43,530 bases of DNA from positions 1-43,530 of the forward strand of contig SVAN01000008.1 in assembly GCA_015059375.1 (NCBI GenBank), written 5' to 3'. The translations under genes and the position numbers were made by a program. The DNA comes from Bacillota bacterium (lineage in GTDB: Bacteria; Bacillota_I; Bacilli_A; RF39; UBA660). The notes beneath the pieces were generated by a model that was not told where the DNA came from, did not search any database, and was given only the letters and a program-made list of their open reading frames with translations. Shown here piece by piece: positions 1 through 43,530 of the stretch; the first letter of the stretch is position 1; each line of letters starts with the position of its first letter.

Positions 1-126
1 CTTTTATTGGCGAGAACTTTATCTCTAAAAGACCAACGTTATCCAATCACTTCAATCATAATAAAAAGAAGTGCAACAATCAACTACATTTCTGTAATTA
101 ATTATTACACTTTTATAGTACCAAAA

Positions 127-153
127 AAGATAGTATTTAACTATAAAACTACC
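127..153 (-). terminator. Intrinsic terminator of the first gene
   Basis: On the minus strand a 6-bp stem (GGTAGT with ACTATC, one G-U pair) is followed by a run of six T. It overlaps the stop codon of the upstream gene. Directly after the T-run comes TGGTACTAT, which resembles an extended -10 element, so a further minus-strand transcript may begin here and leave the window. No gene can be supported in bases 1-148. Confidence 0.55.
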
Positions 154-1378
154 TTTTTAAACTTCTTACACGAGTCAACAATTTTTCTCCTTCTTCTCTA
201 AGTTCAGGAGAATCAACTTTATTAACTAAACATCTATATCTTAATGTTTCATTATTGCCGATTTGAACACCACTTAAAAAATCTCTGAAATGAGTTAAAT
301 TAAAACCAATTCTTCTTAAAATATTTTCAGTATCTTCCTTTGAATATTCATCTTGTTTTTGAACAAAAGTATAATATAATTCTTTGGGCGCTACTATTCT
401 TAAAGCCGGATCATATACAATATCATCTTTTTCTAACCAAGAATGCTGATAAAAGTGTTTAGATGTCATCCCAAATGAAGTTCTTTTATAGGGTATTCCT
501 CCTTGTATTAATTTAAAATCCCCATTATATAAATTAAACATTATTGATAATGCATAACAATTACCAATAGTTCCATTATGATAATCAACATGTATATTAT
601 ATTCTTTTTTCATTAGTTCATATATATTTTTAGAATCTCTTTCAATAACCTCTAAGATACTTTCGTCTATAGATGGATGAACTGCAATTCTATTACTTTG
701 TAAATAACTAATTCTCTTTTGCGTTAAAACTTGTCTAAATTCTAGAAAATTATCGTGCAAAAGAAATTCTTTTAGTTCTTTTATTTTTTTATCATCCAAT
801 TCATATTGTTTATTAACATTTTCATTAAATCTTTTTATAATTTCACTTACAAAACTAATTGAAAACCTTTCATTTTTTTTAGTAATAAATTTTTTAAATA
901 ATCCCTTTTGATAAAATTTATATAGATTATTATTTTCTCTTAAGTAATTTTGTACATCCTCATTTTTGATTGCTTTTATTTTTTTATATTTTTGTGCAAA
1001 AATGCCTTCTTTAGTAATAACTGCCAGCGACGGGTCATATACAATATCATTATTTTTTAACCAAAAATGAATTTTTCCAGTTACAATATCAATACCTTTT
1101 ATAATATCCCAATCTGGATTAATAGATGCTAAAATAAACGCTAAAATTTCATCTTTTGAATATACTTGTTCATTATAATCATATCTATAAAATTTTATTT
1201 CAGTTTTATCAATAGTGGGTTGAATATCTGGTAATAATTTAATATCATCTTCTAATCGGTTTAATAAATCATCACTATCTATAGATGGATGAACCAATAA
1301 TTTAACATTTTCATAAGAAGATAAAAAGATTCTTTCTCTATGTTCAGTCAATAAATATCTTAATTTATCTATAGACAT
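149..1378 (-). CDS. Tandemly duplicated transglutaminase/cysteine-protease-like protein
   Basis: I recognise no named family; about 409 residues. I start it at the ATG preceded by a six-G Shine-Dalgarno, 13 codons inside the longest open frame. The protein is an internal duplication: each half has a VHPSID segment and, later, an H-x-WL-x(2-3)-DIVYDP segment. The C-terminal half also has GNCYALS before the HSWLE and YDPAL segments. This Cys-His-Asp order is that of transglutaminase-like/papain-fold enzymes. The N-terminal half keeps the His and Asp but lacks the Cys, so it looks catalytically dead. There is no signal peptide or membrane segment, so it is probably cytoplasmic. It has its own promoter and terminator, separate from priA. 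The substrate is unknown, and the enzyme-like reading rests only on motif order. Confidence 0.7.
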   Translation of the reverse strand: MSIDKLRYLLTEHRERIFLSSYENVKLLVHPSIDSDDLLNRLEDDIKLLPDIQPTIDKTEIKFYRYDYNEQVYSKDEILAFILASINPDWDIIKGIDIVTGKIHFWLKNNDIVYDPSLAVITKEGIFAQKYKKIKAIKNEDVQNYLRENNNLYKFYQKGLFKKFITKKNERFSISFVSEIIKRFNENVNKQYELDDKKIKELKEFLLHDNFLEFRQVLTQKRISYLQSNRIAVHPSIDESILEVIERDSKNIYELMKKEYNIHVDYHNGTIGNCYALSIMFNLYNGDFKLIQGGIPYKRTSFGMTSKHFYQHSWLEKDDIVYDPALRIVAPKELYYTFVQKQDEYSKEDTENILRRIGFNLTHFRDFLSGVQIGNNETLRYRCLVNKVDSPELREEGEKLLTRVRSLKR

Positions 1379-1407
1379 AATAACCCCCCTTTTAAGAATT
1401 GGGTTAT

Positions 1408-1436
1408 ATAGTAACATAAAATACCAAATTTCACAA
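1408..1436 (-). promoter_or_regulatory. Promoter of the duplicated cysteine-protease-like gene
   Basis: Read on the minus strand: -35 TTGTGA (1431-1436), 17-bp spacer, -10 TACTAT (1408-1413) with a TG dinucleotide one base upstream (extended -10). The predicted transcript starts near 1401, about 23 nt before the chosen ATG, which leaves room for the G-rich ribosome binding site. Confidence 0.6.
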
Positions 1437-1450
1437 ATTAAAGCTCACTT

Positions 1451-3631
1451 TTAGAACCGAGAGGGATTAAAAGTTATTTCAATATTAACTTTTTTATCGG
1501 ATGCACACATTTCATCTATCTCTTTTAAAGTGTTTTTTAAATATTCATCAAAAGTATATTTAATTGTAATTTGAAAGTTATATACATTATTTACTTTAAA
1601 AACTGCAGCAGGAGTTGGACCAAACACAATACTTTTTTTATCAAGTTTTCTACTAAGAATTTTCTTTATTTCAGTAGCTTTAACGCTTGCCAAATCATAT
1701 TCTTTTGATTTAATAGATAGGATACAAATATAGGTATAAGGTGGATATTTAAGCTGATGACGTATATGCATTTCATAAAGATAAAATTTATTGTAATCAT
1801 TTTCTTTGACATATTTTAATACTTCATTATCCGGATTAAAGGTTTGAATGATTACTTCCCCTGCCTTTTTGTCACGCCCTGCTCTGCCTGACGTTTGATA
1901 TAAAAGCGCAAAAGTTTTTTCATTAGCTCTAAAATCGGGCAAATTAAGAGAGGTATCAGCGTTGATTACTCCTACTAAAGTGACGTTTTTAAAGTCTAAA
2001 CCTTTACTAATCATTTGGGTACCAAGAAGTATGTCATATTTACCATCTGCAAAATCATCAATAATCCTTTGATAACTGCCCTTAGTACTCGTAGTATCTT
2101 GATCCATTCTAACTAATTTAGCATTCGGATATATCTTAGATAGTTCTTCTTCGAGTTTTTCTGTTCCTAGCCCTAAATAATTAAGGGCTGCTTCATGACA
2201 CTTAGGACAAACATCATCCTTTTTAATTACATAGCCACAATAATGACATCTTAAATTATTAATAGTTTTATGATAAGTTAATGTTATATCACAATTTGGA
2301 CATTTATAAGTATAACCACACATGGTACAGTTAATAAAAGTTGAAAAGCCCCGGCGATTAAGAAGCAGGATTATTTGTTCTTTTTTTTCTAAACGTTCGT
2401 TTATTTTTTCTTTTAAAATATCTGAAAAAATAAAATTGCGTTTTTTTAACTCTAAAGTCATATCAACAACTGTCGTTGTCGGAAGTTCCATGTTATTAGC
2501 TCGCTTATTTAAGGTAATTAAAGAATATACACCTTTATCCGCTCTCGCTCTTGATTCTAAAGATGGTGTCGCCGAAGCTAAAATCAAAGGAATATTATTC
2601 TTTTTCGCTCGATAGATTGCCATATCAATTGCATTATACCGAGGATTTGAATCTTGTTTATAAGTCTCGCTATGCTCCTCATCAATGATTATTATCCCTA
2701 AACTTTGCAACGGAACAAAAATACTTGAACGCGTACCTACCACAATCTTTACTTCATTATGATATATTTTTAAATATTCATCATATTTTTCGCCATTGGA
2801 AAGCCCACTATGGAAGATTGCCACATCACTTCCAAAACGATTATAAAATCTTTTGACGGTCTGCGTTGTCAAACATATTTCCGGAACTAAAACAATGGCT
2901 GTTTTACCTAGGTCTAACACGTCTTTAATAAGCCGCATATATACTTCCGTTTTCCCGGAGCCAGTTACCCCTTGAAGCAAGTAAGTTTGATAATGATTTA
3001 TGTTATTGTTAACAATCTCATACGCCTTTTGCTGTTCTTCATTTAAAACCGGCAAAACTTCAACTTTACTTTGAGCGTTTATTCGCGCTTTTTTTACCTT
3101 TACTTCTTTTACTAATCTATTTTTAATAAGTGTATTTAAAGGAGCTCCAGCAATGTCTTTTTTTAAAACATCTTGAGTTTTAAGCAAATCTAATATTTCG
3201 ATTTGTTTATGACTTCTTTCATGATTTACAATATATTTTTCAATTGAATCTAAATCGGTATTTAAACTTATAAAAGTATCATATAAATCATAACTATGTT
3301 TTTGATTTTTAATTTTAAGAGCCGAAGGAAGCATTGTTTGATAGGCAGTAATTAAAGTACATAACGTTTCATCTTTTAAATACTTACCTAAATCCATTTG
3401 TTCAGCATTTAAATAAACATCCGGATTATCAATATAGCATATTTCTTTTGTTTCATAATCAGGTTTTGCACTGGTAATCTTAATTACAATTCCGTTAACA
3501 ACACTTTTTCCAAAAGGGACAACAACTTTCATCCCTACTTTAATAATCTTTTGGTCATCTTCTTTAACTAGATAAGTAAAACTTTTATCTAGCGATTTAA
3601 CTGGGTATTCAATTATAACTTCAGCGTACAT
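1451..3631 (-). CDS. priA: Primosomal replication restart helicase PriA (replication factor Y)
   Basis: PriA recognises abandoned replication forks, remodels them with its 3'-5' helicase and loads the replicative helicase. The 726-residue protein has the expected layout. An N-terminal 3' DNA-binding domain covers about residues 1-100. Walker A GVTGSGKT is near 221-228 and the DEEH box at 317-320. An insert carries eight zinc-binding cysteines as CxxC pairs (about 435-478). The C-terminal helicase half follows, with a QTSGRAGR motif VI. Length is close to the usual 720-800. Its start overlaps the end of the signal peptidase gene by 11 bp, so the two are translationally coupled. In most Firmicutes priA lies near coaBC, def and fmt, which are not seen here. 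Confidence 0.97.
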   Translation of the reverse strand: MYAEVIIEYPVKSLDKSFTYLVKEDDQKIIKVGMKVVVPFGKSVVNGIVIKITSAKPDYETKEICYIDNPDVYLNAEQMDLGKYLKDETLCTLITAYQTMLPSALKIKNQKHSYDLYDTFISLNTDLDSIEKYIVNHERSHKQIEILDLLKTQDVLKKDIAGAPLNTLIKNRLVKEVKVKKARINAQSKVEVLPVLNEEQQKAYEIVNNNINHYQTYLLQGVTGSGKTEVYMRLIKDVLDLGKTAIVLVPEICLTTQTVKRFYNRFGSDVAIFHSGLSNGEKYDEYLKIYHNEVKIVVGTRSSIFVPLQSLGIIIIDEEHSETYKQDSNPRYNAIDMAIYRAKKNNIPLILASATPSLESRARADKGVYSLITLNKRANNMELPTTTVVDMTLELKKRNFIFSDILKEKINERLEKKEQIILLLNRRGFSTFINCTMCGYTYKCPNCDITLTYHKTINNLRCHYCGYVIKKDDVCPKCHEAALNYLGLGTEKLEEELSKIYPNAKLVRMDQDTTSTKGSYQRIIDDFADGKYDILLGTQMISKGLDFKNVTLVGVINADTSLNLPDFRANEKTFALLYQTSGRAGRDKKAGEVIIQTFNPDNEVLKYVKENDYNKFYLYEMHIRHQLKYPPYTYICILSIKSKEYDLASVKATEIKKILSRKLDKKSIVFGPTPAAVFKVNNVYNFQITIKYTFDEYLKNTLKEIDEMCASDKKVNIEITFNPSRF

Positions 3632-4112
3632 GTTTACCTCGCAATATAATCATTAAAATACCGGGAAAAAGCACAAAAATACCCATAATTAAATATTTAT
3701 AAGTCCAAATGAAATTAACAAATTTATCTACTTGAGGAATAATTAACACCAATTTACCATAAATTTGTTTACTTTCTACCTTATCATTATCAATAAAACT
3801 ATTATTATCTCCTTTGGTGATATAATTATCTTTTTCTTTTTCGATAATCCGATGCGTAGTTATATAATTATCCTTGGTAGCATAAGAAATTATCTCATTT
3901 TTTTCGTAACTATCCTTTTTTTTGACAAGCAAAAAATCACCAGGATTAATATCTGGCAACATACTTGTTCCTGTGTTAATAAAACCCGTATATCCTCCCA
4001 AATAAGTTAAATTCCCACTTTTTTTATTAAATACAAAAACTGTAGTAATAATCATAAGTATTACTAAGATAACTGTAAATATGCCCAATATAATACGAAT
4101 TAGTTTTTTCAT
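3621..4112 (-). CDS. SipW-like signal peptidase I (Ser-His type)
   Basis: This membrane-bound type I signal peptidase (S26) cleaves secretory signal peptides outside the membrane. The 163-residue protein has an N-terminal membrane segment (about 8-28) and a C-terminal one (about 138-158). Between them the catalytic Ser sits in TGTSMLP (S50). A His replaces the usual catalytic Lys in ITTHRII (H87), and the KGDNN box is near 100-104. Ser-His and two membrane segments mark the ER/SipW branch rather than the Ser-Lys branch. In Bacillus, SipW processes biofilm matrix proteins such as TasA; no such substrate is visible here. There is no Shine-Dalgarno, and a -10 element lies 7 nt before the ATG, so the mRNA may be leaderless. 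Confidence 0.9.
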   Translation of the reverse strand: MKKLIRIILGIFTVILVILMIITTVFVFNKKSGNLTYLGGYTGFINTGTSMLPDINPGDFLLVKKKDSYEKNEIISYATKDNYITTHRIIEKEKDNYITKGDNNSFIDNDKVESKQIYGKLVLIIPQVDKFVNFIWTYKYLIMGIFVLFPGILMIILRGKHVR

Positions 4113-4125
4113 ACTTTATATTATC
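4113..4125 (-). promoter_or_regulatory. Extended -10 promoter giving a probable leaderless mRNA
   Basis: On the minus strand TGGGATAAT (-10 GATAAT at 4120-4125, with the TG just upstream) ends 7 nt before the ATG of the signal peptidase gene. Transcription would then begin at or next to the start codon. No good -35 is seen. The A/T-only stretch between toxN and this site (4128-4161) can form a weak hairpin ending in a T-run. Confidence 0.45.
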
Positions 4126-4161
4126 CCATTAAAAAAAGAAAAAATCTATCATTTTTCTTCT

Positions 4162-4665
4162 TTAATTATGATATTCATTACATTTTTTCTCAAGTAACGG
4201 AAAATTACAGCATCTGCTTGCTATATTAGGAGATAAATTACCACTCACGTATTTTTCATATAATAATTTAGATTTTTTATAAAGTTTATCTGAATTACGA
4301 TTTAACCAAAATAATTGTTTTTTAAGTAATAATAAATAGTGCATTTCGCTTTCAGTATTTCCTTTATTTTTTAAGTCTAGTTTTATAATATTTTCACTTT
4401 TGACAGGCAGCATATTATTAAAATTTATTGCTCCTAAAATACCTTTATCGATTTTTAAAAAATCAATTTTGTTTTTTAATTTTAAATGTTTTGGTTTAGG
4501 ACTTGATAACGGCGCAAAATACTTACACTGATTCATTTCAAATAAAACGCCTACAAACGGTCTTAATTCTTTTTTGCCATAATTATATGGAACTTTATCA
4601 TCAAATTTTCTTAAAAAATCACAATAATCTTGATTTAATTTTACTAAAACAAGTTGTTTTGCCAT
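4162..4665 (-). CDS. toxN: Type III toxin-antitoxin endoribonuclease toxin (ToxN/AbiQ family)
   Basis: ToxN is a sequence-specific endoribonuclease that processes its own antitoxin RNA precursor. It is held inactive in a protein-RNA assembly until, for example, phage infection frees it. The 167-residue protein matches the family along its length. It has FDDKVP (21-26), the P-F-V-G-V-L block, YFAPLSSPK (49-57) with the active-site-region Ser and Lys, GAINFNNMLP (78-87), a KKQL-containing helix followed by N-x-NSDKL, and a C-terminal CNFPLLEKK segment. Family members are about 165-175 residues. GGAGG lies just before the ATG. Upstream on the same strand are an intrinsic terminator and three 34-nt repeats, the standard type III gene order. 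Because the terminator stops most transcripts, the toxin is made only by read-through. Confidence 0.95.
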   Translation of the reverse strand: MAKQLVLVKLNQDYCDFLRKFDDKVPYNYGKKELRPFVGVLFEMNQCKYFAPLSSPKPKHLKLKNKIDFLKIDKGILGAINFNNMLPVKSENIIKLDLKNKGNTESEMHYLLLLKKQLFWLNRNSDKLYKKSKLLYEKYVSGNLSPNIASRCCNFPLLEKKCNEYHN

Positions 4666-4701
4666 ATGTTTCCTCCGGATGAAATAATTATAACTTAAAT
4701 C

Positions 4702-4733
4702 AAAAAATAAAACTAGAGTTTGCTCTCTAGTTT
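4702..4733 (-). terminator. Intrinsic terminator between antitoxin array and toxN
   Basis: Read on the minus strand, a 9-bp perfect stem (AAACTAGAG with CTCTAGTTT), a 6-nt loop and a T-rich tail. It lies after the last antitoxin repeat and 36 nt before the toxN start codon. In known type III loci such a leaky terminator keeps antitoxin RNA in excess over toxin mRNA. Confidence 0.88.
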
Positions 4734-4852
4734 CTTTTTTAGTTTCCTGTTATGGCCGGAATCGCCACTTTTTTAGTTTCCTGTTATGGCCGGAATCGCC
4801 GCTTTTTTAGTTTCCTGTTATGGCCGGAATCGCCGCTTTTTTATGCCTAAAC
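4734..4852 (-). ncRNA. toxI: ToxI-like type III antitoxin RNA precursor
   Basis: The RNA is predicted to start near 4852, run through three repeats and end at the terminator. ToxN would cut it into 34-nt units that bind and inhibit the toxin. Each unit can form an H-type pseudoknot. In the unit read 5'-3', GGC at 9-11 pairs with GCC at 19-21, and TTCC at 14-17 pairs with GGAA at 28-31, so the helices interleave. The only variable base among copies (C or T at unit position 8) lies outside both helices. An A-rich segment at the start of the unit and GGAAACT at its end flank the likely cleavage region. The repeat sequence is unlike the ToxI and AntiQ repeats I remember. The role rests on position, repeat length and structure. 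Confidence 0.88.
4741..4842 (-). repeat. Three tandem 34-bp antitoxin repeats
   Basis: Units at 4741-4774, 4775-4808 and 4809-4842 have a period of exactly 34 bp. The last two are identical; the one nearest toxN differs by one base. A short partial unit (AGTTTC plus a T-run) merges into the terminator at 4729-4740. The core GGCCGGAATCGCC is GC-rich against an AT-rich background. There are no spacers, so this is not a CRISPR array. Confidence 0.97.
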
Positions 4853-4858
4853 ATTAAT

Positions 4859-4864
4859 ATTATA
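4859..4864 (-). promoter_or_regulatory. -10 element of the toxI-toxN promoter
   Basis: A perfect TATAAT on the minus strand lies 17 nt before the first antitoxin repeat. At 17-bp spacing the -35 is only TTATTA, so the -35 is weak. The 270-bp gap 4666-4937 is fully explained by this promoter, the repeats and the terminator. Confidence 0.6.
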
Positions 4865-4937
4865 TTCCAAATCAGAAATATTAATAATGAATTGCAACTA
4901 TAATGTACCACAAAATATAGTAGATGTCCACTTTTTA

Positions 4938-7900
4938 TTATTGAATTTCTTCCAAAAGTTTTTTCAGATTATCTAACTTGCGCGACGTTACCATAGTACT
5001 ATAATTGTTACTCTTATACGTCATGTGCAGTACTGGATACTTAGGATGATTAGTTTTTAATATATAGTGCTCATCAATTAACCAATATATTATTTTATTT
5101 AATTCATCAAAAGATAACATTTTTAAAGCTCCATACCCCTCTAAAACTGCAAGTTTGTTTCGCTTAATTTGTTCACTTTCACTGCCTCTTAGAAAATTAA
5201 TTAGACCGCTTACTCCAAAAAATCTTTTTTGACTGATACTTTGTAAACCTTTTAAAATAGTCCACACTATAAAATTTAAATCCATATCTCGATAAAAGAC
5301 GGCAGCTATATCTGGTTTAACAATCTCTATTATTCTTTCATCAACTTTGATATTAGTGTTTTTAGGTTTTACAGCATTATCTTCAGTAGTTTTTTTCTTA
5401 TTATCTATTTTCGAATAATTACCATAGGATGTTCTATTGCAACCCGTGCCATCATTTTTATAATTTGTACAACCTAAAAAATATTTATCAATACCGCGCT
5501 TAACTATTAAATATCCATCACGGCAACTGTCACACTTCATAATTGATAGTTTACCGGCATCATAATCGTTAGTCATAAAACTACACAATTCTGGTTCATT
5601 TGTACAAATGTACAATCTTAATCCATAAGAACTTTTGAATCGATACTGAAGCGGATAACCACATATTGGACAATATTTTCTGTTTCTTTCACTAATTTCT
5701 TCATTCCAACTGCCATTTAAAATAATATTTTTAAAATCTTTTTTAATTTCTAATAAAAATTCCGAAGGATTTTGCTCTGGCGCAACAAAATATACCCTAT
5801 TTTTAGTTCTAGTCATAGCTACATAAAACAATCTTCGTTCTTCCGCATATTCATAATTTTTATCTTCCTTAATGACAAAGGATAACACCGGATCATCTTC
5901 GAGTTTTGCGGGAAAACCATATAAATCATTTTTCCCATTAATAACTATGACATTATCATACCCTAGCCCTTTTGAAGCATGAGCAGTCATTACAGTAATA
6001 TTCAAATAAGGATACTTAACACTCCTTAAGCGATTTTGGTATTTTGAAAATTCAAATAATCCCGTTTTTTCTAAAACATCGCCATCAAAAGTAAAGCGTC
6101 CTAACAGTAAAATCGACGAGTCTCTAGGTTTACCCTCAATCTCATTATATGAAATAATTTGTTCTAAGGCAGTTTCAATTGCCTTTGCCATATTGTAATT
6201 AGCTCCCGCTTGGGTTGTATCGCTATTTTTTTTGAAAGTTCCATCATAAGTATAAATAATAACTGGATTAGTTATTGTTTTCGGTGATTTCAATTCTTTA
6301 GTTATTTGACTTTTATTTTTTTGAATAAAATTACCAGCGATATCAATCACTTCTTGACTATTCCGGTAAGTCTTAACTATTTTGAGTAGCTTTGCATACC
6401 CCATTTTTTCTTCAAAATGGGTGAATAGTGTAATATCCGAGCCACTAAAAGCATAAATTGATTGCCAATCATCACCAACAGCAATAATCTTGGCATTTGT
6501 TACCTCAGATAAAGCTGTCACCAAATCAAAACGTTGTTTAGAAATGTCTTGATATTCATCAACAATAATGTACTTAAAACTAAGTTTTTCTTTCATTTCC
6601 TTAATTTCTCGTAAAATTCTTGCAGATTCATTAATCATATCCTCAAAATCGACTGCACTATTTTCTTTTAAATAATGCTGATATTCTAAATAACATTCAT
6701 GACAAATGTTTAAAAACAATTTGCTACGAACATTATTGGTTGAATGATACATTCTATTAAAGTCTTCTGAAGTGTACCCATTTGTTTTAAAATTGCTAAT
6801 AAACCGACTAACCAAGCTTACAAGTTTACGAATATATTTGCTTTCTTCGCTAACAATTAATTTTTCTAATATTTCTTTTTGGCTCCGTGGTTTAAAAATA
6901 AAACCATTTCTTTCTAACGCCTCTCGAAGATGCTCTGTTAAACTTCTATTGTCTTTATAAGCCGAAAATGTATAAATTAATTTTGTTTGATGAGTCTGGT
7001 GAATAAGAATTTTTTCATTAATTGCCTTTTTGTAATTTTCTATTTCGTCTTCGCTATACCGATTGTTTTTGCCATCTTCGGTTATTCCAAAATGTTCTAG
7101 ATAAGCAACATTATCACCTTGCTTAATTAAAAAATCAGGAGTATAAGGCTTTTTCGCTAAACATATATCGTATTTATATGTTGGTTCATATTCATAATCA
7201 ATTCCGTTTAAATAAAGGAAATTAGCTATTTCAACTTCTTGCCTTGATCTTAAAATTTCACTTTGAATAGTTACTGCTCGTTTCGTTCTTGCGTCAATTG
7301 TTTTATTCTGAAATTCTGATAGTTCACTTTTCATTGTAGTATAATTTGCTTTGGCAATCTTTTCAAAAAAGGCATTTAAATCGTCACCTTCAAAAGGAGC
7401 ATCAAAGTATGAGGCAAAAAATAAAATTAAATTATTAACTAATGCCCCATTTTTCAAAAGAGAATTTTTAAAATAATCTTGCAAAACCCAATATAGTTTT
7501 GATGAATCAACAATATTTAATTTTTCATTGGTTTGTTTTCTTAAAATAGCATTTCCTACAGAGTGAAAAGTCGCTATTGGACAAGGAATATTTAAATCTT
7601 TATTTAATCTATCTTTTAGTTCGCCAACCGCTTTATTTGTGAATGATACAACTAAAATATCTTCAGGAGCAATATTTTGATTATCAACTAAATATTTTAC
7701 TTTGGCAGCCACTGTTGTTGTTTTGCCTGCTCCAGCACCTGCAATTACTAAGGTATAGTCCTCGTCCGTTAAAACAACTTTCCTTTGGTCTTCATCTAGT
7801 ATAATATTAGGGTCTACTTCCTTTAAAAGATTATCTAAATATTCTTGTTTTTCCTTCATCGTTTCAATTATAAAAAGTTCATTATGACGTTCAACTAAAT

Positions 7901-8195
7901 TAATAAAAATTTCATAACATGATAAAACATCATTAATAAAATTAATATTTAGATGGTTTTTATTACAAAACTCCAAGAGAATATTATTATCTTTTAACAC
8001 CGAATAATAATCAATATAAGGTTTATAACTTTCTAACTTCTTTAAATATTCACTTTTAGCAATATATTTATTTTGGTTTAAAAGCGCATCCATAAATTCT
8101 TTGAATTCATAAATTTTTTCAACATTAATATTATTTGAAATTACAACAGTTGTTTCTTTCTTCTTATTCCTAAAAATTTTAGAAAAAAAACTCAT
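4938..8195 (-). CDS. UvrD/Rep-type SF1 helicase with nuclease insert, zinc fingers and RQC domain
   Basis: ATP-driven DNA translocase and likely nuclease, 1085 residues. Walker A GAGAGKTT is at 153-160, the DEYQD Walker B at 546-550, VGDDWQSIYAFSG near 573-586, and motif VI VAMTRTKNR near 792-800. A PD-(D/E)xK-like insert lies at about 312-420 (E320, D354 in YTPDF, E367 in YLEHFG). Two topoisomerase-type C4 zinc fingers follow (C842/845/864/871 and C888/891/909/919). The C-terminal part (about 970-1062) resembles the RQC winged helix of RecQ helicases. That layout suits repair, recombination or defence against foreign DNA. It stands alone and follows gatB after a terminator; the start has only a modest AGGTGATG ribosome site. 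Its neighbour on the other side is the toxin-antitoxin locus. The specific pathway is unknown. Confidence 0.93.
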   Translation of the reverse strand: MSFFSKIFRNKKKETTVVISNNINVEKIYEFKEFMDALLNQNKYIAKSEYLKKLESYKPYIDYYSVLKDNNILLEFCNKNHLNINFINDVLSCYEIFINLVERHNELFIIETMKEKQEYLDNLLKEVDPNIILDEDQRKVVLTDEDYTLVIAGAGAGKTTTVAAKVKYLVDNQNIAPEDILVVSFTNKAVGELKDRLNKDLNIPCPIATFHSVGNAILRKQTNEKLNIVDSSKLYWVLQDYFKNSLLKNGALVNNLILFFASYFDAPFEGDDLNAFFEKIAKANYTTMKSELSEFQNKTIDARTKRAVTIQSEILRSRQEVEIANFLYLNGIDYEYEPTYKYDICLAKKPYTPDFLIKQGDNVAYLEHFGITEDGKNNRYSEDEIENYKKAINEKILIHQTHQTKLIYTFSAYKDNRSLTEHLREALERNGFIFKPRSQKEILEKLIVSEESKYIRKLVSLVSRFISNFKTNGYTSEDFNRMYHSTNNVRSKLFLNICHECYLEYQHYLKENSAVDFEDMINESARILREIKEMKEKLSFKYIIVDEYQDISKQRFDLVTALSEVTNAKIIAVGDDWQSIYAFSGSDITLFTHFEEKMGYAKLLKIVKTYRNSQEVIDIAGNFIQKNKSQITKELKSPKTITNPVIIYTYDGTFKKNSDTTQAGANYNMAKAIETALEQIISYNEIEGKPRDSSILLLGRFTFDGDVLEKTGLFEFSKYQNRLRSVKYPYLNITVMTAHASKGLGYDNVIVINGKNDLYGFPAKLEDDPVLSFVIKEDKNYEYAEERRLFYVAMTRTKNRVYFVAPEQNPSEFLLEIKKDFKNIILNGSWNEEISERNRKYCPICGYPLQYRFKSSYGLRLYICTNEPELCSFMTNDYDAGKLSIMKCDSCRDGYLIVKRGIDKYFLGCTNYKNDGTGCNRTSYGNYSKIDNKKKTTEDNAVKPKNTNIKVDERIIEIVKPDIAAVFYRDMDLNFIVWTILKGLQSISQKRFFGVSGLINFLRGSESEQIKRNKLAVLEGYGALKMLSFDELNKIIYWLIDEHYILKTNHPKYPVLHMTYKSNNYSTMVTSRKLDNLKKLLEEIQ

Positions 8196-8282
8196 TTACA
8201 TCACCTAACTACATTAAAGTGTCATATCACTACAACATTTTTGCTTTAGAATCTTTAATATCTTCAAAGGTAATATATCATA

Positions 8283-8315
8283 AAACAAAAGAAAACTCCA
8301 TCGTTATGATGAAGT
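8283..8315 (-). terminator. Terminator of the hisS-gatB operon
   Basis: Minus-strand 8-bp stem (ACTTCATC with GATGGAGT, including one G-U pair), 5-nt loop, then a T-rich tail. It lies 20 bp past the gatB stop. I see no convincing promoter for the helicase in 8196-8282. Confidence 0.85.
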
Positions 8316-8334
8316 TATTATATATTTTTTTAAA

Positions 8335-9762
8335 TTATTTATCTATCTTTTGATGTAACAATTCTTTCGTAATAACTGGATTTGCTTTGCCCTTAGTGGC
8401 TTTCATTACTTGACCGACAAAGAAATCAAAAACATTAGTTCTACCGTTTTGATATTCCACAATTTGCGACTCATTATTCGCAAGAATATTATCAATAATA
8501 TCTTCGATAATTTTTACATCAGTGATTTGACTGTTTTCCTTAGAAATAAATTCTTTTGGTTCTTTTCTTTCTTCTAAAGATTTAAAAAATATTTCCTTAG
8601 CTTGCTTCGAAGAAATCGTATTATCATTTAATTTATCAATGATTTGTTTTAATAAATTTGGTCTGAGATAAAAATCATCTAAAGACATTTCTTCTTTATT
8701 GATGTATGCAACGATTAAACCATTTAACCAGTTACTAGCAATTTTAGCATCTATTCCTAAATTAATACAAGCTTCAAAATAATCTGCGTTTTTAATATCC
8801 TTAACTATGATATTAGCATCGACTTCATCAAGGCCATATTTATTTATATAAAGCATTTTTCTTTCAAGAGCTAGCATTGGAATTTGTTTTTTGATGCTCT
8901 TTACATATTCATCATCTATTTTAATCGGAGGAATATTTGGTTCAACAAAATATTTATAATCAATCGCATCAACTTTACTACGCATATGAATTGTGGTTCC
9001 TGTTTCTTCATCAAAACGTCTTGTTTCTTGAATTAATTCATCTGTTTTTCCTTGTAAATACAATTCCCATTGTCTTTTTTCTTCATATAAAATTGTATCA
9101 CGTACATTTCCTAAAGAATTAACATTTTTTACCTCCACTTTCGGAGTTATAAAATTTCCATTTTCATCTTGCAAACTAACGTTAACATCGCATCGAATTT
9201 GGCCTTTTTTGGTATCAGCATCTGATATATCTGTATACTGATAAATTCTACACATTGTATCTAAAAAGGCTACCGCTTCCTCCGCAGAATGCATACATGG
9301 ATCAGTTACACATTCTAAAAGGGGAACTCCTGCACGATTGTAATCAATTAAACTGATACTATCTAAATGATCAAGCGCTGCAGAATCTTCTTCTAAATGA
9401 ATATCTTGAATGCTAATCGGAATAATTTTACCCTGACATTCAATATCAATGCTTCCCTTAGTTCCAATTGGCATGGTTGCTTGCGTTATTTGATAACCTT
9501 TTGGAAGGTCGGGATAGTAATAGTTTTTACGATCAAACATTAGGTATTGTGGTACTTCGCACCCTAAAATCAAAGAAGCCATAATTGCTTTTCTAACACA
9601 CTCTTCATTAACATTGGGAAGAATACCTGGAAGTCCTAAGCAAATCTCATTAACATTGGCGTTAGCAACTTTATTGTAAATGTTTGAGGCCGGACTAAAA
9701 ACTTTTGAGTTACTTTTCATTTCGCAGTGCATTTCTAGTCCTACAACTAATTTGTAGTTCAT
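8335..9762 (-). CDS. gatB: Asp/Glu-tRNA amidotransferase subunit B
   Basis: GatB is the kinase-like subunit of GatCAB. It binds misacylated Glu-tRNA(Gln) or Asp-tRNA(Asn), phosphorylates the side-chain carboxylate and accepts ammonia from GatA. The 475-residue protein opens with the family's GLEMHCEM segment. It contains LPKGYQITQ near 90-98, DIHLEEDSA near 120, IDYNRAGVPLLE near 140-151 and the GQIRCDVN block. The C-terminal YqeY-like tail ends the protein. Length is typical. It is the last gene of the operon: gatA ends where it starts (1-bp overlap) and a terminator follows. Confidence 0.97.
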   Translation of the reverse strand: MNYKLVVGLEMHCEMKSNSKVFSPASNIYNKVANANVNEICLGLPGILPNVNEECVRKAIMASLILGCEVPQYLMFDRKNYYYPDLPKGYQITQATMPIGTKGSIDIECQGKIIPISIQDIHLEEDSAALDHLDSISLIDYNRAGVPLLECVTDPCMHSAEEAVAFLDTMCRIYQYTDISDADTKKGQIRCDVNVSLQDENGNFITPKVEVKNVNSLGNVRDTILYEEKRQWELYLQGKTDELIQETRRFDEETGTTIHMRSKVDAIDYKYFVEPNIPPIKIDDEYVKSIKKQIPMLALERKMLYINKYGLDEVDANIIVKDIKNADYFEACINLGIDAKIASNWLNGLIVAYINKEEMSLDDFYLRPNLLKQIIDKLNDNTISSKQAKEIFFKSLEERKEPKEFISKENSQITDVKIIEDIIDNILANNESQIVEYQNGRTNVFDFFVGQVMKATKGKANPVITKELLHQKIDK

Positions 9763-11225
9763 TATTTAACCTCCTTTACAATTTGATTTTTATATCCAAG
9801 ACTATTTTCAATTGCATAAGCAATATTTAAAATGTTAGCATCATCTTTAAAGGCTCCGGTAATATTAATACCCGTAGGCATTTCATGAATAAATCCGTTT
9901 GGAATTGTAATTGATGGATAACCACCAAAGTTGCCAATCGCTAAATGATTTTCCATAATAACATCATAGGCATTACCTCGGATAATTTTATCTGTACATT
10001 TTTCTTGTAATGGAGCACACGATGCTGAACAAGGAAGAATCAATCCATCGTATTTATTAAATAGTTCATTCATTTTGTCACAAATAAGTTTGCGAACTCT
10101 TTTAGCGTTTAAAAAATATTTTTCTTGATTTTCTTTTTGTAATACAAAACTTCCTATAATAAATCTTCTTTTAATAAGTGAGGAAAAACCATTTGTTCGA
10201 TGATCTTTCATCATCTCCATAACGCTAGCGCCTTTACCTCTTGGGCCAAAAATAATTCCAGTTAAATTAGAATCATTACTAGTAGCCTCAGCACAAGAAA
10301 TACAATCATAAATTGGTTTAATAGCGTTTAATAAATTAAAATCAATTGATTCCTCACAAACTTCGATTCCTAAATCTTGAACTTTTTTTAATGTATCATT
10401 AAAATCCTTTAAAATGGTTTTTGCATCTTCATTATCATAATTATCTGGATTACAAATCTCTTTAATATAAAATAGTTTTTTACCCTTAACATTCCCATTT
10501 ATGGATGCTGTTAGACTAACATCATCCATATCGCGAATAGATGTCATATCTTTTTCGTCTGCACCCTTCATCGCATCAATAACTATTGCGCTATCTTTAA
10601 CATTGCGGGAAAAAACGCCAATATGATCAAGAGACGATGCAAAAGCAAATAATCCATATCTTGATACTAAACCATATGATGGTTTATATCCCACGACGCC
10701 GCAATAAGCCGCAGGTTTTCTAATAGAATCTCCTGTATCCGAACCAATTGCATAAGGAACAATTCCTAAAGCAACTGCAGCAGCACTTCCCGCAGATGAT
10801 CCTCCAGTTATTCTTTTTGTATCCCAAGGATTATTTACAACCCCGGTATTACATGTCATACCGCTACCACCCATTGCTAGTTCATCAAGATTAGTTTTAC
10901 CAATCATTATGGCACCATGTTTTTTTAAATTCTTATAACAGGTCGCATCGTAAACAGGAACATAATCTTTTAGAGTATTGGAACATGAAGTAGTTTTCAC
11001 TCCTTTAGTGGAAATATTGTCTTTCATCGCAAAAGGAATGCCTGATAACACATCTTCGGTAATATCAACGGGCTGTGCATCTTCACAAATCAAGTTAAAA
11101 GCATTAATTTTATCATTGTACAGCTTAATTTTATCGATACTATTAGCTATTAAATATTGGCTACTAATCTCACCATTTACAAGCGAATTATGAAGCGATT
11201 CTAAATCGTTATTTAAATAGTCCAT
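9762..11225 (-). CDS. gatA: Asp/Glu-tRNA amidotransferase subunit A (glutaminase)
   Basis: This amidase-signature enzyme hydrolyses Gln and channels ammonia to GatB. The 487-residue protein carries the Ser-cis-Ser-Lys triad: Lys in IPFAMKDNIS (about 68), the cis-Ser in GGSSAGSAAA (near 142) and the nucleophile Ser in GSDTGDSIRKPA (near 166). The usual text of the last motif is TGGSIRQPA. Here the Gly before the nucleophile is Asp and Gln is Lys. I recall the GDS form from Mollicutes-type GatA, so it probably marks lineage rather than loss of function. It overlaps gatB and gatC by single bases, giving tight coupling. Confidence 0.97.
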   Translation of the reverse strand: MDYLNNDLESLHNSLVNGEISSQYLIANSIDKIKLYNDKINAFNLICEDAQPVDITEDVLSGIPFAMKDNISTKGVKTTSCSNTLKDYVPVYDATCYKNLKKHGAIMIGKTNLDELAMGGSGMTCNTGVVNNPWDTKRITGGSSAGSAAAVALGIVPYAIGSDTGDSIRKPAAYCGVVGYKPSYGLVSRYGLFAFASSLDHIGVFSRNVKDSAIVIDAMKGADEKDMTSIRDMDDVSLTASINGNVKGKKLFYIKEICNPDNYDNEDAKTILKDFNDTLKKVQDLGIEVCEESIDFNLLNAIKPIYDCISCAEATSNDSNLTGIIFGPRGKGASVMEMMKDHRTNGFSSLIKRRFIIGSFVLQKENQEKYFLNAKRVRKLICDKMNELFNKYDGLILPCSASCAPLQEKCTDKIIRGNAYDVIMENHLAIGNFGGYPSITIPNGFIHEMPTGINITGAFKDDANILNIAYAIENSLGYKNQIVKEVK

Positions 11226-11521
11226 TATCCCACCACCTTTGGTACTTCTACTACTCTTTCAATACTTTGGTCACAATTAGCCAAAACATCTTCAATAGGT
11301 AAGGAATTTTGCGCTTCGTCTTTTCTTAATGAAGTAAGTGAAAATTCACAAGGAAAATGTTGCATTTCAATATTTTCAATCCCTGGAATATTACTAATGA
11401 TTTCCATTCTTTCTCTGATAACATCAAATTCCTCTAAAAGAGTATCACATTCTTCATCAGAAAGACCAATTAAAAGCTTTTCTGCATAATCATTAATCAT
11501 TTCTTTTGTAAAATTATTCAT
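11225..11521 (-). CDS. gatC: Asp/Glu-tRNA amidotransferase subunit C
   Basis: Small stabilising subunit that wraps the GatA-GatB interface. About 98 residues. I use the ATG preceded by AGGTGG rather than the GTG three codons upstream. It has the family's N-terminal helix, followed by a central PGIENIEMQHFPCEFSL stretch where typical members read VxPMxHP. This is more divergent than usual, but size and position between aspS and gatA settle the call. Its start overlaps the aspS stop by 8 bp. Confidence 0.9.
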   Translation of the reverse strand: MNNFTKEMINDYAEKLLIGLSDEECDTLLEEFDVIRERMEIISNIPGIENIEMQHFPCEFSLTSLRKDEAQNSLPIEDVLANCDQSIERVVEVPKVVG

Positions 11522-13265
11522 TTTTACCACCTATTTTTATTCCCAATTCATTTAATTGATATTCATCAACTATATTTGGCGCTTCACTCATTAAATCGCT
11601 ACTTGATGCGGTCTTAGGGAAAGCAATTACATCTCGTATATTATCTGTTTTGGCAAGTAACATTGTTAAACGATCTAAACCTAATGCAAAGCCACCATGC
11701 GGAGGTGTTCCGTATTTTAAAGCATCAACAAAGAAACCAAATTTATTATTAATATCTTCCTTTGTTAATTCTAATGCCTCAAACATTTTTTCTTGAACTT
11801 CACCATTATGAATTCGAATACTTCCTCCACCAGCTTCATATCCGTTTATTACAATATCATAGGCTTTTGAATAACAATTTGCTTTATCATTAAGTAATTT
11901 ATCAATATCTTCATCTTTTGGAGCAGTAAACGGATGATGACAAGCCATAAATCGACTTTCTTCCTCACTCCACTCAAAAGACGGAAAATCAGTAACCCAT
12001 AGTAACTTATAATCGTTTTCATCAATCAAATTATTGTCAGACGCAACTTTACATCTTAAAGCTCCTAAAGCTGTTTTAACGATTTTTTGATTACCACTTA
12101 TAATGAATACAATATCATTTTCATTAATATTTAACTCATTTTTAATATCCGTTATTTCTTTCTCGCTTAAAGATTTAACTAAACTCCCGGTAACTTCAGC
12201 GTTATATTTAATGTAAGCTAACCCTGATGCTTTATATTTTTTGACATATTCGGTTAATTTATCAATTTCTTTGCGAGAATATTTATCCGCTAAATTTTTA
12301 GCCACTACCGCATTAACTATTCCATTATTACTAATTGTATTTTTTAAAAATTCACACTCAGTATTTGCCAAAATATTAGTTATATTTTGAATTACCATAT
12401 CAAATCTTAAATCCGGTTTATCGCTACCATAAAACTCAATTGCATCATTATATTTCATTCTTAAAAGTGGTAGTTTAATATCAATACCTTTCACTTCTTT
12501 AAAAACATTAGCAACTAAATTCTCTCCTAAAGTAATAACATCTTCTTCATCAATAAAACTCATTTCTACATCAACTTGCGTAAATTCCGGTTGGCGGTCA
12601 GCTCTTAAATCTTCGTCTCGAAAACATTTAGCAATTTGAAAATATCTTTCAACACCACCGACCATTAATAGTTGCTTATAGATTTGCGGCGATTGAGGCA
12701 ATGCAAAAAAGCGACCATTAAAAATCCGGGAAGGAACCAAATAATCTCGGGCACCTTCTGGTGTGCTTTTACATAAAATTGGGGTTTCAATCTCTAGGAA
12801 ATTTAAACTATCTAAATACTTTCTGATTGCCATGGTAATTTTATGTCTTAATACTAGTTTACTACTAATATCTGGACGGCGAATATCTAAATAACGATAT
12901 TTTAATCTTGTTTCCTCACTAGCGTTAACATCTTCAGTTATTTGAAATGGAACTTCAAGGGAAGTGTTAAGAACTTTTAAATCTTCAACAATTATTTCAA
13001 TTTTTCCTGTGGCTAGTTTTTCATTAGCAGTTACTCTTTGCGCCACTTTTCCTGTTACTTCTATTACATATTCACTTTTTAAAGTTTGTGACAAATTATA
13101 ATATTTATTTTCTGGACTAACTATTAATTGAATTATTCCACTTCGATCGCGCAAATCAATAAAATTTAGACCACCTAAGTTTCTAACTCTACTTACCCAT
13201 CCAGATAAAGTAACAATCTTATCTATATAATTTTCATTAATTTCATTATTAAATAATGTTTTCAT
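11514..13265 (-). CDS. aspS: Aspartyl-tRNA synthetase, bacterial type
   Basis: Class IIb synthetase that charges tRNA(Asp). The 583-residue protein has the N-terminal OB-fold anticodon domain (about 1-110), then the class II core with motif 2 CFRDEDLRADRQPEFTQ near 210-230. A GAD insert, typical of bacterial AspRS, lies at about 280-400, with the rest of the core after it. Motif 3 GFALGLDRLTML is near the C-terminus. Whether it also charges tRNA(Asn) cannot be read from sequence by eye. Because asnS is also present, direct Asn-tRNA formation is available, so GatCAB is probably needed mainly for Gln-tRNA(Gln). No glnS is in the window. Confidence 0.97.
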   Translation of the reverse strand: MKTLFNNEINENYIDKIVTLSGWVSRVRNLGGLNFIDLRDRSGIIQLIVSPENKYYNLSQTLKSEYVIEVTGKVAQRVTANEKLATGKIEIIVEDLKVLNTSLEVPFQITEDVNASEETRLKYRYLDIRRPDISSKLVLRHKITMAIRKYLDSLNFLEIETPILCKSTPEGARDYLVPSRIFNGRFFALPQSPQIYKQLLMVGGVERYFQIAKCFRDEDLRADRQPEFTQVDVEMSFIDEEDVITLGENLVANVFKEVKGIDIKLPLLRMKYNDAIEFYGSDKPDLRFDMVIQNITNILANTECEFLKNTISNNGIVNAVVAKNLADKYSRKEIDKLTEYVKKYKASGLAYIKYNAEVTGSLVKSLSEKEITDIKNELNINENDIVFIISGNQKIVKTALGALRCKVASDNNLIDENDYKLLWVTDFPSFEWSEEESRFMACHHPFTAPKDEDIDKLLNDKANCYSKAYDIVINGYEAGGGSIRIHNGEVQEKMFEALELTKEDINNKFGFFVDALKYGTPPHGGFALGLDRLTMLLAKTDNIRDVIAFPKTASSSDLMSEAPNIVDEYQLNELGIKIGGKNE

Positions 13266-13278
13266 TCAATATCCTTTC

Positions 13279-14643
13279 TTAGAATTCACAGTTTTTTGGA
13301 GTTCTTGGATATGGTATTACATCGCGAATATTATCAACACCTGTAATATAAATTAACAATCTTTCAAATCCCATTCCAAAGCCTGAGTGAACACAGCCAC
13401 CATATTTTCTTAAATTTAAGTACCATTCAAGTCCTTCGGTTTCCATATTCATTTCTTTCATTCGTGAAACAAGTTTTTCATAGTTTTCTTCCCGTTGACT
13501 TCCTCCCATCAGTTCACCTGCGCCTGGAACTTCAAGGTCAACAGCAGCCACGGTTTTTCCATCATCATTTTGTTTCATATAAAATGCTTTAATATCTTTT
13601 GGCCAGTTATAAATAAATACTGGTCCGTCAAAATATTCAGTAATATATTTTTCGTGTTCTTTGGCAATATCTTCACCATATTCAGGTGTGAATTCAAATT
13701 TTTCATTACTTTCTTTAAGAATTTTAATACATTCTTCATGCGTAATTCGTGTAAATTCAGAATTAACTAATTTATTTAATTTTGAAATAAGTCCCTTTTC
13801 AACAAAGCTATCTAAAAATTGCATTTCACTAGTACAATTTTCTAGAACATAAGAAATAACGTATTTTAGCATTTTTTCCATTATTTCCATGTCTCCGTTA
13901 AGATCTGTAAAAGCCATTTCTGGTTCAATCATCCAGAATTCTGACGCATGAGTTTTGGTATTAGAATTTTCGGCTCTAAATGTTGGCCCAAAAGTATAAA
14001 CCTTTTTATAGTTCATCGCAAATGGTTCAACTTGCAATTGGCCAGAAACTGTGAGCGATGCTAATTTACCGAAAAAGTCTTTACTATAATCTGGTTTGCC
14101 ATTAACTCTTTCTAAATCAAGTGTTGTTACTTGGAACATCTCACCAGCTCCTTCACAATCACTTGATGTAATAATTGGGGTATGTACATAGACAAAATTA
14201 TTTTCATTAAAGAATTTATGAATAGCATATGCCGCTACGCTTCTTACTCTAAATACTGCTGTAAAAAGATTAGTTCTTGGTCGAAGATAAGCTTGCTCTC
14301 TTAAAAATTCTCTAGTATGTCTTTTGGGTTGAATTGGATAGTCTTCAGGACAAGCCCCTAAAAGAGTAATTTTTTGTGCTTTAATTTCATAATCTTCCTT
14401 ACCTTGTGATTTAACAAGTAAGCCTTTGACATTCAATGAGCAACCTACTAAATAATGGGACACTTCCTCAAAATTAACTAGGTTATTATCATAAACAATT
14501 TGAATCCCATTTTGAGTAGTTCCATCATTAAACGCTATAAAACCGAACTCTTTTTGGGGGCGATGATTTCTAATCCATCCGTTTAATTCAATCTCAGTAT
14601 CGAGATAATTATCTACATTTTTTAATATATCTTTTAAATCCAT
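13279..14643 (-). CDS. asnS: Asparaginyl-tRNA synthetase
   Basis: Class IIb synthetase that charges tRNA(Asn), 454 residues. The N-terminal OB-fold includes GWIRNHRPQKEFGFI. Next come HTREFLREQAYLRPRTN, the active-site HTPIITSSDCEGAGEMFQV, motif 2 FRAENSNTKTHASEFWM, and motif 3 SGFGMGFERLLIYITGV, ending IRDVIPYPRTPKNCEF. This is the normal AsnRS layout and length. It overlaps hisS by one base and is followed by aspS 13 bp later. Three synthetases plus gatCAB in one transcript make a unit for Asn, Asp, Gln and His decoding. Confidence 0.97.
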   Translation of the reverse strand: MDLKDILKNVDNYLDTEIELNGWIRNHRPQKEFGFIAFNDGTTQNGIQIVYDNNLVNFEEVSHYLVGCSLNVKGLLVKSQGKEDYEIKAQKITLLGACPEDYPIQPKRHTREFLREQAYLRPRTNLFTAVFRVRSVAAYAIHKFFNENNFVYVHTPIITSSDCEGAGEMFQVTTLDLERVNGKPDYSKDFFGKLASLTVSGQLQVEPFAMNYKKVYTFGPTFRAENSNTKTHASEFWMIEPEMAFTDLNGDMEIMEKMLKYVISYVLENCTSEMQFLDSFVEKGLISKLNKLVNSEFTRITHEECIKILKESNEKFEFTPEYGEDIAKEHEKYITEYFDGPVFIYNWPKDIKAFYMKQNDDGKTVAAVDLEVPGAGELMGGSQREENYEKLVSRMKEMNMETEGLEWYLNLRKYGGCVHSGFGMGFERLLIYITGVDNIRDVIPYPRTPKNCEF

Positions 14644-15881
14644 TATAACACTCCTAATATATAATCTATTATTTCATCTTCCGGAACTTTAACTTCCTCT
14701 TTTGTTAAATTATCTTTAACATTAATTAGCCCTTTGGCTAAATCATCACTGTTTAAAATAACAAGGTGTTTGGCTCCGTGTCGATCAGCATCCTTAAATT
14801 GACTTTTTAAACCTCTATCTAAGAAGTTTGTTTCGCTTGTGATTCCGTTTAATCTTAAATCCTGTAATAAGATATTGGCTTTTAATTTTTCTTCTTCATT
14901 AACCGCCATTACATAAACGTCAATAGTGTTAGTTTCATTATAATCCTCTTTTAAAAGATTAATAATTCTTTCCACCCCACAAGCAAAGCCAACGCAAGGA
15001 GTCTGCGGGCCATCTAATTCTTTAACTAAATGATTGTATCGACCGCCTCCACCTAAAGCTAAACTATCATTATAAGATAACTCATATACCATATAATCAT
15101 AATAGTCTAATCCTCGCACTAAACTGGAATCTATTTCATAATTAATATCAAGATAATCCAAATATTCTAAGACTTTCTTAAAACGAGACTTACTTTCTTC
15201 ACTCTGATAATCTAAAATATTCGGAGCACTTTTTAAAATATCTTTATCACCATCAATTTTACAATCTAATATCCGAAGGGGATTAATTAAAATTCTTTTT
15301 TGGCAATCTTCACACAACTCACTTAAGTGTGGTTTTAAATATTCAACTAAAGCAGTTTTATAATTATCCCGATCATCTTTGCTTCCTAAATTATTAATCT
15401 TGACATTTACATCAAGACCTAATTCTTTCAAAATGTTTACAGATAATGAAATTACTTCGGCATCGATTAAAGGATCGTCACTTCCAAGTGTTTCAACCCC
15501 AAATTGCGTGAACTCCCGATTTCTTCCAAGACCAGGTCTTTCATATCGATACATTGTTCCAAAATAATACTCTTTAACAGGACTAATTAATCCACCATAC
15601 AATTTGTCTTCAATATAATTTCGAACAATTCCAGCGGTTCCTTCAGGTCTTAAAGTCATAGTTCTTCCGGAACGATCAATAAAATCATAAGTTTCCTTTT
15701 GAACAATATCACTACTTTCTCCAACTCCTCTTTTAAATAATTCAGCATTTTCAAAAAGCGGAGTCCGAACATATTTATAATTGTAGACGTTCATATACGC
15801 ATGAACAACTTGTTCGATTTTTTTGTAAATTTGAGCATCTTGCCCAGTTACATCATAACAGCCTTTTGGTTTAGTAATCAT
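14643..15881 (-). CDS. hisS: Histidyl-tRNA synthetase
   Basis: Class IIa synthetase that charges tRNA(His), 412 residues, normal length. Motif 2 is YRYERPGLGRNREFTQFG (near 110-127). The HisA-type LVRGLDYYD segment is near 258-266, the ALGGGGRYN motif is near 277-285, and the C-terminal anticodon-binding domain covers about 320-412. A GAGGAGG ribosome site precedes the ATG, directly downstream of the T-box terminator. It is the first gene of the operon, so attenuation in its leader sets expression of all six genes. Confidence 0.97.
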   Translation of the reverse strand: MITKPKGCYDVTGQDAQIYKKIEQVVHAYMNVYNYKYVRTPLFENAELFKRGVGESSDIVQKETYDFIDRSGRTMTLRPEGTAGIVRNYIEDKLYGGLISPVKEYYFGTMYRYERPGLGRNREFTQFGVETLGSDDPLIDAEVISLSVNILKELGLDVNVKINNLGSKDDRDNYKTALVEYLKPHLSELCEDCQKRILINPLRILDCKIDGDKDILKSAPNILDYQSEESKSRFKKVLEYLDYLDINYEIDSSLVRGLDYYDYMVYELSYNDSLALGGGGRYNHLVKELDGPQTPCVGFACGVERIINLLKEDYNETNTIDVYVMAVNEEEKLKANILLQDLRLNGITSETNFLDRGLKSQFKDADRHGAKHLVILNSDDLAKGLINVKDNLTKEEVKVPEDEIIDYILGVL

Positions 15882-15889
15882 TTTTCCTC

Positions 15890-16032
15890 CTCTAAATAAA
15901 AAAACCTAGAAATCATAAGGGCGACAGAAATACTCTACCACGGTACCACCTTATTTCTAGGTCTTTATTCTTTATCGCTATCCTAAAGCGTTTCTATGTT
16001 ATTGGAAGTCGTCACTTTCCCATAGAAAATCT
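15890..16032 (-). promoter_or_regulatory. Short T-box leader controlling the hisS-gatB operon
   Basis: T-box leaders sense uncharged tRNA and then form an antiterminator. The conserved core AAGGTGGTACCGTGG is at 15938-15952 (minus). A long terminator stem (CCTAGAAAT with ATTTCTAGG and inner pairs) ends in seven T just before the hisS ribosome site. Upstream are a CGCT/AGCG hairpin (15976-15990) and an abbreviated Stem I (TTTCTATG with CATAGAAA, 15991-16028) holding an inner GGAA/TTCC helix. The whole leader is about 140 nt because the promoter lies right before it. The 3' internal loop of Stem I reads AATAAC, which contains two Asn codons; GAC (Asp) occurs in the apical region. The T in TGGT can pair with A73 or G73 of a tRNA but not with the C73 of tRNA(His). 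The tRNA assignment is tentative. Confidence 0.92.
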
Positions 16033-16038
16033 ATTTAT

Positions 16039-16067
16039 ATTTTAGTATATTTCCTAAACTTAGTCAA
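16039..16067 (-). promoter_or_regulatory. Promoter of the T-box/hisS operon
   Basis: Minus-strand -35 TTGACT (16062-16067), 17-bp spacer and -10 TAAAAT (16039-16044). Transcription is predicted to start near 16032. The remaining 16068-16184 shows no gene, RNA or other element that I can support. Confidence 0.82.
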
Positions 16068-16184
16068 TATCCATAAAGCCGTTTATATGCCTAATTTCTT
16101 CAGAATCTAGATGTCATAGCTATTACCTACTACTTCCCCAAATTCCTTTTTCCTGCAACTTTTTTTAACAAACTTTCTATTTGC

Positions 16185-16210
16185 GAAAAAACGACCAATT
16201 ACTTGGTCGT
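16185..16210 (-). terminator. Terminator of the polA-murL-murD-fpg operon
   Basis: Perfect 8-bp stem ACGACCAA/TTGGTCGT with a 4-base loop and a T-run. The loop contains the stop codon of the small membrane protein gene, so the last codons form the 5' arm. Confidence 0.92.
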
Positions 16211-16762
16211 TACAATTTTCAAATTACTATTTAAATTAGTACCTGCTAGATGATTTTGATCATAAGAATTAGCATAAAACCGAAAGACTATTTTGTAAAC
16301 GATTGGTTCTTCCGAAGATTCTAATTTATCATTTAACAAGATTATTTCGCTTCCAGATGTATACGAAGGAATCTCTTTTTCATTTAATATTATCTCATTA
16401 TCTTTAATTACTTCATAGGTATATTCTTTTTCCGAAATACCATCAACACCACTAGTTTTAGTATAAGAACTATATGTATCCATAACAATTGCAAAATGAT
16501 AATCTGCTTCAAGAGAACTTACATAAGTTGCATTTAAAATAACTATTGCACTTGCAATCTCCTTATCCCTTTTTGTAAGCATATCTAAGGTATTAATTTG
16601 CATCGAAGGACTATTGTTTTCAAATGTTAAAATAGCAATATTAGTTTTATTTTCTACCTCATCAATTCGAGTATTAAGTTTTAAATAACATACAAATGCA
16701 CTAATTAAAAAAACAGTTACTGAAAACAGCGATAAATACACCGAATACTTTTCATCTGTCAT
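16199..16762 (-). CDS. Small membrane-anchored protein of unknown function
   Basis: Not recognised. I start it at the ATG that overlaps the fpg stop as ATGA, giving about 187 residues; an in-frame start 15 nt upstream is less likely. Residues 7-30 form one hydrophobic anchor near the N-terminus, followed by an extracytoplasmic region of mostly beta-type, Ser/Thr-rich sequence with no Cys. The overlap points to translational coupling with fpg, and the operon terminator lies at its end. No function can be given; a cell-envelope protein is the most that the sequence supports. Confidence 0.75.
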   Translation of the reverse strand: MTDEKYSVYLSLFSVTVFLISAFVCYLKLNTRIDEVENKTNIAILTFENNSPSMQINTLDMLTKRDKEIASAIVILNATYVSSLEADYHFAIVMDTYSSYTKTSGVDGISEKEYTYEVIKDNEIILNEKEIPSYTSGSEIILLNDKLESSEEPIVYKIVFRFYANSYDQNHLAGTNLNSNLKIVTTK

Positions 16763-17568
16763 TTGTGCCTCTGACAATTAGGGCAATAATATGTCGATCT
16801 TCCCCCAACTTTATCACGAAGAATCATACTACCACATTCACATTTATCTCCAGCTTTGGTATGCACTTTTAGAAATTTTTGATACTCTCCTTCAACATTC
16901 AGGGAAGATGTATAACTACGAATTGTGGTGCCTTTATATTTAATGGCTTCATTTAATATTCTTTTCGATTCATTAAGTATCTTTTCAGCATCACTAAGTG
17001 TAATGTTATCGCCTTTTTCATACGGATTAAGATTCGAAGCAAATAGTACTTCATCAACGTAAATATTTCCTAATCCCGCAATGATGCTTTGATCAAGTAA
17101 AAGGCTTTTTAAAGGAGCGTTTTTCTTTTTAAGTTTTTCATATAAATAAATGGGCGTTACATCACCATTAGCATCGGGACCAAGATTAGCAAAATAACTT
17201 TCAAGTTCATTTTTATCTATTAATGCCATCTTGCCAAATTTTCGTGTATCATGGTAACGCAAATCAAAATCTTCGAAAGAAAAAATTATATGTTCGTGCT
17301 TATTGATATCTTCCTTTTTATTTTTTATAAAATATTTACCTTCCATTCGTAAATGTGAAATTAAATACTTATGAGGGGTTTCAAAAATTAAATATTTTCC
17401 TCTTCTTTGAATATCAATAAATTTACTGTCTATTAAACCATTAACAAATTCTTGCTTATCCGTTTCTAAAATTTTTTCATAAAAAATTTTAATATCACAA
17501 ATTCTTTGATTTAAAATTTTCTTTTTTAAAACATCACGGACAGTTTGAACTTCTGCTAATTCTGGCAT
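16759..17568 (-). CDS. mutM: Formamidopyrimidine-DNA glycosylase
   Basis: Fpg/MutM excises oxidised purines such as 8-oxoguanine and nicks the abasic site. The start must be at MPELAEV, because the mature N-terminal Pro is the catalytic nucleophile. The GTG two codons upstream is therefore rejected. About 269 residues, normal length. P2 and E3 are present, E6 is kept, and a Lys in RRGKYLIF fits the conserved beta-hairpin Lys. The H2TH region contains LLDQSIIAGLGNIYVDE (about 155-170). A C-terminal zinc finger has two CxC/CxxC pairs (CECG and CPNC). It lies between murD and a small membrane gene, in the polA operon, so a repair polymerase and a repair glycosylase are co-expressed. Confidence 0.96.
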   Translation of the reverse strand: MPELAEVQTVRDVLKKKILNQRICDIKIFYEKILETDKQEFVNGLIDSKFIDIQRRGKYLIFETPHKYLISHLRMEGKYFIKNKKEDINKHEHIIFSFEDFDLRYHDTRKFGKMALIDKNELESYFANLGPDANGDVTPIYLYEKLKKKNAPLKSLLLDQSIIAGLGNIYVDEVLFASNLNPYEKGDNITLSDAEKILNESKRILNEAIKYKGTTIRSYTSSLNVEGEYQKFLKVHTKAGDKCECGSMILRDKVGGRSTYYCPNCQRHK

Positions 17569-17583
17569 AATCACTCACTTCCT

Positions 17584-18918
17584 TTAATTATTCTTTTTAA
17601 CATGTTCTTTAAAACGGTCTCCCCGCTCTTCAAAGTTTTTATAAAAGCCATAACTTGAAGCTGCAGGCGAAAGTAAACAAATCATATCTTTCTTAGTAAC
17701 CTTTTTGGCTATATCAACGGCCGTTTCGATATCCTTTGCCAGATATGTTTTTTTATCATCTTTGATAAACTCTCTAATTTTATATCCAGTATCTGGCATA
17801 CATATAATATTTTCTACATCACAATCTTTCAGAAATTGAATAAAACCATCATAATCAATGCCACGATCCATTCCCCCAATAATTAAAGTATTAACGTTAC
17901 CAAGCGCTTTTACAGCATTTTGAGCAGCCTGCGGAATTGTCGCAATTGAATCGTTATAAAACGTAATGCCGTTATATGTGCCTACTTTTTCCATGCGATG
18001 GGAAAGTGGTTCAAACTTTTCAATTGTTCTAACACATTTATCGTATTCTAAATTAAGTAAACTAGCTACTGACAAAGCAAACATGATGTCTTTTAAATTA
18101 TGAATTCCTTTTAATTTGATTTCCATATTAGTATCAAAGACCTTTTCATCATCCACTACAATATAATCGTCTTTAATATAAGCATATGAACTATCTTTTT
18201 TTTCAAGATTTAAATCATGTCTTACAGAATTACCATTCACATAACTTAAGTATTTAGCTAAATCCTCATTATCGGTTGAATAAATAAAATAATCTTCTTT
18301 ATTTTGATAATTTGCAATATTTAATTTTGCTTTATAATAAGCATCTAAAGAACGATAATGATCTAAATGTTCAGGAAATAAATTTAAAAGAAGAGCAATA
18401 TTCGGAGATTTTTTAACAAATTCTAATTGATGCGATGACATCTCAATAACAACATAAGTATCTTCATCAATATTATCAATTACATCAAAAATAGGATTAC
18501 CAATATTGCCAACTAGAAAAGACTTGTATCCTTGATCGTTAATCATTTGGTAAATTAACGATGACGTTGTACTTTTACCTTTTGAACCAGTTATTCCAAT
18601 TGTATAACCTTTAGTGGTTTCTAAGAAAAATTCCAACTGCGAAGTAATTTTATCTCTAAAATCAGTAATATCAATATCTTTCAAAGATACTCCCGGGGAT
18701 TTGAAAATTAAATCATAATCCTTTAATACTCCAAAATCGACATTAATAATTTTAACAAATATATCATCTAAAGAAATGTTAGCGTGATTTTGATCCATGA
18801 TTACCAAAGGCATATTGGGAAAATATTTTCGCAAATATTCATATGTTGATTTTCCTTCTTTTCCAAATCCTAAAATAACTATTTTTTTATTTTCTAATAA
18901 CTCTAGTCTATTTTTCAT
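17584..18918 (-). CDS. murD: UDP-MurNAc-L-Ala glutamate ligase, probably the L-Glu-using MurD2 type
   Basis: Mur ligases add amino acids to UDP-MurNAc in the cytoplasm. The 444-residue protein has an N-terminal nucleotide-binding fold with LGFGKEGKSTYEYL (16-29). The ATP loop is GSKGKST (111-117), followed by EMSSHQLEF, LLNLFPEHLDHY and the C-terminal GGMDRG and LLSPAASSYGFYKNFEERG blocks. I chose the ATG behind AAAGGAG; an 18-codon longer start lies inside murL. The gene overlaps murL by 11 bp. Xanthomonas MurD2 adds L-Glu and MurL then epimerises it. The adjacency and the GxEGxST N-terminal motif suggest the same route here. The ligase call is secure; the substrate isomer is inference. Confidence 0.93.
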   Translation of the reverse strand: MKNRLELLENKKIVILGFGKEGKSTYEYLRKYFPNMPLVIMDQNHANISLDDIFVKIINVDFGVLKDYDLIFKSPGVSLKDIDITDFRDKITSQLEFFLETTKGYTIGITGSKGKSTTSSLIYQMINDQGYKSFLVGNIGNPIFDVIDNIDEDTYVVIEMSSHQLEFVKKSPNIALLLNLFPEHLDHYRSLDAYYKAKLNIANYQNKEDYFIYSTDNEDLAKYLSYVNGNSVRHDLNLEKKDSSYAYIKDDYIVVDDEKVFDTNMEIKLKGIHNLKDIMFALSVASLLNLEYDKCVRTIEKFEPLSHRMEKVGTYNGITFYNDSIATIPQAAQNAVKALGNVNTLIIGGMDRGIDYDGFIQFLKDCDVENIICMPDTGYKIREFIKDDKKTYLAKDIETAVDIAKKVTKKDMICLLSPAASSYGFYKNFEERGDRFKEHVKKNN

Positions 18919-20251
18919 TAATAACTCCTTTAACAATATCAGAAAATTCTTTAGGCAAATTATTTTCTTCATTGTATGACCTTAACATATCGTTTTCTGG
19001 AACAATTGAATAGTGCTTTTGGTAATAATCAAGCAAGAACGGTAAATCCCCTTCCGTTTTTTCAATCTTTCTTGATATTGCATAATTTACTTCTTCATAA
19101 GTACCAACACACTCAAATGGTTTATGAGCAGAATTTCCAGTAAGTTCAATAAATATTTCTAGTAATTCCTTTTTATCTAATAAATTTTCGCCAAAAATAG
19201 CTAATAACTCCTCATCAAGCAAAAACGGACATAATATAATATAAACAAATAAACACTTTGGGCAATTACAACACCAGTGCCATGGTTCTTGTTTACTTCC
19301 AACATTACAACTTTTAAAAACGTGATGATATTCTGGATATTTAGCAAACAACATCGCAATTTGAATTTCCGCTAAAGGTCGCAATAAACTAAAGTAATGA
19401 ATATTAACCGCAAAATGCTCTTTAACATAATTATTAAAGTCACATTCATATTCATAACTTTTTGAATATTGATGATTAATTTTAGTACCTACAACATTAC
19501 TTTCGTTAGCACTACTTTCGTTTGATAAAACAATATATTTCTTTTTAGTTAAGTATGCAGTTAATAATGACGAAAAGGAAACCATCGCAGAGAATGGTGT
19601 ATGGCCATTTAGAAAACCAGCATTATTTAATTCAACAATCCCCTTATCAAGGTTTCTTTGAATAACAACCATTTTATTTTCATAACCACCAGCTTTAGCA
19701 CATTCAAGATGGACAGCTTTAGGATTAATCATAAAAGCATCGTTATCAGCTTTCATTTCCTTAAGTAAATTCAAACTAACTACTGAGTCTTTCCCACCAC
19801 CAATTGCAATTAAATTGCCATGACCTTCGAAGGTATTATCAAACTTTTGAGGAGTACTTTCGCATTTTATTTTCATAAAATCATCATATTCAATATCAAT
19901 GTGATTAACATATAAAAACTCTCCTAGACCATGATAAAACAATTTTTTAAACCAATTAATTTGCCTATCATTTAAGTAGCCCGCCTTAACGATCACTTCA
20001 TATGGCATTGCACACTTCCAATAACTTATCATCTCAACCATGCCGACATGAAAAGCCAATTCATGCAAAAACGCATCATCAATTTCCGTATTTTTCACGT
20101 ATTGCGTTGCAATTTCTAAACTAGGCGTAAACTTTTTCAAACCTTCAATTTCAAAGTAATATTTAAACTCATATTTCTCGTTAGTTTTATTTACTTCACA
20201 TTTTTCATAAATAAATCGAGGATATTTACCTTTTATTTCTGCGTATTCCAT
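18908..20251 (-). CDS. murL: UDP-MurNAc-L-Ala-L-Glu epimerase MurL
   Basis: MurL converts the terminal L-Glu of UDP-MurNAc-L-Ala-L-Glu to D-Glu in an ATP-dependent step, replacing glutamate racemase. The 447-residue protein has the family landmarks: an N-terminal domain, then IAIGGGKDSVVSLNLL (PP-loop-like, GGGKDS at 151-156). Next comes a SNESSANESNVVG segment followed by the NHQYSKSYEYE block. Near the C-terminal third is a Cys-rich WHWCCNCPKCLFVYI block. This is the layout I remember for MurL. It sits 9 bp after polA and overlaps murD, so it is co-translated with its likely partner ligase. Known members were first described in Xanthomonas; occurrence in a Firmicute-like genome is notable. 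Confidence 0.9.
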   Translation of the reverse strand: MEYAEIKGKYPRFIYEKCEVNKTNEKYEFKYYFEIEGLKKFTPSLEIATQYVKNTEIDDAFLHELAFHVGMVEMISYWKCAMPYEVIVKAGYLNDRQINWFKKLFYHGLGEFLYVNHIDIEYDDFMKIKCESTPQKFDNTFEGHGNLIAIGGGKDSVVSLNLLKEMKADNDAFMINPKAVHLECAKAGGYENKMVVIQRNLDKGIVELNNAGFLNGHTPFSAMVSFSSLLTAYLTKKKYIVLSNESSANESNVVGTKINHQYSKSYEYECDFNNYVKEHFAVNIHYFSLLRPLAEIQIAMLFAKYPEYHHVFKSCNVGSKQEPWHWCCNCPKCLFVYIILCPFLLDEELLAIFGENLLDKKELLEIFIELTGNSAHKPFECVGTYEEVNYAISRKIEKTEGDLPFLLDYYQKHYSIVPENDMLRSYNEENNLPKEFSDIVKGVINEK

Positions 20252-20260
20252 AATTTCTCC

Positions 20261-22816
20261 TTACTTAGTATCATACCAATTAGCACCAGTATCAGCACTA
20301 ACTTTAAGTGGTACCGATAATTCAACTACATTTTCCATTACATCTGTTACAATCTCTTTAACTTTATTAAGTTCATCAAGTTTTACATCAAAAATGAGTT
20401 CGTCATGAACTTGTAATACCATTTTACTTTCGATATGAGCATTTGTAAAGGCATCCGCAATTTTTATCATTGCCATTTTAATTATATCTGCAGCACTCCC
20501 TTGAATTGGAGTATTAATGGCCATTCTTTCTCCGGATTGGCGAATCATGTAATTACTATTATTAATTTCATCAATCACTCTTTTTCTACCAAACATCGTC
20601 GTTACATAACCATTTGTTTTGGCTTTGGCCACCATTTGGCTCATGTACTGTTTAACTTCAGGATACATTGTATAATATTTTTCGATAAAATAATCTGCTT
20701 CTTTTTTATTAACATGAATGTTTTCCATTAAACCATAACTGCTAATTCCATAAACGATTCCAAAGATAACCGATTTAGCTTTGGAACGCATCTCTTTTGT
20801 TACTTCGCTAACCTCGACGCCATTAATATCACTTGCAACCTTCGTATGAATATCACCATCATTTTTAAAGGTTTCAATCATACTTGGACAATCAGCTATA
20901 TGTGCCAGTAACCTTAATTCAATTTGGGAGTAATCACAACTTAAAAACAAATCATTACTTGGAATAAATGCTTCCCGAATTTTTCGCCCCTGCTCTTCTC
21001 GTACAGGAATGTTCTGTAAATTAGGTTCAATCGAAGAAAGTCTTCCCGTTCTAGCAATTGTTTGCTTAAAAATGGTATGAATTTTTTTATCGGCGTTAAT
21101 GCAAGTTTGCAAACCATCAATATAGGTAGATTTTAATTTAGCTAAGTTCCGATATTCTAATATCAAATTAATAATCGGATGCTCATCTTTTAGTTTTTCT
21201 AAAGTTGCAACATCGGTTTTATAACCGGTTTTATTTTTTTTGCCCTTCGCAATTTGCATTTTATCAAATAAAACTTCACCAAGTTGCTTTACAGAAGCTA
21301 TATTAAACTCTTCCCCCGCATATTCATAGATTTTACTAGTTAATTCTGCTAGTTTAGTAGATATTTCTACTCCTTGTTTAATTAAAACATCAGAATCAAT
21401 TTGTACTCCAAATTTTTCCATTTTCGCAAGAACATTAATAAGAGGCAATTCGACTTTTTCATAAAGTTCTATTAAATTTTCGGTTTCTAGTTTTTCTTTT
21501 AAAACATGATGATATTCATAAATAAAGTTAACTCGTAAAACAATATTATGAATAAACTCTTTCAAATCATTATTTTTTAGTAAGTTAGCTTGATATTCAA
21601 TATTTTCTCCTAAGAGGCCAGCTAAAAAAGCCAAATCATCTTTGACATTATAATTAAGAAGATAACTGCTAATCATTAAATCGTCATAAGCCTTTAAATC
21701 ACTATCTAAAAAATATAAATTCTTTTTATGATCGTAAGTTATAACTTTTTTATTTTTAAGAATTTCATTAAGTTTAGAAAAATGTTCTGGACTAAAGTAA
21801 TAAGTATATTTTCCATCTGTAACTGATGCTCCTATAACATTAGCTTTAGTATATACTTCATTATCCAGCATAATATATAGTGCTACTTCATCCTTTAAAA
21901 CTACGTTAATGTCTTCGGTAACTGTAATATACTGGATATCCTTTTTCTCCTTATGAATATCAATCCCTTTTAAAAAAGAATGAAATTCAAGATCCCTGTA
22001 AACATTTTTAAGTTCTTCGTAATTAGGGCCATCGTATTTTAAATCCTCAAGGCGAATATCTAATGGAACGTGCGTATATATTGTTGCTATTTTCTTCGAC
22101 ATAAAGGCATTTTCTTTATCATTAACTAATTTATCATGAACGCTCCCCTTAATGCTATCCAAATTATCATAAATATTTTCTAGTGATCCGTACTCAACAA
22201 GTAATTTTAAAGCTGTTTTTTCACCAATGCCTTTAACACCTGGAATATTATCGGAAGCATCCCCCATTAATGCTTTTAAATCAATAATTTTTATTGGTTC
22301 AATACCATAATCTTCGAAAAAACTTTTTTCATTATAACGAATATAACCTGTTTGCTTCAATAATTTTACATCTGTTTCATAATTAATTAGTTGCAATAAA
22401 TCTTTATCACTAGAAATAATTGTAGCATCAAAGTCAGAGTCTTCAGAAGCCATTTGAACTAAAGAACCAATTATATCATCAGCTTCATATGGCTCTAGTT
22501 CTAAATGCTTTATCCCCATTGCATCAAGTAATTTTCTGGCAATTGGCATCTGCATTTTTAACTCTTCAGGAGTAGTATTTCTTCCCTCTTTATAAAAAGC
22601 AAATTCCTGCTTACGAAAATTCTTCCCAATGTCAAACGCCACCGCCATATATGCTGGAGATTCTTCAGCAATAATTTTATTAATCATACTAGTAAAACCG
22701 TATAATGCATTAGTTGGAAAGTCCTTGCTATTACGCATCATATTACCATTATAAGCAGTTGCATAATAACTTCGAAACATTAAATTATTACCATCTATTA
22801 AAACAATTTTTTTCAT
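20261..22816 (-). CDS. polA: DNA polymerase I (inactive 3'-5' exonuclease domain)
   Basis: PolA removes RNA primers and fills gaps. The 851-residue protein has a 5' nuclease domain (about 1-290) with DGNNLMFRSYYA, EADDIIGSL and the GIGEKTA helix-hairpin-helix. An exonuclease-like domain (about 295-450) follows in which the DxE metal site is absent, as in Bacillus PolA. The polymerase domain ends the protein, with motif A SCDYSQIELRLLAHI, motif B RSKAKSVIFGIVYG and motif C VHDELIF. It is first in the polA-murL-murD-mutM operon. The mRNA would begin only a few bases before the AGGTGA ribosome site, because an extended -10 sits in the upstream terminator tail. Confidence 0.97.
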   Translation of the reverse strand: MKKIVLIDGNNLMFRSYYATAYNGNMMRNSKDFPTNALYGFTSMINKIIAEESPAYMAVAFDIGKNFRKQEFAFYKEGRNTTPEELKMQMPIARKLLDAMGIKHLELEPYEADDIIGSLVQMASEDSDFDATIISSDKDLLQLINYETDVKLLKQTGYIRYNEKSFFEDYGIEPIKIIDLKALMGDASDNIPGVKGIGEKTALKLLVEYGSLENIYDNLDSIKGSVHDKLVNDKENAFMSKKIATIYTHVPLDIRLEDLKYDGPNYEELKNVYRDLEFHSFLKGIDIHKEKKDIQYITVTEDINVVLKDEVALYIMLDNEVYTKANVIGASVTDGKYTYYFSPEHFSKLNEILKNKKVITYDHKKNLYFLDSDLKAYDDLMISSYLLNYNVKDDLAFLAGLLGENIEYQANLLKNNDLKEFIHNIVLRVNFIYEYHHVLKEKLETENLIELYEKVELPLINVLAKMEKFGVQIDSDVLIKQGVEISTKLAELTSKIYEYAGEEFNIASVKQLGEVLFDKMQIAKGKKNKTGYKTDVATLEKLKDEHPIINLILEYRNLAKLKSTYIDGLQTCINADKKIHTIFKQTIARTGRLSSIEPNLQNIPVREEQGRKIREAFIPSNDLFLSCDYSQIELRLLAHIADCPSMIETFKNDGDIHTKVASDINGVEVSEVTKEMRSKAKSVIFGIVYGISSYGLMENIHVNKKEADYFIEKYYTMYPEVKQYMSQMVAKAKTNGYVTTMFGRKRVIDEINNSNYMIRQSGERMAINTPIQGSAADIIKMAMIKIADAFTNAHIESKMVLQVHDELIFDVKLDELNKVKEIVTDVMENVVELSVPLKVSADTGANWYDTK

Positions 22817-22831
22817 AAGTCACCTAATTAT

Positions 22832-22865
22832 AGTATAACAAAAAAAGATAGTCTTTGAAACTATC
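22832..22865 (-). terminator. Pilin-gene terminator fused to the polA promoter
   Basis: Minus-strand stem GATAGT/ACTATC (22847-22865) with a T7 tail, immediately followed by TGTTATACT, an extended -10 (TATACT at 22832-22837) for polA. There is no room for a classical -35 outside the terminator hairpin. The same arrangement recurs at 25098-25131. Confidence 0.78.
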
Positions 22866-22867
22866 TT

Positions 22868-25072
22868 TTAAGAAGTACACTTATTAATTGGCAGATATTG
22901 AGTAAGCGAAAAATATTCTCCTCTTCCATCATGAATACGCAAATTATTTGACGCTCTTACGCCATTTGAGAAATATGCGCCTACCCCCTGACAAGTTGTT
23001 CCGTTTGCTGCAGTAACATAAAACCGTGTATTACTATAATCATAATGCGGACAATTTGTACTAAAATGCGATTTTAAAGTACAACCACCAGTTACTGTTA
23101 AATGAATCTCATATTTATCCCCGACATTTTTATAACAATGTGCGATTAAATAACATGATGTTGGTGGGACAACAGGATCAGGTGTCGGAGGGAGAACTGG
23201 GTCAGGTGTTGGCGGGACAATGGGATCTGGCGATGGTACATAACACCCATAGCTTTCGTTACACTCAGTATTTTTGAAATACGATTTACAAAATTTTCCA
23301 TTATACTGTGAATAAGTTTCACAAAATTTCGATGCCGTTCCACTACCACAGGTTGTTGAACAGGCTAACGCAGAACCACAAACTTCATAAGTACTTGAAC
23401 AACAATCTTGTGTATTACACGAATCAGTTCCACTTTGCTTTGTTCCGCATGATGTACCAAAATATCGATCCGTTAAGTTAAGTATTTGACTTTGCTCTCC
23501 ACCACCACAGACTTTACTACAGGCGGTAAATCCTCCTAAAGTCTGAGTTGTGCTATCGCAAGTACGATATAGTCTATAATAATACGATTTCACTGAAGAA
23601 ATATTTCCTACTTTATCTTTAATAAAGGCATATAAAATATGTGAATCACCAGAACCATTGGATGAAGCGAATTTGTAATCAGTCGAATAATAATTATTTG
23701 ATACATCAATCCACGCACACGTATTAGAATTATTTGTTAAAGTTAAACAAACTTTGTCAATTCCACTATGGCTATCACTGCCCATTAATGAAGCGGTTGT
23801 GTTATTAGAATTATACCTATCATTGGAAGAAACGTTAAAAGAAGTAATTGATGGAGCCGTTTTATCAACATAAACGCTTGCAGTTCGTGAAGGACAAAAA
23901 GTTTCATTTCCTGCTCGATCTTTAATTATATATGCATCAATCGTTGCAGAATAAGTTGTGGTTGTAAAGGTATTTTCGCCACCAGAATACAGGGGATTAC
24001 AGCCTGATTCACCATCAAGACATCCATATTTTATTGTTACGTCACTCTTAGTCCAACTATAGTTATCTCCATCCGCAGTACATGTAGGTGCTATTCGATC
24101 TATTTTTTTAACTACAACACTACTTTGTGTAATAGTTGACTTATTAATATTTCCTGCTTGATCTTTTACCCAAATATAGTATGTACCATTCTGGGTAGCT
24201 GAATAATTCAAATTATAATTATTACCTGATATTTCTGTCCATCCGGCTGCAGGAACATCGACACTTCTTGTTACAATAAATCCAGCTAGACCAGATTCTT
24301 TATCCTCAAGCGTTGCACTTATTATTTTTTCTTTTTTCCACGTATCATTATCGGATACCGTGAAATCTCTAACAATTGGTTCTTTTGCATCAATTTTTAT
24401 TCTGGCACTTCCACTATAGGCTTTAGCATTTTGCGTAACAATTATTTCATAAACATCATTGATATATTGCTTATCTGGTATTTTAACTAAATGTGTTTTA
24501 TTTAAATCAAAGACATCCGGTGAAAGCGGTGATATCCATGAATATAACGTGGTAGGATCTAAATTAACTACGGAAGTATCATTTGATTTGACTCCGAGAA
24601 TAATTTGTCTTTCTACGCCGCTAATCCATTGATTAGTTACCGCTTGGTTTGGAATACAACTACCACCTGATGATGCCGCACAATATAAAATAGTTAACAT
24701 TGTATCATTAAATAAGCTAGAATCACAAGTATCACTTTCTTCATATACCGGATTATTTTCATTTGTATAATCAACATAATCACAGTTCATTGATGAATTA
24801 TCAACTGGGTCAATAATACTTTCAGATTCATTATCTGACTTTAACACCCCCTCTTTGATTAAAGTTTCAACGTATACTTTGGTAATTCCTGTGGCGCTTA
24901 CATACCTTTGAGCAGCAACAATGATTCTCGCTTTTAAATTCTCTTTTTGGCGATTTTTAACGGCATTTGATATTGAAACTAGTGATAACGCAGCAATTGT
25001 TATTATGACTCCTAATAAGACAATAACAGCTAATAATTCAATTATTGTAAATCCTTTTTTATTTTCTTTCAT
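22868..25072 (-). CDS. Giant prepilin-like adhesin with Ig-like repeat and two TSP1-like modules
   Basis: 734 residues. The N-terminus is a class III prepilin signal (KKG before FTIIELLAV, a hydrophobic helix to about 31, and Glu at mature position 5), so a prepilin peptidase should process it. A pilin-like domain with Cys pairs follows (about 40-230). Then come Ig-like strands (230-324), one 78-residue four-Cys repeat (325-402) and another Ig-like domain (403-504). Two modules at about 515-557 and 571-610 match thrombospondin type-1: CS-x2-CG-x-G, then CN and C. A Pro-rich linker (611-638) and a Cys-rich C-terminal domain end it. It is paralogous to the next gene upstream. Function inferred: surface or pilus-tip adhesion. 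Ribosome site AGAAGG. Confidence 0.88.
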   Translation of the reverse strand: MKENKKGFTIIELLAVIVLLGVIITIAALSLVSISNAVKNRQKENLKARIIVAAQRYVSATGITKVYVETLIKEGVLKSDNESESIIDPVDNSSMNCDYVDYTNENNPVYEESDTCDSSLFNDTMLTILYCAASSGGSCIPNQAVTNQWISGVERQIILGVKSNDTSVVNLDPTTLYSWISPLSPDVFDLNKTHLVKIPDKQYINDVYEIIVTQNAKAYSGSARIKIDAKEPIVRDFTVSDNDTWKKEKIISATLEDKESGLAGFIVTRSVDVPAAGWTEISGNNYNLNYSATQNGTYYIWVKDQAGNINKSTITQSSVVVKKIDRIAPTCTADGDNYSWTKSDVTIKYGCLDGESGCNPLYSGGENTFTTTTYSATIDAYIIKDRAGNETFCPSRTASVYVDKTAPSITSFNVSSNDRYNSNNTTASLMGSDSHSGIDKVCLTLTNNSNTCAWIDVSNNYYSTDYKFASSNGSGDSHILYAFIKDKVGNISSVKSYYYRLYRTCDSTTQTLGGFTACSKVCGGGEQSQILNLTDRYFGTSCGTKQSGTDSCNTQDCCSSTYEVCGSALACSTTCGSGTASKFCETYSQYNGKFCKSYFKNTECNESYGCYVPSPDPIVPPTPDPVLPPTPDPVVPPTSCYLIAHCYKNVGDKYEIHLTVTGGCTLKSHFSTNCPHYDYSNTRFYVTAANGTTCQGVGAYFSNGVRASNNLRIHDGRGEYFSLTQYLPINKCTS
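23849..24151 (-). repeat. 303-bp near-identical copy shared with the paralogous adhesin gene
   Basis: This segment matches 27138-27440 with one visible mismatch (24129 versus 27418). It encodes the first 78-residue four-Cys unit and its N-terminal flank. Sequence on both sides is clearly more diverged, so recent gene conversion or segmental copying between the two adhesin genes is likely. Confidence 0.9.
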
Positions 25073-25097
25073 TTGACTACCTTCTATTATTAAATAT

Positions 25098-25131
25098 AGT
25101 ATAACAAAAAAAGATAGTATTTTAAACTATC
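25098..25131 (-). terminator. Terminator of the first adhesin gene fused to the promoter of the second
   Basis: Minus-strand stem GATAGT/ACTATC (25113-25131) and T-run, followed at once by TGTTATACT (-10 at 25098-25103). The shorter adhesin gene can therefore be transcribed on its own. The element is nearly the same as that downstream of the paralogue, so it was probably duplicated with the gene. Confidence 0.75.
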
Positions 25132-25136
25132 TTTTA

Positions 25137-28100
25137 TTAAGTACAGCTATTAAATGGTAAATACCTAGTAACAGAGAAGTAATATCCTTGGCCATTTTCC
25201 ATTTTAAAATTATTTGATTGATTATCTCCATTTGATAAATGAGCGCCTACTCCTGGACATTCTGAATTATCAGAAGTTGTTACATAAAACTGAGTTGTAT
25301 CATAATCGTATGCTGGGCAAACCCTACTATAATAACTTGTTATTGTACACCCTCCACTTACTTTTAAATGCATTTGATATGTTGAGCCAACATTTTTATA
25401 ACACCACGCCCAAAGTGAACATGAAATTGGCTCAGGGTCCGGTTCCTCAACTACAGGATTACAATAAGCTGGTTTAGATGGTTGTAATGGGTACCTTTCA
25501 ACTGTTCCATATTGTGTAGAACCATTCTTTTGACTATAATTACACGTTGTCGCTGTACATGTTGTTATAAAGTATTCATCACACCCTAAATAACGAATTT
25601 TCCAAATTGATTCTTCTGGTTCAGGCTGCGGCTGTGGGGTAACTACCGGATTACAATATGCCGGCTCATAAGTCGTCCAACTATTTTTGGTTAATGTTCC
25701 TGAATTATACATCCCATTTTTTATTGTATAATTACATGTATTACCGGTACATGTTGTTACATAGTATTCATCACACCCTACATAAACATATTGATAATAA
25801 TTTTCAGGAGTTACTACCGGTGGAACATAACAACCATAATTTTCATAACAAAAAGACGTTTGATATCCACTGCCACAAAGTGCTCCATTATAATTTGAAT
25901 AAGTCAGACAAAATTTCGATGCCGTTCCCATACCACAGGATGTTGAACAGGCTGACGCAGAACCACAAACTTCATAAGTACTTGAACAACAATCTTGTGT
26001 ATTACACGAATAAGGTCCACTTTGCTTTGTTCCGCATGATGAACCAAAATAGTAATCATATGTCTCAAATGTATTATACTGTACACCGCCGCCGCATTTT
26101 TTCGTGCATTGGGTTGTTCCACTACTATACGATGTCGTTTGATCACATGTTTTATATAAACGGTAATAATAACTTCCAGCCGAAGAGACATTTCCGGCAT
26201 TATCTTTCACAAAGGCATATAAAATATGTGAATCACCAGAACCATTATATGAATTAAAATAATAATAAGTTGAATAAGAACTATTTGATACATCAATCCA
26301 TGCACACGTATTAGAATTATTTGTTAAAGTTAAACAAACTTTGTCAACTCCACTATGGCTATCACTGCCCATTAATGAAGCAGTTGTGTTATTAGAATTA
26401 TACCTATCATTGGAAGAAACGTTAAAATAAGTAATTGATGGAGCCGTTTTATCAACATAAACGCTTGCAGTTCGCGCCAAACACGTTTTTGAATTCCCGG
26501 CACTATCTTTTATTGTGTAGGAATTGATTTTTGATGTCATTGTCGTTGTATTAAAGGTTTTTGTGCCACCTGAATACGAAGCATTACAGCCCGATTCACT
26601 ATCAAGACATCCATAAGTTATTGTTACATCACGATTAGTCCAACTATAGTTATCTCCGGAATTTGTACATGATGGAGCCGTTTTATCAACATATACATTT
26701 GCGGTCCGCGCGGGACAAGTTGCTGAGTTGCCCACCTTATCTTTAACAGTGTAAGAATTGATTTTTGATGTCGTAGTTGTTGTATTAAAGGTTTTTGTGC
26801 CGCCTGAATATGAAGCGTTACAGCCCGATTCAGCATCATTACACCCATAAGTTATTGTTACATCACGATTAGTCCAACTATAATTATCTCCGGAATTTGT
26901 ACATGATGGAGCCGTTTTATCAACATATACATTTGCAGTCCGAGCGGCACAAGTAGTCGAATTACCTACCTTATCTTTAATCACGTACTCTGCAATTGTT
27001 GCAGTTTTAGTTGTTGTATTAAAAGTCTTTGAACCACCTGAATATGAAGGATTACAGCCTGATTCACCATCGTCACATCCATACATAATAGTAACGTTAT
27101 TTCGTGTCCACATATTGTTATCGCCACTCGAGGTACATGATGGAGCCGTTTTATCAACATAAACGCTTGCAGTTCGTGAAGGACAAAAAGTTTCATTTCC
27201 TGCTCGATCTTTAATTATATATGCATCAATCGTTGCAGAATAAGTTGTGGTTGTAAAGGTATTTTCGCCACCAGAATACAGGGGATTACAGCCTGATTCA
27301 CCATCAAGACATCCATATTTTATTGTTACGTCACTCTTAGTCCAACTATAGTTATCTCCATCCGCAGTACATGTAGGTGCTATTCGATCTATTTTTTTAA
27401 CTACAACACTACTTTGTATAATAGTTGACTTATTAATATTACCGGCTTGGTCTTTTACCCAAATATAATATGTACCATTATCAGTCACCAGCCCTTGTTC
27501 AGAACTTATTGAATAACTATTTCCTGTAATGTTAATCCAGCCACTGGTTGGAACATCTAGGCTTTTAGTTATTACAAAGGCTGCTAAACCTGACTCATTA
27601 TCTTCCAAAAGAGCTGTTATATTTTTTTCTCTTTTCCAAATATCCGCATCAGTCACCATTATATCTCTAACAACCGGTTCTTTAGCATCAATTTTTACTC
27701 TGGCACTCCCACTATAATTTTTCTTGTTTTGCATGACAATTACTTCATACACATCATTGATATATTTTTTGTCAGGCATTTTTACCCGGTGAACATTATT
27801 GGAATCAAATACATCTGGAGCAAGCGGCGATATCCAAGAATATAAAGTTAGCGGCGTTAAATCCACAACTGATGTGTCTCTGGATTTTGCTCCTAAAATT
27901 ATGTCTTTACCATTACCACTTATCCAATCATTAGTTATATTATTACGAGGAACACATGATCCTCCGGTTGCAACTGAACAATATAAAAGCGTAATCATCG
28001 TATCATTAAATAATTCAATATCACAACTATCACTTTCTTTATATGCCGGATTATTTTCATCGCTATAATCAATGTAGTGGCAATTCATCGAAGTGTTATC

Positions 28101-28370
28101 AACTGGATTAATTATAATTCCATCTTCATTTTCAGCTTTTAGTAAACCTTCTTTTATTAAAGTATCAACGTAAACCTTTGTAATACCAGTATCATTTACA
28201 TATTTTTGCGCGGCTACTTTAATACTAGCTTTCAAATTTTCTTTTTGGCGTTCTCTCACACCATTTGATATCGAAGATATTGAAACAACTGCAATAGTTA
28301 ATATAACGCCAAGTAAAGCAATAACCGCTAATAATTCAACTAAGGTAAATCCTTTTTTATTTAATTTCAT
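25137..28370 (-). CDS. Giant prepilin-like adhesin with four Ig-like repeats and two TSP1-like modules
   Basis: 1077 residues. It begins with a class III prepilin signal (KKG before FTLVELLAV) and the same pilin-like N-terminal domain as its paralogue. Four consecutive 78-residue units start at residues 328, 406, 484 and 562. Each has four Cys and a YxxKDxxGN strand typical of bacterial Ig-like repeats. An Ig-like domain (640-740) and two TSP1-like modules (about 752-794 and 808-846) follow. Next are two copies of a YxGCDEYxxTTC domain separated by a Pro-rich linker, and a C-terminal domain shared with the paralogue. The many Cys imply extracellular disulphides. It is the last gene of the operon from the WG-repeat genes and overlaps its predecessor by one base. 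Role inferred: adhesive pilus subunit. Confidence 0.88.
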   Translation of the reverse strand: MKLNKKGFTLVELLAVIALLGVILTIAVVSISSISNGVRERQKENLKASIKVAAQKYVNDTGITKVYVDTLIKEGLLKAENEDGIIINPVDNTSMNCHYIDYSDENNPAYKESDSCDIELFNDTMITLLYCSVATGGSCVPRNNITNDWISGNGKDIILGAKSRDTSVVDLTPLTLYSWISPLAPDVFDSNNVHRVKMPDKKYINDVYEVIVMQNKKNYSGSARVKIDAKEPVVRDIMVTDADIWKREKNITALLEDNESGLAAFVITKSLDVPTSGWINITGNSYSISSEQGLVTDNGTYYIWVKDQAGNINKSTIIQSSVVVKKIDRIAPTCTADGDNYSWTKSDVTIKYGCLDGESGCNPLYSGGENTFTTTTYSATIDAYIIKDRAGNETFCPSRTASVYVDKTAPSCTSSGDNNMWTRNNVTIMYGCDDGESGCNPSYSGGSKTFNTTTKTATIAEYVIKDKVGNSTTCAARTANVYVDKTAPSCTNSGDNYSWTNRDVTITYGCNDAESGCNASYSGGTKTFNTTTTTSKINSYTVKDKVGNSATCPARTANVYVDKTAPSCTNSGDNYSWTNRDVTITYGCLDSESGCNASYSGGTKTFNTTTMTSKINSYTIKDSAGNSKTCLARTASVYVDKTAPSITYFNVSSNDRYNSNNTTASLMGSDSHSGVDKVCLTLTNNSNTCAWIDVSNSSYSTYYYFNSYNGSGDSHILYAFVKDNAGNVSSAGSYYYRLYKTCDQTTSYSSGTTQCTKKCGGGVQYNTFETYDYYFGSSCGTKQSGPYSCNTQDCCSSTYEVCGSASACSTSCGMGTASKFCLTYSNYNGALCGSGYQTSFCYENYGCYVPPVVTPENYYQYVYVGCDEYYVTTCTGNTCNYTIKNGMYNSGTLTKNSWTTYEPAYCNPVVTPQPQPEPEESIWKIRYLGCDEYFITTCTATTCNYSQKNGSTQYGTVERYPLQPSKPAYCNPVVEEPDPEPISCSLWAWCYKNVGSTYQMHLKVSGGCTITSYYSRVCPAYDYDTTQFYVTTSDNSECPGVGAHLSNGDNQSNNFKMENGQGYYFSVTRYLPFNSCT
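26454..27389 (-). repeat. Four tandem 234-bp (78-residue) Ig-like repeats
   Basis: The anchor GATGGAGCCG (plus strand) recurs at 26437, 26671, 26905 and 27139, exactly 234 bp apart. The two units nearest the gene's 3' end (residues 484-561 and 562-639) are almost identical, which suggests recent tandem expansion. The paralogous gene has one unit. Confidence 0.95.
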
Positions 28371-29236
28371 TATTTACTATCCTCTACTTTAGGTATTGTA
28401 ATAACCGCTCTAATTCCAATTCCTTTTTCAGTATTAACTTTGTAAGGAAATAAAGCAACTGCACTAGGATGAAATTCCGTATTTTGAACCACATAAGCTT
28501 TGGTAATATATCCATTTACTTTATCAACAGCACTAGTTAGAGTCCAAAAAGGTTTAGAAATAGATAACCAAGCAATTGGTTTTTGAGCATTATTAATTAA
28601 ATATTCTACTTCTTCTTTGGTAATTGTTCGTACTCTTACTTTTTCGCCTTCAAACGGGAAATAAGAATCATACTCGGTATACACATTAACATTACCGTTT
28701 TCAATTACCAGTTTAGAATAACCGGCCCCTAAATCTAGGCTATCACAATCGTATCCTTCAACTTTTGTCGTTTTAGTAATACAAATATCTCTAAATCTTT
28801 GATAGCCACTATCTTCATATTTATAATTTTGAATTACATCAATATTCGTCCAATTATGCGTAGCATTTGACAAGTTTATTATCAAAGAATTTGGGCCAAA
28901 AAAGTTTCCAGGTTGATGATACCAAATTGCATCTTCAATAATATTGTTTTCTGAAAGAAGTGTCATGGTATTTTCATCGTTACTTATCACATAAAAATTC
29001 TCAATTTTTTTATCATTTACAGCAACGCTCACAGCAATTCCTTGAATAATTTCTTCAAGGGTACAAGTTTTGCCTTTTTCTAAACATTTTGTTGTAACTT
29101 CCTCAGGATAATTAATAATTGAAATTGGACTCTTTTCTTCCTGCGCAGAAAGAATTAAATTGGCAATTAATAAACTAGCTAATGCTACTACAAAAACAAT
29201 TAATAATCCTAAAAATATTTTCTTTCTTTTTTTCAT
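28370..29236 (-). CDS. Membrane-anchored surface protein of the pilus locus
   Basis: Not recognised; 288 residues. Residues 8-30 form an N-terminal membrane anchor after a Lys/Arg-rich start, and the rest is extracytoplasmic. A Cys pair is near the N-terminus (CLEKGKTC) and another in the middle (CITKTTKVEGYDC). The C-terminus, WTLTSAVD...GIGIRAVITIPK, recalls the ending of the two larger surface proteins at 36.9-39.5 kb (WTMTP...RPILYL), so a distantly related fold is possible. It overlaps both neighbours by one base and is therefore part of the adhesin operon. Possible roles are assembly or display of the adhesins; nothing more can be supported. Confidence 0.72.
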   Translation of the reverse strand: MKKRKKIFLGLLIVFVVALASLLIANLILSAQEEKSPISIINYPEEVTTKCLEKGKTCTLEEIIQGIAVSVAVNDKKIENFYVISNDENTMTLLSENNIIEDAIWYHQPGNFFGPNSLIINLSNATHNWTNIDVIQNYKYEDSGYQRFRDICITKTTKVEGYDCDSLDLGAGYSKLVIENGNVNVYTEYDSYFPFEGEKVRVRTITKEEVEYLINNAQKPIAWLSISKPFWTLTSAVDKVNGYITKAYVVQNTEFHPSAVALFPYKVNTEKGIGIRAVITIPKVEDSK

Positions 29237-30162
29237 TATTCCACACCTACTACTTTATAACTATCAACCATAGAATTTCCATCATATATGTTTACTTTGT
29301 TATCTTCAATTTTATAATCATAATACTTTCCAAATTCACTGTAACGGGAAATGATTTCCGTAAATTCATAATTATAGATAAGCACTTGACCACTACTATT
29401 TAAAAGTACATGAATATTATCAAAACTATCTATCTTTTTTATAGTAACTCCTGGTAAGACAATATTTCCATCATATAGGTAAATTAAGTAATTATTATTT
29501 TGGTCTATATGATAAATGTATGTCTTGTCATAATCATAAATTGGATAAATCGAAGGTGATGATAACTTCTGATTATCACGGTTAATGATATACCAGTTTT
29601 CACTTTCTTTTACTGCAATTCGCTCAGTCGATATTTCTTCAGAGACCATGTGATTACTAAGCCCCATAAAATGATATTGTGGCTCAATCACAAAAGTAAT
29701 TTGATTAATATTAAATAGTCCATAGTTACCATCTTTATTTCGGACAATCAACCCATTATTTTCTAATGTTGTGCCATAATTTTTAATTAATGTAAATTCT
29801 GTAATTGTTCGTTCTGTTTTAAGATTATATAAATTTATAACTTCCCCATCCTGAATAAGCACATATTCATCCGCAATAATGCCTAACTGATTATTTGCAC
29901 CTTCATAATACTTTAAATACTCATCTTCAATTTGGGTGAGTGCCGTATCACAAGTTGCTGTTTTACATTCATATATGCCTTTTAATTTATCGTTATCATC
30001 ATAATAATAAAGTTTATTTTCAAACTTATGTAAATGCTCTGGATTACCTTTTTCTTTTTGCATAACGCTCTGATAATAAATACCATAGATTGAGCAAGGC
30101 AAGAAAATCAGTAGTAAAACAATAATTAAGGGAAATACTACTTTATTCTGTTTCATCTTCAA
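29236..30162 (-). CDS. Membrane-anchored WG-repeat-like protein (short)
   Basis: 308 residues. One hydrophobic anchor (about 8-28) is followed by an extracytoplasmic domain. A Y-x-C...C pair is near 60-70 (IYECKTATC). NKDGNYGLFN followed by FVIEPQYHFMG fits the WG repeat pattern (KxGxYGxxx...IxPxYD), in which short beta units build a propeller-like domain. It is shorter than, and related in layout to, the upstream 697-residue protein; the two reading frames overlap by 20 bp. Function unknown; its position in the operon implies a role with the adhesins or pilus. Confidence 0.78.
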   Translation of the reverse strand: MKMKQNKVVFPLIIVLLLIFLPCSIYGIYYQSVMQKEKGNPEHLHKFENKLYYYDDNDKLKGIYECKTATCDTALTQIEDEYLKYYEGANNQLGIIADEYVLIQDGEVINLYNLKTERTITEFTLIKNYGTTLENNGLIVRNKDGNYGLFNINQITFVIEPQYHFMGLSNHMVSEEISTERIAVKESENWYIINRDNQKLSSPSIYPIYDYDKTYIYHIDQNNNYLIYLYDGNIVLPGVTIKKIDSFDNIHVLLNSSGQVLIYNYEFTEIISRYSEFGKYYDYKIEDNKVNIYDGNSMVDSYKVVGVE

Positions 30163-32236
30163 CCTTACTCCAATCTTTCAAATTATATTTATAATCAATT
30201 GTTGCATTATCACTTTGAACAATACTTATTACATAGCTATCACTATGGATTGCCATTTTATATCCCTCGCTAATTTTATCACTTAAGATTTCTAAATCCT
30301 CTTCTAAAAGCTTTGTTTTCCCATCATCATATTGATAAACATTAAGTTTTTTACCAGTTACGCCAACAAAGAAAGTATCAAATAATTCAATATGATCTAA
30401 CTGTTCAGAAATTATTACGCCAGAATCATTACTAACAAGTTCATAAACTAAATACTTCTTATCTTTTACAAGTAAATAATCGTCTCGGTATTTAATAATT
30501 TCAAATTGACTTGTAGCAAGTAACTTACCAATTTTAGTATATAAATAGTTTTTACTTCCTCGCTTAACCAATAAATAATCATCTAGGAAACCAATGCTCT
30601 TAGTTCCCTCATTTTCTACTTTAAAAGGAATTAACCCTTCTGGTCCATCAGCCCCAAAAGTTATTGCTCCTAAATTACCTTCAGTATTTTTTGCATAAAT
30701 AAGAGCATTTTGACTTGTGACAAATGTAATATCTTCGGAACTAATTCCGGTATCAACAGCTTGATACTTAACTTTTTGACTACTATTAGCTAAATCATAT
30801 AAAACAATTGTTGTTTTTGTCGCCCCTTCTTTTGTATCGTAAATAAATACATAATTATCATTAATTATTGGAATATAATAAAGATTTTCTTGATTATTTA
30901 CTAAATTACTATCTTTAGCAACAAAACACGTCGTAAAGCTTTCTGATGTGCTTGTAACTTTGTTTTTATTTGTACAACTATAACTTCCTAATAATTCTTT
31001 TTTGTCTAAATCCTGATAAAAATATAAAATACCATCATAATAACTTACATAGTCAATTTCTTTATTTAATCTTGCTTCATTTAAATTAATTGATTTTTCT
31101 GTTTCATCGCTTAATTCAAAAGTAATTTCGTCAGTCGTAAACGTAATATTATATGCTTTTTTAGTTTCTTTTAAATTATTATTAGCATCAAAAATGTAAG
31201 TTTTATTATACTCTTCATTTTTTACTTTAATTCCTGTTTCATTTAATTTAAATAGATCACTATCATATGCAAATACCTTTTTATTAGTTATAGTAAATAC
31301 ATAACCACTAGCAAAATCAATATAATCAAAAGTATCCTCTAAAATCTTTTGACCTTGATAATCATATAGTGAATAGCCTTCATCATAAACAGAAATATAT
31401 TTATCAGAAAAATTTCGAATGTTTCCCCGAATCTTTGAAGTTAAAACATTACCATTCTTATCAACCAAATATGAATACGTTCCATCTTTTGCTACAAATT
31501 TACTATCACTACTCACAATTCCTAAATAGTCATATTCAAATTCTAAAACGGTATTTGCATCTGTTAAACTAAATTCAATCAATCCATATTTTTCTTCTTG
31601 ATTTTTAACGACAACTATATCTTTATCTAAAGCCCCAGATTTAACCAAACTATATTCACCAGTTTTTGTTTCTTTTTCAAGGTCATATAAAACAATTTTA
31701 TCTTCGTCATAAATAAAAACAAAACGATTATTATATATTTTTGATTTTTTTTCTAAAAGATTATCTTCTTCATCAACATATATTGGCGTATCAAATTCAT
31801 CCTCATTAGAAAGCGAAGCTACATAACATTTTTCTACCTCTTTATCAGTACAAGAATAAATGCCAATTACTTCATCTTTATTGTTTAATAATTTTAAACT
31901 ACCATTATCATAAATATAATTATCTTTTTCAATGACAACGCTTTCTTCAGGGGGTTTTGGTTTTTCTTCTTCTTTGTTAAAGAATAGCAAATATAATGAC
32001 ACTCCTAAAGCTATAAGCAAAATAAAAATAATACTTATAATAGTAATTATTTTACTTTTTTTACTCATTTTATTCCAAAAAAACTCTTTTTTAGGTCCTT
32101 TCTTCTTTGTTTTCATTTCAAAATCATTTATTTGAACCATATCAACTGCAGCATTTTCCTCAAATAAAGTATCTTCTGAAACCGAAGTAAGTTCAATTAT
32201 TGTATTTTCATCTTCATATTGTCTCTCATCCATCAT
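30143..32236 (-). CDS. Large membrane-anchored WG-repeat-like protein
   Basis: About 697 residues from the ATG behind AGGA; a GTG two codons upstream is possible. An acidic cytoplasmic N-terminus (1-55) and a Lys-rich stretch precede one membrane segment (about 63-90), then a large outside domain. The outer part has two similar halves. Each starts with a Y-x-C...C disulphide pair (IYSCTDKEVEKC and a second pair about 260 residues on) and continues with EEKYGLIEF / VLEFEYDYLGI type WG-like units. The N-in topology suggests that the cytoplasmic tail could sense or signal. It is the first gene of the adhesin operon after the tadC terminator. Function not known. Confidence 0.8.
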   Translation of the reverse strand: MMDERQYEDENTIIELTSVSEDTLFEENAAVDMVQINDFEMKTKKKGPKKEFFWNKMSKKSKIITIISIIFILLIALGVSLYLLFFNKEEEKPKPPEESVVIEKDNYIYDNGSLKLLNNKDEVIGIYSCTDKEVEKCYVASLSNEDEFDTPIYVDEEDNLLEKKSKIYNNRFVFIYDEDKIVLYDLEKETKTGEYSLVKSGALDKDIVVVKNQEEKYGLIEFSLTDANTVLEFEYDYLGIVSSDSKFVAKDGTYSYLVDKNGNVLTSKIRGNIRNFSDKYISVYDEGYSLYDYQGQKILEDTFDYIDFASGYVFTITNKKVFAYDSDLFKLNETGIKVKNEEYNKTYIFDANNNLKETKKAYNITFTTDEITFELSDETEKSINLNEARLNKEIDYVSYYDGILYFYQDLDKKELLGSYSCTNKNKVTSTSESFTTCFVAKDSNLVNNQENLYYIPIINDNYVFIYDTKEGATKTTIVLYDLANSSQKVKYQAVDTGISSEDITFVTSQNALIYAKNTEGNLGAITFGADGPEGLIPFKVENEGTKSIGFLDDYLLVKRGSKNYLYTKIGKLLATSQFEIIKYRDDYLLVKDKKYLVYELVSNDSGVIISEQLDHIELFDTFFVGVTGKKLNVYQYDDGKTKLLEEDLEILSDKISEGYKMAIHSDSYVISIVQSDNATIDYKYNLKDWSKVEDETE

Positions 32237-32260
32237 AATCACTTCCTATTATCAAGAATA

Positions 32261-32269
32261 ATTATATCA
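32261..32269 (-). promoter_or_regulatory. Extended -10 promoter of the WG-repeat/adhesin operon
   Basis: Minus-strand TGATATAAT, with a perfect TATAAT at 32261-32266. The -35 at 17 bp (TAGCAA) is weak, so the TG extension is probably important. It lies between the tadC terminator and the first WG-repeat gene. Confidence 0.62.
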
Positions 32270-32313
32270 AAGTATCTAGTGATTTGCTAGTGTTATATAA
32301 ATAAATATCGACT

Positions 32314-32341
32314 AAAAAATGGCTCTTTTAAGAAAGCCATT
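32314..32341 (-). terminator. Terminator of the tad gene cluster
   Basis: Minus-strand 7-bp stem AATGGCT/AGCCATT with a T-run, directly after the tadC stop codon. It separates the Tad machinery transcript from the adhesin operon. Confidence 0.9.
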
Positions 32342-33043
32342 TTATCTTACAAAATAATTTATTAATACTGGACCTAAAATCAAAAGCATAATCAAAGGAA
32401 TAAATAATAGGACACTAACAACTGATATCTTGGTAGGCATCTTATTAATTCTTCCTTTAATATCAAGAATCCTTTTATCCGTTAAATATTCAATTTGATT
32501 ATTTAAAGCATCGACAATACTATTACCATAGACATTAGCTTCAATTAAATTTAAAAGAACATTTTTTACGCTTTTCGAAGGAATACGATTCTTAAGATCT
32601 TCAATTGCCTCTGTCAATGACTTACCTAATTTTACCTCTTTCAAAGCAACTTTAAATTCAGTAGATAAGTCACTATCAATCGCATTTGCGGTAATATCTA
32701 AACACAATTTTAAATTTCTTTCACTTTGCATAGTTAAAGCAAGAACTTCAAAAAAGAAAATAGCATCATGTTCTAAAGTTTTAACTCTTTTTTTAAGAGG
32801 ATAATCCAAATAACAATAATCATAAATTAAATAAACAACAATTGTGAAAAGTGGTGCTAACAAATAACCATGTTTGAAATATAGTAAACTACCTATAAAG
32901 GTAAAAATAAGTAAAAATAATTTAGTATTCAAAAATTTATTAACGTTTAATTTACACGTACTACCTAGTGCTGTAATCTTGCGTTCTAATCTTCTTAATG
33001 ACCTTTTAGAGTAGATTCTTTTAATAATAATGTCACTATTCAT
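32342..33043 (-). CDS. tadC: Tad pilus inner-membrane platform protein TadC-like
   Basis: 233 residues with a type II secretion F-type fold (GspF/TadC). Hydrophobic segments are near residues 43-80 and at the C-terminus (about 207-232). The central cytoplasmic helical region carries the family's ALTMQSERNLKLCLD and LGKSLTEAIEDL pattern. It is paired with the adjacent tadB, only 1 bp away, and the two are expected to form the membrane platform driven by the TadA ATPase. It is shorter than many TadC proteins (about 290) but complete in its C-terminal half. The tad terminator follows. Confidence 0.88.
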   Translation of the reverse strand: MNSDIIIKRIYSKRSLRRLERKITALGSTCKLNVNKFLNTKLFLLIFTFIGSLLYFKHGYLLAPLFTIVVYLIYDYCYLDYPLKKRVKTLEHDAIFFFEVLALTMQSERNLKLCLDITANAIDSDLSTEFKVALKEVKLGKSLTEAIEDLKNRIPSKSVKNVLLNLIEANVYGNSIVDALNNQIEYLTDKRILDIKGRINKMPTKISVVSVLLFIPLIMLLILGPVLINYFVR

Positions 33044-33044
33044 A

Positions 33045-34055
33045 TTACACTTCCTCTACTTTCATTATTTGTTTTATAACTACAATATAAACGATATATA
33101 ATATACCAATAACTATATCAATAACATATCCAATTTTAGTGGTAATCAAAGGCATAAAATAACTAGGGCTCATCGCTACTATTACTAAAACAAATATGAT
33201 AGGCAAACTTACAAGCATTCGATATAAAAATTTACTAGAACTCGTTAATGCTTCTAATTCATTTTTAATTTTCAACCGGTCATAAAAGTTTTTTTCAATC
33301 ATGTTAAATACCGTAACAATGTTACCGCCCGTCTTGCTTAGTAAAGCTAATGATGAGGTAATGTATTTAGCTTCCTCAAGTTTTACTCGCTTATAAAATC
33401 TTTCAAAAACAACACTTAAATCAAGCCCATAATTAATATCAGTATAAATAATATTAAATTCATCTTTAATAGGACTAGGAAGCTCTTTTTTGACAATTTC
33501 AATTGCTTGTAAAATATTTTTACCACTTTTAAAAGCGCTATTCATCATAACAATTGCTTGTAATAATTGTTCTTCAATTAACTTTTTATGATTTTGATAA
33601 AGCCAAATAATAATTAAATCAATACAAAAGAAACTAATTATTGAACCTATTAAAAAGACAGGAAGACTAAAAGTTGCAAATTTAATGGATATGGAAATGA
33701 TATATAGACCTTGCACAAAAAACATAACTAAAAATTTCAAAGAGATATAGTCAATGCTTTTAAAAGTATTTTGACGATCCGCAAATAAATATTTTTCAAA
33801 GCCCTTAGCATAATCTTTTAAAACTTGAGATTTAGTCAAAAACTTAGAAATGTTTTTAATAATTACTAAACAAAATTTTAAAAAAGCATCAGCAATTGAT
33901 AATTCCTCAGCATTTTTATTATCTAAAGCAAAATCTTTGATTCTTTTTTCATGCCAAGCCGACAAAAAGATTCGCACAAATAGAAAAACAAGTAGTAAGA
34001 ATATACTACTAATAACTAGATAACTAATTAATGTTCCCATCACTTGCTTTTCCAT
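33045..34055 (-). CDS. tadB: Tad pilus inner-membrane platform protein TadB-like
   Basis: 336 residues. Membrane segments are at about 8-30, 105-155 (two) and 275-330 (two). A cytoplasmic GspF-type helical domain near 165-270 includes NSAFKSGKNILQAIEIVKKELPSP and LALLSKTGGNIVTVF. This layout is that of TadB. It lies 9 bp after tadA, with GAGGAAT as ribosome site. With TadC it forms the platform that moves pilin subunits out of the membrane. Confidence 0.92.
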   Translation of the reverse strand: MEKQVMGTLISYLVISSIFLLLVFLFVRIFLSAWHEKRIKDFALDNKNAEELSIADAFLKFCLVIIKNISKFLTKSQVLKDYAKGFEKYLFADRQNTFKSIDYISLKFLVMFFVQGLYIISISIKFATFSLPVFLIGSIISFFCIDLIIIWLYQNHKKLIEEQLLQAIVMMNSAFKSGKNILQAIEIVKKELPSPIKDEFNIIYTDINYGLDLSVVFERFYKRVKLEEAKYITSSLALLSKTGGNIVTVFNMIEKNFYDRLKIKNELEALTSSSKFLYRMLVSLPIIFVLVIVAMSPSYFMPLITTKIGYVIDIVIGILYIVYIVVIKQIMKVEEV

Positions 34056-34064
34056 TATTCCTCT

Positions 34065-35390
34065 TTATTTAAATATTTCCCTTATTTCTTCGTAGCCATA
34101 AGATATAATTCTTTCTAAGCATTTAGGCTTACCCTTCATTTTTTCATACTGACCATCAACTTCTTTTTTATCTGTTAAACCTAATTGGTTAAACGTAAAA
34201 ATTTCTTTAAGTTTAATTTCATCTTCATCAAATCCTGTTACTTCACTAATCGAAGTTATTTTTCTTTTACCATCTGCTAAACGTTCAATATTTACAATAA
34301 TACTTATGGCACTTTGAATATATTCACGAACAGCTTTTACAGGAAGATCAATATTTGCCATTAAAACCATGGTTTCTAGCCGATGTAAAGCATCTATGCA
34401 ACTATTAGCGTGAAGTGTTGTTAAACTACCTTCATGACCAGTATTCATCGCCTGCAACATATCAAAGGCTTCTTTCCCTCTTACTTCACCGACGATAATA
34501 CGGTCCGGACGCATTCTAAGAGAGTTACGAACTAAATCGCGAATTGTAATTTCTCCACTTCTTTCATAATTGGTAGTTCTTGTTTCTAAACTAATAACAT
34601 GAGGTTGATGAAGTTTTAATTCAGCCGCATCCTCAATCGTCACAATTCTTTCTTTTTCACTGATAAAACTGCTTAAAATATTTAATAGCGTTGTTTTACC
34701 ACTACCAGTACCTCCACATACTACAATACTTAGTTTAGCATTAACTGAAGCCTCTAAAAAAGTAGCCATTTCGGGAGTTAAACTTCCGACTCTGATAAGT
34801 TCGTCAATACTATTAATTGACTCTTTAAATTTGCGGATTGTTATAACTGGTCCTTTTGTCGAAAGTGGCGGAATTACCGCATTAATTCTTGAACCATCTT
34901 TAAGGCGGGAATCAACCATTGGGCTTGTCGAATCAATTGTTCTTCCCATTGGTTCGACTAGTCTTTGAATTGTTCTTACAATATGTTCATCATTAATAAA
35001 TGATACACTTTCGTCTTTAACTAAATTACCATCAATCTCAATATAAATTTCTTTTGGGGAATTAACCATGATTTCCGTAATGTTATCATCTTCTAAAAGT
35101 TCAGTTAAAGGACCATAACCATTAATTTCATTATCAATCAAATTATATAAATGACTTCTTTCTAAATTTGATAAATCATACCCTTCGATTGTGCGATCAA
35201 TTTCTTTATTAATATATTCTGTTAAATCTTCCCCTTCAGGAATTTTGCTATCAATGATATTTTCTACTATTCTGGTTCTTAAATTATCAAGTAAAGTCTT
35301 ATCCTTAAAAATATCATAATCACTAATAATATTTACTTTCGGTCTATTCTCAGCATATTCAAATACATTTCTTAAACTATTTTTCATCAT
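34065..35390 (-). CDS. tadA: Tad pilus assembly ATPase TadA/CpaF
   Basis: Secretion ATPase of the VirB11/CpaF family that powers pilus assembly; cytoplasmic, hexameric. The 441-residue protein has an N-terminal helical domain, then [15 protein letters not shown] and the Walker [16 protein letters not shown] (about 226-240). Next come VTIEDAAEL and the [19 protein letters not shown] and [14 protein letters not shown] blocks of the Asp/His boxes. Its start overlaps the end of the TadZ gene by 14 bp. Length is normal for CpaF. Confidence 0.96.
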
Positions 35391-36144
35391 TTAACTCCAT
35401 TAAATTATTACACACTGACAAATACGCTTTATAAACTTTAGGATATATTTTAGGCATTTTACTTTCTAAAGTTAAAATTTTGCCATCCGCTACATATATA
35501 TCCATACTCTTTAAATAAAAAGATGATTCTATTATATAGTCAATATTGGTTTTAATAATACTTTTCATATCATATAAACTATAATACCTTTTATTCGGAT
35601 TAATAAAACTATTAAGCATTACTTGATAATTTTCTTTTTCAGCATCCTTAAAGATACGAATAATATTCCGCATATTTTTTAAATCTAATAAATCATTAGT
35701 CATCACTAAAAGGGTTTGATCACATTTATCTAAAATAGTAACATTAAATTCATTTAAAACATGATTAGTATCCACTATTACATAGTCATATTCATACACT
35801 GCTTTTTCTAAAATTATTTCAATATAACTCGATGCTATCTTACTTCCTTGTCTTGGATCTTTACAAGAAGCTAAAATATCAATATTATCACTATACTTAG
35901 TTACATAATTTCTTATACTTTGATATCGATTATTAGCATAGTCATCCACAAAATTATATATTGTTAACTCTGGGACTTTATTTACATAGGTAGCAATAGC
36001 TCCCCCCGTAGTATCAAAGTCAATAATTAAAATATTTTTATCTAAAGACGAAAAAACTCCTGCAATATTAAGTGCAGTAGTTGTCTTGCCAACACCACCT
36101 TTAGCCGAAAAGATACATAAACTTTTACCCTTTGCTTTGCCCAT
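35377..36144 (-). CDS. tadZ: MinD/ParA-like ATPase TadZ/CpaE
   Basis: 255 residues from the ATG; the TTG two codons earlier is less likely. A deviant Walker A, KGGVGKTTTALNIAG, occurs at about residues 14-28, with IIDFDTTGG as Walker A' and DYVIVDTNH as Walker B. This places it in the MinD/ParA group. In Tad loci such proteins position the assembly machine in the cell. Unlike many CpaE proteins it has no separate N-terminal receiver-like domain. It is followed by tadA and preceded by two pseudopilin genes. Confidence 0.88.
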   Translation of the reverse strand: MGKAKGKSLCIFSAKGGVGKTTTALNIAGVFSSLDKNILIIDFDTTGGAIATYVNKVPELTIYNFVDDYANNRYQSIRNYVTKYSDNIDILASCKDPRQGSKIASSYIEIILEKAVYEYDYVIVDTNHVLNEFNVTILDKCDQTLLVMTNDLLDLKNMRNIIRIFKDAEKENYQVMLNSFINPNKRYYSLYDMKSIIKTNIDYIIESSFYLKSMDIYVADGKILTLESKMPKIYPKVYKAYLSVCNNLMELNDEK

Positions 36145-36150
36145 AATCAA

Positions 36151-36504
36151 CTACCCTTTTTTGTAATATATTTTGCCATTTTCTTCGTAACCTAAAATAC
36201 TAATTTTTACTTCATATTTTTTACCTAAAAAACTGTCTACATTACTTACAAATGATACTTTAAGTCCATAACTTCCATCAATAACCAAGTTACTTACCCC
36301 AATATCATTCTTATCATATAACAATATTATATCATTTTTATCTTTTTCTTCAATAGAATTTGCAATAATACTTTTTGTTACCGATATTAATTTGTTTTTT
36401 TGATAACTTACATAAGCCTTTTCAATTCCAAGACCAAAGAGGAGTAAAATTAAAGGTAGTAAAATAATAAAAGTTACTAATGATTGACCATGTTTATTTA
36501 GCAT
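36151..36504 (-). CDS. TadE-like pseudopilin
   Basis: 117 residues. The N-terminus (KHGQSLVTFIILLPLILLLFG) is that of TadE/TadF pseudopilins: a short basic leader, G at the processing site and a hydrophobic helix. A short outside domain lacks Cys. It overlaps the preceding pseudopilin by 11 bp. It may be a minor pilin that primes assembly. No typical 50-70-residue Flp pilin occurs in the window, so the main pilin may be one of these or lie elsewhere. Confidence 0.8.
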   Translation of the reverse strand: MLNKHGQSLVTFIILLPLILLLFGLGIEKAYVSYQKNKLISVTKSIIANSIEEKDKNDIILLYDKNDIGVSNLVIDGSYGLKVSFVSNVDSFLGKKYEVKISILGYEENGKIYYKKG

Positions 36505-36799
36505 ATATAGTCCTTTCGACAGTTACATGATAATTATCAATTAAAACGCTTACTAAAGGCGAAGTCATTTCTACATCACTACTTAGTTTATAAGTTACCA
36601 TATTATCTAGTGATACTTTTTCTAAAGACATATCACTAGATAAAGAATAATTACTTTCTAGCGTAACTTCTTCGATTATCCTTTCTAATTCCATCTTTTT
36701 TTGAATCACATTTACAAAATCAAAAAAGGCCAATAATAGCATTATTAATATTGGCATAATAATTATAAATTCTACTAATGCTTGCCCCTTATTATTCAT
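36494..36799 (-). CDS. tadE: TadE-like pseudopilin
   Basis: 101 residues. NKGQALVEFIIIMPILIMLLLAFFDF is a clear TadE N-terminus, with the conserved Glu of ALVEF five to six residues after the processing site. The remainder is a small outside domain (about 35-101). GAGG precedes the ATG. It is the first gene of the tad cluster, 56 bp after the upstream surface-protein gene, and is separated from that gene by a strong hairpin. Confidence 0.87.
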   Translation of the reverse strand: MNNKGQALVEFIIIMPILIMLLLAFFDFVNVIQKKMELERIIEEVTLESNYSLSSDMSLEKVSLDNMVTYKLSSDVEMTSPLVSVLIDNYHVTVERTIYAK

Positions 36800-36808
36800 T
36801 TAAACCTC

Positions 36809-36847
36809 AAAAATCGGGTACCGGGTGCAAAAACGCACCAGCGGCAC
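36809..36847 (-). terminator. GC-rich hairpin between surface-protein gene and tadE
   Basis: Minus strand: GTGCCG, a CT bulge and GGTGC pair with GCACC and CGGTAC (36818-36847) around a T-rich loop. CCGATTTTT follows. The stem is long, but the T-run starts about 4 nt after it, so termination may be partial. The tad genes have no clear promoter of their own here, so this could act as an attenuator that lets some transcripts into tadE. Confidence 0.55.
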
Positions 36848-36855
36848 TTTTTATT

Positions 36856-38019
36856 TTACAGCCCCAGGATATATGGATTAGTTATCGTTCCAGTTCCTCC
36901 CCGAATATATACACCAGAGTCTAGATACAAGATTGGCCGGGTCGCATAGCCGTAGTACGCGTAGCCGTAAGTCGCATAACCGTTAATGCGCACGAGCATC
37001 ACAGACGCCGCGCTATATGGTGTCATTGTCCACTCATATCCATTTCCATATAACCAGTTATTAGCAACTGAACTTGCTAAATTTGATAAATATGTACTAC
37101 TATATGTTATTCCCGATGCTGCATAACCATAGTCACTTATGTTCATTAATCCTATTGCTGTTTGTTTAGTAACTAAGTTTGTTTCTAAATCATATGCTGC
37201 ATCTATATATGTTGCTGTATTACTTACTGTTCCGACATTCATATGTACGCTTTCAATCATTTTATTATAATAATCATTTTCACTTTTTGATATCCCGTTT
37301 ATCCGGTAATCACATGTTCCCAAATATGTACTATATCCATAACATGGGCTTGCTCCTGCGGCATTTCCTTTTCCATGATATTTTTCATTTAAAAGGGTAT
37401 ATAAGGTATTTCCGCTTCCCCATACAGTTTTGGTCTCTGAACTATGATAAGCTAGTCCGCCTATTGATTCATTTCGAATTATTTTAACTAAGTTAGTTCT
37501 TTTGTTACAAGTTCCGCTTGTTGCTCCACTTGCTATCGTGGCATTTGTACATACAGGTACACTTCCAATTATTCGCCATAGTTCATCATTAAACCACACC
37601 CAGTTATCTGGCTGCTTACCAGAATATCTATATCCATCGTTATCAGTGGGATTTAACCTTTGTACTTCTTTTATTAATAAATAATCGTCTCGATTTTCAG
37701 CTTTAATAGATATAAAATTTACATGACACGTAGTTCCCGCTTGCGTTAAATTTTCAAAAGTAATTGCCATTTTATATTCACCATTTGTTTGTTTTACTGG
37801 TAAATACTTAGCAAAAACATTATTACTACACTCTATTTCAGCAGTATATTTTTCATTTATCGAAGGAATCCGTGATGCTGATTCCCCATCAATTGTTATA
37901 GCAAGCATAGCTCCTTCATAATTAAGATACTTTTTTTCATTTTTTGGATATAAAAACACTACTGTCATGCTTAGTATTAATATTCCTAGTATACATCCTA
38001 CTATCTTTTTATTTTTCAT
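36856..38019 (-). CDS. Membrane-anchored surface protein with possible variable C-terminus
   Basis: 387 residues. A membrane anchor lies at 6-24 and a Cys-containing N-terminal domain follows. The block from DGYRYSGKQPDNWVWFNDELWRIIGS onward is a surface-protein module I associate with uncultured gut Bacilli. The C-terminus has WTMTPYS (from W330) and RPILYLDSGVYI. Between these, at about 337-361, is a Gly/Tyr/Ala-rich stretch encoded by unusually GC-rich DNA. That layout resembles C-type-lectin/Lcl-like targets of diversity-generating retroelements. It is paralogous to the next gene; their last 260 codons are nearly identical. It has GGAGG and a good promoter. Ligand and function are unknown. 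Confidence 0.82.
   Translation of the reverse strand: MKNKKIVGCILGILILSMTVVFLYPKNEKKYLNYEGAMLAITIDGESASRIPSINEKYTAEIECSNNVFAKYLPVKQTNGEYKMAITFENLTQAGTTCHVNFISIKAENRDDYLLIKEVQRLNPTDNDGYRYSGKQPDNWVWFNDELWRIIGSVPVCTNATIASGATSGTCNKRTNLVKIIRNESIGGLAYHSSETKTVWGSGNTLYTLLNEKYHGKGNAAGASPCYGYSTYLGTCDYRINGISKSENDYYNKMIESVHMNVGTVSNTATYIDAAYDLETNLVTKQTAIGLMNISDYGYAASGITYSSTYLSNLASSVANNWLYGNGYEWTMTPYSAASVMLVRINGYATYGYAYYGYATRPILYLDSGVYIRGGTGTITNPYILGL
36935..37014 (-). repeat. GC-rich patch shared by the two surface-protein genes (copy 1)
   Basis: 80 bp with 49 G/C (61%) in an AT-rich locus. Copy 2 is at 38254-38333. The copies differ at four positions (36942, 36957, 36963, 37011). On the coding strand these read A/T, T/A, T/A and G/A, so every difference includes an adenine. 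This is what adenine-specific mutagenic retrohoming would give, but four sites are few. Confidence 0.85.
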
Positions 38020-38077
38020 CTATTACCTCCGTTATTGCTTTAATTAAACGACATTTAGTATAATATGTTTCATATTC

Positions 38078-38112
38078 ATTATATGGATATTCTTCAATAT
38101 ATTCAAATATCC
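38078..38112 (-). promoter_or_regulatory. Promoter with overlapping inverted repeat upstream of the surface-protein gene
   Basis: Minus strand -35 TTGAAT (38101-38106), 17-bp spacer and -10 TATAAT (38078-38083). A 7-bp inverted repeat, GGATATT (38085-38091) and AATATCC (38106-38112), spans the spacer and reaches the -35, so it could be a repressor operator. The rest of the gap 38020-38174 holds only a weak A/T hairpin after the previous gene. Confidence 0.68.
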
Positions 38113-38174
38113 AAATTATTTAATATTATTTTATTTACATTTTTTAATGTATGATAGCCATAAAAATTCAGCCA

Positions 38175-39533
38175 TTACAGCCCTAGGATATATGGATTAG
38201 TTATCGTTCCAGTTCCTCCCCGAATATATACACCAGAGTCTAGATACAAGATTGGCCGGGACGCATAGCCGTAGTTCGCGTTGCCGTAAGTCGCATAACC
38301 GTTAATGCGCACGAGCATCACAGACGCCGTGCTATATGGTGTCATTGTCCACTCATATCCATTTCCATATAACCAGTTATTAACAACTGAACTACTTAAA
38401 CTTGATAAATCTGTACTACTATATGTTATTCCCGATGCGGCATATCCATAATCGCTTACGTTCATAAGTCCTATTGTGGTTGGTTCTGTTACTAAGTTTG
38501 TTTCTAAATCATATGCTGCATCTATATATGTTGATGTACTACTTACTGTTCCGACATTCATATGTACGCTTTCAATCATTTTATTATAATAATCATTTTC
38601 ATTTTTTGATATCCCGTTTATCCGGTAATCACATGTTCCTAACATAGTTTGATATCCATAACATGGACTTGCTCCTGTGGCATTTTCTTTTCCATGATAT
38701 TTTTCATTTAAAAGGGTATATAAGGTATTTCCACTTCCCCATACAGTGTTTGTACCTGAACGATGATAAGCTAGTCCGCCTATTGATTCGTTTCGAATTA
38801 TTTTAACTAAGTTAGTTCTTTCGTTACAAGTTCCGCTTGTTGCTCCACTTGCTATCGTGGCATTTGTACATACAGGTACACTTCCAATTATTCGCCATAG
38901 TTCATCATTAAACCACACCCAGTTATCTGGCTGCTTACCTTGGTAGCGGTATCCATAAGATATTGACGCAATTTGAACGTGCGTTGCATCATCTTCTACC
39001 ACATCTTTCAAAAGAGGATAACTACTTATATTTTCTTGCGTATAGTTTAAAGTACACGCAATTGTTTCACCTGATGTTTCACTTATTTCAATTCTTCGAT
39101 AATTAAAATTATAATTAGAGCTTGCATTAGTGCAAGATAAATTAGCTTGATATTTGTTTCCTGTTGGTATTGTACCCACTACACCATCTGTTTGTACCGC
39201 TATTTGGATATCTGGATCTTTAGTTTTAAAATATACATAACATTTATCACCGGTATTGATACTATATTTTATAGTTCCATTTAGACTACTGTATCCAGAA
39301 ATTACGCCACCGTTAGTACAATAACTTCTTGACTTATCTATTGAATAACCGCCTACCGGGATCTTTGATTTTTTTACGTATTCTTGTTTTAGTTCATCAT
39401 AAACCATTATAGCAATTTGCTTATTTTCTTCACTCGACTTACTATAAGAAAAAGCTGTGTCATCTTTAAATACAAGATTTGCTAAAACAAGACTAATTAT
39501 TACTAAAATCACTAAGGGAAAGTGTTTCTTCAT
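38175..39533 (-). CDS. Membrane-anchored surface protein, paralogue of the downstream gene
   Basis: 452 residues. An N-terminal anchor (about 5-22) is followed by one or two Cys-containing beta-rich domains (30-175) not shared with the paralogue. The shared module then starts at about YRYQGKQPDNWVWFNDELWRIIGS. Its C-terminus has WTMTPYS (from W395) and RPILYLDSGVYI around the GC-rich stretch. The C-terminal 260 residues are nearly the same as in the 387-residue protein, so one arose by a recent duplication or was homogenised. It is divergent from the flippase gene. Function not known; surface binding is the best guess. Confidence 0.82.
   Translation of the reverse strand: MKKHFPLVILVIISLVLANLVFKDDTAFSYSKSSEENKQIAIMVYDELKQEYVKKSKIPVGGYSIDKSRSYCTNGGVISGYSSLNGTIKYSINTGDKCYVYFKTKDPDIQIAVQTDGVVGTIPTGNKYQANLSCTNASSNYNFNYRRIEISETSGETIACTLNYTQENISSYPLLKDVVEDDATHVQIASISYGYRYQGKQPDNWVWFNDELWRIIGSVPVCTNATIASGATSGTCNERTNLVKIIRNESIGGLAYHRSGTNTVWGSGNTLYTLLNEKYHGKENATGASPCYGYQTMLGTCDYRINGISKNENDYYNKMIESVHMNVGTVSSTSTYIDAAYDLETNLVTEPTTIGLMNVSDYGYAASGITYSSTDLSSLSSSVVNNWLYGNGYEWTMTPYSTASVMLVRINGYATYGNANYGYASRPILYLDSGVYIRGGTGTITNPYILGL
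38254..38333 (-). repeat. GC-rich patch shared by the two surface-protein genes (copy 2)
   Basis: Copy of 36935-37014, with differences at 38261, 38276, 38282 and 38330. About 70 bp on the C-terminal side and 50 bp on the N-terminal side are also almost identical. No reverse transcriptase or template repeat lies in the window. Confidence 0.85.
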
Positions 39534-39644
39534 TTTTATCTACCTCACTATTATTAAATTTACCAAAAAATAAGGAAAATTACTAGTCCCCTTTTAATGT
39601 AATTCTACTTTAGACAGTCAAGATTCACATAATTTAGATGTTTT

Positions 39645-39650
39645 TAGAAT
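39645..39650 (+). promoter_or_regulatory. -10 element of the flippase gene; nearly leaderless transcript
   Basis: TAGAAT lies 13 bp before the ATG, so the 5' leader would be only about 6 nt. No Shine-Dalgarno is present. A -35 is not obvious. The divergent surface-protein gene has a TTGACT on the minus strand near 39614-39619, but I could not assign a matching -10. Confidence 0.4.
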
Positions 39651-39663
39651 AAATTTTAATACC

Positions 39664-40959
39664 ATGAAAATTTTCAAAAACAAATTTATTGCTTCAACAT
39701 TTATTTTAATATTAAGCGGCATGGCTACAAAAGTACTAGGACTCGTTATTAAAATTATCTTTACAAGAATTGTTGGTACAACGACAATTAGCTTATATAC
39801 AATTGTTATGCCTACATACTCGCTTTTGCTAACAATTAGCACCCTAGCAATGCCTACGACAATATCCAAACTAATTGCCAGCAAAAACGATCCCAAAGTT
39901 CTAAATAGTGCCACGGTTCTTATTTTACTTATTAACGCTATTATTATTGTAACAATGTGTTTTATAAGCCCTTTTATAGCAAATAATCTTTTAAAAGAAC
40001 CAAATGCCTATTATTTATTAATTGCCATGGCTTTTACCTTACCATTTGCATCTTTAGCATGTATTTTAAAAGGATACTATTATGGCAAACAAAAAATGGT
40101 TCCCCATGTTGTATCGAATACAATCGAGCAAATAATTAGGCTTCTTTTAGTAATTACGATTATGCCAATTTTAATTAAAAAATCTTATGTTCATGCCGCC
40201 ACAGGATTAATCTTAACTTCCCTTTTTACGGAACTAGCTTCCGTTATTGTTTTTTTATCTTTTATGAAAAAGAAAGAAATTATTAATCTAGCAAAAATTC
40301 AATATTCACCCCAAGACGGAAAAGAGATTTTATCATTATCAATTCCTTCTGTAGCAAGTCGCATCATTGGAAATATTTGTTATTTTTTTGAACCAATTAT
40401 TTTAACTAATATTCTCTTATATAAAGGATACACTAATAGTTATATTCTACTTCAATACGGAGCTTATAACGCTTATGCAATATCCACTTTAACTATCCCC
40501 TCTTTTTTTATTAGCGCGATTGCATCAGCATTACTTCCGGAAATATCTAAATTTACTGAGCAACACCGAACTGTTTTAGTAAAAAAAAGACTTAAACAAG
40601 CCTTTATTTTCACTTTCTTTATTGGTCTTAGCTTTACCTTTATCATTTTTATTTTTCGCTATGATTTACTAACTTTTCTATATAATACAACGTTAGGCTC
40701 TGATTACATCAAAGTTTTAGCCCCATTCTTTATTCTTTTTTACTTCGAAGCTATTTTTGCGTCCTTTATGCAAGCCATTGGCAAAGCTAAAATAACTTTA
40801 CGAATAACCATTTTTGCTTCGATTGTAAAACTAATTTGCATTAGCACTTTATCTTTATTAAAAATTGGTTTATACTCATTACTCCTATCAGAAATTATTA
40901 ATATCATACTGGTCGTATTCTTAAATTATCTTTATACAATGAAATATTTAAAAGATTAA
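39664..40959 (+). CDS. MOP-superfamily flippase (MurJ/SpoVB/RfbX-like)
   Basis: Integral membrane protein of 431 residues with about 12 hydrophobic segments. The N-terminus has the family's MATKVLGLVIKIIFTRIVG helix pair and a TISKLIA segment. Such proteins flip lipid-linked sugars: lipid II for MurJ/YtgP, polysaccharide units for RfbX, spore-related for SpoVB. MurJ homologues are usually 500 residues or more, so this is a short member, nearer to SpoVB/RfbX. It is the only plus-strand gene of the window and stands alone. Its substrate cannot be told; lipid II or another envelope glycan is likely. Confidence 0.88.
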   Translation: MKIFKNKFIASTFILILSGMATKVLGLVIKIIFTRIVGTTTISLYTIVMPTYSLLLTISTLAMPTTISKLIASKNDPKVLNSATVLILLINAIIIVTMCFISPFIANNLLKEPNAYYLLIAMAFTLPFASLACILKGYYYGKQKMVPHVVSNTIEQIIRLLLVITIMPILIKKSYVHAATGLILTSLFTELASVIVFLSFMKKKEIINLAKIQYSPQDGKEILSLSIPSVASRIIGNICYFFEPIILTNILLYKGYTNSYILLQYGAYNAYAISTLTIPSFFISAIASALLPEISKFTEQHRTVLVKKRLKQAFIFTFFIGLSFTFIIFIFRYDLLTFLYNTTLGSDYIKVLAPFFILFYFEAIFASFMQAIGKAKITLRITIFASIVKLICISTLSLLKIGLYSLLLSEIINIILVVFLNYLYTMKYLKD

Positions 40960-41069
40960 AAAAAGCACTTATATTTAAGTGCTAATTTTAGAAAGGAGTT
41001 TCGGAACTGACTAATGATATATCATTAATCTTCAATAAAAATTGAATCCTTGCGAACTTGTTGTTCACT
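40957..41069 (-). ncRNA. Unrecognised structured small RNA
   Basis: A 112-nt minus-strand transcript is predicted from a strong promoter to an intrinsic terminator, with no room for a protein gene. In order it has a GAAC/GTTC hairpin (41054-41066), the left arm AAGGA (41047-41051), hairpin TTCAAT/ATTGAA (41031-41046), hairpin TAATGA/TCATTA (41012-41027), hairpin AGTT/AACT (40997-41008) and the closing arm TCCTT (40993-40997). The terminator follows. The AAGG/CCTT helix encloses three hairpins, a four-way junction. It does not read as tRNA, tmRNA, SRP RNA or 6S RNA. Because a flippase gene converges from the other side, it is not the leader of a downstream gene on its strand. Function unknown. 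Confidence 0.7.
40958..40983 (-). terminator. Bidirectional terminator of the small RNA and flippase gene
   Basis: An 8-bp perfect stem (AGCACTTA with TAAGTGCT, 40964-40983). On the minus strand it is followed by seven T, which makes a good end for the small RNA. On the plus strand the tail is AATTTTA, a weaker end for the flippase gene, whose stop codon is at 40957-40959. Confidence 0.88.
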
Positions 41070-41075
41070 AAAAAA

Positions 41076-41104
41076 AGTATAACACTTCTATTAATTTTCG
41101 TCAA
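41076..41104 (-). promoter_or_regulatory. Promoter of the small RNA
   Basis: Minus-strand -35 TTGACG (41099-41104), 17-bp spacer and -10 TATACT (41076-41081). A second TTGACA at 41115-41120 gives a spare -35-like site. The region lies just past the stop of the 101-residue membrane protein gene, and no terminator for that gene is visible, so its transcript may read into the small RNA. Confidence 0.82.
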
Positions 41105-41132
41105 AGCAAGATATTGTCAAAATTTGTCGAAG

Positions 41133-41438
41133 TTAATTTCTAAAGAACTTTCTTTTTAGCCAATAAAAGATAAAACTTAATAAGATATAAATAATTACTA
41201 AATCCAAACAGTTTCCCATATTAAACATTAAATTAATTAGTACCAAAAAAGATATAGATAGCAAAATTAAACTAATTAATAATTCTTTTTGGAAATCTGT
41301 ACATATTAAACCTAATAATATATATATTAACGGGAAAGCAAAATATATACCATTTAAGATATCCTTTCCGTCTTGCCACAAAAATATCAAAAAGATCATT
41401 AAGATACTAGGAAGAATAATTTTCGAAATGCTTTTCAT
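41133..41438 (-). CDS. Small integral membrane protein
   Basis: 101 residues, almost entirely hydrophobic, with three or four membrane helices (about 5-20, 30-48, 52-68, 75-95) and a basic C-terminus (WLKRKFFRN). No family recognised. It follows the XRE-regulator gene by 15 bp, with GAGG before the ATG, so the two are co-transcribed. It could be a membrane partner of the regulator; this is inference from context alone. Confidence 0.75.
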   Translation of the reverse strand: MKSISKIILPSILMIFLIFLWQDGKDILNGIYFAFPLIYILLGLICTDFQKELLISLILLSISFLVLINLMFNMGNCLDLVIIYILLSFIFYWLKRKFFRN

Positions 41439-41453
41439 TTAAACCTCTTATAA

Positions 41454-42992
41454 TTATTCATTACTACTTTCATACATTAATAATTGATTTTTTAGATTAT
41501 TAATTTCCTCTTGGTATTCTTCTTCGTTTTGAATATATTCATCAATTTTTGCCTGCAACTCATTAATCTTTTTTTCATACGAATTAATTGTATTTTGATA
41601 TTGAACTTCACCATCAGTATAATTTTTATAATTATTTTTTAATACTTCAATATTTTCTTTTGAAGTATATATCTTAATATCTTGCAGATGATTATTTATT
41701 GAAACAATTTTTTTAGTATTAAAATTATTGATTACTTCTTTTACTAATTTAATAGGATTTTCACAACTTGCCCAGATATGGATTACATTATCTGATAGAT
41801 TGGAATGATTAATTTCACAATACTTATTAATAGTATATTCTATTTTAATGTTCTCGTTATGGGATTCAATATATTCAATTTCAGGATAATAATAACCAAA
41901 GATCAAATTATTCTTCATGTCAATTTCCATATACTCTGTTTTTAAAAGATTTTGATCATTTTTGCTATATTCAAAATTTAGTAAACCTACTATAACTAAA
42001 CCAATTCCCATCCCAAAAAGAGCAAGTGATATTACAAAAGACCAAATCATTTTCTTTTTATCATTTTTTCTATTAAATACAAAGTTTAGCGAAAGTAATA
42101 TCATTACTAAATTAATTATTGCCGAAGATAATACCGCTAATAATAAACCTATGAAAACTAATCCTGTTTTAATCACTAAAAAAGAAACTATCAATAAACA
42201 AAACAAAGATACTAATGAAGCAAATAATACTATCGAAAAACATAGTACAAAAAATTTAATAAATCCTACAATCCCCTTGAATAATCCGTTGATAAACTTG
42301 TACTCACTATGTTTAGGATCTCTAATGATTATTTTATCTTCTTTCTTTTTTAAATTTATTTTATTACTTTCTTCACTTTTCTCTTTGGCACCCAATTGTT
42401 CAACTGGTAAAGCCTCATCTTTAATACTATCTTGTTTTAGCTTATCATAATAATCTAAATATCTTGTTTTAAAGACATGAATCATTATTACTACTGAACT
42501 TGTAAATGCAAATAATACATATACAGAACTAAATATTGAATATAAAACAGAAAATAATTTATCTGGGACAATATCAAAAGTTGTATATAATAAACTTTCT
42601 CCTAGCTCGCCAACAATTAAGCAAATTACCAATAATATTGTTCCAATAACAAGCTCTTCGAACAAACATTTACATTTACTTTTAAAACTCATATTACAAA
42701 AGAGATTTATAGTGTTGGTAATAAAATTCAAGAAATCATCCAAATATTTATTTATGTTCTTGCTGCTTTCTTCCTCCCCCTTTACCTCTCTAATGTCTTT
42801 GTGTAATAGATCATCAATATTTAGATTAAACTTTTCACACAAAGCAATTATTTTATCCGTTTCGGGATATGCAACTGCCGATTCCCATTTTGAGATGGCT
42901 TGTCTAGAAACGCCAATTTCATCCGCAAGTTGTTCTTGCGAAAGATGATTATCTTTTCTAATCTTTTTTAAATTTTCAGAAAACTTATTCAT
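41454..42992 (-). CDS. XRE-family HTH regulator fused to membrane and coiled-coil domains
   Basis: 512 residues from the ATG behind AGGAGG. The N-terminus (1-66) is a Cro/C1-type helix-turn-helix: LSQEQLADEIGVSRQAISKWE. A charged linker leads to hydrophobic segments near residues 105-180 (two) and 245-335 (several), separated by a charged loop. After residue 340 comes an outside region with few features. It ends in a coiled coil (about 460-505) rich in Glu, Lys and Asn. The fusion suggests a membrane-tethered regulator that senses envelope state. Its own promoter and an inverted repeat lie upstream, so autoregulation is plausible. Target genes are unknown. Confidence 0.85.
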   Translation of the reverse strand: MNKFSENLKKIRKDNHLSQEQLADEIGVSRQAISKWESAVAYPETDKIIALCEKFNLNIDDLLHKDIREVKGEEESSKNINKYLDDFLNFITNTINLFCNMSFKSKCKCLFEELVIGTILLVICLIVGELGESLLYTTFDIVPDKLFSVLYSIFSSVYVLFAFTSSVVIMIHVFKTRYLDYYDKLKQDSIKDEALPVEQLGAKEKSEESNKINLKKKEDKIIIRDPKHSEYKFINGLFKGIVGFIKFFVLCFSIVLFASLVSLFCLLIVSFLVIKTGLVFIGLLLAVLSSAIINLVMILLSLNFVFNRKNDKKKMIWSFVISLALFGMGIGLVIVGLLNFEYSKNDQNLLKTEYMEIDMKNNLIFGYYYPEIEYIESHNENIKIEYTINKYCEINHSNLSDNVIHIWASCENPIKLVKEVINNFNTKKIVSINNHLQDIKIYTSKENIEVLKNNYKNYTDGEVQYQNTINSYEKKINELQAKIDEYIQNEEEYQEEINNLKNQLLMYESSNE

Positions 42993-43034
42993 TTTCTTTT
43001 TCCTCCTTTTCTCCCACATTTTATGATTTTCTAT

Positions 43035-43050
43035 TGGTAGCAGACTACCA
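43035..43050. promoter_or_regulatory. Inverted repeat, candidate operator for the XRE regulator
   Basis: TGGTAG and CTACCA separated by 4 bp, a 6-bp palindrome in the untranslated leader of the regulator gene, about 50 bp after its -10. XRE repressors bind such symmetric sites, but it could equally be an RNA hairpin. Confidence 0.4.
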
Positions 43051-43101
43051 CTTTTAGGTTGTTTTTTGTTGAAATTTGGTTGCTAAATAAAATTCATCTA
43101 T

Positions 43102-43110
43102 ATTATAGCA
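43102..43110 (-). promoter_or_regulatory. Extended -10 promoter of the XRE regulator operon
   Basis: Minus-strand TGCTATAAT (TATAAT at 43102-43107) directly after the T-run of the preceding terminator. No -35 is seen at the proper distance. Confidence 0.65.
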
Positions 43111-43134
43111 AAAAAAGACTAGATTACTCTAGCC
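43110..43134 (-). terminator. Terminator of the window-edge gene
   Basis: Minus-strand stem GGCTAGA/TCTAGTC (one G-U pair), loop GTAA and a seven-T tail, 19 bp past the stop of the truncated gene. The tail abuts the regulator's -10. Confidence 0.85.
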
Positions 43135-43153
43135 TTACTTATTACCACTAAAT

Positions 43154-43530
43154 CTATTTATTAAAATAAAATTCTGCTTTTTGCTCATTTTCTAATGATA
43201 ATCTTTCTATCGTTCCATCTTGATGAACACTTTCGATTTCTTTTCTTACACTTCTTGGGAATATGTTTTTTATATCTTTTGGATAATAACTTCCATCCCT
43301 TGGAATTCTCGAATCAGTAACTTCAAATTTATCATTTATTTTTTCTATGACAAATTTATATGGTATCGACGATCCGCTCTCATCCATAATTTTATCATTT
43401 TCAAAATAAAAGCATTCTTCTAGTACCCAAGCATAAACATAATATAAATTGTTTTCTTCCTTTTCATCTATTAGAAAAACTCTCATTGATGCAAATGTTT
43501 TTGAATTATCATGTCTTTTATGTTCATCTC
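43154..43530 (-). CDS. C-terminal part of a hypothetical protein, cut by the window edge
   Basis: An ATG at 43486 would give 110 residues. The frame stays open without a stop to the window edge (DEHKRHDNSKTFASMRV...), and no ribosome site precedes the ATG, so the real start is probably outside. The visible part has YVYAWVLEE, a GSSIPYKF stretch, IPRDGSYYPKDIKNIFP and VHQDGTIERL. I recall similar small Firmicutes proteins but not a function. No membrane segment is visible in this part. Confidence 0.7.
   Translation of the reverse strand, partial: DEHKRHDNSKTFASMRVFLIDEKEENNLYYVYAWVLEECFYFENDKIMDESGSSIPYKFVIEKINDKFEVTDSRIPRDGSYYPKDIKNIFPRSVRKEIESVHQDGTIERLSLENEQKAEFYFNK

Follow-up and report, generated by a model that had tools for sequence, protein, structure and literature searches.

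Thrombospondin type-1 (TSP1) repeats have become known chiefly through animals and parasites of the malaria type, and they are regarded as typical of animals and their parasites. The locus described here raises the question of whether the cysteine-rich modules of two large bacterial prepilins belong to this same domain and, if so, what part they might play on such proteins. We addressed this question in a 43,530-nucleotide stretch of a Bacillota bacterium (contig SVAN01000008.1 of GCA_015059375.1, a small and AT-rich assembly), hereafter referred to as the window.

Two paralogous prepilins of modular plan

Reading the minus strand from position 28370 to 22868, the gene for P2 is followed by that for P1 and then by polA (Table 1). 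The initial annotation had described two large proteins at this place, each with two consecutive Cys-rich modules behind Ig-like repeats, and both open reading frames were confirmed. P1 opens with the prepilin signal and a pilin domain and continues with Ig-like domains and the two TSP1 modules; a Pro-rich linker then leads to a C-terminal domain, here called the tip domain after its proposed position. P2 follows the same plan and is 79% identical to P1 in the first 1.2 kb and 82% identical in the final Ig/TSP1 portion. It departs from P1 mainly in that its tail is longer and further Ig-like repeats are present in tandem; the Cys-containing Ig-like repeat that is found once in P1 occurs four times in tandem in P2, with 72–78% DNA identity among the repeats. 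The module boundaries that we found were close to the residue ranges given in the initial annotation (515-610 and 752-846).

Both proteins start with a canonical class III type IV prepilin signal (GFTxxE), as had been proposed from the sequence: PF07963 scored 26.3 bits in P1 and 28.6 bits in P2 (cut-off 21.2), and TIGR02532 was above its cut-off in both. In the AF2 model of P1, a long pilin helix (residues 10-61), which begins within the signal segment, leads into a beta domain, which is followed by the Ig-like domains and, at residues 508-606, by two three-stranded modules; the Pro-rich linker and the tip come last, and the tip was poorly modelled. Foldseek grouped the body of P1 with Ig-like adhesin shafts, such as those of SiiE and GhpA, so that the Ig-like fold of the repeats is supported by both the model and the structural search.

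Table 1. Features of the prepilin locus and its upstream neighbours, in window coordinates.
Feature	Length or residues	Position	Strand	Basis
P1, modular type IV prepilin	734 aa	22868..25072	(-)	ORF, PF07963, TIGR02532, AF2 model
P1 prepilin signal MKENKKGFTIIELLAVIVLLG	1-28	24989..25072	(-)	PF07963, TIGR02532, AF2 model
P1 TSP1 module 1, six Cys, F-spondin type	505-557	23402..23560	(-)	bacterial TSP1 profile, E=3.9e-16 (row itself in profile)
P1 TSP1 module 2, eight Cys (six + extra pair)	558-610	23243..23401	(-)	
P1 Pro-rich linker before tip domain		23153-23242	(-)	
P1 C-terminal (putative tip) domain	641-734	22871..23152	(-)	AF2 model, tail comparison
P2, paralogue of P1	1077 aa	25137..28370	(-)	ORF, PF07963
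P2 tandem Ig-like repeats, ~78 aa each	about 333-645	26436..27373	(-)	DNA comparison
P2 TSP1 module 1, six Cys	742-794	25989..26147	(-)	bacterial TSP1 profile, E=1.0e-13 (row itself in profile)
P2 TSP1 module 2, eight Cys	795-847	25830..25988	(-)	bacterial TSP1 profile, E=6.4e-11 (row itself in profile)
P2 C-terminal tail: two YxGCDEY..TTC..TCNY repeats and the putative tip domain common to P1		25140..25829	(-)	
Protein with a single membrane segment at its N terminus; gene adjoins P2 on the upstream side	288 aa	28370..29236	(-)	no Pfam family
One-TM protein	308 aa	29236..30162	(-)	

The Cys-rich modules are divergent TSP1 modules

The initial annotation had proposed a TSP1 identity for the Cys-rich modules and an HMM search as a check on it. 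By this measure the window copies themselves fell short, as they stayed under the Pfam cut-offs (TSP1_spondin, 18.6 versus 41 bits, E=0.0022; TSP_1, 10 versus 21.6 bits), whereas several relatives were over them with three models, by a wide margin with TSP_1 (59.3 versus 21.6 bits in L046) and TSP1_spondin (70.4 versus 41 bits in L044), and also with TSP1_ADAMTS. The modules of these relatives read as textbook TSP1, as in L046 (GNWGNWGTCSKKCGTGTQSRTRTC...NCNTMTC). A Pfam TSP_1 search of the genome to which the window belongs gave no match, which we ascribe to limited sensitivity, because a profile built from bacterial modules recovered all four modules of the window.

When this family was compared with PDB chains using profile A1, which comprises 44 bacterial modules including rows from the window, thrombospondin-1 was the best match (E=8.7e-16), followed by C6, F-spondin, BAI1, properdin, TRAP, MIC2 and circumsporozoite protein, and 49 of the 50 matches were TSP1-bearing proteins (the exception being midkine, E=0.78). 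The four window modules alone still matched thrombospondin-1 with E=1.8e-6. Two control profiles, in which the Cys columns were kept and the non-Cys columns permuted, found nothing at E<=1 in the PDB, while an unpermuted subset of 22 rows, half of the total, reached E=2.4e-15. Moreover, an HMM built without the window rows gave the four window modules 51.8, 24.2, 43.7 and 23.4 bits, compared with 15.2, 8.9, 13.4 and 7.4 bits for the best of 500 Cys-keeping shuffles of each module. The AF2 model of the P1 module pair (pLDDT 89.6) comprised two three-stranded modules, with strands at 11-18/28-38/44-55 and 64-68/79-91/97-109 of the pair, and the top structural matches of this model were the TSP1 repeats of properdin, BAI1, CCN3, semaphorin-5A and TRAP.

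In the modules of F-spondin and TRAP, the N-terminal Cys is followed by CSxxC, by a Cys behind xNGxx and by CNxxxC. Module 1 of both P1 and P2 carries this full six-Cys order, with a Cys 13 residues before CSxxC, a Cys at +24, the CN and the closing C; module 2 has the same six together with an additional pair, which lies 6 residues before and 13 residues after CSxxC, and in P2 it lacks the 'CN' and reads CYENYGC. The TSP1-type spacing noted previously thus stands, but the full six-Cys set is not confined to the second module, since it is already complete in the first and the second has eight. All six F-spondin positions are present in each of the four window modules and would pair as 1-4, 2-5 and 3-6, the F-spondin order. 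Across 75 compared modules, which share descent so that Fisher values for Cys coupling overstate independence, the N-terminal and the fourth Cys occurred together in 62, were jointly missing from 11 and disagreed in 2. The two members of the extra pair co-occurred in 8 modules and disagreed in 10, most of which belonged to one short five-Cys subtype. This pattern supports the view that TSP1 cysteines have been gained and lost in pairs, which backs a predicted 1-4 disulfide and one added disulfide. VKOR and Thioredoxin_4 (DsbA-like) oxidases were sought as makers of such disulfides and none was found in 18 genomes. The layered Trp/Arg core, which is typical of TSP1 but not obligatory, is mostly lost in the window modules, where the Trp position (-3 relative to the Cys of CSxxCG) reads F/A/T/A and the Arg position Q/K/N/K; family-wide, position -3 is aromatic in 62/75 modules and the Arg position is R/K in 52/75.

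Convergence, meaning that Cys-rich modules arrived at TSP1-like spacing without any true relationship to TSP1, is scarcely credible given these data. It could be argued from the scores of the window modules taken alone under the Pfam cut-offs and from the VIA Z-scores of only 4-5 (5.0 at most, across about 50 residues), which are modest, as expected at that length; however, it is hard to reconcile with relatives that pass three TSP1 models, with PDB matches that disappear once the non-Cys columns are permuted and with the coupled gain and loss of cysteines. Both the fold and the retention of the Cys pattern in homologues, either of which might have spoken against the initial annotation, came out in favour of TSP1. 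Together with the relatives above the cut-offs, the PDB profile matches and the structural matches, this confirms that the Cys-rich modules of P1 and P2 are divergent TSP1 modules of the F-spondin kind.

A proposed constant neck, variable tails and the pilus

The initial annotation had further suggested looking for the same fusion in related genomes, where it indeed recurs. When the 111-residue pair of modules served as query, relatives came to light in 16/291 genomes of the family, and profile A1 found the fusion in 36/386 genomes, about one tenth, from 22/150 genera. In wider samples, A1 matched 26/337 genomes of an order sample, 4/296 of a class sample and 2/295 of a phylum sample; all of these matches fall in the same family, the class and phylum samples being sparse. 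A prepilin signal was present in 30/31 complete TSP1 open reading frames (29 by motif and L090 by PF07963). Scanning genome contigs with P1 gave pilin-signal and Ig-like matches and none to TSP1. The TSP1 region of L046 had no match in plasmids, nor any in viral contigs, the latter being a weak test with few exact patterns.

Among 496 pairs compared, recognisable kinship was seen in 228 pairs for the heads, in 328 for the TSP1 regions and in only 5 for the tails after TSP1, where the TSP1 count is biased upward by the retrieval of relatives through their TSP1 modules, the choice of sequences did not depend on their heads or tails, and the compared tails were very uneven in length. The tip domain of P1 was found outside P1 only in P2 among the surveyed relatives. 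Because the TSP1 block is constant and the tails are almost unrelated between relatives, we favour a model in which TSP1 may form a constant neck that presents a variable tip. Such a pattern suggests a diversifying adhesin repertoire.

With respect to the machinery needed for pilus assembly, the genome's own assembly encodes a prepilin peptidase PilD (G000:C26) that adjoins a full PilC-type platform protein (PF00482, 174 bits; both at L097), as well as several small prepilins. A search of this assembly, which is 72% complete, turned up no full-length PilB-type ATPase; such ATPases are present in the congeners G395, G429 and G007. Directly upstream of P2 lies the gene for the 288-aa protein, and next to it that for the 308-aa protein. 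The former may be functionally linked to the TSP1 prepilins; in most relatives, genes like it come directly after such a prepilin. A counterpart of the latter, with similarity judged by eye, lies directly upstream of a TSP1 prepilin in G429 (L074:7267-8184). A small one-TM gene directly follows 25 of 42 TSP1 genes, whereas the window has its one-TM genes on the upstream side, and the small one-TM proteins near TSP1 prepilins do not form one Pfam family.

Given these observations, we consider it reasonably probable that P1 and P2 act as minor type IV pilins of modular design, composed of an anchor, an Ig stalk, a TSP1 neck and a variable tip as the likely ligand-recognising part. Prepilin peptidase would cut their class III signal, and the long N-terminal helix would allow them to enter, or to cap, a type IV filament. 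The one to several Ig-like domains would form a stalk whose length is set by the number of repeats, and the two TSP1 modules of F-spondin kind, presumably stapled by disulfides, would act as the constant neck. The C-terminal domain, which is almost wholly different between relatives, would sit at the tip and probably make the main contact with a ligand, in preference to TSP1.

The initial annotation had suggested a pilus-borne host-binding protein. On that reading, the TSP1 modules would be adhesive themselves and bind host glycosaminoglycans or glycoproteins, like those of apicomplexan TRAP and CSP and of animal TSP1 proteins. In its favour are the genuine homology to TSP1, the profile matches to TRAP, CSP and MIC2, the tandem arrays that reach five modules in relatives, and the constancy of the TSP1 block; between relatives, however, it is the tail after TSP1 that differs and not TSP1, and a ligand site is more usually a variable distal domain. 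The basic Trp/Arg stack of TSP1 is thought to bind heparin, and the substitutions described above leave this stack weak in the window modules. Because most of these core residues are lost, we favour TSP1 as a binder less for the window copies, and a directly adhesive role appears possible but rather doubtful. It also appears unlikely, somewhat more so, that P1 and P2 are not polymerised at all and that the pilin helix merely anchors stalked surface proteins in the membrane. The very large size of these proteins (up to 1470 aa in L091), the location of most TSP1 prepilin genes outside T4P clusters and the retention of the TSP1 array in L038 despite a degenerate prepilin signal would all fit a simple anchor, but nearly all relatives keep the canonical GFTxxE signal, PilD was found in 13/14 genomes checked, and in G143 a TSP1 pilin-like gene is clustered with PilB, PilD and another prepilin.

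A further candidate is the Tad (Flp) pilus of the window itself, of which P1 and P2 could be cargo or subunits, as a TadA-like ATPase, two T2SSF proteins, a CpaE-like ATPase and two TadE-like proteins are encoded upstream at 32342-36799. Yet P1 and P2 carry a GFTxxE signal, which is the type IVa/T2SS kind and not that of Flp or TadE, the TSP1 genomes G245, G004, G151, G080 and G207 have no strong Tad-type ATPase, and G395 and G429, both congeners, encode their TSP1 prepilins on other contigs than the Tad-type ATPase. Owing to this lack of linkage in congeners, Tad linkage was set aside as an explanation and P1 and P2 were not assigned to the Tad locus, membership of which we regard as highly improbable. 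Returning to modular minor pilins, a bolder version would have the whole family display polymorphic TSP1-necked adhesins on type IV pili, with an animal-type domain possibly acquired from a host, swappable tips and a tunable stalk, as a counterpart of apicomplexan TSP1 adhesins for the colonisation of animals; this is speculative, and we doubt that it holds in full.

TSP1-bearing prepilins in comparison with known adhesins

Modular pilins are already known. PilC of Streptococcus sanguinis carries Ig-like and ConA-like lectin modules and binds sialylated and heparin-type glycans (PMC9934059), and PilB of the same species is described in another study as a modular pilin with vWA (PMC8179133). 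The survey of modular pilins in that study counts 264 architectures, and its main text makes no mention of thrombospondin or TSP1 (PMC8179133). Our literature search, which had partial coverage, returned no report of TSP1 on prepilins, and TSP1-bearing prepilins therefore appear to be new among modular pilins. That type IV prepilins carry well-supported TSP1 arrays extends the list of adhesive modules borne by pili, and the family offers a bacterial group in which the origin of TSP1 can be asked about. In addition, small recombinant TSP1 modules would allow ligands to be tested directly.

P1 and P2 share with S. sanguinis PilB and PilC a class III signal, a short pilin module onto which Ig-like and other modules are grafted C-terminally, a monoderm host and a proposed role in tip-located adhesion, but they are much longer and their grafts are TSP1 and unrelated variable tails. 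With the TSP1 modules of F-spondin, TRAP and MIC2 (PF19028, PF00090), those of the window share the three-stranded fold, the CSxxCGxG motif, the six Cys and the coupling of the N-terminal Cys to the fourth; they differ in being bacterial and carried on pilins, in having lost most of the Trp/Arg core and in the extra Cys pair of the second modules. The likeness to the apicomplexan TRAP and circumsporozoite adhesins, which are likewise surface proteins with TSP1 modules and whose structures were matched by the bacterial profile, says nothing in favour of the same ligand. Unlike these adhesins, P1 and P2 have no visible vWA domain or C-terminal transmembrane tail, and carry an N-terminal pilin helix instead.

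Other loci in the window

The window also carries a compact Tad/Flp-like pilus locus, whose TadA-like ATPase matched TIGR03819 with E=3e-98, yet stayed under the cut-off of that model. Two adjacent genes for secreted proteins were almost the same in their C-terminal parts (94% over 300 bases), and this near-identity suggests a recent duplication or gene conversion. Three tandem repeats of 34 bases each precede a ToxN type III toxin gene, as would be expected for a ToxI-like antitoxin RNA.

Features of the window and of TSP1 prepilin loci in relatives (L numbers)
Feature	Position	Detail
ToxN gene	within window 4162-4843	PF13958, 161 bits
Tandem repeats	window 4734-4843	
Tad/Flp-like locus	window 32342-36799	CpaE-like ATPase, TadA-like ATPase, two T2SSF proteins, two TadE-like proteins
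Secreted protein	window 36856-38019	
Secreted protein	window 38175-39533	
TSP1 prepilin	L091:7019-11431	1470 aa, ~12 Ig-like repeats
Prepilin with PF12810	L087:7776-9110	118.7 bits (cut-off 24.5)
Prepilin with PF12810	L090:5465-7642	73.2 bits (cut-off 24.5)

Repeat number and cysteines of TSP1 prepilins

Among relatives, the number of Ig-like repeats in prepilins with thrombospondin type 1 (TSP1) modules varied widely. A short five-Cys TSP1 subtype, with the pattern SxWSxCxxxCGGGTQTRTNTCAL..L..SCNTxxC, was present in eight loci (L087, L088, L090, L091, L092, L072, L042 and L044), and its odd cysteine may pair across domains. In the sequences read, the Ig-like domain preceding this module conserved an RSCGTSYY segment. 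Neither VKOR nor Thioredoxin_4 (DsbA-like) genes were detected in 18 genomes of the family, even though surface proteins with 38-44 cysteines are encoded there.

A glycine-rich domain on prepilins

In the relative genome G143, two prepilins bear the ALK/LTK glycine-rich domain PF12810, which in L090 follows the TSP1 module. Like TSP1, this domain is familiar from animals.
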